Shown here one piece after another: positions 1 to 64,000 of a stretch of 64,000 nucleotides of DNA. Source of the stretch: Candidatus Merdivicinus excrementipullorum (GTDB lineage: Bacteria > Bacillota > Clostridia > Oscillospirales > Ruminococcaceae); the NCBI GenBank assembly GCA_018716725.1, contig DVJP01000066.1, positions 1 to 64,000 on the forward strand, in the 5' to 3' direction. Under the pieces are notes generated by a model. It saw only the letters and a program-made list of their open reading frames with translations, had not been told where the DNA came from and did no database searches. The position numbers and the translations under genes are program-made. Position 1 is the first letter of the stretch, and each line of letters starts with the position of its first letter.

Positions 1-26
1 GCAGACCCGCCGCGGATGACCCCGCG

Positions 27-52
27 CCGTCATTTTGCTTGCAAAATGACGG
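27..52. repeat. perfect inverted repeat (12-bp arms)
   Basis: CCGTCATTTTGC is followed after two T residues by its exact reverse complement. There is no T-run on either side, so it does not look like a terminator. It is one of several strong hairpins in the intergenic DNA of this window. The gene it belonged to, if any, lies left of the window. Confidence 0.75.
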
Positions 53-151
53 GTTAGAATTTTCCAAGCTTTTATCCACAGCTCATTTGCGTCAGCAAAC
101 AACACCTCTTTGTGCAATTTGCCAGGCCATACTCTCTTTTTCGACAGGCTG

Positions 152-176
152 AAAGGGCGGGATTTCCCGCCCTTTT
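152..176. terminator. intrinsic terminator downstream of the first UroD-like operon
   Basis: AAAGGGCGGG and CCCGCCCTTT form a 10-bp stem around an ATTT loop. A T-run follows on the plus strand and a shorter one on the minus strand. It lies just beyond the stop of the minus-strand gene ending at 187 and can serve either direction. Confidence 0.75.
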
Positions 177-186
177 CCTTTGCAGT

Positions 187-1269
187 CTATTCAGGTTTGT
201 TGGCCGGGACGCCGAAATGCTCCAGCATGGCTTTTGTTTCCGCCACGGTTTGTTCCGCAAAGATTGCGTAAAACCGCCCGTTTGGCACAGCCTGGCGGAT
301 TGCTTCAAAATCCTCCCGGCCGCCGATCATGTGGATGCCCTTGCCTGCCGCCGCAATCTTCTGGTAAACCTCGATCCAGTGCCGGGCGCTGGGCTGGCCG
401 TCGCCGTAGACCCACTGCACCGCGTTCAGCTCCGGGATTTCCAACAGGTGATCTAAGTGTTTCAGCTCCCCGATGCCGTCCAGATGGTAAATGGCCCGCC
501 CAAGTTCCCGGCAGGCATTTTCAATGTCCGGCAGGACAAATTCGTCAAACATGGGGGTGCCGATCATGTAGCAGAAATCCGATTGGAGCACATAAGCTGG
601 TTTCGAGCTGTAAAGCCCGTCCCAATCGGAATAGCCGGGATTTCCAGATAACGCCTTTTCCAAATCCCGGTAGGCTTCCATCCAAGCCGTATAGGCTTCC
701 TGCCGCAGCCGGTGGACTTCCTCCGGCGCGTCGTACAGGTCTATGAGAAGCTCCTCGCTGCCCCGGAAGGTGGCGATTACGTCCATAATCCCGCCTAAGT
801 CGGGCATCCCCATGAGGACGTTCCCTTCCCAGCGGTCCAGCCCAGCCTTGTAAATGGCCTTGATGCGCTGGACCCAGGGGCTTTCCGGGTCGTAATGGAT
901 GTGGATTTTGTCAATAGGGAGATTTTCCGCCGGGAAAAACCAGACCCGGCCGCTTTGGTTGTCTAACTTTGCGCCGCAGAAAGCCGCCAGGACTCCGGGG
1001 CCGAAGCTGTCAAAGTTTACCATGGGGAAAGCGTCCCCCATAAAGGCCAGCTGGCTTAAGTCATAGTCCATGGCGTCCACAATCTCTTCCGGGGAATAGG
1101 AAAAATCGTGGCAGTTTTCCTGGGAAAGAAGCGGCGCTTTTGGCGCGGGCCTTCCCGGGTCAAAACAGCGGACAGGGCTTTTGATCAAAGGGCGTTCCAG
1201 AGCGCCTTCCCACCAGGCGTCATAAGTTTCCCGGGTCCTGGCCCAGTTTTCTGATGTAAAATGGATCAT
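187..1269 (-). CDS. uroporphyrinogen decarboxylase-like protein (methyltransferase superfamily)
   Basis: A 360-residue protein of the UroD/MtaA-type TIM-barrel superfamily. I place it there from its overall pattern (PDLGGIMD near 156-163, DGIGEL after strand 6) and from its paralogous neighbour. At the position where zinc-dependent methyltransferases of this superfamily carry H-x-C-G it has HLDG (residues 262-265), so it lacks the metal-binding Cys. No heme genes and no corrinoid protein lie near, which argues against a heme-pathway role. It is the second gene of a two-gene minus-strand operon, 22 bp after the gene at 1292-2353. The start is ATG at 1269 behind a GAGGGA site. The substrate is unknown; O- or C-demethylation of a small substrate or a degraded function are both possible. 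The family call is firm, the reaction is not. Confidence 0.75.
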   Translation of the reverse strand: MIHFTSENWARTRETYDAWWEGALERPLIKSPVRCFDPGRPAPKAPLLSQENCHDFSYSPEEIVDAMDYDLSQLAFMGDAFPMVNFDSFGPGVLAAFCGAKLDNQSGRVWFFPAENLPIDKIHIHYDPESPWVQRIKAIYKAGLDRWEGNVLMGMPDLGGIMDVIATFRGSEELLIDLYDAPEEVHRLRQEAYTAWMEAYRDLEKALSGNPGYSDWDGLYSSKPAYVLQSDFCYMIGTPMFDEFVLPDIENACRELGRAIYHLDGIGELKHLDHLLEIPELNAVQWVYGDGQPSARHWIEVYQKIAAAGKGIHMIGGREDFEAIRQAVPNGRFYAIFAEQTVAETKAMLEHFGVPANKPE

Positions 1270-1291
1270 GCGGTTCCCTCACAATCATATT

Positions 1292-2353
1292 TTAGTCCCG
1301 ATACGCCAGTTCTTCATAGCACTGGTTATAGTAAAGGGCGTTTTCAACCGGTACATTAGAAGGGATGTGGTTGCCCACCGCCATAAAAAAGCCGGGGCAG
1401 TCTTTCCCGATGCGGATACAGCGCTCCGCCTCTTTTCGGATGTCCTCCTTGGTCCCCAAGGTCAGGATGCGGCAGTCGGCGTTGCCCACAAAGGCGTGGG
1501 TGCGGCCGTATTTTTTTGCGATATACTCCATGTCTGTTGTCGGCTCCAAGACAAAGCCGTTGACGCCGCAGGCGGCGATATCGTCTACAAAGGCGTCATA
1601 TGTGCCGTCTGAAGTAAACAGGATTTTCTTTCCCGCTTTGTGCAGGGGGTCAAAGAGCTTTTCGTAATTGGGGAATATGTATTTCCGGTACCAGGCGGGG
1701 TTGACAAAGGGGCCGGAGGTCCACACAATGTCGTCGTGGATCATGACCACCGGGGCCTTGCACTGGGCCAAAGCGTCAAAATACTGCTGGATCCAGGAAG
1801 CGTAGCGGTTGGCGGTTTCGCCGAACCGTTCCGGATCCTCGCCCAGCCCTTCCAGGAGCATTTCCCAGCCGAAGATTTCCAAAAGCCCGGAAATCATAGT
1901 AATGTAAATGCCTGTCATGTTTACCTGGTCCGGATGTTCGGCGCAGTTAATGTCGTAGTGCTCGTTATACTGCCGGGTCAGCTCCCCCTTATCCTGTTCC
2001 CCGTAAACTGCCCAAGGGTCGAAGGACAGAACCTGCTCCACATCGGTAAATGGGCAGGAAATCCGGGCGTCATAGTCCGTCCCGCCCTCTGCATAAACGG
2101 CGTGGCCCATGCTGGTGCGGCACTTTTCCAATACCTGCCCGCCGGTCAGAATCGACCAGGTGAACCCGAAATCCCAGGCTTTCTCAAAAGCTTGGGAAGC
2201 CTTGCGCTTCACGGCGTCGCTGCTGGAAGCATCCACCGGAATCCCGGTGACAGTTTGGATCAAGCTCCAGTAGAAGCTGGCGGAATACTCCGTCCGGGGG
2301 ATTTTCCGGGGCATTTGCAGGTTTATGGCGTCCATGGCGTTTTGATAGGACAT
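1292..2353 (-). CDS. uroporphyrinogen decarboxylase-like protein (methyltransferase superfamily)
   Basis: A 353-residue UroD-superfamily protein. HDDIVWTSGP (residues 206-215) resembles the active-site strand of these barrels, and the C-terminal VGNHIPSNVP matches the usual loop before the last helix. The H-x-C-G metal motif is replaced by TSDG (247-250), so it is probably not a standard zinc methyltransferase and not HemE. Start ATG at 2353 has a GGGAGGGAG ribosome site seven bases away. It is the first gene of an operon with the related gene at 187-1269. Such paralogues are often found with sugar or methylated-compound catabolism in gut clostridia (general knowledge); nothing nearby identifies the substrate. 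Confidence 0.75.
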   Translation of the reverse strand: MSYQNAMDAINLQMPRKIPRTEYSASFYWSLIQTVTGIPVDASSSDAVKRKASQAFEKAWDFGFTWSILTGGQVLEKCRTSMGHAVYAEGGTDYDARISCPFTDVEQVLSFDPWAVYGEQDKGELTRQYNEHYDINCAEHPDQVNMTGIYITMISGLLEIFGWEMLLEGLGEDPERFGETANRYASWIQQYFDALAQCKAPVVMIHDDIVWTSGPFVNPAWYRKYIFPNYEKLFDPLHKAGKKILFTSDGTYDAFVDDIAACGVNGFVLEPTTDMEYIAKKYGRTHAFVGNADCRILTLGTKEDIRKEAERCIRIGKDCPGFFMAVGNHIPSNVPVENALYYNQCYEELAYRD

Positions 2354-2531
2354 AGAACTCCCTCCCTGTTATCAGAGATGCCGGAATTTTTTCAGATTCC
2401 AAGTATTTTTAGTGTAAAATATTCCAGGAGTTTTCGCAAGGTGTTTTTGCGATTTCGAAAGAATTATCCAAAAATCAAAAAATAATCCATTTTGTTTCGC
2501 TTACATTCCTGTTATCCTATCATATATTCCG

Positions 2532-2560
2532 TTGATTTTTTTTTAAAATTATGATATAAT
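2532..2560 (+). promoter_or_regulatory. sigma-A-type promoter
   Basis: TTGATT (2532-2537), a 17-bp AT-rich spacer, then TATAAT (2555-2560), upstream of the secreted repeat protein at 2582. The ribosome site begins within ten bases of the -10 box, so the leader would be very short. Confidence 0.6.
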
Positions 2561-2581
2561 TTTGAAAAAGGAGGGATGACC

Positions 2582-3454
2582 ATGAGGAAAATAACAGTCT
2601 GCCTGCTGGCCGGATTGGCCGCAGGATGTATGCTGGCGGCTCCCGTGCAGGCGGCGTCCTGGGGAGATGAGGTGTTTGTTTCCCTGGGCCCGGCGGACCC
2701 GCAGGAGGCTTATCAGGACAACGGGGTTCTGTGGCAGGGATGGCGGCAGCTTGCGCCGGATTGGTACTATTTTATAGACGCCCGCCCCACCCAGCTCCAG
2801 GAATTGACCAGCGATTATACCGGCTGGCGGAATTACGACGGCTATTGGTACTATTACCAAAACGGAAAAGCGTATCACGACGCGGCCCCCCTGGAAATCG
2901 ACGGGGAATCCTACTTTTTTAACCATATGCACTACAGTCGCGGGGACGACAACAAACCGCCTGCCGTTATGCTGACAGGATGGCTTGCCATGTCAGTCTG
3001 GCAGTTTGCCAACGACGGCACTGTGGAAGATCTGCCTTATGGCGCCCGCGTAACCGGCTGGCTGGACTGGCACAGCAACCGGTACTACCTATATGATGAA
3101 CAGGTGGAGCTGGCCTACGATTATGCTCCCGACGGAGGCCTGGTGCGGTATGAGCCGTTAAACGGCCGGGAGGAGGAGAGTATTCCTTCCTGGGGCTCTT
3201 ATTATTACGGCGACGGGGTTTTATATACCGGCGAAGCCCCGCGGTTTACCGGTGAGGATACCGAGGCCCCGGTACGGTATGTGGAAACCACTCCGGACAG
3301 CGAAGGGTTCCTGGTAACCGGCTGGGCCAAAATCGGGGGAAACTGGTATTTCTTTACCAAAAACGGCGTCATGTGCACCGGCTGGATACAGATACGGGGG
3401 CAGTGGTACCATTTCGGGAATGACGGCGTCTGGGACGGCGCTGTATACGAATAA
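2582..3454 (+). CDS. secreted cell-wall-binding repeat protein
   Basis: A 290-residue exported protein. The N-terminus (Met-Arg-Lys, then a hydrophobic stretch ending APVQAA) is a typical signal peptide with cleavage near residue 24-25. The rest is mainly degenerate choline/glucan-binding-type repeats, recognisable as GW...WYYF and GW...WYFF units, clearest in the last 60 residues (GWAKIGGNWYFF, GWIQIRGQWYHF). No catalytic domain is visible, so it is probably a surface-bound or wall-associated adhesin or accessory protein. An ATG at 2576 is in frame, but AAGGAGGG ends directly against it; the ATG at 2582 has correct spacing. It is monocistronic, with its own promoter and terminator. Confidence 0.85.
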   Translation: MRKITVCLLAGLAAGCMLAAPVQAASWGDEVFVSLGPADPQEAYQDNGVLWQGWRQLAPDWYYFIDARPTQLQELTSDYTGWRNYDGYWYYYQNGKAYHDAAPLEIDGESYFFNHMHYSRGDDNKPPAVMLTGWLAMSVWQFANDGTVEDLPYGARVTGWLDWHSNRYYLYDEQVELAYDYAPDGGLVRYEPLNGREEESIPSWGSYYYGDGVLYTGEAPRFTGEDTEAPVRYVETTPDSEGFLVTGWAKIGGNWYFFTKNGVMCTGWIQIRGQWYHFGNDGVWDGAVYE

Positions 3455-3492
3455 AAAGCTCCCGCTGGGCATTGCAGTCCGGCGGGAGCTTT
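3455..3492 (+). terminator. hairpin terminator after the repeat protein
   Basis: AAAGCTCCCGC and its complement GCGGGAGCTTT form an 11-bp stem around a 16-base loop directly after the stop codon. The T-run is short, so termination may be partial. Confidence 0.6.
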
Positions 3493-3554
3493 GCTATTCA
3501 ATTTCCTTATTTTAGCATATTCCTCAATTTTTGTATAGTATATTTTTGTAAACT

Positions 3555-5648
3555 CTACAGGAACATCCCGCCAATCCGCGCCGTTAAAAAACACAGCGCA
3601 AATCCCGCTGCAGTGGGGATGAGGAAAGCCAGCGCCGTCCATTTGACGGATTTGGTTTCCTTATAAATGGTCAGCAGGGTGGTGGAGCAGGGCCAGTGAC
3701 AGAGGGAGAAGAGGATGACGCAAAGGGCCGTCACCCAGGTCCAGCCGCAGGCGGAGAGCTGCCGCCCCAGATCCATGGCGCTTCCCACATCGGTTAAGGT
3801 GCCGGAGGCAGTGTAGGCCATAAGGATAATGGGCAGGACGATTTCATTGGCCGGGAAGCCCAAAATAAATGCTATGAGGATTACCCCGTCCAGCCCGATG
3901 AGCCGGGCCAAGGGGTCCAAAAAACCGGCGCAGAGGGCCAAAAGGGTTTCGCCGCCAACGGTCACATTGGCCATGAGCCAGATGATAAGCCCTGCCGGAG
4001 CCGCCACTATCACCGCCCGGCCCAGGACAAACAAGGTCCGGTCCAGAACGGAGCGGACAATGACCTTTCCCACCTGGGGACGGCGGTAGGGGGGCAGTTC
4101 CAGGGTGAAGGAGGAGGGGACACCTTTTAAAATAGTGGCCGACAGGAGCCGGGATATGAGGAAGGTAATGAGGATCCCCAACCCCACCACCCCCGCCAGC
4201 ATCAGGGCGGAAAGGAGGGAATTCCCCTGGCTTCCGGCGAAAAAGACGCCGATAAGCAGCAAAAGGGTGGGAAACCGGCCGTTGCAGGGGACAAAAACGT
4301 TGGTGAGAATGGCGATGAGCCGTTCCCGGGGGGAGTCGATGATCTTCGCCCCGGAAACCCCCACGGCGTTGCACCCGAAGCCCATGAGCATGGTCAAACA
4401 CTGGCGGCCGCAGGCTTTGGCCTTCTGGAAGCACCGGTCCAGGTTAAAGGCCACCCGGGGCAGGTAGCCGAAATCCTCCAGCAGGGTGAACAGCGGGAAG
4501 AAGATGGCCATGGGGGGCAGCATCACCGACACCACCCAGGCCAAGATGTGGTACATCCCGTCCACCAGCATCCCGGTAAGCCACCCCGGGGCGTGGAGGG
4601 CCTGAAGGCCGGCCTTCATGGCAGGCTCCAGCCCCAGGAGAAATTCTGACAAAAGCTGGGAGGGGATGTTGGCTCCCGCCATGGTGATCCAGAAAACTAA
4701 GGCCATCAGGAGCAGCATCACCGGCAGAGCCGTCCATTTGCCCGTAAAAAACCGGTCCAGCTTCCGGTCCCGTTTCCCGCAGGTTAAGGGCATCTGCACC
4801 GCCTCGCAGCAGATTTCCTCCGCACGCAGCACGGTGCAGGCGGAAATGGCGTCCCGGAGCTTTTGGCCGAAAAGCCCCTGTTCCTCCAAGTAATGCAGGG
4901 CCTTCCAAAGGGCCTTTTTCACCTGGGGGCAGGAAAGGGATTCGTCCCCCAGATATTCCGCCGCCCGGTTTACAATCTCCTCTTCCCCGGCCAGCATCCG
5001 CAAAGCCAAAAACCGGGCCGGCAGCCTGCCTTGTAAGGCCGTTTCCAGTACCGGCACAAGGCCGGAAAGGGCTTCCTCCACAGCCGGGAGCTGGCGGACG
5101 GCATGGGGGGCGGAAGGCCCTTTCAGCACGGCGTCCACCGTTTCCATGAGCCGGTTTAGCCCCTTGCCGCTGCGGGCGCTGGTTTCCACAACCGGGACCC
5201 CCAGCTCTGCCGAGAGCTTTTTTGCATCGATGCGGATGCCTTTTTTGGCCGCCTCGTCCATTAAATTGACGCAGACCACCACCCTGCCGGTGACTTCCAG
5301 GATTTGCAGAGCCAGCGCCAGGTTCCGTTCCAAAACCGATGCGTCGCAGACCGCAATCACCGCGTCCGGGTTTCCAAAGCAGATAAAATCCCGGGCCGCC
5401 TTTTCGTCCGCAGACTGGGCGTCCAGGGAATAGGAGCCGGGAATGTCCACCAGGGTCAAAGGCTGCCCCCGGTATGTACACTGCCCGCTGGCGTTGGATA
5501 CGGTTTTACCTGCCCAGTTGCCGGTGTGCTGCCGGAGCCCGGTCAGGGCGTTAAAAACAGTGCTTTTCCCCACATTGGGATTCCCTGCCAAGGCGACGGC
5601 CGGGGTTTTCCGGCCGCCGTCGGGCGGGCAGTAGATAGGCTGCGCCAT
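3555..5648 (-). CDS. feoB: ferrous iron transporter FeoB
   Basis: A 697-residue membrane GTPase that imports Fe(II). The N-terminal G domain shows G1 GNPNVGKST (22-30), G3 DIPGSYS near residue 68 and G4 NLMD near 128. It is followed by a helical FeoB regulatory region and then a C-terminal multi-span domain with the two Gate regions, including GCNAVGVSGAKII and GFPANEIVLPI. The length is usual for the family. It follows feoA by 27 bp on the minus strand. The ATG at 5648 has an AAAGG-type ribosome site. No Fur or DtxR-type box was identified with confidence. No FeoC partner is present. Confidence 0.97.
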   Translation of the reverse strand: MAQPIYCPPDGGRKTPAVALAGNPNVGKSTVFNALTGLRQHTGNWAGKTVSNASGQCTYRGQPLTLVDIPGSYSLDAQSADEKAARDFICFGNPDAVIAVCDASVLERNLALALQILEVTGRVVVCVNLMDEAAKKGIRIDAKKLSAELGVPVVETSARSGKGLNRLMETVDAVLKGPSAPHAVRQLPAVEEALSGLVPVLETALQGRLPARFLALRMLAGEEEIVNRAAEYLGDESLSCPQVKKALWKALHYLEEQGLFGQKLRDAISACTVLRAEEICCEAVQMPLTCGKRDRKLDRFFTGKWTALPVMLLLMALVFWITMAGANIPSQLLSEFLLGLEPAMKAGLQALHAPGWLTGMLVDGMYHILAWVVSVMLPPMAIFFPLFTLLEDFGYLPRVAFNLDRCFQKAKACGRQCLTMLMGFGCNAVGVSGAKIIDSPRERLIAILTNVFVPCNGRFPTLLLLIGVFFAGSQGNSLLSALMLAGVVGLGILITFLISRLLSATILKGVPSSFTLELPPYRRPQVGKVIVRSVLDRTLFVLGRAVIVAAPAGLIIWLMANVTVGGETLLALCAGFLDPLARLIGLDGVILIAFILGFPANEIVLPIILMAYTASGTLTDVGSAMDLGRQLSACGWTWVTALCVILFSLCHWPCSTTLLTIYKETKSVKWTALAFLIPTAAGFALCFLTARIGGMFL

Positions 5649-5675
5649 TGCTGCATCCGACCTTTCGTAGTATTT

Positions 5676-5915
5676 TTAAACGGGGGTTGTCAGGATACCG
5701 GCGCTGTCCGACTGCCGCAGGGCGATGACCGCCCCCCGGATCTGGTAGGCCGCCGGATCCCCCAAAGGCGCCTTGTGCAGGCATTCCACCAGGGTCCCTT
5801 CTATAAGCCCCATGTCCCGCAGTCTCCGGCGCAGCTCCTCCCGCACCTCCATCCGCACCACCCTGGCCCGCTGTCCGGGCCGGATGCGGCTCAGTGGCTC
5901 TATGGTAACTGTCAT
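5676..5915 (-). CDS. feoA: ferrous iron transport protein FeoA
   Basis: A 79-residue SH3-like cytosolic protein that works with FeoB. The pattern LRDMGLIEGTLVECLHKAPLGDP is the classic FeoA core, and the C-terminal GAVIALRQSDS matches the last strand of the small barrel. It is the first gene of the feoAB operon. Start ATG at 5915 is preceded by GAAAGGA. Confidence 0.95.
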   Translation of the reverse strand: MTVTIEPLSRIRPGQRARVVRMEVREELRRRLRDMGLIEGTLVECLHKAPLGDPAAYQIRGAVIALRQSDSAGILTTPV

Positions 5916-6036
5916 AACCTGGGTCCTTTCTCTACTATGATGCTGTTTATAGAATATGCCGGACAGCCCGGATGGGTTCCGGGGACATGAAAATGTGAGG
6001 AAAGACGGAAAAACCTGTGAATTTTTGCAAACAGGC

Positions 6037-6065
6037 TGGACAAACGAAGGCGTTTTGTATATAAT
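6037..6065 (+). promoter_or_regulatory. sigma-A-type promoter
   Basis: TGGACA (6037-6042), 17-bp spacer, TATAAT (6060-6065), about 60 bp upstream of the foldase lipoprotein. It lies in the divergent gap between feoA and this gene. Confidence 0.7.
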
Positions 6066-6124
6066 ATAACTTGTATGTACTCGTTTTGGGGTGCGGAAAA
6101 CTGTGAAAAGGAATGAGATTCACC

Positions 6125-7147
6125 ATGAAATTAAAAAAAGCGGCCGCCGGTCTGCTGGCGGCGGTTCTTGTTTGCGGGCTTGCTTCCTGCGGCGGCGACA
6201 CCTCCTGGACCTATCGGAATGGGGAGACTACCGTCACCTCCGGCATGTATGTGGGCCTGTCCATTGACGCGTTAAACGCCGCTTCCGCGGTGGAAGGCTA
6301 CGATTCTTCCAAATCGCCCTTTGACCAGACCTTGGAAGGGATGGACGGTGAGGATTGGATTCAGGACAAGGCCAATGACTACGCCAAGGAATACCTGGCT
6401 GTGGAGGACCAGTTCACCCAGCGGGGGATGTCCCTGACGGAGGAGGACCAGGCGGCCATCGATTCCCAGGTGGAGCTTTACTGGACCAGCTTGGGCATGG
6501 GCGCCCTGTATGAGGAGGAAGGCTGCGGCAAAACCTCTTACACCAACATCCTGACCAACCAGTATAAAAAGAACCTGCTGTTCCAGGCAGTTTACGGCGA
6601 AGGCGGAGAGGAAGAGGTTTCCCAGGAGGAGCTTCGTTCCGTATTCCAGAACGACTATGTAAAAGGCGTGTATTTCTCCGTGTCCTTGGCGGATGACGAA
6701 GGCAATAAGCTCACCGGCGACGAATTGCAGGCAAAGCAGGATGAGGCCCAGACTCTGGCGGACCGGATTACAGCCGGGGAGGACTTTGAAACGGTGAAAG
6801 CCAACTACACGGCGGATCCGGAGGCCACTGAGGAGGAAACAGAACCCAGCGACACTTCCGTTGTGGTGAAAAAGGAAAACGCAACTTCCGCAGTTTACAA
6901 AGCCATCGCCGATGGGGAAGTTGGCGAAGTCCAGGTGATTGAGGACGGGAACAACGCCTATGTAGTGCAGACCCTGGACGTCATGTCCGGCACCTCCTTT
7001 GAGGATTACCGGGATACCGTCCTGTTTGACATGAAGAGCAATGAGTTTGAGGAGAAGGTCAGCGCATGGGCTGAGGAGCTTTCCATTGAGGAAAACACTG
7101 CCGCTGTCAATAAGCATAACCCCAGCCATCTGAAGGATTTATTCTAA
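6125..7147 (+). CDS. PrsA/SurA-like peptidylprolyl isomerase lipoprotein
   Basis: A 340-residue exported lipoprotein, probably a folding helper outside the membrane. The signal sequence ends in the lipobox LASC, so Cys22 should be lipidated. The middle part carries a SurA/PrsA-type N-terminal helical region. The C-terminal half has a parvulin-like pattern (ITAGEDFETVKANYTADPEA, then GEVGEVQVIEDGNNAYVVQ), but with an unusually acidic insertion, so isomerase activity is not certain. An in-frame ATG at 6113 sits too close to the AAAAGGA site; ATG 6125 is 13 bases from it and begins the standard Lys-rich signal peptide. Confidence 0.8.
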   Translation: MKLKKAAAGLLAAVLVCGLASCGGDTSWTYRNGETTVTSGMYVGLSIDALNAASAVEGYDSSKSPFDQTLEGMDGEDWIQDKANDYAKEYLAVEDQFTQRGMSLTEEDQAAIDSQVELYWTSLGMGALYEEEGCGKTSYTNILTNQYKKNLLFQAVYGEGGEEEVSQEELRSVFQNDYVKGVYFSVSLADDEGNKLTGDELQAKQDEAQTLADRITAGEDFETVKANYTADPEATEEETEPSDTSVVVKKENATSAVYKAIADGEVGEVQVIEDGNNAYVVQTLDVMSGTSFEDYRDTVLFDMKSNEFEEKVSAWAEELSIEENTAAVNKHNPSHLKDLF

Positions 7148-7165
7148 ACCGAATATGGCCGGAAA

Positions 7166-7197
7166 AACCCGCCCCCGTTTCAAACGAGGGCGGGCTA
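7166..7197. terminator. bidirectional terminator between convergent genes
   Basis: CCCGCCC pairs with GGGCGGG and an inner CGTT pairs with AACG. The hairpin lies between the stop of the lipoprotein at 7147 and the stop of the minus-strand gene at 7201, with short T-runs on both sides. Confidence 0.75.
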
Positions 7198-7200
7198 TTT

Positions 7201-8220
7201 CTATTCTGCTACAACTGAGGTCATGGCGAAATATTTTTCATTGGGAATGTAATAAGGGATGCTGTTGCCGGAACCCAGGGCGTAGCCGCCCTTTTCCTCC
7301 GACAAAGCCAGCATATTTTTTGCCCGGGCTTTGATGGCGTCTTCGTCCGAACGGATGAGGAAATCCACGTCCATCCCCCCTAAAATGGCGATGCGCCCGC
7401 CCCACCGGCGGTAGGCTTCCTCCACGGGGATGATGTTGTCCTCGTAAGAATGGCGGCCGTCATATTTCATGTCCTCGATGACGTCCTCCATAATGTCCCC
7501 CATATACCCGCAGGAATGGAGCACCGCCAGTTTCCCGGCGTTATGGGCCGCTTCCACCATCTTTTTGTGCCAGGGGAATACATATTTCCGCATATCGGCC
7601 ACAGACAGCATGGTCTGGGTGTTGAATCCCCAGTTGTCGTTAATCATCAAAATGCCCACCGTGTCGTATTGGGCGCAGTTTTCATAGTAATCCAGCAGAA
7701 TCCCGCCAACCCGGTCAAAAATGGCTTTTACCAGTTCCGGGTCGTCGTAGAGCATCAGGCAGAGGGTGTCGTACCCTACAATGCTGATGACATTTTCCAA
7801 AAGCCCTCCAGGCCCGGCAGTCATGAGCTTCATTTTAGACGGCAGATACGCCTTGATTTTTTCCAGCCGCGAATAATCGGCGTGTTTGGCGTCCGGCCAG
7901 GGATACGCCTCAAAATCCTCCCAGCTTTGGATTAAAGAGTGAGCGTTTAAGGAAATGGTGTCCTTGTGCGCTGTTTCCCCTGTGGGGAAAGCCAAATCGC
8001 ACCCGTAGGCATTGGCGTAATCGTAGCCGCAGGCGGCGTAGGCTTTGACCATGTAGGCCAGCTGTACCACCGGGTCCGGGTCTGTGGGCATAGGGCCGGC
8101 GGCTTCCTCATAAACGGCCGGGTTCATGAAAAACTCAAACAGGGTGGGGCGGTCGGGCTTTTGGCAGCATAAAACCTTGCGGATATTCTCAAAATCCGGT
8201 TCGCGGTGGACATGGTTCAA
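7201..8220 (-). CDS. uroporphyrinogen decarboxylase-like methyltransferase
   Basis: A 339-residue UroD-superfamily protein and the most canonical of the three in this window. It has the metal-type motif HSCG (235-238), NDNWGFN (194-200) at the substrate strand, and a glycine-rich GSGNSIP loop near the C-terminus. The third zinc ligand (a late Cys in MtaA/MtbA-type enzymes) is not evident. I infer a corrinoid-linked or similar methyltransferase rather than HemE. The start is TTG at 8220: GGAGG ends eight bases upstream, and the nearby ATG at 8213 is out of frame. The gene stands alone, ending against a shared terminator, with repeats upstream. Confidence 0.75.
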   Translation of the reverse strand: MNHVHREPDFENIRKVLCCQKPDRPTLFEFFMNPAVYEEAAGPMPTDPDPVVQLAYMVKAYAACGYDYANAYGCDLAFPTGETAHKDTISLNAHSLIQSWEDFEAYPWPDAKHADYSRLEKIKAYLPSKMKLMTAGPGGLLENVISIVGYDTLCLMLYDDPELVKAIFDRVGGILLDYYENCAQYDTVGILMINDNWGFNTQTMLSVADMRKYVFPWHKKMVEAAHNAGKLAVLHSCGYMGDIMEDVIEDMKYDGRHSYEDNIIPVEEAYRRWGGRIAILGGMDVDFLIRSDEDAIKARAKNMLALSEEKGGYALGSGNSIPYYIPNEKYFAMTSVVAE

Positions 8221-8361
8221 GGGAAATTCCTCCTTTTGGCGTGATTTTCCTTTATTTTACTGCATATCTCATAAAAAAGCAAGAAAATTTCAGCCAAAAA
8301 TGGAAGAGCTGTTTTGGCAATAGGCCCGGAGCCTGGTTTCCAGATCTGTGTTGGAACATTC

Positions 8362-8406
8362 GGTAGAATTGCAAAAAACAAAGGGCCGGGAAACCCGGCC
8401 CCTACA
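8362..8406 (+). repeat. CCCCTACA-type hairpin repeat, copy 1
   Basis: A 45-bp unit with the 8-bp stem GGGCCGGG / CCCGGCCC (8383-8401, loop AAA), followed by CTACA. It is identical to 8663-8707 except for one base. It belongs to the seven-member family described in the findings. Confidence 0.85.
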
Positions 8407-8505
8407 TTTTTTCAGGAAGGTTTTGAAGATATTTGCAGGGGCGGCCATGTCATCAATTTGATGACCGCCGCCCGTCGATATTCCGAAACGCTGTGCAAGA
8501 ACTGC

Positions 8506-8529
8506 GGGCGCGCATTGCGCGCCCCTACA
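8506..8529 (+). repeat. CCCCTACA-type hairpin repeat, stem variant
   Basis: Stem GGGCGCGC / GCGCGCCC around ATT, followed by CCTACAA on the same side as in copies 1 and 2. The stem sequence differs from the neighbouring copies but pairing is intact. Confidence 0.75.
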
Positions 8530-8662
8530 AACACGTTTTTGGATTTATTTTTGAAAAACGATAGGAAATAAAACCTTTCCATGACGGCGAGCCGTCGCGA
8601 ATTTGTTCGCGACAAGAGCACGTCCAGCGGTTGGCGTGAGGCTGTGCGGCAAGGCCGCGATT

Positions 8663-8707
8663 GGTAGAATTGCAAAAAACGAAGGGCCGGGAAACCCGGC
8701 CCCTACA
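8663..8707 (+). repeat. CCCCTACA-type hairpin repeat, copy 2
   Basis: The same 45-bp unit as 8362-8406 with one substitution outside the stem, in direct orientation about 300 bp away. Confidence 0.85.
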
Positions 8708-8755
8708 AATGAGGTTTTGTTTGGTATTAGAAAACAATGGAGGATAACTGTATCG

Positions 8756-8794
8756 AGCCGCTGTGTGCCGTAAATTTTACGGCACACAGCGGCT
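8756..8794. repeat. 39-bp perfect inverted repeat
   Basis: AGCCGCTGTGTGCCGTAAA is followed, after one T, by its exact 19-base complement. There is no adjacent T-run. It sits about 40 bp beyond the stop of coaX on the minus strand and could block RNA decay or act as a weak terminator. Confidence 0.85.
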
Positions 8795-8830
8795 TATGCA
8801 GTTGGTGTGAGGCTGTGCGGCCGCGTCGAA

Positions 8831-9610
8831 TTAGCCGCGGGGCTTCCCCGCATTTTTTTCGTAAATGATCCGAAGGCCCTTTAACAGTAGGTTATTGTCG
8901 TAAATAATTTCCCGCTTGCAGTAGGGGACAATGCACCCAGCCAAACCGCCGGTGGCAATTACCGTAGTTTTCTGGCCCAGCTCCTCCTCAATGCGCTCCA
9001 CTAACCCGTCTAACATGGCTGCCTGGCCGAAAATCGCGCCGCTTTTCATGCAGTCGATGGTGTTGCGGCCAATCACATGAGCCGGTGGTTCCAGAGAAAT
9101 CCTGGGAAGCTGGGAGGTGCGGCCGGTTAAGGTGTCCTGGGAAATCCGCACGCCGGGCAAAATTAAGCCTCCCATGTACCCGCCCTGCTCGTTGACCACC
9201 GAAACAGTGGTGGCAGTGCCCATGTCAATAATAATCAGGGGCTTCGGGTACTGGGCGATAGCCGCCACCGCGTCCACCACCAGGTCGCTGCCGGTCTGGG
9301 CCGGGTTGTCCAGCAGGATGTTCAGGCCGCTTTTGACTCCAGGCCCCACCAAAAGGGGCGTGGTGCCGGTCAGGCGGTTGACCGCGTCCTTTAACGTCTG
9401 GTTCAAGGGCGGCACAACGGAAGAAATAATGCTGCCGTCAACATCCGCCGCCTGGTAGCCGTAAAGGCGGATAATACTGTTAAAGCTGATGGCGTATTCG
9501 TCCGCCGTTTTGCTGTGGTCGGTGGATAAACGGCCGGTAAACAGGATTTCTTCCCCTTTAATGCAGCCGATGCAGATGTTGGTATTGCCTACGTCCAAGG
9601 CTAAAAGCAT
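8831..9610 (-). CDS. coaX: type III pantothenate kinase CoaX
   Basis: A 259-residue ASKHA-fold kinase that phosphorylates pantothenate in the first step of coenzyme A synthesis; this type is not feedback-inhibited by CoA. Seen: the N-terminal phosphate loop DVGNTN (6-11), the GSDLVVDA segment holding the catalytic Asp, and IIDMGTATTV for the second phosphate loop. The true start is ATG 9610 (MLLALDVGN); longer readings add about 98 residues without family similarity. It follows an ECF substrate-binding subunit by 23 bp, which suggests coupled vitamin uptake and activation. Confidence 0.95.
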   Translation of the reverse strand: MLLALDVGNTNICIGCIKGEEILFTGRLSTDHSKTADEYAISFNSIIRLYGYQAADVDGSIISSVVPPLNQTLKDAVNRLTGTTPLLVGPGVKSGLNILLDNPAQTGSDLVVDAVAAIAQYPKPLIIIDMGTATTVSVVNEQGGYMGGLILPGVRISQDTLTGRTSQLPRISLEPPAHVIGRNTIDCMKSGAIFGQAAMLDGLVERIEEELGQKTTVIATGGLAGCIVPYCKREIIYDNNLLLKGLRIIYEKNAGKPRG

Positions 9611-9633
9611 GAAAACACGCCCCTTCAAATTCC

Positions 9634-10281
9634 TTATATCCTGGTTGTCTTGGTAACACGGAACAGCGCCTTGCAGATAACCGCCGTGAGAAGGGCGGCT
9701 ACAATGGCTTCCGGCACGCCGTTTATGAAAATCACGCTGAGAATCACCCCGTAAAGGCCGGTGGCGATCTCCTTTGCGGCGGCATACTGCCTGCCGAAGC
9801 AGAGATAGATTAAGTTCATCACCAGCAGCGTATTGGTGAGAGAGCCTGCAAGGCCCGCGATAGCCAAAGAAACGCTCTGTCCTCCCTTTTTTCCTCCCAG
9901 CCACTTGGTAAAGAGCTTATAGACATAGTAAGGAACCACCCCTACCAGAATCCGCGGCACAAAACAGATCACCAGGCTCCAGCCGTTGCCGTGGAAATCC
10001 CCCACAGAATAGAGGGGGGTGAAGGTGAAAGAGGTGATGTTGGGGGAGATAAAAGAGTTCTGAAGAAAACTGGTTACGCCGAACAAAAACCCCAGAACCG
10101 CCCCTTTTTTCGGTCCCAGAAGCAGGGAACCGATGATGACCGGAACGTGGATGATGGTTGCGCGGGTGACGCCCAATGGGATATAGCCGAGAAACGGGGT
10201 GAAGGCCAGGATGAAAATCAATGCCCCCAACAGCGCCAGCTGTACCATTCCCAGGGTCTTTGCGGATGCTTTTCTGCTCAT
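9634..10281 (-). CDS. ECF transporter S component, probable pantothenate uptake
   Basis: A 215-residue integral membrane protein with about six hydrophobic helices, of the energy-coupling-factor substrate-binding type. The segment GYIPLGVTRATIIHVPVIIGSLLLGP-type region near residues 31-56 and the following glycine-rich loop are typical of this superfamily. The energising ATPase and T subunits are not in the window, as usual for group II ECF systems. Placement directly before coaX suggests pantothenate as the substrate; this is inference. ATG 10281 has GGAGGAA upstream; earlier frame extension would run into a low-complexity region. Confidence 0.82.
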   Translation of the reverse strand: MSRKASAKTLGMVQLALLGALIFILAFTPFLGYIPLGVTRATIIHVPVIIGSLLLGPKKGAVLGFLFGVTSFLQNSFISPNITSFTFTPLYSVGDFHGNGWSLVICFVPRILVGVVPYYVYKLFTKWLGGKKGGQSVSLAIAGLAGSLTNTLLVMNLIYLCFGRQYAAAKEIATGLYGVILSVIFINGVPEAIVAALLTAVICKALFRVTKTTRI

Positions 10282-10457
10282 AAAAATTCCTCCTGCTGCT
10301 GCTCCTTTTATAGGATGCAGCGCAAATATTTTATGCCAATCCGCTTGTTTTGGCGGATTTTGCACCGGAAAGATAGATTTCTGTATTATTATATCCAATT
10401 TTTTCGGGTTTGGCAAGAAAAATATTTCACAAAGCTGGCAGGCTCTCCGGCGGGGTT

Positions 10458-11090
10458 TTAGCGGTTGTGACTGGAAAAGCGTTCCAGGGGGCTTTCTAAG
10501 TGGCGGCGAATCAGCTGAGATAAGGCGTCCGCATCTCCGGCCATCATCAGCTCCAATATCCGGCAGTGCTCCTCATAAAACTGCGAAAACAGCCCGCTTT
10601 GGCGCATATCCAGCACCCGGAAGCGGGTGTAATGGACATGGAACTGCTGCAAAAGGACCCACACCGCCTCCATGCCGGCATAGGAAAAATACAGGGCGTG
10701 GAATTTATTGTCCAGCCGGTAAAACTGGGACGGCTGAAAATCCCCCGCAAGCAGGAGTTTCTGCCGGGCAAGGTTTTCCTCCATCTCCTTCCAAAGCTCC
10801 GGCGGGCGGGACTGGGCCAGCAGGGGCATGAGCCGCAGTTCCACCGAGGTGCGCAGGAAGATCAGCTGCCGGACATAGTCAAAGTCGATTTCCGAAACAA
10901 AGGTGCCCTTCCTTGGCTCTACCCGGATGAGCCTCTCCGTCGAAAGGCGGGAAAGGGCGGCCCGCACCGGCGTCCGGGAAACGGCAAACCGTTCCGCCAG
11001 CGCCTCTTCCCGGAGCTTCTGGCCGGGGGAGAGGGTCAGATTCAGGATTTCCTTGCGGAGGGTGCGGTAAATAGTTTCCGAAGACGCCAT
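10458..11090 (-). CDS. GntR-family transcriptional regulator, FCD (FadR-like) subfamily
   Basis: A 210-residue DNA-binding regulator. Residues 5-70 form the winged helix (IYRTLRKEILNLTLSPGQKL, then SRTPVRAALSRL as recognition helix). The remainder is the all-helical FCD ligand domain with spaced His residues (QFHVHY, EEHCRIL, RRHLE) that commonly bind a metal with an organic acid. The ATG at 11090 shares one base with the comFC stop (TGATG), so translation is probably coupled. The target operon is not evident; the neighbours give no effector clue. Confidence 0.9.
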   Translation of the reverse strand: MASSETIYRTLRKEILNLTLSPGQKLREEALAERFAVSRTPVRAALSRLSTERLIRVEPRKGTFVSEIDFDYVRQLIFLRTSVELRLMPLLAQSRPPELWKEMEENLARQKLLLAGDFQPSQFYRLDNKFHALYFSYAGMEAVWVLLQQFHVHYTRFRVLDMRQSGLFSQFYEEHCRILELMMAGDADALSQLIRRHLESPLERFSSHNR

Positions 11091-11749
11091 CAGCCCACCT
11101 CCCCCGGCATATCCCCGCGGCGGGCGGTTTTGCAGACGGTAACGGCATAAACTCTCGCAGCCCCGGCGTCCCGCAGGGTCTGGGCCGCTTCCAAAAGCGT
11201 AGAGCCGGTGGTGACCACATCGTCGCAGAGAAGGAGAGATTTCCCCTTCAGAGAAATTCCCTTCCGGACCCGGTAAGCGCCTTGCAGATTTTTGCGCCGT
11301 TCCCTGGCGTGCAGGGTGTGCTGCTGGGCGGTGTCCCGGCATTTTCGGAGGGCCGGACACACCGGCATGCCGGTTTCCTCTCCCAAAAACCGGGCCAGCA
11401 GCGCCGCCTGGTTGTATCCCCGCTTCCGCAGCCCTTTCCAGTACATGGGGACGGGGACGATGCAGTCAAACTGCGCTCCGTTGAGCGTTTCCGCTAAATA
11501 GGGAGCTAAGCTCCTGGCCCGGCCGGTTTTCCCCTGGAATTTCAGCTGGCGGACAGCGTTTTCGGCAAGCCCCTCATAGGAAAAAGGAGCAAATAAGCCG
11601 TCCAGCCCCGGCAGGTTCCAGGGCGTTTTCAGCCAGGGGAGGGCAGGCCCGCACTCTTTACAGCAGCGTTCTTCCCTGGGAATGAGCCTTCCGCAGAAGG
11701 GGCATTGTTTTGGAAAAAACAGCGTCCAGAAATATTTCGGGATCTTCAT
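11090..11749 (-). CDS. comFC: ComF-family phosphoribosyltransferase-like protein
   Basis: A 219-residue ComFC/amidophosphoribosyltransferase-like protein, known in competent bacteria to assist DNA uptake or recombination. The N-terminal zinc finger shows CPFC and CCKEC. The C-terminal PRTase loop is LLLCDDVVTTGST, the usual PRPP-binding motif. Start ATG at 11749 has AAGGAGGAGGG just upstream, better than the in-frame ATG 36 bp earlier. No comFA or comFB lies near. It overlaps the GntR gene by one base. Confidence 0.9.
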   Translation of the reverse strand: MKIPKYFWTLFFPKQCPFCGRLIPREERCCKECGPALPWLKTPWNLPGLDGLFAPFSYEGLAENAVRQLKFQGKTGRARSLAPYLAETLNGAQFDCIVPVPMYWKGLRKRGYNQAALLARFLGEETGMPVCPALRKCRDTAQQHTLHARERRKNLQGAYRVRKGISLKGKSLLLCDDVVTTGSTLLEAAQTLRDAGAARVYAVTVCKTARRGDMPGEVG

Positions 11750-11779
11750 AGCCCTCCTCCTTTTCCTATTTTTCGGTGA

Positions 11780-11812
11780 ACACAAAAGGGGACGCCGTCC
11801 AGGCGTCCCAGA
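11780..11812 (-). terminator. intrinsic terminator after lexA
   Basis: On the minus strand GGGACGCC pairs with GGCGTCCC around a five-base loop, followed by CTTTTGTG. It lies between the lexA stop and comFC, so comFC and the GntR gene may be expressed by read-through or from a weak internal promoter. Confidence 0.7.
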
Positions 11813-11824
11813 ATCAGCCGAACC

Positions 11825-12406
11825 TTAATAATTTCGCACCAAGGCGGCAATTTTGCCCAAAATCGTTACTTCCTCCACGATAATGGGTTCGTAGGCCGGG
11901 TTTTCCGGCATCAGGCGGAAATAGCCTTTTTCTTTGTAGATCCGTTTCACCGTGGCTTCATCGTCGATTAAGGCCACTACAATATCCCCGTTGCGGCAGA
12001 CAGGGGTCTTTTTGACCACAATAATGTCTCCGTCCAAAATCCCGGCGCCGACCATGCTGTCCCCCCGGACATGGAGGGCGAAATAATCGTCGGAATCCCC
12101 GGCCAAGTTGGGGATGGGAATGTATTCCTCCACTTCCTCGATGGCGGTAATGGGAATCCCGGCCGTTACCGTCCCCAGCAGGGGCACGGCGCAGGCGTCG
12201 CTGGAAGGCAGCTTGATGGTGCGCTTTTTCATGCTGTCCTTGATGATATAGCCTTCCTCCGACAGTTCTTTCAGGTAGTAATGGACGGTGGAGGTAGATT
12301 TGATGCCCAGTTCCTCCCCAATTTCCCGCACAGTAGGGGAAAAGCCCCGGTTCAGGATGCAGTCGCGGATATATTCGTAAATCTTTTTCCCTTTGTCACT
12401 TAACAT
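11825..12406 (-). CDS. lexA: LexA repressor (SOS response)
   Basis: A 193-residue SOS repressor and RecA-stimulated self-cleaving serine protease. The winged-helix DNA-binding domain occupies about 1-65 (SPTVREIGEELGIKSTSTVHYYL). The cleavage site is Ala82-Gly83 in TVTAGIP. The catalytic dyad is Ser117 (GDSMVGAG) and Lys154 (EATVKR). Its first 11 bases overlap the end of the TrkA-like gene upstream. I could not find a convincing LexA box in front of it, so control may lie further upstream in the operon. recA is in this window at 31.5 kb. Confidence 0.97.
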   Translation of the reverse strand: MLSDKGKKIYEYIRDCILNRGFSPTVREIGEELGIKSTSTVHYYLKELSEEGYIIKDSMKKRTIKLPSSDACAVPLLGTVTAGIPITAIEEVEEYIPIPNLAGDSDDYFALHVRGDSMVGAGILDGDIIVVKKTPVCRNGDIVVALIDDEATVKRIYKEKGYFRLMPENPAYEPIIVEEVTILGKIAALVRNY

Positions 12407-13085
12407 ATCCCCTGCCGCTCCCTTCGTCTGTCAGCCGGAACCGTTCCTTCAGTTCGTGCATGGCATCGTCCTTGGTTAAAATCAGCAGCTTGTCTCCGGA
12501 AAAGATTAATGTGTTGCCTCGGGGAATCAGCATTTCACCGCTGCGTTCCACCGATACCACTACCATCTGTTCCGGCAGCCGGATATCCGAGAGCTTTTTA
12601 CCGGAATACTTAAAGTCGTTGGGCAGTACGATTTCCACAATGGAGGCTTCCCCTTGGTTTAAGGAGATCAGGTGTTTAATAGTGGACATATCCACTTCCC
12701 GTTCCATCAGCCGCGTAATAGCGTCGATGCTGGAAACGGCGATATCCACTCCCAGTTCCCGCATAACATCGGCGTTTTTGGGGTTGTTGGCTTTGGCAAT
12801 AGTCCGGCGGACATGGAATTCCAGCCGCCCCAGCTGACAGGCGATGAGGTTGATTTCATCCTGTCCGGAAACGGCAATGAGCACGTCCGCTTTGGCTGTA
12901 CCGGCCTCCTGCAGCGCCTCAATGGTGGTGCCGTCCCCAAAGATGACAGGGATATCTAAGTTGTTGGCCAGACGGGCGCAGGCTTCCTTTTTGGATTCTA
13001 CAACGGTTGGTTCATGGTTATGCTCCAGCAGGGCTTTGGCCAGGTAATAGCCCACAGTCCCGCCTCCTACGATTACAATTTTCAT
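12396..13085 (-). CDS. TrkA-family potassium uptake regulator (second of a pair)
   Basis: A 229-residue NAD-binding RCK protein. The Rossmann start is MKIVIVGGGTVGYYLA with an acidic residue ending strand 2 (VVES). The C-terminal 80 residues form an RCK_C-type domain. It is half the size of E. coli TrkA and resembles the single-unit KtrA/TrkA form. The partner gene at 13106-13723 precedes it by 20 bp. No TrkH/KtrB channel is in the window. It overlaps lexA, so this operon couples ion homeostasis with SOS control, perhaps only by location. Confidence 0.88.
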   Translation of the reverse strand: MKIVIVGGGTVGYYLAKALLEHNHEPTVVESKKEACARLANNLDIPVIFGDGTTIEALQEAGTAKADVLIAVSGQDEINLIACQLGRLEFHVRRTIAKANNPKNADVMRELGVDIAVSSIDAITRLMEREVDMSTIKHLISLNQGEASIVEIVLPNDFKYSGKKLSDIRLPEQMVVVSVERSGEMLIPRGNTLIFSGDKLLILTKDDAMHELKERFRLTDEGSGRGYVK

Positions 13086-13105
13086 AACGGTTCCTTTCCG
13101 GCGGC

Positions 13106-13723
13106 TCAGTCCACAATGGCGGCGACTACCAGGGAATCGCCGGCGCGGATGGTAATGGGCTGATAGGCTGCCATTGTCATAGAGCCGTCCTCATGACAGA
13201 CGGCAAAGGGGGATTTCCCCTCCCCCAGATTCAGTTCGGAAACCAGCATCCCCACCATTTTCCGGCTTACCGGGACGGTGTGGAAACTGACGGTGGACTG
13301 GCCGATAAGCACTTGGCGGTCAGGTTCCTCCATTAAAAGGTTTTTGACGGTTTCCACAGTTAAATTGGTGGGGCAGATGGTCCGCAGGCCGAAGTGTGCA
13401 AAAACATTTTCCCGCCGGGGATCATAGATCCGGGCCACAATGTTTTCCACATCGAAGTATTCCTTGGCAACCTGGCAGACCATGATGTTGGTGTTGTCGT
13501 CCGGGCTGACCGCAGCCAGGGCGTCGCAGTTTTCGATGCCCGCTTCCCGCAGCACATCCCGGTCAATGGGGATCCCCGCGGTGCAGTAGCCGCTGTAATC
13601 CGGCGGCAGTTTTTCAAAAGCAGCTTCATTGGCGTCCACAATGGTGACGCTGTGGCCCTCCCGGCTTAAGGTGGCGGCCAGCTCGGAGCCGACCTTCCCG
13701 CAGCCAACGATCAGTATATTCAT
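13106..13723 (-). CDS. TrkA-family potassium uptake regulator (first of a pair)
   Basis: A 205-residue RCK protein with the Rossmann motif MNILIVGCGKVGSELA, VDAN at the end of strand 2, and a short RCK_C domain. Start ATG 13723 has AAAGGA upstream; an extension of 31 residues into the intergenic region is not protein-like. It pairs with the gene at 12396-13085; paired half-size TrkA proteins may form hetero-oligomers on one TrkH channel. Confidence 0.86.
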   Translation of the reverse strand: MNILIVGCGKVGSELAATLSREGHSVTIVDANEAAFEKLPPDYSGYCTAGIPIDRDVLREAGIENCDALAAVSPDDNTNIMVCQVAKEYFDVENIVARIYDPRRENVFAHFGLRTICPTNLTVETVKNLLMEEPDRQVLIGQSTVSFHTVPVSRKMVGMLVSELNLGEGKSPFAVCHEDGSMTMAAYQPITIRAGDSLVVAAIVD

Positions 13724-13743
13724 AACAGAATCCTTTCTTGCGG

Positions 13744-14475
13744 TTAATTTTTCCCTTCCGCAGCTTTTTCTTGGCGGGTCATCCGCCGGTAAAAGAGCAA
13801 TCCAACCAGGGCGCACAGCCCTAAAATCCCGTAAAGAACCGCCGCCAGCACGAAATTCCCCTCCAGGATGCTGACCCCGGCATAGGTGGTAATGAGCATG
13901 CCCGGCGCCCGGCCCAGTGTGGAAATCAGTACAAAACGGTGGATACTGATGGGGGTCAAGGGGGCGATAAAGGTAAAAAAATCCTTCGGCAGCCCCGGAA
14001 TAAGGAACAGGATAAAGGTGAGCAGCTCGGCGTTTTTGGCGTTGCGGAACACCTCCAGGCGGTTCAGCTTTTTCACTTTTTTCTCATCGTGAAAAGCCGC
14101 GATAACGCCGCTGCCCAGCTTTTGGACGGCGAAGAAAACAAGGTAGGTGCCAAGAACCACGCCGCCAAGGCAAAGCAAAGCGCCGCCGATGCCTCCGTAC
14201 ATCATGCCGGAAGCCAGTTCAATAGGCTCTCCCGGCAGGAAGGCTATGGCGATCTGGCAGGTCTGGAACAAAATCAGGATTGCCGCGCCCCAAATGCCGA
14301 AGCCGGCAATAAAGCCCTGCAATTCCTCCGCCGCGTTTTCGCTCCGGAGGATGGCCCAAAGGGTATCCCGGTGGTACCAGACGAACCCGCACAGAAAAAG
14401 AGCCATCAACGCCGCGGCAGACCAGGCACAGACCGTAATGACCCGGCGGACAGCGATTTTGTTTTTTTCTTCCAT
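13744..14475 (-). CDS. TVP38/TMEM64-family membrane protein
   Basis: A 243-residue inner-membrane protein of the VTT (SNARE-associated/DedA-related) family. Hydrophobic segments lie near 17-38, 63-85, 90-125 and 210-230. Typical features are GEPIELASGMMYG and FILFLIPGLPKDFFTFIAPLTP. Distant relatives move or handle lipids; the role in bacteria is uncertain. The start is ATG 14475 with AGGAAGGG; an in-frame ATG at 14511 with GAAAGGA is a fair alternative, giving 12 more residues. It is the first gene of the operon leading to lexA, transcribed away from the metK riboswitch. Confidence 0.85.
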   Translation of the reverse strand: MEEKNKIAVRRVITVCAWSAAALMALFLCGFVWYHRDTLWAILRSENAAEELQGFIAGFGIWGAAILILFQTCQIAIAFLPGEPIELASGMMYGGIGGALLCLGGVVLGTYLVFFAVQKLGSGVIAAFHDEKKVKKLNRLEVFRNAKNAELLTFILFLIPGLPKDFFTFIAPLTPISIHRFVLISTLGRAPGMLITTYAGVSILEGNFVLAAVLYGILGLCALVGLLFYRRMTRQEKAAEGKN

Positions 14476-14621
14476 AGGCAAGCCCTTCCTGTTTGGATTG
14501 TGTACTTTCATTGTAAAAGCATTCCTTTCTGTTGTCAAGAGAAAAAGTGTTTGTAATTTGTAAATAGCGGCGGTTTTCGCCTTTTTTGGCAAAATGAAGG
14601 GGTTCTCCGCCAAAAATCCCC

Positions 14622-14650
14622 TTGACAAAAGCAAATGAATTTGGTAATAT
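14622..14650 (+). promoter_or_regulatory. metK promoter
   Basis: TTGACA (14622-14627), 17-bp spacer, TAATAT (14645-14650). Transcription should begin about 14657, just in front of the riboswitch P1 helix. Confidence 0.85.
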
Positions 14651-14664
14651 AATATCGATAATTA

Positions 14665-14764
14665 CCTTATCAAGAGTGGCGGAGGAACAGGACCTGTGAA
14701 GCCACGACAACCTCCCGGGAAACCGGAAAGGTGCCATTTCCTGCGACGCAGTCGAGAGATGAGG
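14665..14764 (+). promoter_or_regulatory. SAM-I (S-box) riboswitch
   Basis: The leader shows the S-box core: AGAGTGGCGGAGG, GGACC, GAAGCCACGACAACC, AAGGTGCCATTTCC and GAGAGATGAGG. P1 closes with CCTTATC (14665-14671) against GATGAGG (14758-14764). S-adenosylmethionine binding should stabilise P1 and allow the downstream terminator, so metK is off when SAM is plentiful. Confidence 0.95.
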
Positions 14765-14781
14765 TTTGCTTTAAAAACTGG

Positions 14782-14807
14782 AAGCGCTCGATGCCGGGCG
14801 CTTTTTT
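14782..14807 (+). terminator. riboswitch expression-platform terminator
   Basis: AAGCGC pairs with GCGCTT, with further inner GC pairs, followed by a run of T. It lies 18 bases after the aptamer and about 120 bases before metK, as expected for transcriptional control by an S-box. Confidence 0.85.
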
Positions 14808-14924
14808 GTTTGCACTGGAATCTTTCCTGCAGGCGGCCTTCCCGGAAAGTCTGGGAACTTTGGGCCGGCGTATGCGTTTTATTTTGTGTTCTCCCGAAAA
14901 AAGGAGAGAAAGGAGAAAAAATTT

Positions 14925-16106
14925 ATGGCACGCACTTTATTTTCCTCTGAATCCGTAACCGAAGGGCATCCCGACAAAATCTGCGACCAGATTTCCGACG
15001 CGGTCCTGGACGCCATTTTGGAAAAGGACCCCATGGGCCGCGTCGCCTGCGAAACCTGCTGCACCACCGGCATGGTTATGGTTATGGGCGAAATTTCCAC
15101 CTCCTGCTATGTGGACATCCCGAAACTCGTCCGGGAAGTCGTAGTGGGCATCGGCTACGACCGGGCCAAATACGGCTTTGACGGCCAGACCTGCGCCGTC
15201 ATCACTTCCATCGACGAGCAGTCCGGCGACATCGCCATGGGCGTGGACAAGGCCCTGGAAGCCAAAAACGGCCAGGATGCGGACGAGAACGAAAACGGCG
15301 CCGGCGACCAGGGCATGATGTTCGGCTACGCCTGCGACGAAACCCCGGAACTGATGCCCATGCCCATTTCCCTGGCCCACAAGCTGGCAAAACGCCTGAC
15401 GGACGTTCGGAAAGACGGCGCCCTGCCCTACCTGCGCCCCGACGGCAAAACCCAGGTGACGGTGGAGTACGAGGACGGCGTCCCGGTCCGTGTGGACACC
15501 ATCGTGGTTTCCTCCCAGCACGCCGAGGATGTGCCTTTAGAGCAGATCCGCAAGGACATCATCGAAAACGTGGTGAAACCCATTATTCCGGCGAACCTTC
15601 TGGATGAAAACACCAAGTATTACGTGAACCCCACCGGCCGGTTCGTCATCGGCGGCCCCGCCGGGGACAGCGGCCTCACCGGGCGGAAGATCATCGTGGA
15701 CACCTACGGCGGCTATGCCCGCCACGGCGGCGGCGCCTTCTCCGGCAAGGACCCCACAAAGGTGGACCGTTCCGCCGCTTACGCCGCCCGCTGGGTTGCC
15801 AAAAACGTGGTGGCCGCCGGTTTGGCCAAGAAATGCGAGATCGAGCTGGCTTACGCCATCGGCGTGGCACACCCCGTCTCCATTATGGTGGACACCTTCG
15901 GCACCGGCGTGGTTTCCGATAAGAAAATCGCGGAAGCCGTGGAAAAAGTTTTTGACCTGCGCCCCACCGCCATTATCAAGGCTTTGGATCTGCGCCGCCC
16001 CATTTACCGGCAGCTGGCCTCCTACGGCCACATGGGCCGGGAGGACCTGGACGTTGCCTGGGAAAAGACCGACCGGGTGGACGCCCTGAAAGAAGCGGTA
16101 AAATAA
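14925..16106 (+). CDS. metK: S-adenosylmethionine synthetase
   Basis: A 393-residue enzyme making SAM from methionine and ATP. Seen: [20 protein letters not shown] at the N-terminus, the [10 protein letters not shown] active-site loop, [19 protein letters not shown], and [19 protein letters not shown] near residues 265-285. The start is ATG 14925 with AAAGGAG at proper spacing; the 13 codons before it are the ribosome-site region. Codon third positions are almost all C or G, more extreme than the neighbours, which fits high expression. It is controlled by the riboswitch upstream and ends at its own terminator. Confidence 0.98.
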
Positions 16107-16125
16107 GCCCCTTGATACAGAAAAC

Positions 16126-16167
16126 GAAGGAGAAGCCCAAAGCTCTACACGGGCCTCTCCTTCCTTT
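16126..16167 (+). terminator. metK terminator
   Basis: GAAGGAGAAGCCC pairs with GGGCCTCTCCTTC (one mismatch) around a 12-base loop, followed by CTTT. It starts 20 bp after the metK stop. Confidence 0.75.
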
Positions 16168-16193
16168 AAACTCAGAAAAAAGGAGTGGATGAA

Positions 16194-17135
16194 ATGCTCA
16201 GCAAACACGGACAAAAACTGGCGGCGGACATGAACCTGCTGCCCTATCCCAAAGAAGGCTTCCTTTGCGGGAAAATCGGGGATATCCCGGTGATTATTGG
16301 AGAACTGCCGGATCAGAGGCTGGTTGTGCGCCTGTGGGCCAAACCAGGCGACGCCGCCCCTTCCAAAGAATTAGAGGATTTTCTGCGGATGGAGCTGCCG
16401 GATCTGCCCAAAGGCTTTCAGTGTAAACGGGAGGAATACGGCTGGGCATTTTTGCTCCCGCCCATGATGTACCGGAAAAAGCTGGAAACCATCCATTCCT
16501 TGTTCGGCGCTTTGTCCCAGTATTTCAGTGAAAACGGCATGGTTCCCTGCTGCGCCCACTGCGGAAGCCCAGAACCGGCGGGGCTTTACCAGTGCGGGGA
16601 AGGGGCCGCCAGCTTTTGCGAAAACTGCGCCGCGGAGTGCAGCCAGGCTTTGCAGTCGGCCGCCGCGGAACGGAAAAACAAGCCGGGCAACCTGCTGCTG
16701 GGGCTGATTGGCGCAGTAATCGGCGCGGTTCCGGGCGTCGTTTTATGGCTCCTCATTTACCGGCTGGGATATATCGCGGCAGTGTGCGGCCTGCTTTTGG
16801 CCTTCGGGGCTGTCAAGGGGTACTCCATACTGGGCAAGCGGCTGGACAAGAAGGGGACGGTTGTCAGCGTCATTGTTTCGGTGGTGATGCTCACTGCGGC
16901 CCTGATGCTCTGCTACGGCTGGGCGCTTTACGATGTGTTCGGGCCGGAGGGCTTCTCCTTTTTGGACTGCATCCTGGCGGTTCCCACAACCCTGGCGGTG
17001 TATCCGGAAATCCTCGCCTCTTTTGTGGGGGAATTTATCATCGGCCTCCTGCTGACCGGCGTGGGCAGCTTCGCCTCGGTGAAACGGCTCTATCAGCAGG
17101 CCAATCCCAGCACCGCTTTCCGGAAGCTGGTTTAA
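16194..17135 (+). CDS. zinc-ribbon membrane protein of unknown function (paralogue 1)
   Basis: A 313-residue protein I cannot assign to a named family. Residues 1-115 form a soluble alpha/beta-looking domain. Then comes a cysteine cluster CCAHC (119-123), Cys134 and CENC (142-145), likely one zinc site. The C-terminal half has about four membrane helices (about 166-190, 192-208, 220-243, 255-305). It shares its whole architecture with the next gene: AKPGD/E near residue 50, SQYF..NG..PCCA.CG before the helices, and KGYSILG/KGYALLG between helices. Start: ATG 16194, eight bases after AGGAG, preferred to GTG 16185, which overlaps that site. Confidence 0.8.
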   Translation: MLSKHGQKLAADMNLLPYPKEGFLCGKIGDIPVIIGELPDQRLVVRLWAKPGDAAPSKELEDFLRMELPDLPKGFQCKREEYGWAFLLPPMMYRKKLETIHSLFGALSQYFSENGMVPCCAHCGSPEPAGLYQCGEGAASFCENCAAECSQALQSAAAERKNKPGNLLLGLIGAVIGAVPGVVLWLLIYRLGYIAAVCGLLLAFGAVKGYSILGKRLDKKGTVVSVIVSVVMLTAALMLCYGWALYDVFGPEGFSFLDCILAVPTTLAVYPEILASFVGEFIIGLLLTGVGSFASVKRLYQQANPSTAFRKLV

Positions 17136-17161
17136 CGGTTTCATAAGGGAGAGAAATTGAG

Positions 17162-18193
17162 ATGTTAGGGAAGAATCTGCGGGCTATGGCCCAGGGCCTG
17201 GGTTTCCTTTGGGACGCAAACTGCAAATTCCTGTACGGGAGGATTGGGCCTTACCCGGCTTGGGTCCGGGAAATCCCGGGGAGCCAGCTCCTGCTGTCGG
17301 CGGCGGCAAAGCCGGGAGAAAACGCCGTCCTGCCGGCTGCGGAGGACGTCCGCCGGATCCTGCCGGAGGGTCCGATCCTTTCTATTAAGGTTACCCCTTT
17401 CCGATGGCAGGTTGTGGTGAAGCGGGGAAAAACCCCGGAAACCACCCTGCTTCTGAAACGGGTTTTTGATACCCTGGGGCAGTATTTTGCCCAAAACGGC
17501 TACCGCCCCTGCTGCGCCAAATGCGGCGCGGAAGGGGTGATGCCCATTTACCAGTGCGGGCAGATTATACGGGCTTTATGCGATCACTGCGCCGGGGAAA
17601 CGGCGTTTCTGGCGGAAAAAGACCGGAAGCGCCCCAGCAAGCTGGGCAAAGGGATGTTGGGGGCTTTGGGCGGGACGGCCCTTGGCCTTGCGGCCTCCAT
17701 TTTGCTGGTTATTCTGGCCTGGTTTGTCTTTCTGCTGGCTTTTTTCGCCGTGACCGGGGGAATTCTCGCCCTTTTGGGGGATTCTGTTGACTTGGACACC
17801 GCAATGTTTCTGGCGTTTATGTTGCTGATGATCCCGGGAGTAATGAGCGTTTTTCTAATAACATCGGTTTGCGGATTTTTCATGATGCTGCCCGCCTCCA
17901 AGGGGTACGCCCTTTTGGGCGGGAAATACGACGTCCGGGGAATCGCCGTCAGCGTCCTCTGTGTCGGAGCTTTCCTATTTGCTTTCTATTTTTGGCTGTT
18001 GGGCGGGCTGTCTTTTGCGGAACCGGACTATTTTTCCATGGCGGTGATCCAATTTGGCGGGCTTTATTTTGACATGGACGGTTTAGTGGCTTCCATTATT
18101 TTCTGCGCTTGTTACGTCCCGGGCATTGCCATAGCGGGCTTTGAGGAAATGGACCGGCAAAAACGCAGAGAAGCCTTCCGGCGGCTCCTTTGA
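17162..18193 (+). CDS. zinc-ribbon membrane protein of unknown function (paralogue 2)
   Basis: A 343-residue paralogue of the preceding gene, 26 bp downstream. Cysteines are CCAKC (117-121), Cys132 and CDHC (140-143), matching the spacing of paralogue 1. About four or five hydrophobic segments follow, the longest near 165-200 and 215-245. The N-terminal domain keeps the same pattern (RIGPYPAWVREIPGSQLLL, AAKPGE). The arrangement of soluble domain, zinc ribbon and membrane domain suggests a membrane-tethered sensor or assembly factor, but there is no catalytic motif, so no function is proposed. Start ATG 17162 follows GGGAGAG. Confidence 0.8.
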   Translation: MLGKNLRAMAQGLGFLWDANCKFLYGRIGPYPAWVREIPGSQLLLSAAAKPGENAVLPAAEDVRRILPEGPILSIKVTPFRWQVVVKRGKTPETTLLLKRVFDTLGQYFAQNGYRPCCAKCGAEGVMPIYQCGQIIRALCDHCAGETAFLAEKDRKRPSKLGKGMLGALGGTALGLAASILLVILAWFVFLLAFFAVTGGILALLGDSVDLDTAMFLAFMLLMIPGVMSVFLITSVCGFFMMLPASKGYALLGGKYDVRGIAVSVLCVGAFLFAFYFWLLGGLSFAEPDYFSMAVIQFGGLYFDMDGLVASIIFCACYVPGIAIAGFEEMDRQKRREAFRRLL

Positions 18194-18256
18194 CGCACCT
18201 TTTTGCCCTTTCTTTCATAATATGGGGTATCTTATGGAAGAAAGGGCGGGATTTTG

Positions 18257-18583
18257 ATGTGGACATATTTTTGGGCCGGCCTTTTGGCCGGGTTGATTAT
18301 CTGGGCAGTAGCTGAAGCGGCTTTGCGGCTGCGCAGGCCGGTTTCCAAAGGGATGCGGGAAGAGGTTTTCGCGGTGCTGGAGCTTACAAAGCCGTCGGAG
18401 GACTTGGAATACACCCTGCGGCGGATCAAAGCGGATTTTTCCGGCTGCGGGTTTACCGGCTGCCGGATCCTTTTGGCGGACCGGGAGCTTTCGGAGAATG
18501 ACCGCCAGGTGGCGGCCCGGACGGAAGGGGTCTACCTGGTTCCGTCCCGGGTGCTGGAAATCCTGCCCTGGCGGACGGAATAA
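18257..18583 (+). CDS. small single-pass membrane protein, unknown
   Basis: A 108-residue protein with one N-terminal membrane helix (about residues 4-26, WAGLLAGLIIWAVAEAAL) and an 80-residue cytoplasmic or surface domain rich in charged residues. No motif is recognised. ATG 18257 is preferred to TTG 18254. It lies 28 bp before the recD2 start, so the two may be co-transcribed. Confidence 0.65.
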   Translation: MWTYFWAGLLAGLIIWAVAEAALRLRRPVSKGMREEVFAVLELTKPSEDLEYTLRRIKADFSGCGFTGCRILLADRELSENDRQVAARTEGVYLVPSRVLEILPWRTE

Positions 18584-18610
18584 CAATTTGGTTTTGGGAA
18601 GGCGGGAAAC

Positions 18611-20827
18611 ATGAGAGAACAGGAAATGGTGCAGATCCGGGGAACGGTGGAAGACGTCCTCTTTGCCAACCCGGAAAATGGGTTCGCGGTCATTGAACTG
18701 GACACCGGGGAGGAGCTTCTGCCGGTGGTGGGGGAGCTTTGCGGCGTGGAGCCGGGGGAAGAGCTGACCATCACCGGCAGCTATGGAAACCACCCCAAAT
18801 TCGGCTACCAGTTTAAGGCCGCGCTCTTTGAGCGGAGCCTGCCCACTACTCTCACCGCCATCCGCAAATACCTGGCCTCCGGGGCCGTCAAGGGCATCGG
18901 CCCGGCTCTGGCCGGACGGATTGTGGACACCTTCGGTGCTAAAACCCTGGAGGTGCTGGAAAAATCCCCGGACCGCCTGTCCGAGGTCAAGGGCATCTCC
19001 CAGCGCAAGGCTAAGGAGCTGGTGCAGGAGTTTAACCAGATGTTCGGCATGCGGATGGTGATGATCTTCCTGTCCTCCCACGGGCTCAGCTCTTCCCAGA
19101 GCGTCAAGGTCTATAAAAAGTGGGGCCCCATGGCCATGGACCTTTTGAAAGCCAACCCCTACCTGCTCTGCAGCGGGGAGTTCGGAGTGGAGTTTGAAAA
19201 GGCCGACCGGATGGCCCTCTCCTTAAACCTTTCGCCGGACAGCCCGGAACGGGTTTTCGGCGGCATTACCTATATGCTCCGCCACAACCTCCACAACGGC
19301 CACACCTGCCTTGCACGGGAGGTGGTGGCCGCCAAGTGCGCCCAGCTTTTGCAGCTTTCCAAAGACCGGGTGGAGGCGGAAATCGACACCCGCATCGGCG
19401 AGGAAGAGCTGTTTTCCATCCAGCGGAACCGGGAGTATCTGTTCCTGCCGGATTTGTACGGGGCGGAACGGTATGTGGCCCTGCGGATCGGGCTGATGCT
19501 CCAGAACCGGTATTTTGAAACCCGGAATGTGGACAAAATGATTGATAAAGTGGAGCAGGAAAAAGGGATAAAATACGAGGGCCTTCAGCGGGAAGCCATC
19601 CGCCAGGCCCTTTCCCGCAGCGTCCTGATTCTCACCGGCGGCCCCGGCACCGGCAAAACCACCACCTTAAACGCCATTATCGAGCTTTTGGAAGGGGAAG
19701 GCTTAAAGCTTGCCATCGCCGCCCCAACGGGACGGGCCGCCAAGCGGATCTCCGAAGTCACCGGCAGGGAGGCCAAAACCGTCCACCGGCTTTTGGAGGT
19801 GGATTTCAGCGACGAAAGCCGCAGCAGGTTTCTCCACAACGAACAGCACCCCTTGGACGCCGACGCGGTGGTCATTGACGAAATGTCCATGGTGGACATT
19901 TTCCTCTTTGAATCCCTTCTGCGGGGCATTAAAATGGGCTGCCGCCTGATTTTGGTGGGGGACTCGGACCAGCTGCCCTCGGTGGGGCCGGGAAACGTCC
20001 TCCGGGACCTGATTGACAGCGGGAAAATCCCCACGGTGGAATTAAAGCAGGTGTTCCGCCAGGCGGCGGAAAGTCTCATCGTCACCAACGCCCACAAAAT
20101 CGTGGAAGGGGAGATGCCGGACTTGACAGTCAAGGACCGGGACTTCTTTTTCCTCAGCCGTTTAAACGCGGAAAACGCCGCCAAAACCGTGGTGGAGCTG
20201 GCGGCGGAGCGCCTGCCCAAAAGCTACGGCTTTTCCCCGGTGGCGGACATCCAGGTGTTGGCCCCTCAGCGGAAAGGGGATTTGGGGGTCAACACTCTGA
20301 ACACCCGGCTCCAGGCGGCGTTAAATCCCCCGGCTTCCGGGAAAAAGGAGTGGAAGGGGATGTTTTACACCTTCCGGGAAGGGGACAAGGTGCTGCAAAC
20401 CCGGAACAACTACGACATCGAGTGGGACAAGAACGGCGAAAAGGGCATGGGGGTTTTCAACGGCGACATCGGCATTATCAAGGAAATCGACCATCCCGCC
20501 GGGACCATCGACATTGACTTTGACGATCGGATCTGCACCTATACCTTCGATATGGCGGCGGAATTGGAGCTGGCCTACGCCGTCACCGTCCACAAAAGCC
20601 AGGGCAGCGAGTATGACGCGGTAATCCTGCCCATTTTGGGCGGATACGACAAGCTCTATTTCCGGAACCTTTTGTACACCGCCGTCACCCGGGCCAGGAA
20701 GCTCTTAATTTTGGTAGGCTCCCAGAAACGCATCGCCTATATGGTGGAAAATAACCTCCGCACCCTGCGCTACACTGGGCTGAAGTTCTTTTTGCAGCAG
20801 ACGGGGATAGAGGAAAATCCCAGGTAA
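18611..20827 (+). CDS. recD2: RecD2-type ATP-dependent DNA helicase
   Basis: A 738-residue superfamily 1B 5'-3' helicase, the RecD2 form found without RecBC. The N-terminal domain includes an OB-like region and helix-hairpin-helix repeats (KYLASGAVKGIGPALAGRIV, SEVKGISQRKAKELV). Walker A is GGPGTGKTTT near residue 343, and DEMSMVD near 425 is motif II. The UvrD-like C-terminal part has AYAVTVHKSQGSEYD. Members act in DNA repair and lagging-strand processing. ATG 18611 follows GGAAGGCGGG. The gene ends against repeats and a bidirectional terminator. Confidence 0.93.
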   Translation: MREQEMVQIRGTVEDVLFANPENGFAVIELDTGEELLPVVGELCGVEPGEELTITGSYGNHPKFGYQFKAALFERSLPTTLTAIRKYLASGAVKGIGPALAGRIVDTFGAKTLEVLEKSPDRLSEVKGISQRKAKELVQEFNQMFGMRMVMIFLSSHGLSSSQSVKVYKKWGPMAMDLLKANPYLLCSGEFGVEFEKADRMALSLNLSPDSPERVFGGITYMLRHNLHNGHTCLAREVVAAKCAQLLQLSKDRVEAEIDTRIGEEELFSIQRNREYLFLPDLYGAERYVALRIGLMLQNRYFETRNVDKMIDKVEQEKGIKYEGLQREAIRQALSRSVLILTGGPGTGKTTTLNAIIELLEGEGLKLAIAAPTGRAAKRISEVTGREAKTVHRLLEVDFSDESRSRFLHNEQHPLDADAVVIDEMSMVDIFLFESLLRGIKMGCRLILVGDSDQLPSVGPGNVLRDLIDSGKIPTVELKQVFRQAAESLIVTNAHKIVEGEMPDLTVKDRDFFFLSRLNAENAAKTVVELAAERLPKSYGFSPVADIQVLAPQRKGDLGVNTLNTRLQAALNPPASGKKEWKGMFYTFREGDKVLQTRNNYDIEWDKNGEKGMGVFNGDIGIIKEIDHPAGTIDIDFDDRICTYTFDMAAELELAYAVTVHKSQGSEYDAVILPILGGYDKLYFRNLLYTAVTRARKLLILVGSQKRIAYMVENNLRTLRYTGLKFFLQQTGIEENPR

Positions 20828-20850
20828 AGTGGCAGTTTTTTGAAACGATT

Positions 20851-20874
20851 TGTAGGGGCGGGGTCTCCCCGCCC
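20851..20874 (-). repeat. CCCCTACA-type hairpin repeat (inverted orientation)
   Basis: TGTAGGGGCGGGG, loop TCT, CCCCGCCC. Read on the minus strand it ends in the same CCCCTACA as the copies near 8.5 kb. The stem GGGCGGGG/CCCCGCCC is perfect. Confidence 0.8.
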
Positions 20875-20906
20875 GCCGGCTTTCCAGAACGTTTCGTGTA
20901 ATATGC

Positions 20907-20930
20907 GGGCCGGGAAACCCGGCCCTTACA
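20907..20930 (+). repeat. CCCCTACA-type hairpin repeat, variant ending CCTTACA
   Basis: Stem GGGCCGGG / CCCGGCCC with loop AAA as in the two copies at 8.4 and 8.7 kb, followed by TTACA instead of CTACA. It faces the copy at 20851 in opposite orientation. Confidence 0.8.
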
Positions 20931-20943
20931 ATTTACGCGAAAA

Positions 20944-20975
20944 CCCCCGGGCCAACTGGTCCGGGGGCATTTTCT
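20944..20975. terminator. bidirectional terminator between recD2 and the CBS-domain gene
   Basis: CCCCCGG pairs with CCGGGGG, with inner CCA/TGG, then CATTTTCTTT on the plus strand and GTTTTCG on the minus strand. The genes on either side converge here. Confidence 0.85.
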
Positions 20976-22361
20976 TTACTCTGCTTCTTCCGTTTTGTTA
21001 TGTTTGGAGGATTTTTCCTTTTTGGAGGATTTTTCCTCCTCGTCGGGAACCGGTTCCGGCAGGCGGAACACTTTAACCTTGGCTACCCGCCGGTCCTCCA
21101 CCTGGGTGACGGTGAACCGGTAGCCTTCGTACTCTACCGAAGGAGTTTCCCCTTCTGTGGGGATCCGTCCCAGCATATGGGTCAGGAACCCGCCCAGGGT
21201 GTCGTAAGCGTCGTCCTCCTCAAAGGTGATGTCTAAGGCCTCGCCCAGGTCGTCCAGTTCTGTGGTGCCCTCCACCAGGTAGGTGTCGGCGTCCAGTTGC
21301 TGGATGTCCTTTTCTTCCTCGTCGTACTCGTCCTCAATGTCGCCGACAATGGCTTCCAGAATGTCTTCCATAGTGAGGATGCCTTCCGTTCCGCCGTATT
21401 CGTCCACAACCACGGCCATGGCCGACTGGTTCTTTTTAAATTCCGCGAATACGCTGCGGCATTTCACGTGTTCCGGCACATAAATGACGGGCCGGATAAA
21501 ATCCAAAAGGCTTACGCTTTCGGAAGGGTGGCCCACCAGGCACAAAAGGTCCTTCACATGGATAAACCCTAAAATGTTGTCCAGGTCCCCTTCGTAAACC
21601 GGCAGCCGGGAAAACCCTTCGCTGATGGCCAGGTCAATGACGTCCTGAATTTTGGCGTCCTTTTCCACTGCGGCCACTTCCGTCCGATGGGTCATGACGT
21701 CGCCCACCGTCGTATCGTCAAACTCGAAAATGTTGTTAATCATCTCTTTCTGGCTTTCCTCAATAAAGCCCATTTCGCTGCCGGTGTCCACCAGCATCCG
21801 GATTTCCTCTTCCGTTACGGCTTCCGGGCTGTTTTTAGGCTCCGCGCCGAAAAGCCGGGCCAAAAGCTTGGCAATCCCGGCGGCAGGGGCCGTTACAGGG
21901 GATAAAATTCCCAAATAAACCGGCACCGCCCCAGCGGCGGAATACGCTGCCTTGTCGGCGAAATGCTCCCCCATAGCCCGGGGAAACAGCAGCCCGATGC
22001 CCAGCACCAGGATAGTCATGACCCAGGCGTCCAAAACCAGGGCGATTACCGTAGCCAGCGTGCTGTGTCCCTGGCCCAGAAGGGCGGAGAAAAGCCGGTA
22101 CAAAGGGGGAAATGCGGCTGTCATGCCAAAGAGGATGCTGCCTGCTGCGGAAACATAAGCCGCAGTGCCGGTTTTTCCGGCAATACGGGGGATGTCCCGG
22201 CAGCGGGAAAGCCGCGCCGCCTTTTGATCCCCGTTCTCCTCCCGCTCCCGCAGCGTGGCGTCATTGGCTTCCGGAATGGCTGTTGCAGCCAGGGAGCCGA
22301 AAAAGCTGAGGGCCAGGAAAAGCACGGAAAGAATGATACACCATGATCGTCCGTCGTCCAA
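20976..22361 (-). CDS. CNNM/CorC-type membrane protein with CBS pair
   Basis: A 461-residue protein of the hemolysin-C/CNNM family, linked to divalent-cation (Mg or Co) transport. The N-terminal membrane domain (about 1-175) has four hydrophobic segments. A linker helix (EEEIRMLVDTGSEMGFIEESQKEMI) precedes two CBS domains (about 215-335, VGDVMTHRTEVAAV to EYGGTEGILTMEDILEAIVGDI). The CorC_HlyC domain follows to about 435, then a Lys/Glu tail. The start is TTG 22361 with AGGAGG nine bases upstream and no competing ATG. Confidence 0.9.
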   Translation of the reverse strand: MDDGRSWCIILSVLFLALSFFGSLAATAIPEANDATLREREENGDQKAARLSRCRDIPRIAGKTGTAAYVSAAGSILFGMTAAFPPLYRLFSALLGQGHSTLATVIALVLDAWVMTILVLGIGLLFPRAMGEHFADKAAYSAAGAVPVYLGILSPVTAPAAGIAKLLARLFGAEPKNSPEAVTEEEIRMLVDTGSEMGFIEESQKEMINNIFEFDDTTVGDVMTHRTEVAAVEKDAKIQDVIDLAISEGFSRLPVYEGDLDNILGFIHVKDLLCLVGHPSESVSLLDFIRPVIYVPEHVKCRSVFAEFKKNQSAMAVVVDEYGGTEGILTMEDILEAIVGDIEDEYDEEEKDIQQLDADTYLVEGTTELDDLGEALDITFEEDDAYDTLGGFLTHMLGRIPTEGETPSVEYEGYRFTVTQVEDRRVAKVKVFRLPEPVPDEEEKSSKKEKSSKHNKTEEAE

Positions 22362-22512
22362 GTTAAAAAACCTCCTATTTCTTTCACAAAGGTGGATTTG
22401 TGCGGCATATGGAAAAAAGAAAGCGCCGCACGGCGTTCCGGGAGCCTTTCCCGAAAGCTATACAGCACTATGATACCTTTTTTCATCCGTTTTGTCAACT
22501 AAATAACGGAGA

Positions 22513-23334
22513 TTACTTCAAATGGATGGGTTCTGTTTCCGCCGTCAGGGCCTCAAACCGGTAGCCCAGGCCCTGGTAATGGTCAATGAGCATGGAAACG
22601 CACTCTGCGGCGGTGGTCCGGAGGGCGTCGTCGTGGAGCAGGATGAGGATTTTTTCCTGGTCCCCGGCGGAACTCACCACATTGTCGAACATCTCCTGGG
22701 CGGGCGTTGCCTTGGCTTTGTCGTCTTTGGCTAAGGCGTTCCAGTCAAACCAGACGCAGCCTCGTTTTTCCATTTCTTTTTTAATTTCATCCAACACTTC
22801 AGGCATCGCGAAGTTGTTTTTGCTGCCCCCGGGGAAACGGAAAATGTTGGGCTTTACCCCCACAATGCTTTCCAGGTGGTCTGCCAGACGGTCGAAGTCC
22901 TTAAGATAGGCGTCTGCGCTTTCGTAAATTTCCTGATACCGGTGGGAATAGGAGTGAATCCCCAAAGCGTGGCCCTCGTCCAGAATCCGCTGGTACAGCC
23001 CCTTCCCACGTTCCGTGGTGGCGCCGATGACAAAGAAGGTGGCGGGGACGCCTTTTTCCTTTAAAACGTCCAGGATTTCCCCTGTTACAACGGAAGGGCC
23101 GTCGTCAAAGGTGAGGTATACCACCTTTTCCCCGTCCTCCGGAACGTCCGTCCCCATAGTCTGCTGGGAACCGGAGCTTTCCGGCGGGAGGGCGGATTCC
23201 GGAGGGGCAGGCTCCCCCCCGGACTGGGCGGCCTTGGCCCCCAAAAACAGCACGCCGATGCCCAGGGCAAGCCCCAGCAGCGCGGCTCCGGCCACCAGCA
23301 TAAGGTTTTTAAGACGTATGGATCGAATAAACAT
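22513..23334 (-). CDS. polysaccharide deacetylase (NodB homology domain)
   Basis: A 273-residue membrane-anchored carbohydrate esterase family 4 enzyme. One N-terminal helix (about 10-32) is followed by a Pro/Ser linker. The NodB motifs are in order: TFDDGP (motif 1), HSYSH (metal His pair), RFPGG (motif 3) and LLHD (motif 5). Expected role: removing acetyl groups from peptidoglycan GlcNAc or MurNAc at the cell surface. It follows the SpoIID-type gene by about 97 bp in the same direction, which suggests joint work on the wall, possibly in sporulation. Confidence 0.92.
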   Translation of the reverse strand: MFIRSIRLKNLMLVAGAALLGLALGIGVLFLGAKAAQSGGEPAPPESALPPESSGSQQTMGTDVPEDGEKVVYLTFDDGPSVVTGEILDVLKEKGVPATFFVIGATTERGKGLYQRILDEGHALGIHSYSHRYQEIYESADAYLKDFDRLADHLESIVGVKPNIFRFPGGSKNNFAMPEVLDEIKKEMEKRGCVWFDWNALAKDDKAKATPAQEMFDNVVSSAGDQEKILILLHDDALRTTAAECVSMLIDHYQGLGYRFEALTAETEPIHLK

Positions 23335-23431
23335 ATAAGCGACCTTCCCTTCCCTGATATGGCGGAAAAAGCGCCGCGTCCGGCATTTCTTTCCCGTAAC
23401 TACCCTATGCGGCTGTTTCCCCAGATATGCC

Positions 23432-24586
23432 TTATCCCACCCGGGCGATTTCCGTGCCCGGGTAATACCGGGCCAAAATTTCCTCCCAGGTATGGCCTTC
23501 CTTGGCCATGGCGTCCGCCCCGTACTGGCTCATGCCCACGCCGTGGCCCTTGCCCTTGGTGCGGAAGGTCAGGGTTTCCCCGCTGCACTCCACGGTGAAA
23601 TTGGCGGAAGAAAGGCCGAACCAGCTGCGGATGTCCTCGCCGGAAACGGTGTTTTCCCCGATTTTGGCGGAAGTGACCATGCCGGCTTCGGTGCGTTCCG
23701 TTATCTGGATCCACTGGGCCGGGTCCTCCGGCAGGGAGAGGGTTTCTAAGTGGCCGCTTAAAATGGCGGCGGCTTCCTGGACAGTCAGGGAGGATTCCCC
23801 ATTGCCGGCGGGGTTTTCCGCGTCTTCGGGGCTGTCCGCCGTCACAAGGTAGGGGACCTCCCGCCCCCAAACGTCCTTGGCCGATTCGGTTTTCCCGGAG
23901 GAAATGGAGTGGAAGGCCGCGGCGGCCGGTTCCCCCTGATATACCAGGATGCAGCTTAACACCTCCTGCACCGCCGATTCCAGCAGGGCCTCGTTTTCCT
24001 CAAAGGAATCCCCCCACAGTTCCTGCCGCTCCTCCTTGGAAAGATACGCCTGGAAATGGGCCGGGTCCGTGGACAGGAAGGCCCCCTGCAAATCCGGATC
24101 CGGTTTTTTCAGCTGCAAGCCCATCTGCCGCAGGGCATAGCTGTGGGCGGCCACAGCCTGGGCCTTTACGGCCTCCGGCGCAAAGCCTATGGGAATTTCC
24201 GCCGCCGTGACGCCGCAGATGTAATCAAAGGGGGAAAGCTCCATGACCTGGCCGGAATCCGCGTCCAGCACCCGATAAGCTTCCGGCAGGGACAGAGCGG
24301 CGCTGCTTTCCGGCAAAGGCTGGGATTCTTCCGCTTCCGGCTGGGAAGAAACGGGAGCCGGGGCGGAGGACGTTTCCTCTTCTTTTGGTTGGTTGTCCGG
24401 TTTTTCCCTTTGGAGAATCCCGGCGGCCTGCCCGGAAGCGCCCGCCGAAAACCGAAGGAGCTCCGTTTGGGCTGTCAGGGGAGGCAGGGAGGAAGGCTTG
24501 CGGACAGCGGTGGCCAGGGGCGCTGCCGGAAGGACGGCCATGGCGCATAAAAAGGCGAGACAGCGGGCGACGCTTCGGTTTTTCAT
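23432..24586 (-). CDS. SpoIID/LytB-domain lytic transglycosylase
   Basis: A 384-residue exported protein. A signal segment (about 1-30) is followed by a Pro/Glu/Ser-rich spacer to about 110, then the SpoIID domain: GVTAAEIPIGFAPEAVKAQA, holding the expected catalytic Glu, and the closing GKGHGVGMSQYGADAMA. SpoIID cleaves glycan strands during engulfment; vegetative LytB-type relatives also exist. SpoIIP/SpoIIM are not in the window, so stage-specific use is inference. ATG 24586 has AAGGAGG at proper spacing; a reading 27 codons longer lacks one. Confidence 0.88.
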   Translation of the reverse strand: MKNRSVARCLAFLCAMAVLPAAPLATAVRKPSSLPPLTAQTELLRFSAGASGQAAGILQREKPDNQPKEEETSSAPAPVSSQPEAEESQPLPESSAALSLPEAYRVLDADSGQVMELSPFDYICGVTAAEIPIGFAPEAVKAQAVAAHSYALRQMGLQLKKPDPDLQGAFLSTDPAHFQAYLSKEERQELWGDSFEENEALLESAVQEVLSCILVYQGEPAAAAFHSISSGKTESAKDVWGREVPYLVTADSPEDAENPAGNGESSLTVQEAAAILSGHLETLSLPEDPAQWIQITERTEAGMVTSAKIGENTVSGEDIRSWFGLSSANFTVECSGETLTFRTKGKGHGVGMSQYGADAMAKEGHTWEEILARYYPGTEIARVG

Positions 24587-24639
24587 TTGATTTTCCTCCT
24601 TGTTCTGCACAGAAATCGGAAGCTCCGGCATATTTAGCC

Positions 24640-24668
24640 TTGACTTTACTTCTGTCCTGTTATACAAT
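24640..24668 (+). promoter_or_regulatory. promoter in front of citrate synthase
   Basis: TTGACT (24640-24645), 17-bp spacer, TACAAT (24663-24668), about 95 bp before the citrate synthase start, in the divergent gap. Confidence 0.65.
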
Positions 24669-24763
24669 GGATTTATCTATAGGATTCTGCCAAAAGGCCG
24701 GTGATAGGGGCGGACGCCCCGGACGGGCCCTTGGGCCAATATATGAACGGGGTGGGATGACCG

Positions 24764-26125
24764 ATGCCGAGAGGATTTGTCAAAAAGGAAACTATCAGTA
24801 CATTATGCGCGGAATTTAAAAAACATAACTACATTGACCCGGCGCTGAACGAACGCTACAACGTAAAACGCGGCCTGCGAAACAGCGACGGCACCGGCGT
24901 CATGGCCGGCCTGACCCAGATCTGCAACGTCCACGGCTATATTATGAACGAGGGCGAAAAGCAGCCGGTGGAAGGCGAGCTGACCTACCGGGGCTACAAT
25001 GTCCGGGATCTGATCGACGGCTGCATCAAAGAGCGCCGGTACGGCTACGAGGAAGTTTCTTACCTTCTGCTGTTCGGCACCCTGCCCACAGCCCAGCAGC
25101 TGGAATTTTTCCGCATGGTCCTGGCCCAGGCCCGGTCTTTGCCCCAGGATTTTGTCCAGGACATGATCTTAAAGGCCCCTTCCAAGGATATTATGAACAA
25201 GCTGGCCCGCAGCGTGCTGGCTTTGTACTCCTATGACGAGTTTGCCGAGGAATCCTCCTTAGAAGGGGAGCTTCGGAAGGCCATTTACATCATCGCCCGG
25301 ATGCCCACCATTATGGTCAACGCCTACCAGGCGAAAATCGGCCATTACGACAATAAATCCACCTATTTCCACCCGGTGCGGCCGGAGGAAAGCCTGGCCC
25401 AGAGCATCCTCTCCACCCTGCGCATCAACCGGGAATATACGGAGGAGGAGGCCCTTCTGCTGGACACCTGCCTCATCCTCCATGCGGAGCACGGCGGCGG
25501 CAACAACTCCACCTTCGTCTGCCGGGCCATGACCTCCTCCGGCACCGACGCCTATTCCTCCTATTCCGCAGCCATCGGTTCCTTAAAGGGCTTCCGCCAC
25601 GGCGGCGCCAACATCAACGTGGTGCGGATGTTTGAAACCATTAAGCAGGGAGTTTCCAACTGGAAGGACGACGAGGAAGTCTCCCGGTTCTTAGGCCAGA
25701 TTCTGGACCGGGAAAAGGGCGACGGCACCGGCCTTATTTACGGCATGGGACACGCGGTTTACACCGTGTCCGACCCCAGAGCCCAGATTCTCCGGGACAG
25801 CGCCGAAAAGCTGGCCGGCGAAAAAGGCATGACTGAGGAATTTGAACTGTTAAAATCCATCGAGCGCCTGGCCCCGGACGAAATCGCCAAGCGGAAAGGG
25901 GACAAAAAGTCCATCTGCGCCAATGTGGATTTGTATTCCGGCTTTGTTTACCGGATGCTGGGAATTCCCATGGAGCTTTACACCCCCCTCTTCGCCGTGG
26001 CCCGGATGAGCGGCTGGTGCGCCCACCGGATTGAGGAATACACCACCTGTTCCCGGATTATGCGTCCGGCGTATAAATCCGTGGTCCACAAGCAGGAATA
26101 CCTGCCCCTGGACAGCCGCCGCTAA
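24764..26125 (+). CDS. gltA: citrate synthase
   Basis: A 453-residue enzyme condensing acetyl-CoA with oxaloacetate. Seen: HAEHGGGNNSTF with the substrate His, RHGGANINVV, GMGHAVYTVSDPRA, and CANVDLYSGFVYRMLGIP with the catalytic Asp. The longer N-terminus (about 45 residues before the core) is typical of clostridial forms. No aconitase or isocitrate dehydrogenase lies near, so the local role (glutamate synthesis or a partial cycle) is not shown. The ribosome site GGGGTGGGA is weak for a gene with such C-rich, highly expressed codon use. The next gene starts 20 bp later. Confidence 0.96.
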   Translation: MPRGFVKKETISTLCAEFKKHNYIDPALNERYNVKRGLRNSDGTGVMAGLTQICNVHGYIMNEGEKQPVEGELTYRGYNVRDLIDGCIKERRYGYEEVSYLLLFGTLPTAQQLEFFRMVLAQARSLPQDFVQDMILKAPSKDIMNKLARSVLALYSYDEFAEESSLEGELRKAIYIIARMPTIMVNAYQAKIGHYDNKSTYFHPVRPEESLAQSILSTLRINREYTEEEALLLDTCLILHAEHGGGNNSTFVCRAMTSSGTDAYSSYSAAIGSLKGFRHGGANINVVRMFETIKQGVSNWKDDEEVSRFLGQILDREKGDGTGLIYGMGHAVYTVSDPRAQILRDSAEKLAGEKGMTEEFELLKSIERLAPDEIAKRKGDKKSICANVDLYSGFVYRMLGIPMELYTPLFAVARMSGWCAHRIEEYTTCSRIMRPAYKSVVHKQEYLPLDSRR

Positions 26126-26145
26126 CCCGGCAGAAAGGACTGCAA

Positions 26146-27468
26146 GTGAAGATTCAGTGGCTCAGCGCGGCGGCGGCCGCCATGCTGCTCCTCTCCGGCT
26201 GCGCGTTCCCGCAGACGGGAGTGGAAAGCCTTTTGGCCGCGCCTTTGCTCAATGAGGAACAAAATGAGGTTTATGCCGCCCTGGTGCGGGAAACCGGCAG
26301 CAGCATTAAGCTCCTTTACCCCCAGCGGGGGGAAAACCGCTCGGCGTTTTTGCTGATGAATTTGGACGAGGAGGCCACAAATGAGGCGGTGGCCTTCTAT
26401 CAGTCCACCACCGCCAATGTGACCACCTCCATCCACATGGCGGTTTTGGATAAGCAGGATGGCCAGTGGCGCGCCGTCCACGACATCTCTCTGGAAGGGA
26501 CCCAGGTGGAGGACGTGGCGGTGATGAAGGAGGGCGGCGTATTCCTGCTGGCAGTGGGGCTTACCTACGCCAGTGAAAATACCAGCCTTTTAAAGGCGTA
26601 CCAGTTTAACGGGGACATTATGGACGAGGTGTATTCGGAGGATTACCAGGCGAAGCTCATCTGCGACATGGACAGCGACGACCGGGACGACATTGTCCTG
26701 GTTCGGGGCGGAACCGAGGAAGCCGCCCCCTTTGCAAAACTTTTGGTTTACGAGGACGGAGGCTTTGCAGAAAAAGGCCGGGCTGCCACCGACCCCACCA
26801 TCACCCGGTATTCCAGCATCCGCAGCGGCTACCTGAAAAACGGCCAGCAGGCGGTGTATCTGGACGGGTACCGGGGCAGCGCCGCCATGACTACCGAGAT
26901 TTTGGGGTATACGGAAAACCATGGCCAGGGGCATCTGGTGAACCTTACCTACGATTCCTTAAACGTCCAGTCCTATCCGGTGGACCGCCCATTAGGGGCG
27001 GAATGCGCCGACTTAAATAACGACTTGATTATTGAGGTGCCGGGCCTGACCCCCATGCCGGGTTATTCAGCAGAACAGGCCGGCGCTTTTTACCTGACCA
27101 CCTGGTATAATTTCCTGGACGGCCAGTTTGAGAAGGTCAAGTCCTCTTATGTCAACGCCTCCCAGGGGTACCTTTTGGACTTCCCGGAAAGCTGGGAGGG
27201 GAAGGTAAGCGTCCGCAAATCCGCCCAGAGCAATGAAATGCTGTTTTATGAATATCAGGCCGGGGACGACCCGGTCAAAAGCGAGCTTTTGTATATCCGC
27301 ATGGTGAAGCGCAGCGAATGGGAATCCGGCGTTTATGAGGATTACGAGGTTATCAGCAGTTCCGGCGGCGGCCAGATTTTCTATCTGGCCAAAATCCCCG
27401 CCGGAGCCACCCCGGCTCTGCGGATGAGCATGGAGGAAGTCAAGAGGAATTTTTCCCGGTATTATTAA
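26146..27468 (+). CDS. lipoprotein of unknown function, next to a two-component system
   Basis: A 440-residue exported lipoprotein; lipobox LLSGC places the lipidated Cys near residue 20. Alternating beta-like segments with Asp-rich turns (DMDSDDRDDIVLV, DLNNDLIIEVPG) look like FG-GAP/VCBS-type propeller blades. The start is GTG 26146 with AAAGGA upstream. It precedes the response regulator by 17 bp and the kinase by about 750 bp, so it may be a sensing or output partner of that pair. I do not recognise a named family. Confidence 0.72.
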   Translation: MKIQWLSAAAAAMLLLSGCAFPQTGVESLLAAPLLNEEQNEVYAALVRETGSSIKLLYPQRGENRSAFLLMNLDEEATNEAVAFYQSTTANVTTSIHMAVLDKQDGQWRAVHDISLEGTQVEDVAVMKEGGVFLLAVGLTYASENTSLLKAYQFNGDIMDEVYSEDYQAKLICDMDSDDRDDIVLVRGGTEEAAPFAKLLVYEDGGFAEKGRAATDPTITRYSSIRSGYLKNGQQAVYLDGYRGSAAMTTEILGYTENHGQGHLVNLTYDSLNVQSYPVDRPLGAECADLNNDLIIEVPGLTPMPGYSAEQAGAFYLTTWYNFLDGQFEKVKSSYVNASQGYLLDFPESWEGKVSVRKSAQSNEMLFYEYQAGDDPVKSELLYIRMVKRSEWESGVYEDYEVISSSGGGQIFYLAKIPAGATPALRMSMEEVKRNFSRYY

Positions 27469-27485
27469 GAAAGGAAAACGGCTGC

Positions 27486-28187
27486 ATGAAACGTATTTTA
27501 GTGTGTGAAGATGAAGACACCATCCGGGAATTTGTGGTGATAAACCTACAGCGTTCCGGTTACAGCGTGGTGGATGTCAACTGCGGGGAGGAAGCCCTGC
27601 GGGTTTACGATGAACAAAACGGCGATTTTGACGTGGCCCTTTTGGATGTGACCATGCCGGGGATGGACGGCTTTACCCTGTGCAAAAAGCTGCGGGAGCG
27701 TTCGGAAACCTTGGGCATTATCTTCCTCACCGCCCGGAGCCAGGAAATCGACCGGGTCGGAGGGCTTATGATGGGGGCCGACGACTATGTGACCAAGCCC
27801 TTCAGCCCCTCGGAGGTGGTGGCCCGGGTGGACGCCGTCTACCGCCGGGTCAGCATGGTTGCCGGAAAGCCAAAGGAAAACGCGGAAATCCGCAGCGGCC
27901 CCTTTGTGCTGAACATCAAAAGCCGGACTCTAAACAAAAACGGCAAACCCATCGACCTGACCCAGGTGGAGTATCAGATTGTGGAGCTGCTTTTGAAAAA
28001 TAAAGGCTCCGCTTTGGACCGGAACAAGATTTTAAGCGAAATCTGGGGGGAAAACTATTACAGCGATGTGAAAATCGTGGACGTCAATATCCGCCGCCTG
28101 CGGATTAAGGTGGAGGATGAGCCTTCCATGCCCGTTTATATCCAGACGGTGTGGGGGTACGGCTACAAATGGGGGGAACCCGTTTGA
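27486..28187 (+). CDS. OmpR/PhoB-family response regulator
   Basis: A 233-residue regulator. Receiver domain 1-118: acidic pocket EDED (8-11), phosphorylated Asp54 in LLDVTMPGMDG, and switch Lys in TKPFSP. The C-terminal winged helix (about 135-232) has LTQVEYQIVELLLKNKGSALDRN and the YIQTVWGYGYKW ending typical of this family. ATG 27486 follows AAGAAAGG. It pairs with the kinase 31 bp downstream. Target genes are unknown; the lipoprotein upstream is a candidate. Confidence 0.95.
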   Translation: MKRILVCEDEDTIREFVVINLQRSGYSVVDVNCGEEALRVYDEQNGDFDVALLDVTMPGMDGFTLCKKLRERSETLGIIFLTARSQEIDRVGGLMMGADDYVTKPFSPSEVVARVDAVYRRVSMVAGKPKENAEIRSGPFVLNIKSRTLNKNGKPIDLTQVEYQIVELLLKNKGSALDRNKILSEIWGENYYSDVKIVDVNIRRLRIKVEDEPSMPVYIQTVWGYGYKWGEPV

Positions 28188-28218
28188 CGGCTGAGAGAAA
28201 AGGAGGGGAGCCGGGCAG

Positions 28219-29688
28219 ATGGCGCTGAAAAGCATTACCCAGCGATGGTTTTTAAACAGCTTCGGCGTGATTTTTGTGATTTTAGCCGCGGTGGTGGCCG
28301 TCAGCGGCGTCAGCATCCACAATTACTATTATTCGGCGGTGAAGGAAGTCCTAAACAACCAGGCCAGCACTGTGGACGGCATGATGATCCGCTATTCGGA
28401 GAATACGGTTACGTCCAATTTCTACACGGAGATCCGCAGCTATGTGGAATCCTTCCCTGATAAAAACATGATCGAGCTTATGGCCATCGATTTAAACGGC
28501 AACGTGGTCTTAACCTCCAGCGGGTTTTCCTACAGCAGCCGCAACCTTCCCGATTACACCATGGCTATCAACTCTCCCCGGGGGGAAGGATACTATGTGG
28601 GGGAACTGGACGGCAGCGGCGACAAGGTCATGGCCGTCACCCGGATGGTGACGCCGGTAAACTCGGAGTTTTCCGCCATGCGCTTTGTGGTGTCCATGGA
28701 AAAGGTGGACCAGGCTATCCGGAACCTGGTGCTGATGATCGGCGCCGTGGCTTTGGCAGTGCTGGCGCTGGTGCTGGTGTCGGGGCTTTTCTTCCTGAAA
28801 AGCATTGTAAAGCCCGTCCGGGAAATCGGCATCGCTGCCCGGCAGATCGCTTCCGGCGACTTTAAGAGCCGCATCAACAGCCCCTCGGACGATGAAATCG
28901 GCGCCCTGTGCACCACCATCAACTTTATGGCCGACGAGCTGGAAAACACGGAGAAGATGAAAAACGAGTTTATTTCCTCCGTGTCCCACGAGCTGCGCAC
29001 CCCCTTGACGGCCATCCGGGGATGGGCCGAAACCCTGCTGGATACCGACAACTACGACGCCGCAACTTTAAAAAAGGGAATGCGGGTCATTTCGGCGGAA
29101 ACCGAGCGGTTGTCCGGCATGGTGGAGGAGCTTCTGGACTTCTCCCGCATCCAGAACGGCCGGTTCAGCTTGGTGTTCCAAAAGCTGGATTTGCTGGCGG
29201 AATTGGGGGAAGCGGTGCTCATGTACACCGAAAAAGCCAAACGGGAAGGCATCCAGATTTTATACAGCGAACCGGATATGCTCCCCATTATTTACGGGGA
29301 CAAAAACCGGCTGCGGCAGGTTTTTATCAACGTCATTGACAACGCCGTCAAATACTCCGACCCCGGCGGGACCGTGCGGATCGAGGCATTTGCCCGGGAC
29401 GGGGACATTTTTATCAGCGTGGCGGACGCGGGCTGCGGCATCGCCCCGGAGGACCTGCCGAAAATCAAGACAAAATTCTATAAGGCCAACCACACCCGCC
29501 GGGGCTCCGGCATCGGGCTGGCGGTGGCCGACGAGATCATCCAGATGCACAAGGGCAGCATCGACATTGAAAGCACCCTGGGGGTGGGCACCACCGTGTT
29601 AATCCGGCTCCCGGTCAGCGGCCCGGAGGACGCCCCCGAACAGCCCGCAATTTTGGAAAGGAAAGTCGAGAATGAGCAAAAACTTTAA
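28219..29688 (+). CDS. sensor histidine kinase with HAMP domain
   Basis: A 489-residue membrane kinase. Membrane helices lie at about 13-34 and 170-193, with an extracellular domain of about 135 residues between them. HAMP covers about 195-245. The DHp helix carries His257 in [13 protein letters not shown]. The ATP domain has the N box ([11 protein letters not shown]), G1 ([10 protein letters not shown]) and G2 ([12 protein letters not shown]). Ribosome site AAGGAGG. Its last 17 bases overlap the next gene, so it heads a longer operon that runs into prmC and recA. Confidence 0.95.
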
Positions 29689-30595
29689 AACGTCCATCGG
29701 CGGCCAGGCCCTGATTGAGGGGGTCATGATGCGCGGCCCTCACAAAACGGCCATGTCCGTCCGAAAGCCGGACGGGGAGCTGCAAACGGAGATTTGGGAC
29801 AACAAGCCCGCCCGCATTTGGAATAAGCTTCCTATCGTCCGGGGCGTGGTGAATATGGTTACTTCCTTAGTTGTGGGCTACCGGTGCCTGATGAAATCCG
29901 CCGAAATCTCCACAGAGGGGATGGAGGAGGAAGAGCCTTCCAAATTGGAAAAATGGCTGGAGGAAAAACTGGGGGACAAGCTCATGAAGGCCGCCATGGT
30001 CATCGCTTCCGTTTTGGGGGTCCTGCTGGCAGTGCTGCTTTTCATGTATCTGCCCGCCTGGCTGGTTGGATTTGGGGAAGGAGTCCTGCCCCATTGGAGC
30101 ATGTCCCTCATTGAGGGGATTATCAAAATCGGGGTGTTCCTGCTGTATATGGGGCTTATCGGCCTCATGCCGGATATGCGCCGCCTGTACCAGTACCACG
30201 GCGCGGAACACAAGACCATCGCCTGCTACGAGGCCGGCGAGGAACTGACCCCGGAAAATATCCGCAAATACCCCCGGTTCCACCCCCGCTGCGGCACCAG
30301 CTTTATTGTTATCGCCCTGATTTTGGGCATCCTCATCTTCTCTGTGGTTACATGGAGCAACGCCTTAGTCCGGACTTTGCTGAAAATCTGCCTGCTGCCT
30401 TTGGTCGTGGGCATTGCTTACGAGCTTATCAAGCTGGCGGGCCGTTACGACAACCTGTTTACCCGGATTATCTCTTTCCCGGGACTGAAAATCCAACACC
30501 TGACTACCCGGGAGCCGGACGACAGCATGATTGAAGCCGCCATCGCTTCCATGGAGGCGGTAATCCCCGAAAACGAGGGGGAGGACCGCTGGTGA
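29672..30595 (+). CDS. DUF1385 (YqhQ-like) membrane protein
   Basis: A 307-residue protein with the highly conserved opening [14 protein letters not shown] near residues 9-22 and [15 protein letters not shown] near 173-187. At least four hydrophobic segments lie about 104-134, 148-165, 207-228 and 232-252. The family often lies beside prmC and prfA in Firmicutes; here prmC follows directly with a GTGA overlap, but recA replaces prfA. The function of the family is not settled. Confidence 0.92.
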
Positions 30596-31500
30596 AAATC
30601 TCTTTACGGGACGTATATTCCGACATAAAAAATACAATTTCCCCACAAACCGAGGACGCGGCCTTCGAGGCCAAGGAGCTTTTACAGGCGGTTTTCGGCG
30701 TTTCCCGGCAGGATATCCTCCTGGGCCGGGAAACGGAGGTGGAAAGCAAACAGCTTGACAGGCTTTGTGAACTGGCCCGCCGCCGGGCTTCGGGGGAGCC
30801 GCTGCAATATCTCTTAGGCGAATGGGATTTTTACGGCCGCACCTTTTCCGTAGGCCCCGGCGTCTTAATTCCCCGGGCGGACACGGAACCCTTGGTGGAA
30901 AAAGCCCTGGATTTTTTAAAGGGGAAACCCAATCCCCGGGTCCTGGACCTTTGCACCGGCAGCGGCTGCATCGCCGTTACCATCGGGGCGGAGCGGCCGG
31001 ACGCGGAGGTTTGGGCTGTGGAAAAATCCCCGGAAGCCTGGTTTTTTTTCTGCCGGAACAATGAGAAATACGGCGGGCGCGTCCATGGGGTTTTGGCGGA
31101 CGCCCTGGCGGATATTCCAATACTTCCCGTAGAATTCGACTTAATTATTTCAAATCCGCCTTATCTCACAGCGGAGGAAATGGCGGACTTGCAGCCGGAA
31201 GTCCAAAAGGAGCCGGCAATGGCCCTGGACGGCGGAGAGGACGGCCTTTCCTTTTACCGGCAGCTGACCAGCCGGTACCGGGGCTTCCTGAAACCCGGCG
31301 GCATGATGGCCTATGAAATCGGCATGGGGCAGGAACATGCAGTTTGCGAAATCTTTTTACAAAATAGACTTGATTCTGTTTGCCAAACCAAGGATCTTCA
31401 TGGTATAATAAGAGTGGTTACGGCAGAGAACAAACTTTCCCAATCTGACGCGGAAAATCAATCAACGGAGGTAGACAATCTATGGCCAAAGCGAAAGTAG
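30592..31500 (+). CDS. prmC: release factor glutamine methyltransferase PrmC
   Basis: A 302-residue SAM-dependent enzyme that methylates the Gln of the GGQ motif in peptide release factors. Seen: the SAM-binding loop [12 protein letters not shown], the acidic residue of strand 2 (WAVEKS) and the catalytic NPPY in [14 protein letters not shown]. The start is GTG 30592, overlapping the DUF1385 stop by four bases. The last 30 residues past the family core look unstructured and run 19 bases into recA, so the exact C-terminal end is less certain in function though clear in sequence. Confidence 0.95.
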
Positions 31501-32723
31501 TTTCTCCAGTGAAGCAGCTGGATACCCCGGAAGAAAAAAAGAAGGCGCTGCAAAGCGCCATTGAACATATCGAAAAGACCTTCGGCGCAGGCTCCATCAT
31601 GAAGCTTGGGGAGAACCGCCACCTGGATGTGGACGTGATCCCCACCGGCTCTCTGGGGCTGGACCTGGCCCTTGGCGTGGGCGGCGTGCCCAAAGGGCGC
31701 ATTGTGGAAATCTACGGCCCGGAATCCTCCGGTAAAACCACCGTGGCCCTGCAAATGGTGGCCCAGGCCCAGAAAATGGGTGGCGAGGCCGCTTTTATCG
31801 ACGTAGAGCACGCTTTGGACCCGGGCTACGCCAAAGCCCTGGGCGTCGACATTGACAGCCTCTTGGTTTCCCAGCCGGACACCGGCGAGCAGGCCTTGGA
31901 AATCGCCGAGGCCCTGGTGCGCTCCGGCGCTTTGGACATTGTGGTATTCGACTCCGTCGCCGCCATGGTCACCAAAGCGGAAATCGAAGGGGAAATGGGG
32001 GACGCCCATGTGGGCCAGCTGGCCCGGCTCATGAGCCAGGCTATGCGGAAGCTCACCGCCATTATCGGCCGCAGCAACTGCGTGGCCATCTTCATTAACC
32101 AGATCCGGGAAAAGATCGGCGTCACCTTCGGCAACCCGGAAACCACCACCGGCGGCCGGGCCTTGAAATATTTCGCCACCGTCCGCATCGACGTCCGGAA
32201 AGGCGAATCCATTAAGGACGGCAGCGAGTTTATCGGCAACGTCACCAAGTGCAAGGTAGTGAAAAACAAGGTGGCCCCGCCCTTTAAGGAATGCACCTTC
32301 GACCTGATGTACGGCGAGGGCACCTCTTATGAAGGCGAGATCATCGACATCGGCTCCGTGCTGGGGCTTATTGAAAAATCCGGCTCCTGGTACAGCTATA
32401 AAGGCGAGCGCATCGGCCAGGGCAAGGAAAAAGCCCGGGCATTCTTAAAGGAACATCCGGAAGTCAGCGCGGAGATTGAAAAAATCATCCGGGACAATAT
32501 CGACAACTTCGTCATGGCCCCGGCCAAAGGCTCCAAGCAGAGCACCCTGGAACTGCGGAAAGGCACCACCATTAAACTTGGGGATGAAGTCATCACCCCG
32601 CCGGAGCACGCGCCTGTTTCCGATTACGAGGGCGCCGAGGACCCGGAAACCCCCTCCTCCGCCGATGACCTGACGGACATCGACCTGGATGTGGAAGCCG
32701 ATCTGGACGATTTTGAAGAATGA
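31482..32723 (+). CDS. recA: RecA recombinase
   Basis: A 413-residue strand-exchange ATPase that also triggers LexA cleavage. Walker A is GPESSGKTT near residue 80, and [12 protein letters not shown] near 150 holds Walker B. The DNA-binding loops L1 ([13 protein letters not shown]) and L2 ([15 protein letters not shown]) are present. It is longer than E. coli RecA because of an acidic C-terminal tail of about 60 residues. Its ribosome site (CGGAGG) lies inside the end of prmC. It overlaps recX by four bases. No LexA box was identified in front. Confidence 0.98.
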
Positions 32724-33346
32724 TTATCACCAAACTGGAAAAAATGCAGGGCAGCCGCTGGAAGGTGGAAGTGGATGGGGAATACTGGAACATCCTGGAT
32801 GCGGAAATCATCGTCCAGTTCCATTTAAAGCAGGGCGTTTCCGTTGAGGAAGAAACCCTGGAAAAAGCCCTTTCCGCCGCCGAATACCGCCGGGCCAGGG
32901 AACGGGCCCTTTACCTGCTGGACCGGAAGGACTACGGCAGCTGGGAAATTGAACGGAAGCTCTCCCAAAACGTCAGCCCGGAAACCGCCCGGAAGGTGGT
33001 GGAGCGGCTTCAGGAATTGGGCCTTATCAATGATGAAGAATACGCCCGAAAGCTGGCCCGGCATTATATCCTGCAAAAAAAGCAAGGCCCCCGGCGGGCA
33101 GTTTTGGAACTGCGGAAACGGGGAATTGACGCGTCCCTTGCCGCTGAGGCGGTGAATGAGGTGGAGCCGGAGGAGGACCAGCTTTTGGAGCTGTGCCGCC
33201 GGAAATACGCCCGGAAATTGGAAACCGATGAAAAGGGCCGGGAAAAGGTCATCGCCGCTCTGATGCGGCTGGGCCACGGCTATTACGACGCCTGCGGGGC
33301 TGTGGATACGGTCTCGGCAGAACTGGATGAGCAAGACGAGGAATAA
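32720..33346 (+). CDS. recX: RecX, modulator of RecA
   Basis: A 208-residue all-helical protein that binds and limits RecA filaments. Three-helix repeats are visible: [40 protein letters not shown] and [19 protein letters not shown]. It starts by an ATGA overlap with recA, which suggests coupled production in a fixed ratio. Confidence 0.93.
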
Positions 33347-33359
33347 GAGAGGAACGAGC

Positions 33360-34700
33360 ATGCCGACTAAAATTGGAATGGTGTCCCTGGGGTGCCCCAA
33401 AAACCAGGTGGACGCTGAAATGATGTTATATACCCTCCGGGACGCGGGCTTTGAGCTGTCCCAGGACCCGGCCCTGGCGGACGCGGTTATTATCAACACC
33501 TGCGGCTTCATCGAAAGCGCCAAGCAGGAGGCCATTGAGGAAACCATGGAGTATATCGCCCTGAAAAAAGAGGGGCGCATCAAAAAAATCATCCTCACCG
33601 GCTGTTTGGCGGAGCGCTACCGGGACGAGATCCGGGAGGAAATGCCGGAAGTGGACGCCGTGGTGGGAATCGGCTCCAACAAGGACATTGTTTCCATTGT
33701 AAGGGACATTTTTGCGGGCCAAATCTGCTGCCGCTACGGGGAAAAGTGCGATTTGCCCCTGGAAGGCGGCCGGATTCTGTCCACCCTGCCTTTTTACGCC
33801 TACCTGAAAATCGCCGAGGGATGCGATAACCGCTGTTCTTATTGCGCTATCCCCAACATCCGGGGGCCGTTTCGCAGCCGACCTATGGAGAGCCTGCTGG
33901 AAGAAGCGAAAGGCCTGGCGGAAAAGGGCGTGAAAGAGCTGGTGGTAGTGGCCCAGGACCCCACCAAATACGGCAAAGACCTTTACGGCGAGTATAAAAT
34001 TGCCGAATTACTCCAAAAATTGGCGAAAATTGACGGGTTCCGCTGGATCCGGCTTCTCTACGCTTACCCGGAGAAAATCACCGAGGAACTGCTGGACGTT
34101 ATGGCAAAGGAACCGAAAATCGCCAAATATCTGGACCTGCCCATCCAGCACTGCAATCAGGACGTTCTGCGGGCCATGCGCCGCCCCGGGAATCGGGAGC
34201 AGCTGGAAACCTTGATTGCCCATATCCGGGAAAAAATCCCGGGGGTCACCCTGCGCACCACCTTAATCGCCGGGTTCCCCGGGGAAACCGAGGAACAGTT
34301 CGCGGAGCTTTGTGAATTTGTCAAGTCCGTCCGGTTCGACCGGCTGGGCTGCTTCGCTTATTCCCAGGAGGAGGGGACTCCCGCCGGGGAAATGGAAAAC
34401 CAGATTGACGAGGAAACCAAGGCGGAACGGGCCAGGATTGTCACGGAAGAACAGATGAACATCATGGCGGAGAAAAACGAGGAAATGATCGGCAGAGAGC
34501 TTCTCTGCGTGGTGGAGGGCTACGACCGCTGGGGCGAGTGTTTCTTCGGCCGCAGCGAGGCCGACGCCCCGGATATTGACGGCAAGGTGTTCTTTACCTC
34601 CGAAAACAAGCTGGCAGTGGGCCAGTTTGTCCGGGTGAAAATCGAGGACACCATGGATCTGGACCTGATGGGGGTAGTAATTGATGAACACGCCGAATAA
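33360..34700 (+). CDS. rimO: ribosomal protein S12 methylthiotransferase RimO
   Basis: A 446-residue radical SAM enzyme adding a methylthio group to an Asp of ribosomal protein S12. The N-terminal UPF0004 domain opens with SLGCPKNQVDAE. The radical SAM cluster motif is CDNRCSYC near residue 157-164, and the C-terminal TRAM domain ends the protein. Start ATG 33360 with AGAGAGGA; an earlier in-frame codon inside recX is not needed. It ends 17 bases inside pgsA. Confidence 0.96.
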   Translation: MPTKIGMVSLGCPKNQVDAEMMLYTLRDAGFELSQDPALADAVIINTCGFIESAKQEAIEETMEYIALKKEGRIKKIILTGCLAERYRDEIREEMPEVDAVVGIGSNKDIVSIVRDIFAGQICCRYGEKCDLPLEGGRILSTLPFYAYLKIAEGCDNRCSYCAIPNIRGPFRSRPMESLLEEAKGLAEKGVKELVVVAQDPTKYGKDLYGEYKIAELLQKLAKIDGFRWIRLLYAYPEKITEELLDVMAKEPKIAKYLDLPIQHCNQDVLRAMRRPGNREQLETLIAHIREKIPGVTLRTTLIAGFPGETEEQFAELCEFVKSVRFDRLGCFAYSQEEGTPAGEMENQIDEETKAERARIVTEEQMNIMAEKNEEMIGRELLCVVEGYDRWGECFFGRSEADAPDIDGKVFFTSENKLAVGQFVRVKIEDTMDLDLMGVVIDEHAE

Positions 34701-35250
34701 ACTGACAGTGCTTCGGATGATTTTAGTTCCTTTCTTCCTGCTGTTTCTGCTGGTGGAAAGCATCCCCTTCCACGGCCTGTGGGCGCTTCTTATATTCGCG
34801 GCGGCGTCTGTTACCGACGCTATGGACGGCCACATCGCCCGGAGCCGGAATTTGGTGACGGATTTCGGGAAGTTTTTGGACCCGGTGGCGGATAAGGTGC
34901 TGACCTTTTCGGCCCTCATCGCCTTTATTGAGCTGGGCTGCGCTTTGTCGGTTGCGGTGGTCATTATGATGGCCCGGGAATTTTTGGTTTCCTCCCTGCG
35001 GATGGTGGCCGCCGGAAACGGCACCGTCATTGCCGCCGGGAAGCTGGGGAAACTGAAAACCGCCGTCACCATGGTATCCATTGTGGCGGTGCTGCTTCTG
35101 CTTACTCTGATGGATTTGGGCGTTTTGGGCGCATCCTTCCCGGTGGGGCTTATCAGCAATATCCTGGTGTGGGTTTCCGCCGCCATTACGGTGGTTTCCG
35201 GCGCGGAATACCTGTGGGTCAACCGGGCACAGTTTACGGCCAGCAAATAA
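34684..35250 (+). CDS. pgsA: CDP-diacylglycerol-glycerol-3-phosphate phosphatidyltransferase
   Basis: A 188-residue membrane enzyme making phosphatidylglycerol phosphate. The CDP-alcohol phosphotransferase signature is complete: DAMDGHIARS then GKFLDPVADK near residues 40-65. Several membrane helices surround it. ATG 34684 lies within the end of rimO, a pairing (rimO-pgsA) common in clostridia and bacilli. Confidence 0.95.
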   Translation: MNTPNKLTVLRMILVPFFLLFLLVESIPFHGLWALLIFAAASVTDAMDGHIARSRNLVTDFGKFLDPVADKVLTFSALIAFIELGCALSVAVVIMMAREFLVSSLRMVAAGNGTVIAAGKLGKLKTAVTMVSIVAVLLLLTLMDLGVLGASFPVGLISNILVWVSAAITVVSGAEYLWVNRAQFTASK

Positions 35251-35272
35251 TTTTCGGAAATTAGGTGACCAT

Positions 35273-35962
35273 ATGCTCAACAGACTGCGGGCGGACATCC
35301 GGGCCGTCAAGGAACGGGACCCGGCGGCGCGGAATTCCGCGGAAATCCTGCTTTTATATTCCGGCCTTCACGCCGTCATGCTCCACCGCCCGGCCTATTT
35401 TTTATACCGGCACAGGTTTTACTTCCTGGCCCGGCTGATTTCCCAGACCGCCCGGTTTTTGACCGGCATTGAGATCCATCCCGGAGCCAAAATCGGGACC
35501 GGGGTGTTTTTGGACCACGGCAGCGGCATCGTCATCGGCGAAACCGCCGAGGTGGGGGACGGCTGCACCCTTTACCAGGGGGTAACCTTGGGGGGAACCG
35601 GCAAGGACCACGGCAAGCGGCATCCCACTTTGGGCCAAAATGTCTTAGTGGGCAGCGGCGCGAAAATTTTAGGCCCCTTTACCGTAGGGGACAACGCGAA
35701 AATCGCCGCCGGGGCCGTTGTGTTGGAGCCTATCCCACCGGATTCCACGGCTGTGGGCGTGCCCGCCCATGTGGTGCGCCAAGGCGGCCGGAGGACCTGC
35801 AAGCCCATGGACCAGGTCCACATCCCCGACCCGGTTTCCCAGGAGTTCTGCAAAATTTTAATGCGGCTGGAACGGGCGGAAAAGACCATTGCGGAGCAGC
35901 AGAAGGAACTGGAGCTGCTGCGCGGTCAGTTAGGAGGAAACAACCAGAATGAAACTGTATAA
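35273..35962 (+). CDS. cysE: serine O-acetyltransferase
   Basis: A 229-residue hexapeptide-repeat enzyme that acetylates serine for cysteine synthesis. The left-handed helix repeats run from about residue 65 to 150. The catalytic signature is FLDHGSGIVIGETA (His-Asp region), and GVTLGGTGKDHGKRHPTLG follows. The last 50 residues form a helical tail. Pairing with cysS by a 14-bp overlap links cysteine supply with its tRNA charging; the synthase CysK is not in the window. Confidence 0.95.
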   Translation: MLNRLRADIRAVKERDPAARNSAEILLLYSGLHAVMLHRPAYFLYRHRFYFLARLISQTARFLTGIEIHPGAKIGTGVFLDHGSGIVIGETAEVGDGCTLYQGVTLGGTGKDHGKRHPTLGQNVLVGSGAKILGPFTVGDNAKIAAGAVVLEPIPPDSTAVGVPAHVVRQGGRRTCKPMDQVHIPDPVSQEFCKILMRLERAEKTIAEQQKELELLRGQLGGNNQNETV

Positions 35963-37370
35963 TACCCTTACCCACGAACGGGAGGAGTTTATTCCCCATG
36001 AACCCGGCAAGGTCAGCATGTACACCTGCGGCCCCACCGTTTACCACTTTGCTCACATCGGCAACCTGCGCAGCTATATTATGGAGGACGTGCTGGAAAA
36101 ATACCTGGATTATACGGGATTAAAAGTCACCCGGGTCATGAACATCACCGACGTGGGCCATCTGTCCAGCGACGCCGACACCGGCGAGGACAAAATGCTA
36201 AAGGGCGCCAAGCGGGAGCACAAAACCGTCATGGAAATCGCCCAGTATTACACCGGCGCATTTTTTGCCGACTGCGAAAAACTGAATATCAAAAAGCCGG
36301 AAATCGTCCAGCCCGCCACCGGCTGCATCCCGGAGTTTATCGCCCTGGTGCAGACCCTGCTGGACAAGGGCTACGCCTATGAAGCCGGCGGCAACGTGTA
36401 TTTCGACACGTCCAAGCTGGAAAAATACTATGTGTTCCACGACCACGATGTGGAGGACCTGGAGGAAGGCGTCCGGGAGGGCGTGGAAAAGGACCAGAAC
36501 AAGCGCAATAAAGCGGACTTTGTGCTGTGGTTCACCAAATCCAAATTCGACGACCAGGAGCTGAAATGGGACTCCCCCTGGGGAGTTGGCTATCCCGGCT
36601 GGCACATTGAGTGCTCGGCCATCAGCATGAAATATTTGGGGGAATACCTGGACCTGCACTGCGGCGGCATTGACAACGCCTTCCCCCACCACACCAACGA
36701 AATCGCCCAAAGCGAGTCGGCCATCGGCCATAAATGGTGCAATTACTGGTTCCATGTCCACCATTTGAACACCAATTCCGGGAAAATGAGCAAATCTTCC
36801 GGGGAATTTTTAACCGTATCCCTGCTAGAGGAAAAGGGGTATCTGCCCCTTGCCTACCGGCTTTTCTGCCTTCAGTCCCATTACCGCCGGTCCTTGGTGT
36901 TTTCCTGGGAGGGCATGGACGGGGCCATGGCGGCTTACCAGAAGCTGGTAGGCCGGATTGCGGCCTTAAATCCCGACGGCGGCCAAATGGACGAACAGGC
37001 GGCGGAAGCTTTCCGCCAGTCCTTCCGGGACGCCATGGACAACGATTTAAACACCGCCCAGGCTGTCACCTGCCTTTACGATGTGTTAAAGGCCGATACT
37101 ACGGACAAAACCAAGCTCGCCTTGCTGGGCGAATTTGACCGGGTGCTGTCCTTAAATCTGCTTGCCGAGGCGGACAAAATCCGGAAAGCTGCGGCAGCTT
37201 CGGAAAATGAGGAGCTTCCGGAAGAAGTAAAGGCTTTGGTGGAAGAGCGCAAAGCCGCCCGGAAGGCCAAGGACTTTGCCAAGGCGGACGCTCTGCGGGA
37301 TCAGATCGCCGCTTTGGGGTATGCGGTGGAAGAAACCCGCCAGGGCACAAAAGTGACCAAAATTCAGTAA
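35949..37370 (+). CDS. cysS: cysteinyl-tRNA synthetase
   Basis: A 473-residue class I synthetase. The HIGH motif is HIGN near residue 36-39, after the zinc-ligand Cys in YTCGPTVY. Later zinc ligands are visible in CSAISM and HCGGIDNAFPHHTNE. KMSKS is GKMSKSSGEF near 278. The ribosome site TTAGGAGG lies within the end of cysE. Confidence 0.98.
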   Translation: MKLYNTLTHEREEFIPHEPGKVSMYTCGPTVYHFAHIGNLRSYIMEDVLEKYLDYTGLKVTRVMNITDVGHLSSDADTGEDKMLKGAKREHKTVMEIAQYYTGAFFADCEKLNIKKPEIVQPATGCIPEFIALVQTLLDKGYAYEAGGNVYFDTSKLEKYYVFHDHDVEDLEEGVREGVEKDQNKRNKADFVLWFTKSKFDDQELKWDSPWGVGYPGWHIECSAISMKYLGEYLDLHCGGIDNAFPHHTNEIAQSESAIGHKWCNYWFHVHHLNTNSGKMSKSSGEFLTVSLLEEKGYLPLAYRLFCLQSHYRRSLVFSWEGMDGAMAAYQKLVGRIAALNPDGGQMDEQAAEAFRQSFRDAMDNDLNTAQAVTCLYDVLKADTTDKTKLALLGEFDRVLSLNLLAEADKIRKAAAASENEELPEEVKALVEERKAARKAKDFAKADALRDQIAALGYAVEETRQGTKVTKIQ

Positions 37371-37388
37371 GAAAAGGGGCTGGAACCA

Positions 37389-38330
37389 ATGTTTGACAAA
37401 ATCGTGACCATTTCCTTGAACCCTGCTTTAGACGTAACCATCTGGCTGACGACCATGGATTTTGCCGAGCCGAACCAGGCGGCCCGGGAGGAGATATTTG
37501 CCGGGGGGAAATCGGTGAATATCTCCCGGGTGATGACCTCCCTGGGGATGCCTGCCAAGGCCCTGGGCCTGTGCGGCAAGGAAAACGCCGGGCGTTTTTT
37601 GAAGCTGCTGGAACAGGATGGGGTCTCAAACGACTTTGTCAGGCTGGAGGGGTCAACCCGGGAAAATCTGACCATTGTCATCCCCGACAAGCGGGTTTTA
37701 AAAATCAACCGGGCCGGATTCCCGGTTTCCATTGAGGGCATGAAGCAGCTCCGGGCCAAGGTGGAGGAGGAAATTCAGGGGAACGGCAAAATTTTGCTGG
37801 TTTTCGCCGGAAGCCTTCCGGCCAATCTGACGCCGGAATCCTATAAGGCGTTCCTGCTGTCCTTCCGGCGGGAAGGGGTCTGTTTCGCCCTAGATAATTC
37901 CTTTTTCCATTTAAGCGACATTGCGGAAATCCGCCCCTTCCTGATTAAGCCCAACCTTTTGGAGTTCAGGCAGATGAGCGGCTCCGACCTGCGGACCGAG
38001 CAGTCCATTGTGAAGCTGGCCCGTTCTCTGACCGCCCATGTGGATCATGTGCTGGTGAGCTTGGGGGCGAAAGGGATGATTTACGCCGGCCAGGACAGCG
38101 GCTGCCGGATTTATTCGCCCCAGGTTCCGGTGCGCTCCACCGTTGGGGCGGGGGATACCAGCCTTGCCGCTTTCCTCTGCGCCCTCCAGCGGGGGATGGC
38201 CCCCTGCGACGCCGCCGTTTACGGCGCGGCGGCCGGGACTGCTTCGGTGATGCTGGACGGCACCGGCATTGTGTCCGGGAAAATGATTGACAGCATCCTG
38301 CCTCAAATGACTTCCAAAGGAATCCGGTAG
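37389..38330 (+). CDS. PfkB-family sugar kinase, 1-phosphofructokinase type
   Basis: A 313-residue ribokinase-fold kinase. NPALDVTIWL opens it as in FruK/LacC-type enzymes, and the AGGKSVNISRVM segment at about 38-49 matches the first signature. The C-terminal GAGDTSLA holds the catalytic Asp. Fructose 1-phosphate or tagatose 6-phosphate are the likely substrates; no PTS genes lie near to decide. GGKS replaces the more common GGKG. Confidence 0.85.
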   Translation: MFDKIVTISLNPALDVTIWLTTMDFAEPNQAAREEIFAGGKSVNISRVMTSLGMPAKALGLCGKENAGRFLKLLEQDGVSNDFVRLEGSTRENLTIVIPDKRVLKINRAGFPVSIEGMKQLRAKVEEEIQGNGKILLVFAGSLPANLTPESYKAFLLSFRREGVCFALDNSFFHLSDIAEIRPFLIKPNLLEFRQMSGSDLRTEQSIVKLARSLTAHVDHVLVSLGAKGMIYAGQDSGCRIYSPQVPVRSTVGAGDTSLAAFLCALQRGMAPCDAAVYGAAAGTASVMLDGTGIVSGKMIDSILPQMTSKGIR

Positions 38331-38339
38331 GAGGACGCC

Positions 38340-39296
38340 ATGAAAAAGCTTCTTTGCGCAGTTTTTGCTGTGGCCATTGCTGCCGGGACCATGACGGTTC
38401 CGGTGAGCGCCGCCTGGGAGCGGGACGCTTCCGGGATATGGCGCTATGAACAGGCGGACGGCTCCTTTTCCACCGGCTGGCAGAAAATCGGGGACTGCTG
38501 GTACTTTTTCAGCGGTCAGGGAGAAATGTATACCGGCTGGCAGTTTCTGGGGGAGGACTGGTATTACTTTTATCCCTCCGGAGCCATGGCCGCCGGCTGG
38601 GTGCAGACCGGCGGGAAATGGTACTTTTTAGGCTCTGACGGAAAGATGCGGACGGGCTTTGTCCACGACGGGAACTGCTGGTATTTCCTGGACGAAAGCG
38701 GCGCCTGGACGGAGGATGATCCGGAAAGCCGCACGGCTGTGACGAAAACCGGAAAAACCGCTTCTTTAAAGAATGGGATGTTCTATGTGGACGGCATCCT
38801 GATTGCCAATAAATCTTACCCCTTGCCGTCGGATTATGCCCCGGGAGGACTGACCGGCGAAACCCAGCGGGCTTTTTCGGAGCTGCAAAACGCCATGGCC
38901 GCGGAAGGGCTGTCTTTGTGGGTCGCCTCCGGATACCGTTCCTATGATTACCAGGCGGGGCTTTACCGGAAGTATGTAAACCGGGACGGCAAGGCCGCCG
39001 CAGACCGGTATTCCGCCCGGGCCGGGTATTCCGAGCACCAAACGGGCCTGGCCTTCGACGTAAACCAGGTGAATGATTCCTTTGCAAACACGCCCCAGGC
39101 CAAATGGCTGGCGGAACACGCCTGGGAATACGGGTTTATTATCCGGTATCCCAAGGGGAAAGAGGGGGTCACCGGCTACCAGTACGAGCCTTGGCACCTG
39201 CGTTACCTGGGGAAGGAAACGGCAAAGGCGGTGCAGGACAGCGGCCTCTGTTTGGAGGAATACCTTGGGATTGACTCGGTATATGCGCGGAATTGA
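38340..39296 (+). CDS. secreted D-alanyl-D-alanine carboxypeptidase (VanY type) with wall-binding repeats
   Basis: A 318-residue exported enzyme. A signal peptide ends near VSAA (25). Residues 30-125 hold four or five GW...WYFF choline/glucan-binding-type repeats. The VanY/DacB-like metallopeptidase fold follows from about 155: SEHQTGLAFDVN gives the His and Asp zinc ligands, and EPWHLRYLG gives the second His and catalytic Glu. Expected action: trimming the terminal D-Ala of wall peptides. ATG 38340 follows GTAGGAGG, nine bases after the kinase stop, so it may ride on the operon before it. Confidence 0.93.
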   Translation: MKKLLCAVFAVAIAAGTMTVPVSAAWERDASGIWRYEQADGSFSTGWQKIGDCWYFFSGQGEMYTGWQFLGEDWYYFYPSGAMAAGWVQTGGKWYFLGSDGKMRTGFVHDGNCWYFLDESGAWTEDDPESRTAVTKTGKTASLKNGMFYVDGILIANKSYPLPSDYAPGGLTGETQRAFSELQNAMAAEGLSLWVASGYRSYDYQAGLYRKYVNRDGKAAADRYSARAGYSEHQTGLAFDVNQVNDSFANTPQAKWLAEHAWEYGFIIRYPKGKEGVTGYQYEPWHLRYLGKETAKAVQDSGLCLEEYLGIDSVYARN

Positions 39297-39642
39297 ATGG
39301 AAACTCTTTTTATAAGAGTAAAACTGTATAAAAGAGTAAAGAAAAAGTTTTCGTCCACCTTTTTTAAAAGGTGGTGGGTGTCCAGAGGGCAACGCCCTCG
39401 GCCGTTTCCCGCAGGAAACGGAATTTTTATTGTACTGAAAGATCAGGAAGGGTTTGGGAAAACCTATCCTCCGCTTTTCAAGTGGCGGGGTTTCCCAAAC
39501 GGCTAAAAGCCGTTCGACTGTATCCGAAGTGTTCTCTGCCCAACAATCCGGTGAATTGTTGGGCACGGCAGACAATACGGCAATTGATTAAACGATAAGC
39601 CTTCGTCATTTACTACTGTTTATATCCTTTTTCAATACTCTG
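39297..39642. other. gene-free region with six consecutive hairpins
   Basis: Six separate inverted repeats lie head to tail: 39355-39374 (CCACCTTTT), 39385-39399 (GAGGGC), 39402-39421 (CCGTTTCC), 39452-39500 (GTTTGGGAAA), 39498-39514 (AACGGCT) and 39537-39565 (TGCCCAACAAT, 11-bp stem). The stems are perfect at their cores, with loops of 2-7 bases except the fourth. No protein-like reading frame fits. Confidence 0.8.
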
Positions 39643-39667
39643 AAAGGCGGGAATCCCCGCCTTTTTT
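39643..39667 (+). terminator. intrinsic terminator
   Basis: AAAGGCGGG / CCCGCCTTT with a four-base loop and a T-run. It closes the transcript coming from the VanY gene or from the hairpin region and separates it from miaB. Confidence 0.85.
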
Positions 39668-39697
39668 CCGCAAATGGGAAAAAAATTGGCGGAACTC

Positions 39698-39726
39698 TTG
39701 CCTTTCCTGCCGAAGCATGGTAAAAT
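39698..39726 (+). promoter_or_regulatory. promoter for miaB
   Basis: TTGCCT (39698-39703), 17-bp spacer, TAAAAT (39721-39726). It lies downstream of the in-frame ATG at 39674, so that ATG cannot be used on this transcript; this supports the TTG start at 39770. Confidence 0.7.
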
Positions 39727-39769
39727 AAAATATGTATCTGAAATTTTCGTGTTAGGCGGAGGTGCCGAT

Positions 39770-41191
39770 TTGTCCGAAAAAACCGTTGTGATGCCGCCGG
39801 AGGAAATCGCCCGGCAGAAGGGCTTCCTTTTGGAATGCGCAGAGCTTTTAAAACCCCGTTTCGGGGAAGGCCATACCCTGCTGGCCCTGGTCCACAGCTA
39901 TGGCTGCCAGCAGAACACTTCCGACGGGGAAAAGCTCATGGGGATGCTGGCGGAAATGGGCTTTGGCTTTACCGAAACCCCGGCGGACGCCGACTTAATC
40001 CTTTATAATACCTGCGCCGTCCGGGAAAACGCCGAGGTGAAGGTATTCGGCAACGTGGGGGAGCTGTCTCATTTAAAAAAAGCCCGGCCGGAAATGCTCA
40101 TCGGCCTGTGCGGCTGCATGATGCAGCAAAGCCATATTGCGGAAAAAATCAAAAAAAGCTACCCCCAGGTGGATTTCGTCTTCGGCACCCACAGCCTGCC
40201 CAAATTCCCGGAAATCCTAAGGGACACCTTAAAAAGCCAGAAGCGGGTTTTTCAGGTGGAGGAATCCGACGGGGTGCTGGCCGAGGGGATTCCCGTCCAC
40301 CGGACCCCGGGGGTCAAGGCAAGCCTGCCCATTATGTACGGCTGCAACAATTTCTGCACCTACTGCGTGGTGCCCCTGGTCAGAGGCCGGGAGCGCAGCC
40401 GGCAGCCGGAGGATGTGCTGAAAGAAGCCCGGGAAATCGCGGACGCCGGGTTTAAGGAAATCACCCTTTTGGGCCAGAACGTCAATTCCTACGGCAATGA
40501 CCTGGAGGGGGGCCTGCGTTTCCCGGAACTTCTGCGGAAGGTAAACGGCGTCCCCGGGGATTTCTGGATCCGCTTTTTAAGCTCCCACCCCAAAGACTGC
40601 ACCAAGGAGCTGATTGACACCATTGCGGACTGTGAAAAGGTCTGCAACCACATCTACCTGCCGGTGCAAAGCGGCAGTAACCGGGTCCTAAAGCTGATGA
40701 ACCGGAATTACACGGTGGAATGGTACAAGGAGCTGATCTCCTACGCCAGGGAACGGATTCCCGGGGTAATGTTTACCACCGACCTGATTGTGGGGTTCCC
40801 CGGGGAAACCGAGGAGGACTTCATGCAGACCCTTTCCTTGGTCAACGAGGTGAAATTCGCCTCCCTCTTTACCTTTATTTACTCCAAACGGGAGGGGACC
40901 CGGGCCGCCAAAATGGAGGACCCTGTCCCAAAAGAGGAAAAATCCCGGTGGTTTGCCATGCTCCTTGACGCCCAGCGGAAAATCGGGGCAGACTATTATA
41001 AGGGGTATGTGGGCAAAACCTTCCGGGTGCTCTGCGACGGCAAAAGCCCCCTGGGATTGGCGGGCCGCACGGAATTCAACGCCGTCATCGACTTCCCCGG
41101 GGAAGAAAGCCTTATCGGGCGGTTCTTGCAGGTGGAAGTCACCAGTGCGGACAAGCATAACTTAACCGGTGAAATCCGGACTGTGGAATAA
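39770..41191 (+). CDS. miaB: tRNA-2-methylthio-N6-dimethylallyladenosine synthase MiaB
   Basis: A 473-residue radical SAM methylthiotransferase acting on A37 of tRNA already modified by MiaA. The UPF0004 domain has HSYGCQQNTSDGEKLMGML; the cluster motif is CNNFCTYC in MYGCNNFCTYCVVPLVRGRERS; the C-terminal TRAM domain ends with LTGEIRTVE. The start is TTG 39770: GGCGGAGG ends seven bases before it, and the probable promoter lies between it and the earlier ATG. miaA is at 47 kb. Confidence 0.95.
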   Translation: MSEKTVVMPPEEIARQKGFLLECAELLKPRFGEGHTLLALVHSYGCQQNTSDGEKLMGMLAEMGFGFTETPADADLILYNTCAVRENAEVKVFGNVGELSHLKKARPEMLIGLCGCMMQQSHIAEKIKKSYPQVDFVFGTHSLPKFPEILRDTLKSQKRVFQVEESDGVLAEGIPVHRTPGVKASLPIMYGCNNFCTYCVVPLVRGRERSRQPEDVLKEAREIADAGFKEITLLGQNVNSYGNDLEGGLRFPELLRKVNGVPGDFWIRFLSSHPKDCTKELIDTIADCEKVCNHIYLPVQSGSNRVLKLMNRNYTVEWYKELISYARERIPGVMFTTDLIVGFPGETEEDFMQTLSLVNEVKFASLFTFIYSKREGTRAAKMEDPVPKEEKSRWFAMLLDAQRKIGADYYKGYVGKTFRVLCDGKSPLGLAGRTEFNAVIDFPGEESLIGRFLQVEVTSADKHNLTGEIRTVE

Positions 41192-41262
41192 GACGCAACC
41201 GGGAGAATTGGACGCTCCCGCTGCCATATATTTTTCTAAAAAAGAAAGGCTGGTACAAACCA

Positions 41263-41670
41263 ATGGATCTCATTCAAATGGCAAGAAATATGGGCAAGGA
41301 AATCCAGGCGACTGCCGAATACAAACGCCTCCAGGCTGCTATTAAAGCCAACGACGAGGACAAATCCCTCCAGGACGGCATCGGCGAGTTCAACCTCAAG
41401 CGCATGGAAATGAACCAGGAAATGCAGAAAGAGGAAAAGGACGAGAAAAAACTCCAGGCCCTCAACGAAGAACTCCAGAAAATTTACACCGACGTCATGG
41501 GCAACGCAAACATGATGGAATACAATATCGCCAAACAGGAAATGGACGAAATGATGCAGAAGGTCAACGCCATCCTGATGATGTGCGTCAACGGCGAGGA
41601 TCCCGACACCTGCGAGATCCCGGACAATAACTGCACCGGCTCCTGCGCCACCTGCGGGGGCTGCCACTAA
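41263..41670 (+). CDS. YlbF/YmcA-family protein with cysteine-rich tail
   Basis: A 135-residue helical, charged protein of the YlbF/YmcA (Com_YlbF) family. In Bacillus, relatives form a complex with YaaT that supports mRNA maturation by RNase Y and carries iron-sulfur clusters. The helical part is about 1-105. The last 30 residues hold CVNGEDPDTC, CTGSC and CGGC: six Cys in a short tail, a plausible cluster or metal site. It lies between miaB and mutS, as in many clostridia. ATG 41263 follows AAAGAAAGG. Confidence 0.85.
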   Translation: MDLIQMARNMGKEIQATAEYKRLQAAIKANDEDKSLQDGIGEFNLKRMEMNQEMQKEEKDEKKLQALNEELQKIYTDVMGNANMMEYNIAKQEMDEMMQKVNAILMMCVNGEDPDTCEIPDNNCTGSCATCGGCH

Positions 41671-41774
41671 TATGCGGAAACGGCGGGCTGCTGCGGACGC
41701 GGTTGGGGCGGAATTTCCGTCCCGCCGTTTCCCGGCGGTCCGTTTTCAAAATTACGGCCAAGGAGGAAATCACG

Positions 41775-44375
41775 TTGGGAAAGCTCTCTCCCATGATGCA
41801 GCAATATCAGGAAATTAAGTCGCAGTATCCGGATTACATTCTGTTTTACCGCCTGGGCGACTTTTATGAAATGTTTTTTGACGACGCCCTCACCGCCTCC
41901 CGGGAATTGGAGCTGACCCTCACCGGCCGGGACTGCGGGCTGGAGGAACGGGCGCCCATGTGCGGCGTGCCCTACCACGCCTGCGACGTTTACCTGAAAA
42001 AGCTGGTGGAAAAAGGCTACAAGGTGGCCATCTGCGAACAGATGGAATCCCCCTACGAGGCCAAAGGCGTGGTGAAGCGGGAGGTCATCCGCATCACCAC
42101 CCCCGGCACCATTGTGGAAGGGAGCATGCTGCCTGAAGGGGAGAACAACTATATCGCCAGCGTGTACTACGACCCCTCCGGCTACGGGGTCTGCTTTGCC
42201 GACGTTTCCACCGGCGAGGCCCGGTTCACCCAGTATACCGGTTCGGAACCGGAACGGGGGCTTATCAACGAATTGTCCCAGTTCGCCCCCAAGGAGCTGC
42301 TCATCAATCCCGCCTTTTCAGACTGCAAACAGGCCCGGGAGTTTGTCCAGAACCGGCTCCAGTGCGTGGTGGACCCGGTAAACGAGGAGGAATACCAGCA
42401 GAAAAAATGCGCCCGGGTGCTGTTGGAGCAGTTCGGCAAGGACCAGCTGGAAGGGCTGGAACTGCAAAAATCCCTTTTTGCCCTTTACGCCGTTTCGGCT
42501 TTGGTATCCTATTTGCAGGAAACCCAGAAATCCGGCGCGAAGCGGCTCACCACCCTGACCCGTTACAGCTCCGAGCAGTTTTTGTCCATCGATTTTACCG
42601 CCAGAAAAAATTTGGAACTGACCGAAACTCTCCGCACCCGGGAAAAACGTGGCTCCCTCCTTTGGGTGTTGGATAAAACCCGCACCGCCATGGGCAAGCG
42701 GCTCATGCGAAAATATTTGGAACAGCCCCTGGCTTCCGTGGCCCAGATCACCCGGCGGCAGGCGGCAGTGGCGGAGCTTACCCAGAATACCATGGAACGG
42801 GCGGAACTGATTGAGGCCCTAAGCGACGTGTACGACCTGGAGCGGCTGATGACCAAGGTGGTTTACGGCACCGTCACCCCCCGGGAGCTTTTGTCTTTGG
42901 CCTATACGGCCTCCAACCTGCCCCGGGTGAAGGCGGCTTCCGCTAAGTTTTCCTCCACCCTCCTTTCGGAACTGCACCAACAGGTGGACACCCTGGAAAG
43001 CATGAAAAACTTAATCGACGCCGCCATCGACCCGGAAGCCCCGGCCAACCGCAAGGACGGCGGCTACATCCGCAAGGGGTACCGGCCGGATTTGGACGAG
43101 CTGAAGGACATCCAGAAAAACGCCAAGGACTACCTGGCGCGGATTGAGGAACGGGAGCGGGAAGCCACCGGCATTAAAAACTTGAAAGTCAGCTATAACC
43201 GGGTGTTCGGCTATTTTATCGAGGTCACCAAATCCTTTTTAAGCCAGGTGCCGGAGCATTACATCCGCAAGCAGACCTTAGTCGGCTCCGAACGGTACAT
43301 CACCGAGGAATTAAAAGAGCTGGAAAGCAAGGTGCTCTACGCCAACGACCGGATGATCGCCATGGAATCGGAGCTTTATGAGGAAATCTGCAAGCAGGTT
43401 GCCGCCTGCCTGCCGGTGATCGAAGGCACCGCCTCCGCCGTGGCCCAGCTGGACGTGCTGGCGTCCTTGGCCCAGGTGGCGGTGGACAACCATTACGTCC
43501 AGCCGGAACTCTCTGTAAACGGGGAAATCCGCATTTTGGAGGGCCGGCACCCGGTGGTGGAAACCATGTTCCCACAGACCCCCTTTGTCCCCAACGACAC
43601 CATGCTGGACAACGGCGACAACCTGATTGCCGTCATTACCGGCCCCAATATGGCGGGAAAATCCACCTATATGCGCCAGGTGGCTTTAATCTGCATTATG
43701 GCCCAGATGGGTTCCTTTGTCCCGGCCAAATCGGCCACGGTCCCCATCCTGGACAAGGTGTTCACCCGGGTGGGGGCCTCCGACGACCTGACCGCCGGCC
43801 AGTCCACCTTTATGGTGGAGATGAGCGAGGTGGCCTATATTCTCCAAAACGCCACCCCCAACAGCCTGGTGCTGCTGGACGAAATCGGCCGGGGGACCTC
43901 CACCTTCGACGGCATGAGCATCGCCAAAGCGGTGGTGGAATACATCCTGAAGGAAAAGAAAATCCATGCCAAAACCCTCTTCGCCACCCATTACCACGAA
44001 CTGACGGAACTGGAAAACCAGTACGACGGGGTGGTGAACTACAATATCGCCGTGAAAAAGCGGGGGGACGACATTATCTTCCTGCGGAAAATCCTCCGTG
44101 GCGGCGCGGACGACAGCTACGGCATCGAGGTGGCAAAGCTTGCGGGGGTGCCGGACAAGGTCATCAAGCGGGCAAAGGTGATCCTCACCGAGCTGGAAAA
44201 AAGCGTCCAGAAGCCCAGCCTTACCTACCATGAGGAGCCGGAAACGGAGCAGATTTCCTTTTCCGACCAGTCGGACGTCCGGGCCGCCGACGCTCTGCGG
44301 AAAATGGACGTGGACAGCATGACCCCCAGGGAAGCTTTGGAAGCCCTATACGAGCTGAAATCCATGCTCATGTAG
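41775..44375 (+). CDS. mutS: DNA mismatch repair protein MutS
   Basis: An 866-residue mismatch-recognition ATPase. The mismatch-contact motif is GDFYEMF near the N-terminus. Walker A is GPNMAGKST near residue 621; LLDEIGRGTSTFDG and ATHYHEL follow in the ATPase domain, and a short helix-turn-helix plus a C-terminal tail end it. The start is TTG 41775 with AGGAGG eight bases before; the reading 24 codons longer runs through the ribosome site. mutL follows after a small membrane-protein gene. Confidence 0.97.
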   Translation: MGKLSPMMQQYQEIKSQYPDYILFYRLGDFYEMFFDDALTASRELELTLTGRDCGLEERAPMCGVPYHACDVYLKKLVEKGYKVAICEQMESPYEAKGVVKREVIRITTPGTIVEGSMLPEGENNYIASVYYDPSGYGVCFADVSTGEARFTQYTGSEPERGLINELSQFAPKELLINPAFSDCKQAREFVQNRLQCVVDPVNEEEYQQKKCARVLLEQFGKDQLEGLELQKSLFALYAVSALVSYLQETQKSGAKRLTTLTRYSSEQFLSIDFTARKNLELTETLRTREKRGSLLWVLDKTRTAMGKRLMRKYLEQPLASVAQITRRQAAVAELTQNTMERAELIEALSDVYDLERLMTKVVYGTVTPRELLSLAYTASNLPRVKAASAKFSSTLLSELHQQVDTLESMKNLIDAAIDPEAPANRKDGGYIRKGYRPDLDELKDIQKNAKDYLARIEEREREATGIKNLKVSYNRVFGYFIEVTKSFLSQVPEHYIRKQTLVGSERYITEELKELESKVLYANDRMIAMESELYEEICKQVAACLPVIEGTASAVAQLDVLASLAQVAVDNHYVQPELSVNGEIRILEGRHPVVETMFPQTPFVPNDTMLDNGDNLIAVITGPNMAGKSTYMRQVALICIMAQMGSFVPAKSATVPILDKVFTRVGASDDLTAGQSTFMVEMSEVAYILQNATPNSLVLLDEIGRGTSTFDGMSIAKAVVEYILKEKKIHAKTLFATHYHELTELENQYDGVVNYNIAVKKRGDDIIFLRKILRGGADDSYGIEVAKLAGVPDKVIKRAKVILTELEKSVQKPSLTYHEEPETEQISFSDQSDVRAADALRKMDVDSMTPREALEALYELKSMLM

Positions 44376-44431
44376 CGGCGAACCGCCGCTGGTAATTCGC
44401 CGCAGCCGTCCTGCCGCGCGTCGGGTTCCTG

Positions 44432-44456
44432 AACGGCGGGATGAACCGCCGTTTTC
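44432..44456 (+). terminator. hairpin terminator after mutS
   Basis: AACGGCGG pairs with CCGCCGTT around six bases, followed by TTC. A smaller 7-bp hairpin AGCGGCG/CGCCGCT lies at the mutS stop (44374-44390). mutL may still be reached by read-through or its own promoter. Confidence 0.55.
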
Positions 44457-44489
44457 GGTACAGATTCCCCGGAAGGGCGTCCAGGCATA

Positions 44490-44513
44490 TTGTAGGGGCG
44501 AACTGTGTTCGCC
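44490..44513 (-). repeat. CCCCTACA-type hairpin repeat, stem variant
   Basis: TTGTAGGGGCGAAC, loop TGT, GTTCGCC. On the minus strand this reads as stem GGCGAAC/GTTCGCC followed by CCTACAA, the same layout as the 8.5-kb copies with a wholly different stem. Confidence 0.75.
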
Positions 44514-44536
44514 TTGCAAATGAAACCCTGCAAAAA

Positions 44537-44563
44537 TGTAGGGGGCGATGCCCGCATCGCCCC
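44537..44563 (-). repeat. CCCCTACA-type hairpin repeat, stem variant
   Basis: TGTAGGGGGCGATG, loop CCCG, CATCGCCCC: a 9-bp perfect stem with the conserved TGTAGGGG flank. An outer AAACCC (44523-44528) also pairs with GGGTTT (44564-44569). Confidence 0.78.
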
Positions 44564-44614
44564 GGGTTTCCCAATCAAAAATATTTTCGAGCGGTAAAAA
44601 GGAGATAGGATTTT

Positions 44615-45085
44615 ATGGCAATGAACTGGAAGCGGTTTTCCGTCTGGGGCGTTTTGTCCCTTCTTCTGCTAATAGGCGTCTCCGCCCTGTTTGCCGTCAA
44701 AGGTGTCCGGCCGGTTTCCATGGGCGGGACCGGGGAAACCACCGCTTACGCCTTTTTCCTGACCATCCTCTACATTTTGGACTGCTTTTGCCTTTGCCTT
44801 ATCGGCGGGATGAAGCGCCAGCCGGCCTTTCCTGCGGCCCTGGCCGTGATGACCGGGCTTCTGCTGGCCTTCCCGGGCTTTTGGGGCGCGCCCTTTTACG
44901 GCATTGTTCTGCAGTTTTCCGGCGGAGAAGGGATGCTGCGGATTTCCGGCGGGGCCCTTCTGCTTTTGGGTATGTTAGGATTTTGGGGCGGCATGGTCCT
45001 CCGGGAAAAGCGGGGCTGCGGCGCGCCGGTGCGGAGGCCCCAGGTACCGTCGCTGCTGGATGAGGACGAGGACGACGAAGAGTAA
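44615..45085 (+). CDS. small membrane protein, unknown
   Basis: A 156-residue protein with about four hydrophobic segments (12-30, 45-66, 73-95, 107-125) and an acidic C-terminal tail (DEDEDDEE). No family recognised. ATG 44615 has AAAAAGGAGAT upstream. It sits between mutS and mutL, 20 bp before mutL, and is probably co-transcribed with it. Confidence 0.7.
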   Translation: MAMNWKRFSVWGVLSLLLLIGVSALFAVKGVRPVSMGGTGETTAYAFFLTILYILDCFCLCLIGGMKRQPAFPAALAVMTGLLLAFPGFWGAPFYGIVLQFSGGEGMLRISGGALLLLGMLGFWGGMVLREKRGCGAPVRRPQVPSLLDEDEDDEE

Positions 45086-45105
45086 TTCTGGAAAGGAGGA
45101 ATTTC

Positions 45106-47037
45106 ATGCCGAAAATCAACGTGCTGCCGGGGGCGGTTTCGGAGCTGATCGCTGCGGGCGAGGTTATTGAACGCCCGGCTTCCATCGTCAAGGAGCTGGT
45201 GGAAAACTCCATCGACGCCGGGGCCTCCACCATTACGGTGGAGCTGCAAAACGGCGGCGTCCGGTACCTGCGGATTACCGACAACGGCTGCGGCATTTCG
45301 GCGGAGGACGCACCGGTTGCTTTCCTGCGCCACGCCACCAGCAAGGTGCGGACGGCGGCGGACCTGGATTTCATCGGCACCCTGGGCTTCCGGGGGGAGG
45401 CTTTGGCCTCCATCGCCGCCGTTTCCCATGTGGAAATGCTGACCCGGACGGCGGAATCGGAAACCGGCGTCCGGGTGGAGGTTTCCGCTTCGGAGGTGGA
45501 AAGCGTCACTGAGGCCGGATGCCCTGTTGGGACCACCATTGTGGTGCGGGACGTGTTTTACAATGTCCCGGCAAGGCTCAAATTCCTCAAAAAGGATGTG
45601 TCCGAAGCCAACGCCGTGGAGAATATCCTGGAAAAAATCGCCCTCTCCCACCCGGAAATTTCCTTTAAGTTTGTCCGGGACGGCCGCCAGGCCTTCCACA
45701 CCCCCGGGGACGGCCAGCTCTTAAGCGTTGTCTACACCATTTTCGGCCGGGAGTTTTCCCAAAACCTTCTGCCGGTGGATTACGAGCTGGGGGGCGTGCA
45801 TGTCGCCGGCTACGCTGGGAAGCCCATGTACAGCCGCCCCAACCGCACCATGCAGCACTTTTTCGTCAACGGCCGCTACACTAAGACCCGGACCGGCGGC
45901 GTAGCCTTGGAGGAAGCCTATCGTTCCTCCATTATGACCGGCAAATTCCCCGCCTGCGTTTTGGACATCCGCCTGCCCTGCAATATGGTGGACGTCAACG
46001 TCCACCCGGCCAAAATTGAGGTGCGGTTCGTCAGCGAGAAGGCCGTTTTCGACGCCGTTTATTTTGCCGTCAAAGGGGCCATCGCCCTGGGCAACGAAAT
46101 TGCCCCCCGGGAAAAACAGCCGGAACCGGCTCAGAAAAAGGCTTCCGTGAACCCGCTGGCCCAATTTTCGGTGCAGGAAGGGGAACAGCAGCTCTTTTCC
46201 GCCTCCATTTTGGAGGAAAAAACGCCGGATGCTCCAAAGGAAAAGCCGCCGGAGCCGGCTTTGGAGGAAACGCCTGCCATACCGCCGGAAAAACAGCGGG
46301 AAATCTATCGAAAGCCCATAGTGGCTGATGAACCGGTTTACCATGCGGGAACACAGCCTGCCGCGGCCAATCTCCCCGCAAACAGCCGGTGGGATGTGGA
46401 GCCGGAGGAAGAACCCGCCCCGGAACCGGCGGTTCCGGAGAAAGCCCCTCCGCAGCCCAAACGCCAGTACCGGATCCGGGTGCTTGGGGAACTCTTCTCC
46501 ACCTATATCGCAGCCCAGATCGACGACGCCTTCGCCCTTATTGACAAGCACGCCGCCCACGAGCGGATCCTTTATAATCAGCTGAAGGAAAAGCAGGAGG
46601 GCTTGGAAAAGCAGTACCTTCTTACGGCTCTGACCGTGACCCTTTCCCGGGCGGAGCATGAGGCGGCTTTGGAAAGATTGGATACCCTTTCCAAACTGGG
46701 CTTTTTGGCGGAGGACTTCGGCGGGAACGCCATGGTGCTCCGGGCCGTCCCGGCAGTGGCGGCGTCCTCCGGGCCAAAGGAGATGTTTTTGGAGGTGGTT
46801 TCCTCCCTGTCCCAGATGCGGAAAAAGGAGCTGCCGGAGGTGGTGGAGGACATCCTCCACCGCATTGCCTGCCGCAGCGCCGTGAAAGGCGGCGACCAGA
46901 ACAATCCCGAGGAGCTGAAGCGCTTAGTGGAAACCGTCTGCCAGGATGAGAACGTCCGGTTCTGCCCCCACGGCCGGCCGGTGATTATCCAGTATTCCCG
47001 GTCCGATTTGGAAAAGCTCTTTGGCCGGATTCAGTAG
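45106..47037 (+). CDS. mutL: DNA mismatch repair protein MutL
   Basis: A 643-residue GHKL ATPase. N-terminal motifs: ELVENSIDAG, DNGCGIS and GFRGEALASIAAVS. A Pro/Glu-rich linker spans about 335-455. The C-terminal domain has DKHAAHERILYN and FCPHGRPVI, the regions that form the nicking site in MutL proteins without MutH. The second conserved Glu of the first motif is Asn here (see findings). ATG 45106 follows GGAAAGGAGG. Confidence 0.97.
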   Translation: MPKINVLPGAVSELIAAGEVIERPASIVKELVENSIDAGASTITVELQNGGVRYLRITDNGCGISAEDAPVAFLRHATSKVRTAADLDFIGTLGFRGEALASIAAVSHVEMLTRTAESETGVRVEVSASEVESVTEAGCPVGTTIVVRDVFYNVPARLKFLKKDVSEANAVENILEKIALSHPEISFKFVRDGRQAFHTPGDGQLLSVVYTIFGREFSQNLLPVDYELGGVHVAGYAGKPMYSRPNRTMQHFFVNGRYTKTRTGGVALEEAYRSSIMTGKFPACVLDIRLPCNMVDVNVHPAKIEVRFVSEKAVFDAVYFAVKGAIALGNEIAPREKQPEPAQKKASVNPLAQFSVQEGEQQLFSASILEEKTPDAPKEKPPEPALEETPAIPPEKQREIYRKPIVADEPVYHAGTQPAAANLPANSRWDVEPEEEPAPEPAVPEKAPPQPKRQYRIRVLGELFSTYIAAQIDDAFALIDKHAAHERILYNQLKEKQEGLEKQYLLTALTVTLSRAEHEAALERLDTLSKLGFLAEDFGGNAMVLRAVPAVAASSGPKEMFLEVVSSLSQMRKKELPEVVEDILHRIACRSAVKGGDQNNPEELKRLVETVCQDENVRFCPHGRPVIIQYSRSDLEKLFGRIQ

Positions 47038-47047
47038 GAGGGAAGGA

Positions 47048-48019
47048 ATGGAACAGACAAAAATCCCGGTTATCGCCGTTTTAGGCCCCACCGCCTCCGG
47101 CAAAACCGCCCTTTCCATCGCTTTAGCCAAGGAACTGGGCGGGGAGGTGGTTTCCGCCGATTCCATGCAGATTTACCGGGGTATGGATATTGCCACGGCA
47201 AAGCCCACCAAGGACGAAATGGACGGAGTGCCCCACCATTTGATCGGCTATGTGGGGCCGGAGGAACCCTACAGCCTTGGCCGCTACGCCGCCGACGCCC
47301 ACGCCGCCATTGGGGAAGTATGGAGCCGGGGCAGGCTGCCCATCCTCTGCGGCGGCACCGGGCTTTATATGGACACGGTGCTGGACAACCGGGACATCGG
47401 CGAAACCGGCAGCGACCCGGCCATCCGCCGGGAGCTTTCGGACCTGGCCAAAGAACGGGGCGGGGAATACCTGCTTTCCGTCCTCCGGGAGTTTGACCCG
47501 GAAACCGCCGCCTCCCTCCACGCAAACAACCTCCCCCGGATTATCCGGGCCATTGAGGTGTACCGCCTTTCCGGCGTCACTATGTCTGAATTGCAGCGGA
47601 GAAGCCGGGAAACTCCGGAACGTTATCACACCCTTCGAATCGGCATCGCCTATCAGGACCGGGCGGTCCTCTATGACCGCATCAACCGCCGGGTGGATCT
47701 GATGATGGAGGAAGGGCTTTTGGAAGAAGCCAAGGCCTTCCGGGCGGAAAACCTTGGCACCTCCGCCCAGGCCATTGGCTATAAGGAGCTTTTCCCTTAT
47801 TTGGACGGGGAAAAGAGCCTTTTGGAATGTTTGGAATCCTTAAAGCAGGCCACCCGGCGCTACGCCAAGCGGCAGCTGACCTGGTTTCGGAAGGACGGCC
47901 GCATTTACTGGGTGTATCCGGACGCGGAGGACGCCAAAGGCCGCGCTTTGGAACTGGCCCGGCGGTTTTTAGAGGGCGGAAATTTGGAAAATCCTGGAAA
48001 ATTAATAGAAAACTGTTGA
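47048..48019 (+). CDS. miaA: tRNA dimethylallyltransferase MiaA
   Basis: A 323-residue enzyme adding a dimethylallyl group to A37 of tRNA. The P-loop GPTASGKTA is at residues 12-20, followed by SADSMQIYRGMDIATAKP and the R/Q-rich C-terminal part TRRYAKRQLTWFRKD. ATG 47048 directly follows GAGGGAAGGA. It provides the substrate for MiaB at 39.8 kb. Confidence 0.97.
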   Translation: MEQTKIPVIAVLGPTASGKTALSIALAKELGGEVVSADSMQIYRGMDIATAKPTKDEMDGVPHHLIGYVGPEEPYSLGRYAADAHAAIGEVWSRGRLPILCGGTGLYMDTVLDNRDIGETGSDPAIRRELSDLAKERGGEYLLSVLREFDPETAASLHANNLPRIIRAIEVYRLSGVTMSELQRRSRETPERYHTLRIGIAYQDRAVLYDRINRRVDLMMEEGLLEEAKAFRAENLGTSAQAIGYKELFPYLDGEKSLLECLESLKQATRRYAKRQLTWFRKDGRIYWVYPDAEDAKGRALELARRFLEGGNLENPGKLIENC

Positions 48020-48057
48020 TTTCTGCGAAAAATATTCAGGAAAATTCTAATTTTCTA

Positions 48058-48087
48058 CTGGCAAAACGGCGGGGGATATGCTACAAT
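48058..48087 (+). promoter_or_regulatory. possible hfq promoter
   Basis: CTGGCA (48058-48063), 18-bp spacer, TACAAT (48082-48087), 44 bp before the hfq start. Confidence 0.45.
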
Positions 48088-48130
48088 AAGAACATACTGT
48101 TTTGTAATATTTCCACAAGGGGGAAAACTG

Positions 48131-48379
48131 ATGAAAAACTTAAATCTGCAGGATGTTTTCCTGAACCAGGTCCGCAAGGAACGGACCACCGTCACCATCT
48201 ATCTCACCAACGGTTTTCAATTCCGGGGCGTGGTCAAGGGCTTTGACAATTACATTATTGTGCTGGACTGCGACGGCAAGCAGAATATTGTTTACAAGCA
48301 CGCGGTTTCCACCATTATCCCGGCCCGGCCGGTTTCCCTCCTGAACACCCAGGAAAGTGAAGAGGAAACGGAAAATTGA
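48131..48379 (+). CDS. hfq: RNA chaperone Hfq
   Basis: An 82-residue Sm-fold RNA-binding protein. Sm1 is [24 protein letters not shown] and Sm2 is the YKHAVSTI block (55-62), both standard. The N-terminal [11 protein letters not shown] matches the proximal-face helix. It follows miaA, the usual order. A TTGA overlap joins it to the next gene. Confidence 0.97.
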
Positions 48380-49605
48380 ACGACCGCATCATCCGGATTT
48401 CCGCGTTGATCCTGTCGGCCTTCCTCATTATTTATGTGGGCGTTCAGATAGCGGGGCGCAGGGAGCAGCAGTACACCGTCCAGACGGTTTACGACCAGAC
48501 GGTTACCCAGAGCATCTCGGTGGAAGGGGTGTTTGTCCGGGACGAAACGGTGATCCCCATTGAAACCGGCGGCGTTGTGACTCCCCTTTACAGCGTGGGG
48601 ACCAAGGTTGCCGTCAATACCCATCTGGGGGACGTTTACAGCGACCAGTCCGCCGTCCGGGCCCAATACCAGGCCCAGAACCTGGAAGCCTCCATCAGCG
48701 CCCTGCAAAAGGCCCAGTCCACCACCTCCAGCACCGATGTGGTAAAGCCGGACACCTTAAACGGCCAGGCTGCGGAGTATGTGTCCCAGCTGCTGGCCGC
48801 CCGGGACAAGCAGGACCTGTCCGGGCTTGCCTCCATTAAAAGCGGCCTTATGGAAACCTTGGCCAAGCGGGCCATTGTGGTGGACGGGGTGGAAAACTTT
48901 GACGGCCGCATCACTCAGCTGCAAAGCGACCTTCAGAATGTTCAGGGGCTGGTTTCTTCCCAGATCCATTCCTTTACCTCCACGGCCTCCGGCTATTTTG
49001 TGGACCATGTGGACGGGCTGGAAGGGACCATGACAAAGGAATACCTGGATTCCATGTCCGCTTCCGACCTTCAGGACTGGCTTGCTGGCTATACCGGCTA
49101 CCAGGCGGACCAGAGCGCCGTGAAAATCGTCGGCGCCCACCGGTGGACCTTTGCCACGGTGGTGACGGAGGAGCAGATGCAGGCCTTGTCTAACCAGTCC
49201 AGAGTGACCCTGCGGTTCCCCGGAGCCGGAGACGTGACCTGCTCCATTGCCGATTCGGTGCGCCAGGAGGAAACGGGGCTTTATAAGCTGTATCTGGAAG
49301 GGGATTCCGTCAACCAATACCTGCTGGGTTCCCGGGTGCAGACGGCGGAAATCATTATTGACGAGTACCGGGGCATTAAAATCCCCAAGGAGGCCATCCG
49401 CTTCGTGGACGACCAGATGGGGGTGTACATCCAAGCCGGGAATAAACTGTATTTCCGGTATATCGATCAGATTTACGAAACCACCGACTATATCTTAAGC
49501 TACCCCTATTACCAGGGCGGCGCCGATGGGAAAGAGTATGTCAAAATGTATGACACCATTGTAGTGAAGGGCAAGGATCTTTATGATGGAAAGCTTGTTG
49601 AATGA
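48376..49605 (+). CDS. HlyD-like single-pass membrane protein
   Basis: A 409-residue protein with one N-terminal membrane helix (about 6-26) and a large outside domain. The early part ([27 protein letters not shown]) looks like the lipoyl/barrel-sandwich half of HlyD-type adaptor proteins. A helical, Gln/Ser-rich stretch follows (about 90-215), and a beta-rich end includes [18 protein letters not shown]. No transporter partner lies beside it. It is placed between hfq and yggS-sepF, so a role at the division site or envelope is possible. The start is TTG 48376, overlapping the hfq stop, behind GAGGAAACGG. Confidence 0.75.
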
Positions 49606-50302
49606 CCGCGCTTCGGACGCCAAAGCCATCCGGGAAAATATCCGGGCAATCCGGGAAAGGATGGCGGAGGCCGCCGTCAAGGCAGGGCGGGACCCGGGGG
49701 AAATCCAGCTGATGGCGGTGACCAAAACCGTCCCGGCCTTCCGTGTGAACCTGGCTTTGCAGGAGGGCGTCCGGCTGCTGGGAGAAAACCGGGTCCAGGA
49801 GTGCTGTGAAAAATACCAAAATTATGCCTGCGGCGCCAATGCAATTCACTTTATCGGCCACTTGCAGACCAATAAGATTCGCGATATAATAGACAAAGTA
49901 GGGATGATAGAATCGGTGGATTCTATCCGGCTTTCCGCCGCCCTCCAGGCGGAGTGCGAAAAGCGCGGGAAATCCCTCGGTATCCTGCTGCAAGTCAATA
50001 TCGGGGCGGAGGAAACCAAGTCCGGGTTCCTGCCGGAAGCATTGCTCCCGGCGGCGAAGGAGATCCGGGAAGGATTCCCCTCTTTGAAAATCTGCGGCCT
50101 GATGACTGTTCCGCCCAGGGCGGACGGGGATTACTGGCTGCAAAAAACCAGGGAACTTTTTGAAAAACTAAAGGATTCTTCCCCGGAAGGTCAAAAACCG
50201 GCGGCGCTGTCCATGGGAATGTCGGAGGATTTTGAGGCGGCCATCGGCTGCGGTTCCACCCAGGTCCGCATCGGACGGGGAATCTTTGGGGAACGCAAAT
50301 AA
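49583..50302 (+). CDS. YggS-family pyridoxal-phosphate homeostasis protein
   Basis: A 239-residue PLP-binding barrel protein (YlmE/YggS/PROSC). The lysine that holds PLP is in LMAVTKTV near residue 47. HFIGHLQTNK and the C-terminal SMGMSEDFEAAI and GSTQVRIGRGIFG are family signatures. It has no known catalytic reaction and buffers PLP. It usually precedes sepF, as here. The gene starts within the end of the HlyD-like gene; ATG 49583 and 49586 are both possible. Confidence 0.95.
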   Translation: MMESLLNDRASDAKAIRENIRAIRERMAEAAVKAGRDPGEIQLMAVTKTVPAFRVNLALQEGVRLLGENRVQECCEKYQNYACGANAIHFIGHLQTNKIRDIIDKVGMIESVDSIRLSAALQAECEKRGKSLGILLQVNIGAEETKSGFLPEALLPAAKEIREGFPSLKICGLMTVPPRADGDYWLQKTRELFEKLKDSSPEGQKPAALSMGMSEDFEAAIGCGSTQVRIGRGIFGERK

Positions 50303-50319
50303 AAGAAAGGCGGAGAGCA

Positions 50320-50781
50320 ATGGGCTTTGTTGGAAAACTGAGAGACATGTTTACCGAATACGACGACGAGTACGATGAGCAGATGGAGGACGCGCCTGAG
50401 ATCGACGATTTCGACCAGATCAAGCGGGAAAGCGCCCAGACTAACTACGATATCCCCCCTTCCGCTGCGGCCAACCGCAGCAAGGTGGTGAATATCCACG
50501 CCACCACCCAGCTTCAGGTGGTGCTGGTAAAACCCGAGCGTTTTGAGGACGCCCGGGGCATCGCGGAGCACTTAAACGCCAAGCGCACCGTGGTTTTGAA
50601 CCTGGAATCCGCGTCGCCGGAGCTGTCCAGAAGGCTTCTGGACTTTTTAAGCGGCGTTGCCTTCGCAAACCACGGCGAGGTGCAGCGGGTTGCCGCCGCA
50701 ACCTTTATTATCCTGCCTTCCAACGTGAACCTCATGGGCAACCTTCTGGATGAACTGGAAGACAGCGGCGTTTATTTTTAA
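50320..50781 (+). CDS. sepF: cell division protein SepF
   Basis: A 153-residue FtsZ-binding membrane-anchor protein. A short N-terminal amphipathic stretch (GFVGKLRDMF) is followed by an acidic linker, then the SepF core (VVLVKPERFEDARGIAEHLNAKRTVVLNLE to AATFIILPSNVNLM). ATG 50320 follows AAAGGCGGAG. The ylmG gene that usually follows sepF is missing; ylmH starts instead, sharing one base with the sepF stop. Confidence 0.95.
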   Translation: MGFVGKLRDMFTEYDDEYDEQMEDAPEIDDFDQIKRESAQTNYDIPPSAAANRSKVVNIHATTQLQVVLVKPERFEDARGIAEHLNAKRTVVLNLESASPELSRRLLDFLSGVAFANHGEVQRVAAATFIILPSNVNLMGNLLDELEDSGVYF

Positions 50782-51536
50782 TGGATAAACAGCAAAAGGA
50801 ACAGGAATATTTTTTGGCCCGCATCCGCAGCCTTTTTGAATTGTGTGAACGGCAGGGATGTCCGAAATTTTCGGATTTCCTCACCGAGGAGCAGGCGGCC
50901 CAGATCCGTCCTTTGGCGGAACGCTCCGGGTTGGAAACCCTTTTCTGGGGCGGCTTTGAGGGGGCTTTGCGGGTGATGCTGGGGGTTTTCCCGGACTGGA
51001 TGGAACCGGACCCGGAGGAATTCCCCATTGTAGGGTGCACCTTCCGGTATCCTGCGGCTTACTCTTTGACCCACCGGGATTTTCTGGGTTCTTTGATGGC
51101 CCAGCAGATCCGGCGGGAAATGGTGGGGGACATCGTGGTGCGGCCCGGGGAAACCTACGTCTTTGCCGACAAACGGGTGGAAAAGGTCCTGCTGACCCAG
51201 CTTGACCGCATCGGAAGGGTTGGCGTTCAGATAGAGAAAGGGACGCCGGCCAATTTCCAGGTTATCCAGGATTTCCGGGAAATAAAGGGGACCCTTGCTT
51301 CCCTGCGGCTGGACGCGGCGGTGGCCTTGTGCTGCGGTGTAAGCCGGGAAAAGGCGTCGGCCCTGATTGGGGCGGGGATGGTTCAGAAAAACCACTGCCC
51401 CGCGGAAAACGGCAGTATCCAGCTGGCGGACGGTGATATCCTGACAGTCCGGGGAAAAGGAAAGTTCCGCCTGGAAACAGACGGCGCCCTGACCCGGAAA
51501 GGGAGAATCGCCGTGCGCATTTTGCAGTATCTTTAG
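50781..51536 (+). CDS. ylmH: YlmH-family RNA-binding protein with S4 domain
   Basis: A 251-residue protein. The C-terminal S4 domain (about 170-225) includes LRLDAAVALCCGVSREKASALIGAGMV and GDILTVRGKGKF. In Bacillus, YlmH acts in ribosome rescue by binding free 50S-peptidyl-tRNA complexes. The start overlaps the sepF stop (TAATG). Confidence 0.9.
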   Translation: MDKQQKEQEYFLARIRSLFELCERQGCPKFSDFLTEEQAAQIRPLAERSGLETLFWGGFEGALRVMLGVFPDWMEPDPEEFPIVGCTFRYPAAYSLTHRDFLGSLMAQQIRREMVGDIVVRPGETYVFADKRVEKVLLTQLDRIGRVGVQIEKGTPANFQVIQDFREIKGTLASLRLDAAVALCCGVSREKASALIGAGMVQKNHCPAENGSIQLADGDILTVRGKGKFRLETDGALTRKGRIAVRILQYL

Positions 51537-51546
51537 AAAAAATCCC

Positions 51547-51595
51547 GCAAAGCCATCGGAAAAACCGGGCCTTTCGGCTTTTCCGGCTGCTTTGC
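51547..51595. repeat. long hairpin between ylmH and divIVA
   Basis: GCAAAGC (51547-51553) pairs with GCTTTGC, CGGAAAA pairs with TTTTCCG and CCG with CGG, giving one long stem with small internal loops. There is no T-run after it, so it may serve processing or stability rather than termination. Confidence 0.65.
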
Positions 51596-51619
51596 GTCAG
51601 AAAAGGAAAGGTGAAAAGG

Positions 51620-52486
51620 ATGTCCAGCAAATCTTCGGAGAAACTCTTTGAAAAAGCCGCTTTCGGCTACCGGACCGAGGAAGTGGACCGGTATATTGAG
51701 CAGATGAACGCCCAGATTCGTTCTTTGGAAGCGGAAAAGGCGGACCTGGTTGGGAAAATGAAAATCCTTGCGGAAAAAATCAACGAGTACCGCCAGGATG
51801 AGTCCAATTTGAAGGACGCTCTTCTGGGGGCGCAGAAAATGGGGAACGCCATTGTAAGCGAGGCAAAAGCCAAGGCGGACCGGATGGTCTCCGACGCCAA
51901 AAGCCGTTCCGAACGGATGCTTTTAGACGCCCAGCGGGCTTCCGACGAAGCTGTGGGCAATATCCGCGCCCAGGTAGAGCACGAGAAGCTGACTATGGCC
52001 AAAATGCAGAAGGAAGTATCTGATTTTAAGGCCAAGCTCCTTTCCCTTTACAAGGTGCATTTAAACGCCTTAAACAGCCTCCCGGATATGGAGGAGGAAT
52101 ACGAGGCCCTTTATAACGCCCGGGTTCGTTCCGCTTACGCCCAGCCGGAAATGCCGGCCCCGGAACAGCCCGTCCAGGAAAGCCCCCAGGCTGCGGAGCC
52201 TGTCCAGACGGAGCAGCCCCAGGCGGCCGCTCCCCAGCCCATGGAACCGGCGGATACAGCGCCGAAACAGCCGGAACCTCCGGCTCCCCAAACGGAGAAG
52301 GGGCCTGCCCACGGCCTTTCCCCTGAGGAATCCACCACGGTCCGGTTTGATAAAGCCAGCAAGGCCGCCCCGGCTCCCAAAGAACAGGAGCCGCCTATCC
52401 CAACCGTAAACCGGCCGGCCCACAAGCTGAGCTTTGAGGAAAAATTCGGCGACCTGAAATTCGGCAAAAATAACCCTGGCCGATAA
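51620..52486 (+). CDS. divIVA: DivIVA-family division/septum-site protein
   Basis: A 288-residue coiled-coil protein that marks curved membrane at poles and septa. The N-terminal lipid-binding domain has KAAFGYRTEEVDRYIEQM, and coiled coil covers about 30-155. The C-terminal third is Pro/Glu/Gln-rich (repeating PQAA, PEPPAPQ) and ends LSFEEKFGDLKFGK. ATG 51620 is preferred to the GTG at 51611, which sits directly against the ribosome site. The order sepF-ylmH-divIVA-ileS matches Bacillus and clostridia. Confidence 0.92.
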   Translation: MSSKSSEKLFEKAAFGYRTEEVDRYIEQMNAQIRSLEAEKADLVGKMKILAEKINEYRQDESNLKDALLGAQKMGNAIVSEAKAKADRMVSDAKSRSERMLLDAQRASDEAVGNIRAQVEHEKLTMAKMQKEVSDFKAKLLSLYKVHLNALNSLPDMEEEYEALYNARVRSAYAQPEMPAPEQPVQESPQAAEPVQTEQPQAAAPQPMEPADTAPKQPEPPAPQTEKGPAHGLSPEESTTVRFDKASKAAPAPKEQEPPIPTVNRPAHKLSFEEKFGDLKFGKNNPGR

Positions 52487-52522
52487 CTTAAGTTTACAAA
52501 TATAAAGGAGAGAACCAAATTC

Positions 52523-55318
52523 ATGCCACAGGAAAAACGAGATTACAACCAGACATTGAATCTCCCCAAAACCAGCTTCGATATGCGGGCCGGACTGCCC
52601 AAAAAGGAGCCGAAATTTGTGGAGCGCTGGGACGAGATGGACCTCTACCAGAAGCTGCTGGACCGCAACAAGGAGAAACCCCTTTACGTCCTGCACGACG
52701 GCCCCCCTTACGCCAACGGCGACATCCATCTGGGCACTTCTTTGAACAAAGTGCTCAAGGACATCATTGTCAAATATAAAAACATGACCGGCTTCAACTC
52801 CCCCTACGTTCCCGGCTGGGACACCCACGGCCTTCCCACCGAGCTGAAAGCCTTAAAGGCTATCGGCATGGACAAAGACAAAGCCACCCCCGCCGAGATC
52901 CGCCGCCAGTGCCGGGAATTTGCCATGAGCTATGTGGACATCCAGAAAAAGCAGTTCATGCGCCTGGGCGTCACCGGCGATTTTAAGGACCCCTACATCA
53001 CCCTGAAACCCGAATTTGAGGCGGAACAGGTGAAGGTGTTCGGCGAAATGGCCAAGAAGGGCCTCATCTACCGGGGCATGAAGCCGGTTTACTGGTGCGC
53101 TGAGTGCGGCACCGCGTTGGCTGAGGCGGAAATCGAGTACGCCGACGATCCCTGCGTCACCGTTTATGTGAAATTCAAGGTCACCGACGACAAGGGCGTT
53201 TTCTCCGCCGCCGGAATCGACGTGGATAAAACCTACTTCGTCATCTGGACCACCACCACCTGGACCCTGCCCGGCAACCTGGCCGTCTGCCTGGGGCCTG
53301 ACATCGAATACACCGCTGTCAAAGCAAACGGCGAATACTACATCATGGCCAAAGAGCTGGCTCCCAACGCCATGAAGGCCGCCGGCATCGAAGATTACGA
53401 GTTTGTCGGCTCCTTCACCGGCAAAGAGCTGGAATACATGAAAACCGCCCATCCTTTCTTAGACCGCACCTCCTTAGTTATCGTAGGCGACCACGTCACC
53501 CTGGAAAGCGGCACCGGCTGCGTCCACACCGCCCCGGCCTTCGGTGTGGAGGACTTTGACGTCTGCAAAAATTACCCCGAAATTGAGCTGGTGGTCCCGG
53601 TGGACGCTTCCGGCCGCCAGACCGCCGAGGCTGGCGATTTCATCGCCGGGCAGACTTTGGAAGAATCCAATAAGACCATTTACGCCCGGATGGAGAAGGA
53701 CGGCTCTCTCTTCGCTTCCCAGAAGATCACCCACTCCTACCCCCATTGCTGGCGCTGCAAAGAGCCTGTCATGTTCCGGGCCACCGATCAGTGGTTCTGC
53801 TCTGTAGACGCCATCAAGGACGACGCCATCAAGGCTATTGAAAGCGTCGAATGGATCCCCGAATGGGGCGAGGAGCGCATTAAAGGCATGGTCCGGGACC
53901 GCCGGGACTGGTGCATTTCCCGCCAGCGCAAATGGGGCGTGCCCATCCCCATCCTTTACTGCAAAGACTGCGGCAAGCCCATTGTCAACGATACCACCAT
54001 CGAGGCCATTTCCGAGATGTTCCGGAAGGAAGGCTCCGACTCCTGGTACCTGAAAGACCCCTCTGAGTTCCTGCCTGCGGATTTCGCCTGCGAGTGTGGC
54101 TGCAAGGAATTTGAGAAGGAGCAGGACATCTTGGACGTCTGGTTCGATTCCGGTACAACCCACGCCGCCGTTTTGAAACAGCGCCCCGACTTAAAATGGC
54201 CCGCCGACCTTTACCTGGAAGGCGCCGACCAGTACCGGGGATGGTTCCAGTCGAGCCTCTTAACCGCTGTTGCCACCACCGGTGAGGCTCCCTATAAAGC
54301 TGTCTGCACCCACGGCTGGGTAGTAGACGGGGAAGGCAAGGCCATGCACAAATCCCTGGGCAACTCCATTGCCCCCGAAGAGATCATCAGCCAGTACGGC
54401 GCGGATATCCTCCGCCTGTGGGTGGCTTCCTCCGACTACCACGCCGACATCCGCCTGTCTAACGATATTCTGAAACAGCTTTCCGAGGCCTACCGCAAAA
54501 TCCGCAACACCGCCCGGTACATCCTGGGCAACCTGGACGGCTTCAATCCCGATACCGACCGGGTTTCCCCCGAGGAACTGACCGAGCTGGACAAATGGGC
54601 CTATGAGCAGCTGGACGCTTTGATCGACAAGGTCCGGGCCGGCTACGACGCCTTGGATTACCATGTAGCCTTCCACGCCATCCACAATTTCTGCGTGGTG
54701 GAAATGTCCAGCTTCTACCTGGATATCATCAAAGACCGGCTGTACTGCGAGAAGCGGGACGGCGTCCTCCGCCGGGCCGCCCAGACCGCCATGTACGACA
54801 TCCTGTCCGCTTTGACCCGGCTGGCCGCGCCTATCTTAGTGTTCACCTGCGAGGAAATCTGGCAGCACCTGCCCGCGTCCAAAGAGCTGGACATGGAAAG
54901 CGTGTTCTTTAACGATATGCCCGAAAAGGCCAATATCCCTGTTTCCGAGGCCTTCAACGAGAAATGGAGCCTGATTTACCAGGTGCGGGCCGATGTGCTG
55001 AAGGCCCTGGAGCCCAAACGCGCTTCCAAGGAAATCGGCAAATCCACCGACGCCAAGATCACTCTGATCTGCGGCGGCGAACTTTACGACCGGCTGAAGG
55101 CCGTGGAAAACGAGCTGGCTCCTGTCTTCATCGTTTCCGAGGCGGAAGTGGTGAAAGGGGATTCCGGCGAGTTTGCCGGGGAGACCGAGGGCCTTTTCGT
55201 CACGGCGGTTCTGGCCCAGGGGGAAAAATGCGAACGCTGCTGGCTGCACGACCACACTGTGGGCCAGAATGCAGAGCATCCCACCCTGTGCGCCCGCTGC
55301 GCCTCTGTTGTGGAATAA
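52523..55318 (+). CDS. ileS: isoleucyl-tRNA synthetase
   Basis: A 931-residue class I synthetase. HIGH is in DGPPYANGDIHLG (about residue 53-65). The editing domain spans about 200-400 (WTTTTWTLPGN). The KMSKS position reads AMHKSLGN near residue 607, an altered form keeping the second Lys. The C-terminal zinc ribbon is CERCW and CARC. Only 36 bp separate it from divIVA, so there is no room for a T-box leader. Codon use is strongly C-rich, as in metK and the transketolase genes. Confidence 0.98.
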   Translation: MPQEKRDYNQTLNLPKTSFDMRAGLPKKEPKFVERWDEMDLYQKLLDRNKEKPLYVLHDGPPYANGDIHLGTSLNKVLKDIIVKYKNMTGFNSPYVPGWDTHGLPTELKALKAIGMDKDKATPAEIRRQCREFAMSYVDIQKKQFMRLGVTGDFKDPYITLKPEFEAEQVKVFGEMAKKGLIYRGMKPVYWCAECGTALAEAEIEYADDPCVTVYVKFKVTDDKGVFSAAGIDVDKTYFVIWTTTTWTLPGNLAVCLGPDIEYTAVKANGEYYIMAKELAPNAMKAAGIEDYEFVGSFTGKELEYMKTAHPFLDRTSLVIVGDHVTLESGTGCVHTAPAFGVEDFDVCKNYPEIELVVPVDASGRQTAEAGDFIAGQTLEESNKTIYARMEKDGSLFASQKITHSYPHCWRCKEPVMFRATDQWFCSVDAIKDDAIKAIESVEWIPEWGEERIKGMVRDRRDWCISRQRKWGVPIPILYCKDCGKPIVNDTTIEAISEMFRKEGSDSWYLKDPSEFLPADFACECGCKEFEKEQDILDVWFDSGTTHAAVLKQRPDLKWPADLYLEGADQYRGWFQSSLLTAVATTGEAPYKAVCTHGWVVDGEGKAMHKSLGNSIAPEEIISQYGADILRLWVASSDYHADIRLSNDILKQLSEAYRKIRNTARYILGNLDGFNPDTDRVSPEELTELDKWAYEQLDALIDKVRAGYDALDYHVAFHAIHNFCVVEMSSFYLDIIKDRLYCEKRDGVLRRAAQTAMYDILSALTRLAAPILVFTCEEIWQHLPASKELDMESVFFNDMPEKANIPVSEAFNEKWSLIYQVRADVLKALEPKRASKEIGKSTDAKITLICGGELYDRLKAVENELAPVFIVSEAEVVKGDSGEFAGETEGLFVTAVLAQGEKCERCWLHDHTVGQNAEHPTLCARCASVVE

Positions 55319-55326
55319 AAATGAAT

Positions 55327-55360
55327 ATTGCCGCCGGATGATTTTTCCAGCGGCAATTTC
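55327..55360 (+). terminator. possible terminator after ileS
   Basis: ATTGCCGC pairs with GCGGCAAT around 15 bases, followed by TTC and CCCTGTTTT. The T-run is weak; lspA begins 47 bp later. Confidence 0.5.
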
Positions 55361-55407
55361 CCCTGTTTTGAAAACCTTTCCAACCAAAACGAAAGGAACA
55401 TCCATTT

Positions 55408-55896
55408 ATGAAACGTTATCTTGCCCTTTTAATGTCCGTTGTGCTGGTGGTGCTGGATCAGGTGTTCAAGCTGCTGGCCAGCGCCTATTTAAAGCCCGTT
55501 GACACTTATCCTTTGATTGAAGACGTCCTTCACCTGACCTACCTGGAAAACCGGGGCGCCGCTTTCGGCATAATGGAAGGGCAGAAATGGCTGCTGATCT
55601 GGGGGACCGGCTTGATCCTCCTCATTATGATCCTTGCGGTGATGATCGGGAAGATCCCGGGAACCCTTCCCAATGTGATTGTCTGCGTCATCATCGGCGG
55701 CGGAGTGGGGAACCTCATCGACCGGGTGTACCGGGGGTATGTCATCGACTATATCCAGGTGCGGTTTGTGGACTTCGCCATCTTTAACTTCGCCGACATC
55801 TGCGTGGTGGTAGGCGTGGCGGCCCTGGTCCTTTACATCTTCCTCCACGAGCTTTCCGCCAGGAAAAAAGAGGGGAAGGAGCAGAAAGTTGGCTGA
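55408..55896 (+). CDS. lspA: lipoprotein signal peptidase
   Basis: A 162-residue membrane aspartyl protease that removes signal peptides from lipidated prolipoproteins. Four membrane helices are visible. The catalytic Asp pair is in GGGVGNLIDRV and FNFADICVVVG. Two or three lipoproteins in this window would be its substrates. It overlaps rluD by eight bases. Confidence 0.96.
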   Translation: MKRYLALLMSVVLVVLDQVFKLLASAYLKPVDTYPLIEDVLHLTYLENRGAAFGIMEGQKWLLIWGTGLILLIMILAVMIGKIPGTLPNVIVCVIIGGGVGNLIDRVYRGYVIDYIQVRFVDFAIFNFADICVVVGVAALVLYIFLHELSARKKEGKEQKVG

Positions 55897-56833
55897 CGTC
55901 ATGGGGGAAACCCTGCTCTTCTGTCCGGAACCGGAGGACGCCGGGAGCCGCCTGGACGCTTTTCTGGCTCTCAATCTGGAAGGGAAAACCCGTTCCGCCG
56001 TCCAAAAGCTCATGGACCAGGGGAAAGTTCTGGTCAACGGCAAGGCCGGCCGGAAAAACGATAAGGTGAAGCCCGGGGATTCTATTCAGGTGGAAATCCC
56101 GGAGCCGGAACCTTTGGAGCTGCTGCCCCAGGACATCCCCCTGGACATTGTTTACGAGGACGAGCACCTGCTGGTGGTCAACAAGCCCAAAGGCATGGTG
56201 GTCCACCCGGCTCCGGGAAACCCGGACGGCACCTTGGTCAACGCCCTGCTTTATCACTGCGGCCAGAGCCTTTCCGGCATCAACGGGGTCATCCGCCCCG
56301 GTATTGTCCACCGCATTGATAAGGACACCTCCGGCCTTTTGATGGTGGCCAAAAACGACCTGGCCCACCAGTCCCTGGCCGCCCAGATTGCCGCCCACAC
56401 CTTCACCCGGATGTACAATACGGTGGTGTACGGCAATCTGAAAACCGACGAAGGGACCATTTCCGCCCCCATTGCCCGGCACCCCACCGACCGGAAGAAA
56501 ATGGCGGTGGTCCCCGGCGGACGGGAGGCCGTCACCCATTACCGGGCGCTGGAACGGCTGCCCGGCTTTACATTAGTGGAATGCAGGCTGGAAACCGGCC
56601 GCACCCACCAGATCCGGGTGCATATGGCCCATATAGGCCATCCGGTAGCAGGGGACCCGGTTTACGGGCCGAAAAAATGCATTGCAAGCCTAAACGGCCA
56701 GTGTCTCCACGCCCGGCTTCTGGGCTTTGTCCATCCGGCCACCGGGGAATACATGGAGTTTGACAGCGGCCTGCCCCCTTATTTTACGGATTTTCTCGAA
56801 AAACTCCGGCGGAAGGGAGGGGCTTTGGAATGA
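55889..56833 (+). CDS. rluD: ribosomal large-subunit pseudouridine synthase, RluD family
   Basis: A 314-residue pseudouridine synthase. An S4 domain lies at about 15-75 (SRLDAFLALNLEGKTRSAVQKLMDQGKVLVNG), and the catalytic Asp is in HRIDKDTSGLL near residue 145. The lspA-rluD pairing is standard in Firmicutes. The start is TTG 55889 with AAGGAG eight bases before; ATG 55901 lacks a good site. Confidence 0.93.
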   Translation: MADVMGETLLFCPEPEDAGSRLDAFLALNLEGKTRSAVQKLMDQGKVLVNGKAGRKNDKVKPGDSIQVEIPEPEPLELLPQDIPLDIVYEDEHLLVVNKPKGMVVHPAPGNPDGTLVNALLYHCGQSLSGINGVIRPGIVHRIDKDTSGLLMVAKNDLAHQSLAAQIAAHTFTRMYNTVVYGNLKTDEGTISAPIARHPTDRKKMAVVPGGREAVTHYRALERLPGFTLVECRLETGRTHQIRVHMAHIGHPVAGDPVYGPKKCIASLNGQCLHARLLGFVHPATGEYMEFDSGLPPYFTDFLEKLRRKGGALE

Positions 56834-57675
56834 ACCTCTCTCGCATCCTTTTAGTCACCGACTGCGACGGCACCTTGCTGCGGGACGACAAAACCATTTC
56901 CCAAAAGGACTTGGACGCCATCGCCCGGTTTCGGGAATTGGGCGGCAATTTCACCATCGCCACCGGCCGCTCTTTACCCACAGTGTCCTCCATTCTGGAG
57001 CTTCTGAAACCTGACCTGCCGGTGATCCTCTATAACGGCTCCATGCTGTACGACCCGGTGAAGAAAACCCCGGTGTGGACAGCGGAAATTCCACAGTCCG
57101 CACGCTTTTTGGTGGAAAAATCCATGGAACGCTACGGGCCGGAGCTGGGAGTGGAGGTGCTGACCCCGGAAGGGCTGCATGTCATCCAGTTTACCCCGGT
57201 GATTGACGAGCATTTAAACGGCCCCCTCAAGGCCCCGTACCGGCTGGCCAGCCTTCCGGAGGTTGCGTCTCTCCAATGGCTTAAAGTGATGTTCGCCCTG
57301 CCAGCGGAAGAAATGGAGGGCTTAAAGGCGTTTTTAGACAGCTTTGGGGATCTGGGCGCCAGGTATGTCCGCTCCGAAAAGCTCTATTTTGAAATTCTTC
57401 CTGCCCACGCCTCCAAAGGCGCGGCGCTGAAAATGCTCTGTGAAAAAACGGGGCTTTCTTTAAAATATACCGCGGCCATCGGCGACTGCGACAACGACCT
57501 GGAAATGCTTCGCGAGGCTTCTTTGGGGTTTGTCACCGCCAACGCCTATCCGTCTGTTAAAGAAAAGGTGGGGCGGGTGACGGTTTCCAATGAAGAAGGC
57601 GCGGTTTCCGCGGTAATCCGGGAGATCCTGGAAAAAGGGGAAGCCCTTTTCCTTGCGGAACCCCGGCTGCAATAA
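56830..57675 (+). CDS. HAD-superfamily phosphatase, Cof/IIB type
   Basis: A 281-residue hydrolase. Motif I is DCDGTLL (residues 10-16), the type IIB cap lies in the middle, and motif IV is AAIGDCDNDLEML near 218-230. These usually remove phosphate from sugar phosphates or FMN-like substrates; the specific substrate is unknown. ATGA overlap with rluD. Confidence 0.9.
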   Translation: MNLSRILLVTDCDGTLLRDDKTISQKDLDAIARFRELGGNFTIATGRSLPTVSSILELLKPDLPVILYNGSMLYDPVKKTPVWTAEIPQSARFLVEKSMERYGPELGVEVLTPEGLHVIQFTPVIDEHLNGPLKAPYRLASLPEVASLQWLKVMFALPAEEMEGLKAFLDSFGDLGARYVRSEKLYFEILPAHASKGAALKMLCEKTGLSLKYTAAIGDCDNDLEMLREASLGFVTANAYPSVKEKVGRVTVSNEEGAVSAVIREILEKGEALFLAEPRLQ

Positions 57676-57709
57676 CCTTTTGCCAATTCAACGAAAGGAA
57701 TGAAAATTT

Positions 57710-58555
57710 ATGGACGCAAATCTGAAAAAAGACCTGCAAAAGACTGCCTGCCGCATCCGGATGGGTGTCATTGAAGGCACCTTCAACGCCAAATCCGGCC
57801 ATCCCGGCGGCTCCCTCTCCATTGCGGAGGACCTGGCGTACCTCTATTGGAAGGAAATGAAAGTTGATCCGGAAAATCCCCAGTGGGAGGACCGGGACCG
57901 TTTGGTTCTGTCCAAGGGCCACTGCGCTCCCGCCCTTTACGCGGCTCTGGCGGAAAAAGGCTATTTCCCGGCAAGCGAGCTGAAAAAGCTCCGCCACACC
58001 GGCGCGATGCTCCAGGGCCATCCGGACATGAAGCACATCCCCGGCGTGGATATGACCACCGGCAGCCTGGGGCAGGGCGTTTCCGCCGCCTGCGGCATGG
58101 CCTTAGCCGCCAAGATTTCCGGCAAGGATTACCGCACCTACACCATTTTGGGCGACGGTGAAATCGAGGAAGGCCAGGTTTGGGAGGCCGCCATGTTCGC
58201 CGCCCACTACAAGCTGGACAACCTCTGCGCCATTGTGGACAACAACGGCCTTCAGATTGACGGCCCTGTGGCGGAGGTTATGTCCCCGTACCCCATCCCC
58301 GAGAAATTCGCCGCCTTCGGCTGGCACGTCATCACCGTGGACGCCCACGACTTGGACCAGCTGGAAGCAGCCTTCGCCGAAGCCCGGACCGTGAAAGGCA
58401 AGCCCACCGCCATCATTCAGAAGAGCGTCAAAGGCAAGGGCGTGTCCTTTATGGAAAACCAGGTGGGCTGGCACGGCGCCGCCCCCAACGCCGAGCAGTA
58501 TGAAACCGCTATGGCCGAGCTGAAAGCGCAGCTGGACGCTCTGGACGCCCAGTAA
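57710..58555 (+). CDS. transketolase, N-terminal subunit
   Basis: A 281-residue half-transketolase binding thiamine diphosphate. Seen: SGHPGGSLSIAEDLAYLYW at about 30-48, DRLVLSKGHCAPALY, and the ThDP motif GDGEIEEGQVWEAA near 147-160. The partner subunit begins 21 bp downstream. Split transketolases are common in clostridia and archaea. Strong C-ending codon bias suggests high expression. Confidence 0.96.
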   Translation: MDANLKKDLQKTACRIRMGVIEGTFNAKSGHPGGSLSIAEDLAYLYWKEMKVDPENPQWEDRDRLVLSKGHCAPALYAALAEKGYFPASELKKLRHTGAMLQGHPDMKHIPGVDMTTGSLGQGVSAACGMALAAKISGKDYRTYTILGDGEIEEGQVWEAAMFAAHYKLDNLCAIVDNNGLQIDGPVAEVMSPYPIPEKFAAFGWHVITVDAHDLDQLEAAFAEARTVKGKPTAIIQKSVKGKGVSFMENQVGWHGAAPNAEQYETAMAELKAQLDALDAQ

Positions 58556-58576
58556 GGGGAGAAAGGATGATCTATC

Positions 58577-59521
58577 ATGTCTGAAATGAAAAAAATCGCA
58601 ACCCGCGAAAGCTACGGCAACGCTCTTGCCGAATTTTCCGCCCAATACCCGGACCTGATCGTCCTGGACGCCGACCTGGCCGCCGCCACCAAAACCGGCA
58701 TCTTTAAAAAGGCCTGCCCGGAGCGGTTCTTTGACTGCGGCATTGCCGAAGCCAATATGATGGGCGTGGCCGCCGGTCTGGCCGCTGCAGGCAAGACCGT
58801 TTTTGCCAGCTCCTTCGCCATGTTCGCCGCCGGGCGGGCCTTTGAAATCGTCCGCAACTCCATCGGCTACCCCCACTTAAACGTGAAGATCGGCGCAACT
58901 CACGCCGGCATCTCCGTAGGCGAGGACGGCGCCACCCACCAGTGCTGCGAGGACATCGCCCTGATGCGGACCATCCCCGGCATGGTGGTCATTAACCCCA
59001 GCGACGACGTGGAAGCCAAAGCCGCCGTCAAGGCCGCCATCGACTACAAAGGCCCCGTTTACCTGCGCTTCGGCCGCCTGGCGGTGCCGGTGTACAACGA
59101 CCCGGCCACCTACAAGTTTGAGATGGGCAAAGGCGTTACCCTGCGGGAAGGCAAGGACCTGACCATTGTTGCCACCGGCCTTATGGTTTGGGAAGCGGTT
59201 CAGGCCGCTGTGGTCTTAGCGCGGGAAGGCATCAGCGCCCGGGTTATCAATATCCACACCATCAAGCCCTTGGACGAGGAGCTGATCTGCAAGGCCGCAG
59301 CCGAAACCGGCAAGCTCCTGACTGTGGAGGAACACAGCGTCATCGGCGGCCTGGGCAGCGCAGTCTGCGACGCCGTCTGCGCCAAGGTCCCCTGCGTGGT
59401 CAAGAAAATCGGCGTGGAGGATACCTTCGGATGCTCCGGCCCCGCCCCGGAGCTGCTGCGCCGGTTCGGACTCACCGCCGAGCACATCATTGAAGCCGCC
59501 AGAGCCATGGCCCGCCGGTAA
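58577..59521 (+). CDS. transketolase, C-terminal subunit
   Basis: A 314-residue subunit containing the pyrimidine-binding domain (about 1-170; DCGIAEANMMGVAAGLA with the Glu that activates ThDP) and the C-terminal domain (LLTVEEHSVIGGLGSAVCD). It completes the enzyme encoded just upstream. ATG 58577. Confidence 0.96.
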   Translation: MSEMKKIATRESYGNALAEFSAQYPDLIVLDADLAAATKTGIFKKACPERFFDCGIAEANMMGVAAGLAAAGKTVFASSFAMFAAGRAFEIVRNSIGYPHLNVKIGATHAGISVGEDGATHQCCEDIALMRTIPGMVVINPSDDVEAKAAVKAAIDYKGPVYLRFGRLAVPVYNDPATYKFEMGKGVTLREGKDLTIVATGLMVWEAVQAAVVLAREGISARVINIHTIKPLDEELICKAAAETGKLLTVEEHSVIGGLGSAVCDAVCAKVPCVVKKIGVEDTFGCSGPAPELLRRFGLTAEHIIEAARAMARR

Positions 59522-59545
59522 TTTGCAGGTTTTACAAAATAATCC

Positions 59546-59574
59546 TTGACAAATTGACCGGAAACTCGTATAAT
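59546..59574 (+). promoter_or_regulatory. greA-lysS promoter
   Basis: TTGACA (59546-59551), 17-bp spacer, TATAAT (59569-59574): a perfect consensus. Transcription should start about 59581. Confidence 0.9.
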
Positions 59575-59592
59575 CAAAATATTATAGGCCAA

Positions 59593-59623
59593 TGACCATC
59601 GGGGGTTTGCGCCCCGATGGTCA
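59593..59623 (+). promoter_or_regulatory. strong 5' leader hairpin of greA
   Basis: TGACCATCGGGG pairs with CCCCGATGGTCA, 12 perfect bp around GTTTGCG, about 12 bases after the predicted start of the transcript. There is no T-run. A second small stem CTGCCC/GGGCAG lies at 59649-59663, before the ribosome site. Confidence 0.75.
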
Positions 59624-59688
59624 CTGTTCTGATATTCAAAAACAAAGGCTGCCCCTGGGGCAGATAAAATTTTCGGGAGGAATGACTC

Positions 59689-60162
59689 ATGGCAAAAGAA
59701 ACCTTACTCACCAGCGAGGGGCTTGCCAAGCTGGAGAATGAACTGGAGGATTTGAAAACAATCCGGCGGAAAGAAGTTGCCGATAAAATCAAAGTCGCCA
59801 TTTCCTTCGGCGACCTTTCGGAAAACAGCGAGTACGACGAGGCCAAAAACGAGCAGGCCATGATTGAGGCCCGGATCCTTCAGATTGAAGCAATGCTCAA
59901 AAATGTGAAGATCCTGGATTCCGGTTCCCTGGACACCGAAACAGTCAACTTGGGCAGCAGGGTCCGGGTGCTGGACACCGAGTTTGACGAGGAGGAAACC
60001 TTCCAAATCGTTGGCTCCACCGAGGCGAACCCCGACCAGGGCCGGATCTCCGACGAAAGCCCCATCGGCAAAAACCTTTTGGGCCACCGGGTGGACGACA
60101 TTGTTGCCATCCCCGTCCCCAACGGCACCGTCACTTATAAGATTCTGGAAATTATGATGTAA
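59689..60162 (+). CDS. greA: transcription elongation factor GreA
   Basis: A 157-residue factor that rescues backtracked RNA polymerase. The N-terminal coiled coil (1-75) has the acidic tip SFGDLSENSEYDEAKNEQ; the C-terminal FKBP-like domain ends with VTYKILEI. It precedes lysS by 21 bp, the standard Firmicutes order. ATG 59689 follows GGGAGGAA. Confidence 0.97.
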   Translation: MAKETLLTSEGLAKLENELEDLKTIRRKEVADKIKVAISFGDLSENSEYDEAKNEQAMIEARILQIEAMLKNVKILDSGSLDTETVNLGSRVRVLDTEFDEEETFQIVGSTEANPDQGRISDESPIGKNLLGHRVDDIVAIPVPNGTVTYKILEIMM

Positions 60163-60183
60163 AAAAGGGAAAGAGGAGCATAG

Positions 60184-61686
60184 ATGAGCGAAGAAATGAA
60201 CCTTCCCCGGCAGGAAGCAGCCCAGGATGAGAACGAGCAGGTCCGCATCCGGAAGGAAAAGCTGGCCGCTTTGCAGGAAGCGGGAAAAGACCCCTTTACC
60301 ATTGTCAAATACGATGTGACCCACCACAGCCAGGAAATCAAGGACCGTTTTGAGGAACTGGAAGGAAAAACCGTCTGCGTGGCCGGGCGGATGATGTCCA
60401 AACGGGTTATGGGCAAGGCTTCTTTCTGCCATGTCCAGGATTTGCAGGGGACCATTCAGTCCTATGTTGCCCGGGACAGCCTGGGGGCGGATTCCTACCA
60501 GGATTTCAAAAAGCTGGACATCGGCGATATTATCGGCATTAAGGGCCTGGCCTTCCGCACCAAAACCGGCGAGATTTCTATTCACGCCGAGGAAGTGGCG
60601 CTGCTGTCCAAGAGCCTCCAGGTGCTGCCGGAGAAATACCACGGCCTGACCAACACCGATATGCGCTACCGCCAGCGGTATGTGGATTTGATTATGAACC
60701 CCGAAGTCCGGGACACCTTTGTGAAGCGTTCCAAGATCATCCGGGAAGTCCGCAATTACTTGGACGCCAAGGGCTTTATGGAAGTGGAAACCCCCATGCT
60801 GGTGGCCAATGCCGGCGGCGCGGCGGCCCGTCCCTTTGAGACCCATTACAACGCCCTGGACGAGGATGTGAAGCTGCGGATTTCCCTGGAGCTTTACCTG
60901 AAACGCCTGATTGTAGGCGGTTTGGAGCGGGTGTATGAAATCGGCCGGGTGTTCCGCAACGAGGGTGTGGATACCCGACACAACCCGGAGTTTACTTTGC
61001 TGGAACTGTACCAGGCGTATACCGACTACCACGGCATGATGGACTTGGTGGAAGGCATGTTCCGGACGGTGGCCGAGAAGGTCTGCGGCAGCTTGGTGAT
61101 CCCCTTCGGCGAGTATGAAGTGGATTTGTCCAAGCCTTTTGCCCGGCTGTCCATGCTGGACGCCGTCAAACAGTATACCGGTGTGGATTTCCGCCAGATC
61201 AAAACCGACGAGGAAGCCAAGGCTGTTGCCAAAGAACACCATGTGGAGTTTGAGGACCGCCACAAAAAGGGCGATATCCTCAGCCTGTTCTTTGAGGAAT
61301 TTGTGGAAGAGCACCTGATCCAGCCCACCTTCGTTATCGACCATCCGGTGGAGATTTCTCCCCTGACCAAGAAGAAACCGGAGGACCCGGAATATACCGA
61401 GCGTTTTGAGCTGTTCATCACCCAGCGGGAAATGGCCAACGCCTATTCCGAGCTGAACGACCCCATCGACCAGCGGAAACGCTTCGAGGCCCAGGAAGCC
61501 CTGAAGGCCCAGGGGGACGAGGAAGCAAACTCCATCGACGAGGACTTCCTAAACGCCCTGATGATCGGCATGCCCCCCACAGGCGGCATCGGCATCGGCA
61601 TCGACCGGATGATCCAGCTGCTGACCAACAGCCCGGCAATCCGCGATGTCCTGCTGTTCCCCACCATGAAATCCATTGATAAATAA
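60184..61686 (+). CDS. lysS: lysyl-tRNA synthetase, class II
   Basis: A 500-residue class II enzyme. The OB-fold anticodon domain is about 55-160. Motif 2 is [18 protein letters not shown] near 258-275, and motif 3 is [14 protein letters not shown] near 464-477. The catalytic core is complete. RBS AGAGGAG; it ends at a bidirectional terminator. Confidence 0.98.
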
Positions 61687-61727
61687 GGTGCGTCATAATT
61701 TGCACCAAAACCTAAGCCAATGAAAGA

Positions 61728-61756
61728 AAGCCAGCGCCGGAAAGACGCTGGCTTCT
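61728..61756. terminator. bidirectional terminator between lysS and the Cys-rich gene
   Basis: AAGCCAGCG pairs with CGCTGGCTT around nine bases, with TCTGTT on the plus side and TTCTTTC on the minus side. The two genes converge here. Confidence 0.8.
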
Positions 61757-61770
61757 GTTATGGGGGAGGG

Positions 61771-62112
61771 TTATTCAGTGGGTTCGGCAATGGGTTTGCT
61801 GCACCCGGTGCAGATATCCTCTGCGGAGGCGTCGTTGCAGCTGACGAAGGTGTCGCCCACCTCGGCTACAGCGCCGAATTCTACGGGGACAGCCACGCAG
61901 ATATCCTGGGCCAGGGTAAAGACGCAGGCGCCGTTTTTCTCCCCGTCGCAGCTGATCTTGCCGGGGATGACAACAGGCTCCCCGCAGCATTTGGTGTAGG
62001 TGTGGCCCGTCTTGGCGAAGGGGGTAACGGTTACCGGCACGCAGATGGAAGCGGACTGGTATCCCACAGCGGGACAGGTCTGATTGTCTGTCAGGATCTC
62101 ATTGGTTTCCAT
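61771..62112 (-). CDS. cysteine-rich small protein, unknown
   Basis: A 113-residue protein with ten cysteines (13, 24, 42, 43, 55, 63, 72, 92, 101, 104) and no signal peptide or membrane helix. The middle looks like beta strands, with a repeat-like ICVPVTV (23-29) and ICVAVPV (71-77). The spacing hints at a disulfide-rich or metal-bound structure; a spore-coat or outer-layer protein is a guess. ATG 62112 with GAAAGGAGG. Monocistronic. Confidence 0.72.
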   Translation of the reverse strand: METNEILTDNQTCPAVGYQSASICVPVTVTPFAKTGHTYTKCCGEPVVIPGKISCDGEKNGACVFTLAQDICVAVPVEFGAVAEVGDTFVSCNDASAEDICTGCSKPIAEPTE

Positions 62113-62225
62113 TGGGAAAACCTCCTTTCTGTTTGGGATAGTGCATCTTATTCCAAAAGAGGCTGTCCGGTGCTTCCCCTAAAAAGCGCCGCCTTTTTCC
62201 CGGAAAAAGGTCCCGTTCCCCAAAA

Positions 62226-62256
62226 CAAAGGCCCGCCGTGAAACGGCAGGCGGAGA
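62226..62256 (-). terminator. terminator of the class II aldolase gene
   Basis: On the minus strand GCCTGCCGT pairs with ACGGCGGGC (one mismatch) around TTC, then CTTTGTTTT. It lies 15-45 bp after the stop at 62270. Confidence 0.75.
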
Positions 62257-62269
62257 GAATCCCCAAAAC

Positions 62270-62959
62270 TTATTTGGAGGGGTATTTTTTGTAGCCGGGA
62301 TGGCGGCCGGTGACCTTATAGTAGTGTTTCCGCAGGTACAGGAGCTTGTCGATCTGCTCCATGGGGATTTCCTTAGCCCCGCCCAGCAGATGGGCGTTTA
62401 AGCTGATTTTGGCGTACAGCTCTAAGGTTTCCATGCGGTAATAGGCGGTGAGCAGGTCCGCCCCCACAGTCAGTGCGCCGTGGTTTTGCAAAAGCAGCAC
62501 ATCGTGGTCCTGAAGGTAGGGGGTGATGGCCTCGGGCACCTCGTCGGTGGAGGGGGTGCCGTAAGGGGTCAGGGGGATGGAACCGATGGCGATAACCGTT
62601 TCAATCATGGAGTATTCGTCCAGGCTTTTTCCCGCAACCGCGTAGCCGGTGGCAGTGGGGGGATGGGCGTGGACAACGCCGTTTACGTCGGGGCGCTCCC
62701 GGTAGCAACGCAGGTGCATCTTGATTTCGGAAGAAGGCTTGTAGCCGGGCTGGCCGTCCAAAACCTCGCCTTTGTCGTTAATTAAGACCAGCTTTTCCGG
62801 GGTGATAAAGCTCTTGCTGATGCCGGTGGGAGTGGCCAAAAAGGTGCCGTCCTCCAAGCGGACGGAAACATTGCCGTCGTTGGCGGCAACCCAGCCTAAC
62901 TGCCACATTTTGTGGCAGACATCACAGATTTGTTCTTTGATTTCACAAATATCCTGCAT
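62270..62959 (-). CDS. class II aldolase/adducin-family protein
   Basis: A 229-residue zinc-dependent enzyme of the L-fuculose-phosphate aldolase/L-ribulose-5-phosphate epimerase family. The metal site is in VVHAHPPTATGYAV (HAH), and the later His is in LLLQNHGALTVG. GNVSVRLEDGTFLATPTG is the phosphate-binding region. Substrate is undecided: fuculose 1-phosphate, ribulose 5-phosphate or methylthioribulose 1-phosphate types share these motifs. It stands alone, with a promoter at 63011-63039. Confidence 0.9.
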   Translation of the reverse strand: MQDICEIKEQICDVCHKMWQLGWVAANDGNVSVRLEDGTFLATPTGISKSFITPEKLVLINDKGEVLDGQPGYKPSSEIKMHLRCYRERPDVNGVVHAHPPTATGYAVAGKSLDEYSMIETVIAIGSIPLTPYGTPSTDEVPEAITPYLQDHDVLLLQNHGALTVGADLLTAYYRMETLELYAKISLNAHLLGGAKEIPMEQIDKLLYLRKHYYKVTGRHPGYKKYPSK

Positions 62960-63010
62960 AATCAGCGCTCCTTTGACGTTGTACGGGAAATTGCGGCCCG
63001 TTTTGCTTTT

Positions 63011-63039
63011 ATTATACTCGGAAAAAGAGGTTCTTGTAA
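63011..63039 (-). promoter_or_regulatory. promoter of the class II aldolase gene
   Basis: On the minus strand TTACAA (63039-63034), 17-bp spacer, TATAAT (63016-63011), about 50 bp before the start codon. Confidence 0.75.
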
Positions 63040-63197
63040 ATACCTGGGATAAATTTTTATAAGAAAATAGAAAAAATTAAGCATTTTCACGATGAATCCG
63101 CCGCTTTTTCAGGGGATTTTGGGAGAATCCGGGAGGCTTCGGCTTTTCTGCACAAAAGGCGTACGGGGAAAATAGGCGATTTGTGGAGTATTATGCC

Positions 63198-63226
63198 TTG
63201 CCAAAAAGCTAAAGATGCTTTAAAAT
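63198..63226 (+). promoter_or_regulatory. purE promoter
   Basis: TTGCCA (63198-63203), 17-bp spacer, TAAAAT (63221-63226). It resembles the miaB promoter in both boxes and spacing. Confidence 0.7.
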
Positions 63227-63377
63227 AAAAGTAGCCTGTTTTACAGGATGGATTACAGAATGAGCCTGAAAGGCCGGAAGGAGGACGTCTGCATTGAAAA
63301 CATTCGGGGCAGGACGGCGCTTGGAGCTTTCCGGGGGATTTCTGCACGTTGTAAGGGATGCCCGCTGAAGGGATTTT

Positions 63378-63416
63378 GCTGCGATTTTTGAAAGGGTCGC
63401 GGCTTTTTCATTTTTT
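63378..63416 (+). terminator. leader terminator (attenuator) of purE
   Basis: GCTGCGA (63378-63384) pairs with TCGCGGC (63397-63403) with one G-T pair, followed by TTTTTCATTTTTT. It lies about 50 bp before purE and 150 bp after its promoter, so some control must let polymerase pass. Confidence 0.75.
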
Positions 63417-63464
63417 GCGGCGTCGGATTTTTAAACAGGGAAAACAAAAACGGAGGAATGGAAG

Positions 63465-63962
63465 ATGTCCAAAAAAGTTGCAGTGATTATGGGCAGCGAC
63501 AGCGACTGGGGTACTGTCAAAAAGGGCGTTGCCGTCTTGAAGGAATACGGCGTGGAAACCGAGGTCCATGTAATGAGCGCCCACAGAACGCCGGCAGCGG
63601 CGGCGGAGTTTGCCTCCAAAGCCAAGGAGAACGGTTTTGGCGTCATTATTGCCGCAGCGGGCATGGCCGCCCATTTGGCAGGCGTCCTGGCCGCCCATAC
63701 CACTCTGCCGGTCATCGGCATCCCCATTAAATCGGCGGCGCTGGACGGCATGGACGCGCTGCTGGCCACCGTCATGATGCCGAAAGGGATCCCCGTGGCC
63801 ACCGTCGCCATTGACGGCGCGGCAAACGCCGCTTATCTGGCTGTCCAAATGCTGGCCCTTTCCGACGAGGGCTTAAGCGGCAAGCTGGAGGCTGCGAAAA
63901 AACAGATGGCGGAAGAAGTAATGGCCAAGGACGCGAAGCTCCAGGCAGAAGTCAACGATTGA
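63465..63962 (+). CDS. purE: N5-carboxyaminoimidazole ribonucleotide mutase
   Basis: A 165-residue purine-synthesis enzyme (class I PurE). Seen: VIMGSDSDW at residues 8-16, the SAHRTPAAAAEF loop with the catalytic His, AAGMAAHLAGVLAAHTTLPVIG-type core near 64-85, and PVATVAIDGAANAAYLAVQ. The ATG at 63465 follows GGAGGAATGGAAG. A purF-like gene starts 20 bp downstream. Confidence 0.97.
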   Translation: MSKKVAVIMGSDSDWGTVKKGVAVLKEYGVETEVHVMSAHRTPAAAAEFASKAKENGFGVIIAAAGMAAHLAGVLAAHTTLPVIGIPIKSAALDGMDALLATVMMPKGIPVATVAIDGAANAAYLAVQMLALSDEGLSGKLEAAKKQMAEEVMAKDAKLQAEVND

Positions 63963-63981
63963 TTGTAAGGAGGACCATACT

Positions 63982-64000
63982 TTGGGCGGTTTTTTTGGCG
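63982..64000 (+). CDS. start of a PurF-like amidophosphoribosyltransferase (cut by window end)
   Basis: TTG at 63982 follows AAGGAGG with a seven-base gap and opens MGGFFG. PurF proteins of clostridia that follow purE often open this way. Only six residues are visible, so the call rests on context. The usual catalytic Cys after Met is replaced by Gly. Confidence 0.55.

Follow-up and report, generated by a model that had tools for sequence, protein, structure and literature searches.

Class I type III secretion chaperones, among them SycT, Spa15 and CesT, and the proteins of the YbjN family (PF10722: AmyR, E. coli YbjN and DR1245) form a fold group of soluble domains. The AmyR paper describes AmyR as a dimer and the YbjN proteins as having no conserved surface, and suggests that YbjN proteins act through contacts with other proteins (PMC5398634). 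TtfA, the mycobacterial partner of MmpL3, is described as working in complex with this transporter (PMC6593404). A second soluble element of relevance here is the zinc-binding domain of ClpX (PF06689), which dimerises and recognises substrates and adaptors (PMC9035409, PMC5890618); a ClpX-like dimeric treble clef is also present in the Bacillus subtilis anti-sigma factor CsfB (PMC5890618).

Here, we investigated two neighbouring genes, called A and B for simplicity, in a 64,000-nucleotide stretch of DNA from Candidatus Merdivicinus excrementipullorum (contig DVJP01000066.1; called the window). A sequence-only reading had described them as tandem zinc-ribbon membrane proteins without recognised family and had seen in the tandem arrangement, with its conserved metal site, a hint of a heteromeric membrane complex not described, or at least not named, before. 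Our analysis indicates that A and B belong to a real family that is widespread in Clostridia and carries no name. They combine soluble parts that look like known folds with a membrane module, and a new kind of system is not supported on present evidence. No published account of the family was found in the open-access literature, and the available part of the paper on the Lipocone superfamily (PMC12419801) contains no family like A/B among those described.

Results

Genes A and B are adjacent paralogues with the same domain order

Gene A runs from an ATG at 16194 to a stop at 17135 and gene B from an ATG at 17162 to a stop at 18193. Both lie on the plus strand, separated by 26 bp, and each is preceded by a plausible ribosome-binding site; a GTG at 16185, upstream of the ATG of A, falls inside the ribosome-binding site of A. 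The features of the locus are listed below.

14925..16106, plus strand: metK (S-adenosylmethionine synthetase), assigned by Pfam; conserved upstream neighbour in the genus
16194..17135, plus strand: gene A (P0001), 313 aa; YbjN/type III chaperone-like domain, treble-clef-like finger (predicted) and membrane module
16194..16538, plus strand: N-terminal domain of A, residues 1-115; type III secretion chaperone/YbjN fold, presumed cytoplasmic
16539..16637, plus strand: C4 finger of A, residues 116-148; presumed ligands C120, C123, C142 and C145
16692..17102, plus strand: membrane module of A, residues 167-303, from model and hydropathy; helices in the predicted model at residues 167-191, 198-214, 219-252, 256-269 and 271-303
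17162..18193, plus strand: gene B (P0002), 343 aa; divergent tandem paralogue of A with the domain order of A
17162..17500, plus strand: N-terminal domain of B, residues 1-113; homologous to the N-terminal domain of A
17501..17599, plus strand: C4 finger of B; presumed ligands C118, C121, C140 and C143
17723..17857, plus strand: 45-residue hydrophobic insertion of B, residues about 188-232, from alignment and hydropathy
18254..18583, plus strand: small conserved ORF, no Pfam match; downstream neighbour in the genus
18611..20827, plus strand: recD2-type helicase, assigned by Pfam; conserved downstream neighbour in the genus

A and B alike consist of a soluble N-terminal part, a Cys cluster and a hydrophobic C-terminal part, as the sequence-only reading had it. 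BLASTP aligned the two proteins with 27% identity over 272 columns (98 bits, E 7e-28), a likeness which, judged by this alignment, is far beyond chance. The AlphaFold2 model of A reached a pLDDT of 90.1 and a pTM of 0.69. The insertion of B sits between the first and the second membrane helices and is missing from A. Relative to the nearest (sister) species, dN/dS was 0.18 for A and 0.36 for B, to be compared with 0.012 for metK and 0.05 for recD2, and both A and B are under purifying selection. The nearest named relative found is Candidatus Merdivicinus intestinigallinarum (DVOW01000012.1, one locus found in a contig search with a single-protein query; 87% identity to A). The assembly containing the window has a size of 2.78 Mb. 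Elsewhere in the window, two adjoining TrkA-N-like ORFs (12396-13816, minus strand; potassium uptake regulator type, with the TrkA reading made by eye) lie beside a VTT-domain membrane protein (13747-14520, minus strand; Pfam match).

Pfam returned no match for A and two sub-threshold matches for B, and in NCBIfam no family was reached, with one chance match for A (E 1.3). Scans of 22 relatives, 62 membrane modules and 64 N-terminal domains gave scattered weak matches only, among the families listed, and the earlier description of proteins without a recognised family therefore holds for Pfam and NCBIfam. Matches of the family profile to PAK1 and C/EBP among solved structures (E 0.07 and worse) were read as composition matches and set aside. 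A first single-sequence search matched 25 of 100 relatives. The profile A1 matched 67/295 genomes of the order, 43/391 of the class and 17/398 of the phylum, counts that include partial, membrane-module-only and some weak matches; 228 of the 295 genomes of the order gave no profile match.

A single gene is the usual state

Among seven genomes of the genus, two carry the pair, four carry one copy and one (G003, 98% complete) carries none. In G003, metK is directly followed by the small ORF and then by recD2 in an otherwise syntenic interval (L234:2491-2599), hence both genes are dispensable there. In a tree of 63 rows, the two B proteins group within the clade of the genus, which has 7 rows and a support of 100/100, and their branch is long (1.45); the tandem pairs of two other genomes, G335 and G276, each join their own partner, so that the duplications look independent. 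The full-length list, which omits some matches, shows tandem copies in 5 of its 58 genomes; several of these genomes are fragmented, and second copies may be missed in them. Duplication is recurrent and the usual state is a single gene; B is a lineage-specific, fast-evolving duplicate that has begun to diverge. The suggestion that the adjacency of A and B signals a heteromeric complex is not borne out by a pair that is present in 2/7 genomes of the genus and in tandem in 5/58 genomes of the full-length list, with duplications that look independent, and to the question raised with it, whether both genes are always adjacent elsewhere, the answer is that there is usually one copy. A heteromeric pair as the general state is rejected on the copy counts together with the tree.

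The N-terminal domain resembles YbjN proteins and type III secretion chaperones

In the model of A, the N-terminal domain shows the order helix, three strands, helix, two strands, helix, with an additional short strand at residues 16-18. This is the element order of class I chaperones, and the pLDDT in this region is about 90. The chaperone-like alpha-3beta-alpha-2beta-alpha fold is thus present in the model, with matches to 6vu7, 5fr7, 4h5b and 2plg. In the Foldseek search, ranks 1-12 were all type III chaperones, YbjN proteins or PA14_16140 (best E 0.009, none below 0.001). VIA-align placed SycT first (Z 8.6, rmsd 3.0 over 102 residues), with Spa15 at 8.5, YbjN at 7.4 and TtfA (6t84) at 7.3 over 111 residues; identity in the SycT and Spa15 alignments was only 8% and 4%, respectively. 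TtfA comes from Actinobacteria, unlike the A/B family, and to our knowledge it has neither a finger nor a multi-helix module of the A/B kind. The first 28 rows comprised 26 type III chaperones or YbjN-family proteins, one TtfA and one designed filament, classed by title, with DR_1245 and T110839 counted as YbjN following the AmyR paper (PMC5398634).

Since Z values of 7 to 8 are typical of models without a clear match and the best value of 8.6 lies just above this range, an independent profile-profile test was sought. Alignment with hhalign of the N-terminal domain profile (64 rows) against a Bacillota PF10722 profile (15 rows, from 21 loci; one row was dropped for bad coordinates and five others were unused) gave E values of 4.3e-4 and 6.9e-4, and of 8.2e-5 with the roles swapped. 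The alignment was colinear across 103-104 columns, with a probability of 27 to 61%, which falls short of a proof of homology. In the controls, the lowest E value from 60 column shuffles was 0.067, reversed profiles gave 0.24 and 0.27, and the membrane module, used as a control, gave 0.51. The PF10722 HMM matched neither A nor B and was absent from the families listed for 22 members and 64 N-terminal domains, no type III chaperone HMM appeared among the families listed for A, B, the relatives or the N-terminal domains, and a search of solved structures with the N-terminal domain profile returned nothing (best E 0.33).

We read the N-terminal domain as belonging to the YbjN/type III chaperone fold group, of which it would be a divergent and probably YbjN-like member; as the PF10722 HMM fails to recognise it, we do not call it a YbjN protein. 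It shares with YbjN (PF10722) the element order and the fold in the model of A, and the A/B family likewise has no conserved surface; the profile comparison suggests a weak similarity beyond that of the controls, at the low probability given above. Unlike YbjN proteins, A and B also carry a C4 finger and a membrane module in the same chain, and unlike type III chaperones, they are membrane-anchored and have no secretion or effector gene among their conserved neighbours. The domain, which we infer to be cytoplasmic, is the most variable part of the family, which fits lineage-specific clients. As separate observations on YbjN proteins, a Bacillota PF10722 protein (L194:1267-1893, plus strand) carries an N-terminal zinc ribbon of its own (CPNC...CPSC) and so joins YbjN to a zinc-type motif independently of the A/B family, and the genus member G001 encodes a free-standing YbjN-family protein (L163:1438-1854, minus strand); the same search of the window's genome returned none.

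A conserved four-ligand finger appears nearest to the ClpX zinc-binding domain among two families tested

Six Cys are common to the pair (119, 120, 123, 134, 142 and 145 in A; 117, 118, 121, 132, 140 and 143 in B), with identical gaps. Among 63 full-length relatives, C120, C123 and C145 are each kept in 62, position 142 is Cys in 48 and His in 13, and two Cys are poorly kept (C119 in 27/63, C134 in 7/63). By this alignment, the metal site comprises four ligands across the family, in the pattern C-x2-C-x18-[C/H]-x2-C. The matched spacing claimed earlier for a five-Cys cluster is thus correct, with six Cys in the pair and four across the family in place of five. The exchange of Cys for His at position 142 is consistent with metal binding, which we infer for the finger.

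In the model of A, the finger consists of a knuckle, a beta hairpin and a helix, and the second pair of ligands lies where the helix begins; the finger is predicted to be treble-clef-like. The same elements and the spacing C-x2-C-x18-C-x2-C are found in the ClpX zinc-binding domain and in CsfB; unlike ClpX, the A/B family has no AAA+ module and carries His at one ligand position in 13/63 members. Compared by hhalign with 29 ClpX zinc-binding domains drawn from the same order (1 of 30 ClpX loci yielded no usable row), the finger profile gave E 6.8e-9, Prob 95.8 and a score of 30.8 over 33 columns. Among 60 shuffles that retained the ligand columns, the lowest E was 5.7e-5 and no score exceeded 18.3, indicating that the finger resembles the ClpX profile beyond the ligand columns. 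A six-row set of N-terminal zinc ribbons also matched, less well (Prob 92.2, E 6e-7, 22 columns), which makes the ClpX-type assignment a preference and not an exclusive one; of the two families tested, the ClpX zinc-binding domain appears nearest by profile comparison. The term zinc ribbon used in the sequence-only reading captured a conserved metal-type site and was imprecise as to its kind, given a model that is treble-clef-like and a profile nearer to the ClpX domain than to one zinc-ribbon set. The curated cut-off of PF06689 was not reached in the 22 family members scanned (best E 0.11, in 2 of them). A search of 59 genomes of the order found the ClpX-type finger family itself in 54.

The membrane part forms a module of its own

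The A/B-type membrane part contains four main hydrophobic segments, supporting the membrane domain proposed earlier for both proteins. It is a separate module, found alone in L015, L017 and L148 and with other C-terminal soluble parts in L166, L167 and L175. In L020, L171, L178 and L179, which have no YbjN-like domain, it follows N-terminal zinc ribbons and linkers; in the genus g16, a long linker lies between finger and membrane module. A distant relative (L173:1869-2966, minus strand) has a different N-terminal domain ahead of the finger and the membrane part. The glycine-rich first helix of the module (G-x2-G-A) is conserved, as is a G-Y motif. Over 62 rows, the C-terminal 18 residues carry a mean charge of +2.2 and no signal peptide was evident by eye, which together suggests that the N- and C-terminal ends are both cytoplasmic.

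The model of the module reached a pLDDT of 92.2 and a pTM of 0.84. Against solved structures no clear match was obtained: the lowest Foldseek E value was 1.5, and the highest Z, 6.6, belonged to a designed helical protein. A weak or missing structural match of this kind does not show a new fold. Pfam scans of the module in 62 members gave scattered weak hydrophobic matches only, among the families listed, including FUSC_2 (8/62 members, best E 8.6e-5), glycine zipper and others. A MotA_ExbB match of B (E 0.0073, below the cut-off) covered 35 residues of hydrophobic helix, occurred in 1/22 members and was rejected. A piece resembling the membrane module (E 6e-4) was seen in MT835977.1:11425-11769, an unannotated 14 kb record from human faeces labelled Bacteriophage sp. 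A mobile-element origin is not favoured, in view of this single weak match to a phage record, the lack of any plasmid match and the fixed metK-recD2 context in the genus.

Gene context is conserved within the genus

In 65 stretches compared, no conserved neighbour was found outside the genus and one related genus (G036), and gene context therefore yields no client. A response-regulator-type gene lies just downstream in three of these stretches (L081, L099 and L130), a call made by scanning the L099 protein and, for L081 and L130, by homology to it. A terminator-like inverted repeat after metK, near 16125-16160, was seen by eye and was not listed by the scan; owing to this repeat, the A-B pair may have its own promoter. 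The same scan found no sigma-70-like promoter.

Discussion

The reading we prefer, held tentatively and at somewhat less than even confidence, is that the A/B proteins are membrane-tethered dimeric adaptors, which would keep a client protein bound on the cytoplasmic side. Dimerisation would involve both the chaperone-fold domain and the ClpX-like finger, the dimer would hold a stretch of the client protein at the membrane, and the client would be handed to, or kept with, a membrane complex. Against this reading stand the survival of G003 without the family and the lack of conserved neighbours pointing to a client or complex beyond the genus and G036. B may pair with itself or with A; an A-B dimer is possible because both soluble parts resemble domains that dimerise. 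That a heteromeric membrane complex needs both A and B as subunits we regard as improbable: the two genes are in tandem, 26 bp apart, are both kept in the sister species and share the same soluble domains, and type III chaperones can heterodimerise (SycN-YscB, 1xkp, is in the match list), but four of the seven genomes of the genus carry one copy, B looks like a rapidly evolving duplicate that arose within the genus (branch 1.45), and tandem pairs are seen in 5/58 genomes of the full-length list.

Three further explanations were weighed. The protein could be an accessory subunit of an envelope transporter or synthase, of the TtfA-MmpL3 type, with the soluble domain docking on, or feeding intermediates to, a larger membrane machine. 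TtfA is indeed among the structural matches, it is a protein that works with a transporter (PMC6593404), and the separately mobile membrane module could be the docking part; we nevertheless consider this explanation unlikely, given that none of the conserved neighbours is a gene for a transporter or for the envelope and that the family is missing from many genomes of the order (228/295 without match). Somewhat less likely again is a metal- or redox-responsive membrane regulator, in which the C4 finger would free zinc on stress and the soluble domain would then bind or free a regulator. The near-invariant ligands with their Cys/His exchange would suit this explanation, as would the anti-sigma role of CsfB with its ClpX-like treble clef (PMC5890618) and the response-regulator-type gene just downstream in L081, L099 and L130; these cases amount to 3/65 stretches, however, and the conserved neighbours include neither a sigma-factor gene nor a sensor gene. 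Alternatively, the protein could be a membrane-bound adaptor that makes deliveries to ClpXP or a different AAA+ protease, with a finger that mimics or pairs with the ClpX zinc-binding domain. The finger's closest profile match is the ClpX domain and ClpX-type fingers occur in 54/59 genomes searched in the order, but the shared features are limited to shape and ligand pattern and CsfB (PMC5890618) shows the same likeness with an anti-sigma role, which leaves this the least probable of the explanations and a very improbable one.

The preferred reading of a membrane-tethered dimeric adaptor has a broader form, in which the family would be a new, widespread Clostridia class of adaptors. A single membrane anchor would carry both a type III chaperone-like domain that holds clients and a ClpX-like recognition finger, particular clients would be brought to ClpXP or to a membrane complex, and repeated tandem duplications would give rise to heterodimers of new specificity. 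This broader form is a long shot at present. The family is common in Clostridia, yet it has no Pfam or NCBIfam entry, and the likeness of its soluble parts to a chaperone fold and a ClpX finger turns hypothetical membrane proteins into testable protein-interaction adaptors. The hosts of the A/B family lie outside the bacterial groups known for type III secretion. If true, the adaptor reading would place a chaperone-type fold on the membrane in bacteria outside these groups.

Follow-up and report, generated by a model that had tools for sequence, protein, structure and literature searches.

A Leader Open Reading Frame and a Consensus Pause Site before purE Suggest a pyrBI-like Coupled Attenuator in Oscillospirales

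In the rph–pyrE attenuator, which is of the same type as that of pyrBI, a coupled ribosome prevents termination. The same has been described for E. coli pyrBI itself (PMC4824070; PMC10135430), where the P1 pause partly resembles the sequence G-11G-10Y-1G+1 (PMC10135430). Elemental pauses in general have been assigned the extended consensus G-11G-10T-3G-2Y-1G+1 (PMC6062546). In E. coli, ribosomes repress a terminator almost completely when it lies a few base pairs past a stop codon, and termination becomes complete only when more than 27 nt separate the two (PMC4824070). Here, we examine the leader of a purine biosynthesis operon that can be compared with these systems part by part and that is, in our judgment, probably a transcription–translation-coupled attenuator of the pyrBI/pyrE type. 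All of the evidence is comparative sequence, and many of the compared genomes are metagenome bins.

The window, by which we mean the whole stretch of 64,000 nucleotides that was analyzed, belongs to an Oscillospirales genome; of the named relatives that we found, Candidatus Merdivicinus intestinavium is the nearest, with a purE that is 91% identical. The order of elements is a divergent gene (62270–62959, minus strand), a promoter, the leader, an intrinsic terminator and purE (Table 1), with purF-like, purM and purN genes downstream. The divergent gene has a near-perfect promoter-like sequence of its own (TTTACA-18-TATAAT, 11/12; 62847–62865 and 63011–63040, minus strand). A sequence-only reading of this DNA had recognized a good promoter, a leader of about 230 bases and a terminator 50 bp before the start codon of purE, and from these parts it had proposed an attenuator-type leader with conditional termination. 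The promoter was confirmed, and its −10 element and spacing are kept in an alignment of the genus. Because of the position of this promoter, the 5′ end is predicted near 63233, which makes the leader about 230 nt long, as had been stated. The intrinsic terminator also stands (predicted fold of the stem by itself, −12.7 kcal/mol), but the distance needs correction, since the end of the stem is 61 nt away from the ATG of purE. An attenuator-type leader with conditional termination is supported, and a terminator recurs in the same place in purE leaders across genera. Overall, the sequence-only reading is partly supported; what it missed is a leader open reading frame (uORF), and it is this frame before the terminator, together with a pause consensus, that recurs across genera.

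Table 1. Elements of the purE leader and their positions in the window
Element	Position	Strand	Description
Sigma-70-type promoter of the purE leader	63198–63226	+	TTGCCA-17-TAAAAT; 10/12 consensus matches
Shine–Dalgarno sequence of the leader ORF	63278–63284	+	AAGGAGG; from sequence, 9 nt before the ORF start
Leader ORF (uORF)	63294–63368	+	TTG start, MKTFGAGRRLELSGGFLHVVRDAR; 24 codons, stop TGA at 63366–63368
Candidate consensus elemental pause	63335–63346	+	GG-GATTTC-TGC/A (slash at the RNA 3′ end); sequence match
Terminator hairpin	63378–63403	+	GCTGCGATTTT-TGAA-AGGGTCGCGGC; stem of 11 pairs, starts 9 nt after the uORF stop
Terminator U-tract	63404–63416	+	TTTTTCATTTTTT; read from sequence, directly after the stem
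purE	63465–63962	+	First gene of purE-purF-purM-purN; TIGR01162, 188 bits

The same order of parts is present in the purE leaders of many other genera, which number in the dozens. The encoded peptides are mostly unrelated and typically 18–45 residues long, and a strong Shine–Dalgarno sequence recurs ahead of the frame. Cultured species with such a leader include Clostridium methylpentosum DSM 5476 (L077) and Pseudoflavonifractor capillosus (L061). Detection was performed by simple scripts on 206 distinct leaders, of which 143 were called as having a terminator. A uORF had to follow a Shine–Dalgarno match of at least 5 nt and to end −3 to +16 nt from the stem, and dinucleotide shuffles provided the background. 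With these settings, a uORF preceded by a Shine–Dalgarno sequence adjoins the stem in 68 of the 143 terminator-bearing Oscillospirales purE leaders, whereas shuffles gave 2.3 (sd 1.7). For leaders of the window's family that were fetched afterwards and served as a held-out set, the count was 23 of 44 (0.8 expected), and the frames were longer (median 37 aa). Among 83 non-redundant uORF leaders the gap from stop codon to stem has a median of 5 nt and does not exceed 15 nt in 99% of cases; uORFs were called only for gaps between −12 and 40. Judged from sequence, these gaps fall inside the range in which terminators are repressed by ribosomes in E. coli. The window's TTG start codon is counted against the explanation that we favor, and in one other member of the genus (L005) the uORF stop is displaced and the consensus pause is missing.

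The purL and guaB leaders of relatives contain no terminator that reaches the score, and the element therefore goes with purE. Beyond the order, at 40 other Clostridia loci, the pause motif described below was not found next to a terminator, and of the six uORFs called there, most resemble the tail of an upstream gene. At loci L285, L290, L292, L305 and L306 of these Clostridia, a terminator lies in the gap between the end of an upstream gene, probably for a membrane protein, and purE, and the uORF calls of the script look like the tail of that gene. Since promoter, frame and terminator form a complete unit, one may ask whether this unit is an independent small gene, terminator included, with no connection to purE. 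We give this idea very little credence: the peptide is not conserved, many genera have the unit directly in front of purE, and in other families a riboswitch takes its place.

What the RNA would do without a ribosome was judged from predicted folds. For 82 of the 83 uORF leaders, the terminator is part of the minimum-energy fold predicted in the absence of translation, and no antiterminator was seen among these 83 predictions. Termination is thus the predicted default, and antitermination would have to come from outside the RNA. A terminator that forms by default and the absence of an antiterminator therefore set the element apart from trp-type attenuators and from riboswitches. The same folds speak against an amino-acid (codon) attenuator of the trp/leu kind that would sense, for example, glycine, a purine precursor. 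Glycine is indeed 1.6 times commoner in frame than out of frame, but most of this excess is explained by the in-frame GG of the pause, and no amino acid or codon forms a run. We consider an attenuator of this kind most improbable.

The sequence upstream of the terminator (63231–63375) folds no better than its shuffles (z 0.07), and the genus alignment reveals no visible shared structure. The structured aptamer of unassigned class that the sequence-only reading had implied is not supported by this comparison, and the three small pairings that it had listed are present as letters but not as a fold that exceeds the shuffles. One of them, CCTGT/ACAGG, is conserved only in the nearest species. A pairing of CTGC with GCAG around the TTG start recurs in several members of the genus, but its letters are invariant and therefore provide no covariation evidence. 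The claim that no known riboswitch class is present was borne out, as an Rfam cmscan of the leader returned no match at E values up to 5, with the ZTP, purine, PRPP, THF and SAM classes included; the ZTP leaders of relatives are picked up by this search. Based on this empty search and on the upstream fold, we rejected a riboswitch, and the purE leader is very probably not one. The lack of any fitting class could also be accounted for by a riboswitch or protein-binding leader RNA that has so far escaped description. Such an RNA is hardly credible here, given an upstream fold within the range of shuffles, an alignment devoid of visible shared structure and uORF frames that are kept far beyond chance.

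Although the frame is kept, the peptide sequence is not. In 24 alignable uORF pairs the pooled pN/pS is 0.75, a rough figure from short and non-independent pairs, while for these pairs the first 50 purE codons give 0.07. Synonymous change is also lower in the uORFs than in purE (0.16 and 0.35), an indication that the nucleic acid itself is constrained. The uORFs avoid proline (0.38 times the out-of-frame rate), as would suit a frame that needs to be translated fast. C-terminal letters are common to some clades (GISASKFRP, GLFAPKITL, GVIAPNFR) and could be taken as the mark of a TnaC-like arrest peptide, with a nascent chain that stalls the ribosome on a metabolite of the purine pathway; a ribosome stalled near the stop codon would block the terminator as well. 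A corresponding motif, GxxA[PS][KN], was tried and rejected, as its letters occur in all frames with pN/pS near 1 and are those of the pause consensus. Against an arrest peptide, which we regard as highly unlikely, we also count that the peptides of different genera are unrelated and that letters read in three frames are those of a nucleic-acid signal. Because of this reading in all frames and the pN/pS of the uORFs, we conclude that the peptide is not the signal.

The nucleic-acid signal itself emerged when 101 non-redundant leaders were subjected to unsupervised motif discovery, which returned GG..t...TGCa.cCaaa. The core of this motif agrees with the published elemental-pause consensus (PMC6062546), except that position +1 is A or G. 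In the window, the candidate site would place the 3′ end of the RNA at 63345, at a distance of 51 nt from the TTG, with A63346 as the +1 base. Enrichment was tested with the literature pattern GGN6TGCR. This pattern occurs 6–60 nt before the stem in 40 of the 83 uORF leaders (3.4 in shuffles) and in none of 23 purE leaders with a ZTP riboswitch. The pause motif is strand-specific (sense, 45 vs 3.7 expected; antisense, 3 vs 3.1), is rarer than expected at the beginning of the purE coding sequence (7 vs 20) and falls in all three ORF frames (27, 12 and 10). A NusG-dependent TTNTTT pause (−11 to −6) was considered and rejected, because the position table has GG at −11/−10. A perfect consensus is missing from about half of the uORF leaders.

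The distance between the start codon and the pause is distributed unevenly, with no case at 15–29 nt, 3 at 30–44 nt and 28 at 45–59 nt, where 1.7 were expected. The sharp lower edge near 45 nt would correspond to roughly the space that ribosome loading behind a paused polymerase requires. In 18 of 34 leaders of the held-out set (4.4 by chance, sd 1.9), the start is followed by a pause consensus at a distance of 40 nt or more, and in this set pauses are frequent also further from the terminator. The start of the uORF itself shows a second, weaker enrichment of the pause consensus (6 vs 1.8 expected at 0–14 nt; held-out set, 4 vs 1.1 expected). The base that follows GGN6TGY in the first set is A in 37 cases, G in 21, C in 3 and T in none. 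This bias is weaker in the held-out set when taken over the whole segment (36 purines, 14 pyrimidines), and part of the preference for a purine at +1 is a general property of the consensus.

Together, the ORF and the pause consensus in their respective places, the default fold of the terminator and the weak conservation of the peptide, as read from these leaders, suggest the following mechanism. RNA polymerase that leaves the promoter would expose the ribosome-binding site of the leader ORF and would then halt at the consensus elemental pause, roughly 50 nt past the start codon. As the next base is usually a purine, shortage of GTP or ATP should lengthen this pause. Meanwhile, a ribosome would start on the ORF, which has a strong Shine–Dalgarno sequence and a kept frame, and would close up behind the polymerase. 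Because the ORF ends a few nucleotides before the terminator, a close ribosome would mask the 5′ arm of the hairpin, and transcription would run on into purE-F-M-N. When purine nucleotides are plentiful, the polymerase would exit the pause early and outrun the ribosome, the terminator would fold, and the operon would be off. The sign is right for feedback, in that purine shortage would lead through a longer pause and a closer ribosome to an active operon. In B. subtilis, transcription is reported to outrun translation; if this were true of Oscillospirales, it would weaken the coupling.

The weakest step of this mechanism is the sensor, because the purine at +1 is partly generic and because escape from the elemental pause is limited, in E. 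coli, by template-base loading (PMC6336406), so that a dependence of the pause on NTP is not assured. The main rival explanation starts from this step. It holds that the pause merely synchronizes the polymerase with the first ribosome and that the leader senses translation capacity instead of a purine NTP, for instance through GTP-dependent initiation, the supply of formyl-Met and so of 10-formyl-THF, (p)ppGpp or an antibiotic. In B. subtilis tlrB, for example, a polymerase pause is known to allow the leader peptide time to be translated (PMC12288461), and both the generic nature of the +1 purine and the sharp minimum of the start-to-pause distance, which fits ribosome loading, are in line with this explanation. 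On the other hand, the element resides in a purine operon, where other families have ZTP or purine riboswitches, and a purine occupies +1 at 58 of 61 sites of the first set. We view pure synchronization as rather unlikely. A wider reading, that purine-NTP-sensing attenuators with a conserved consensus elemental pause as sensor and coupling as switch are widespread in Oscillospirales in place of the ZTP or purine riboswitch of other families, is offered as a tentative proposal.

The distribution of riboswitches provides the setting for this proposal. Other leaders of the order have a ZTP riboswitch in the same place before purE, which Rfam confirmed in 10 of 10 tested cases, compared with 0 of 10 uORF leaders. 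The ZTP-bearing purE leaders occur chiefly in five families (f16, f17, f19, f20 and f21), and further Clostridia have ZTP or purine riboswitches at this place. The window's genome itself contains a ZTP riboswitch 4 kb downstream in the same pur cluster (L275:5524–5640; G000:C46:67523–67602 onward), followed by a terminator, a purO-like gene and purH, as well as, on a different contig, a purine riboswitch. The pur cluster thus appears to be split between two kinds of attenuator, such that purE-purF-purM-purN would be controlled by the uORF element and purO-purH by ZTP. The IMP cyclohydrolase encoded at L275:5644–7545 is an archaeal PurO-like protein and is separate from a stand-alone AICAR formyltransferase (PRK07106), which amounts to a split purH. 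Between purN and the ZTP leader, a GC-rich unit of 104 nt is repeated in 2.9 tandem copies (L275:5181–5479).

Our search of the open-access literature returned no account of a uORF attenuator in front of purE; most subscription papers lay outside its scope. If the proposed mechanism is true, it would represent a pyrBI-style attenuator for purines, so far undescribed in that literature, and a natural and phylogenetically conserved case in which the consensus elemental pause serves as a regulatory part. It would also supply a purE regulator to many uncultured gut clades for which none is known. The reading also predicts coupling between ribosome and polymerase in Oscillospirales and bears on the question as to whether transcription in Firmicutes is generally uncoupled.

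Among known systems, the leader is most readily compared with that of E. coli pyrBI (pyrL), with which it shares a leader ORF whose end lies at, or immediately ahead of, an intrinsic terminator, a leader pause (here predicted from the consensus) and the lack of both a codon run and an antiterminator (PMC4824070; PMC10135430). It differs from pyrBI and pyrE in that it serves a purine operon in Clostridia instead of a pyrimidine operon in enterobacteria, and in that a consensus elemental pause with a purine at +1 replaces the U-rich pause tract; in its base composition the region is not purine-rich. With the B. subtilis genes tlrB and vmlR it has in common a leader ORF, a pause (here again predicted) that gives time for translation, attenuation and a Firmicute host (PMC12288461). 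Those leaders sense antibiotics by way of ribosome stalling and use a NusG-dependent TTNTTT pause, in contrast to the elemental GG...TGY of the purE leaders. The ZTP riboswitch (RF01750) leaders of purE in sister families occupy the same place and likewise end in a terminator, but where they have an aptamer, the leaders described here have a uORF and a predicted pause. Finally, attenuators of the trp/ilv type also combine a leader peptide with a conditional terminator, whereas the purE element has neither a regulatory codon run nor an antiterminator.
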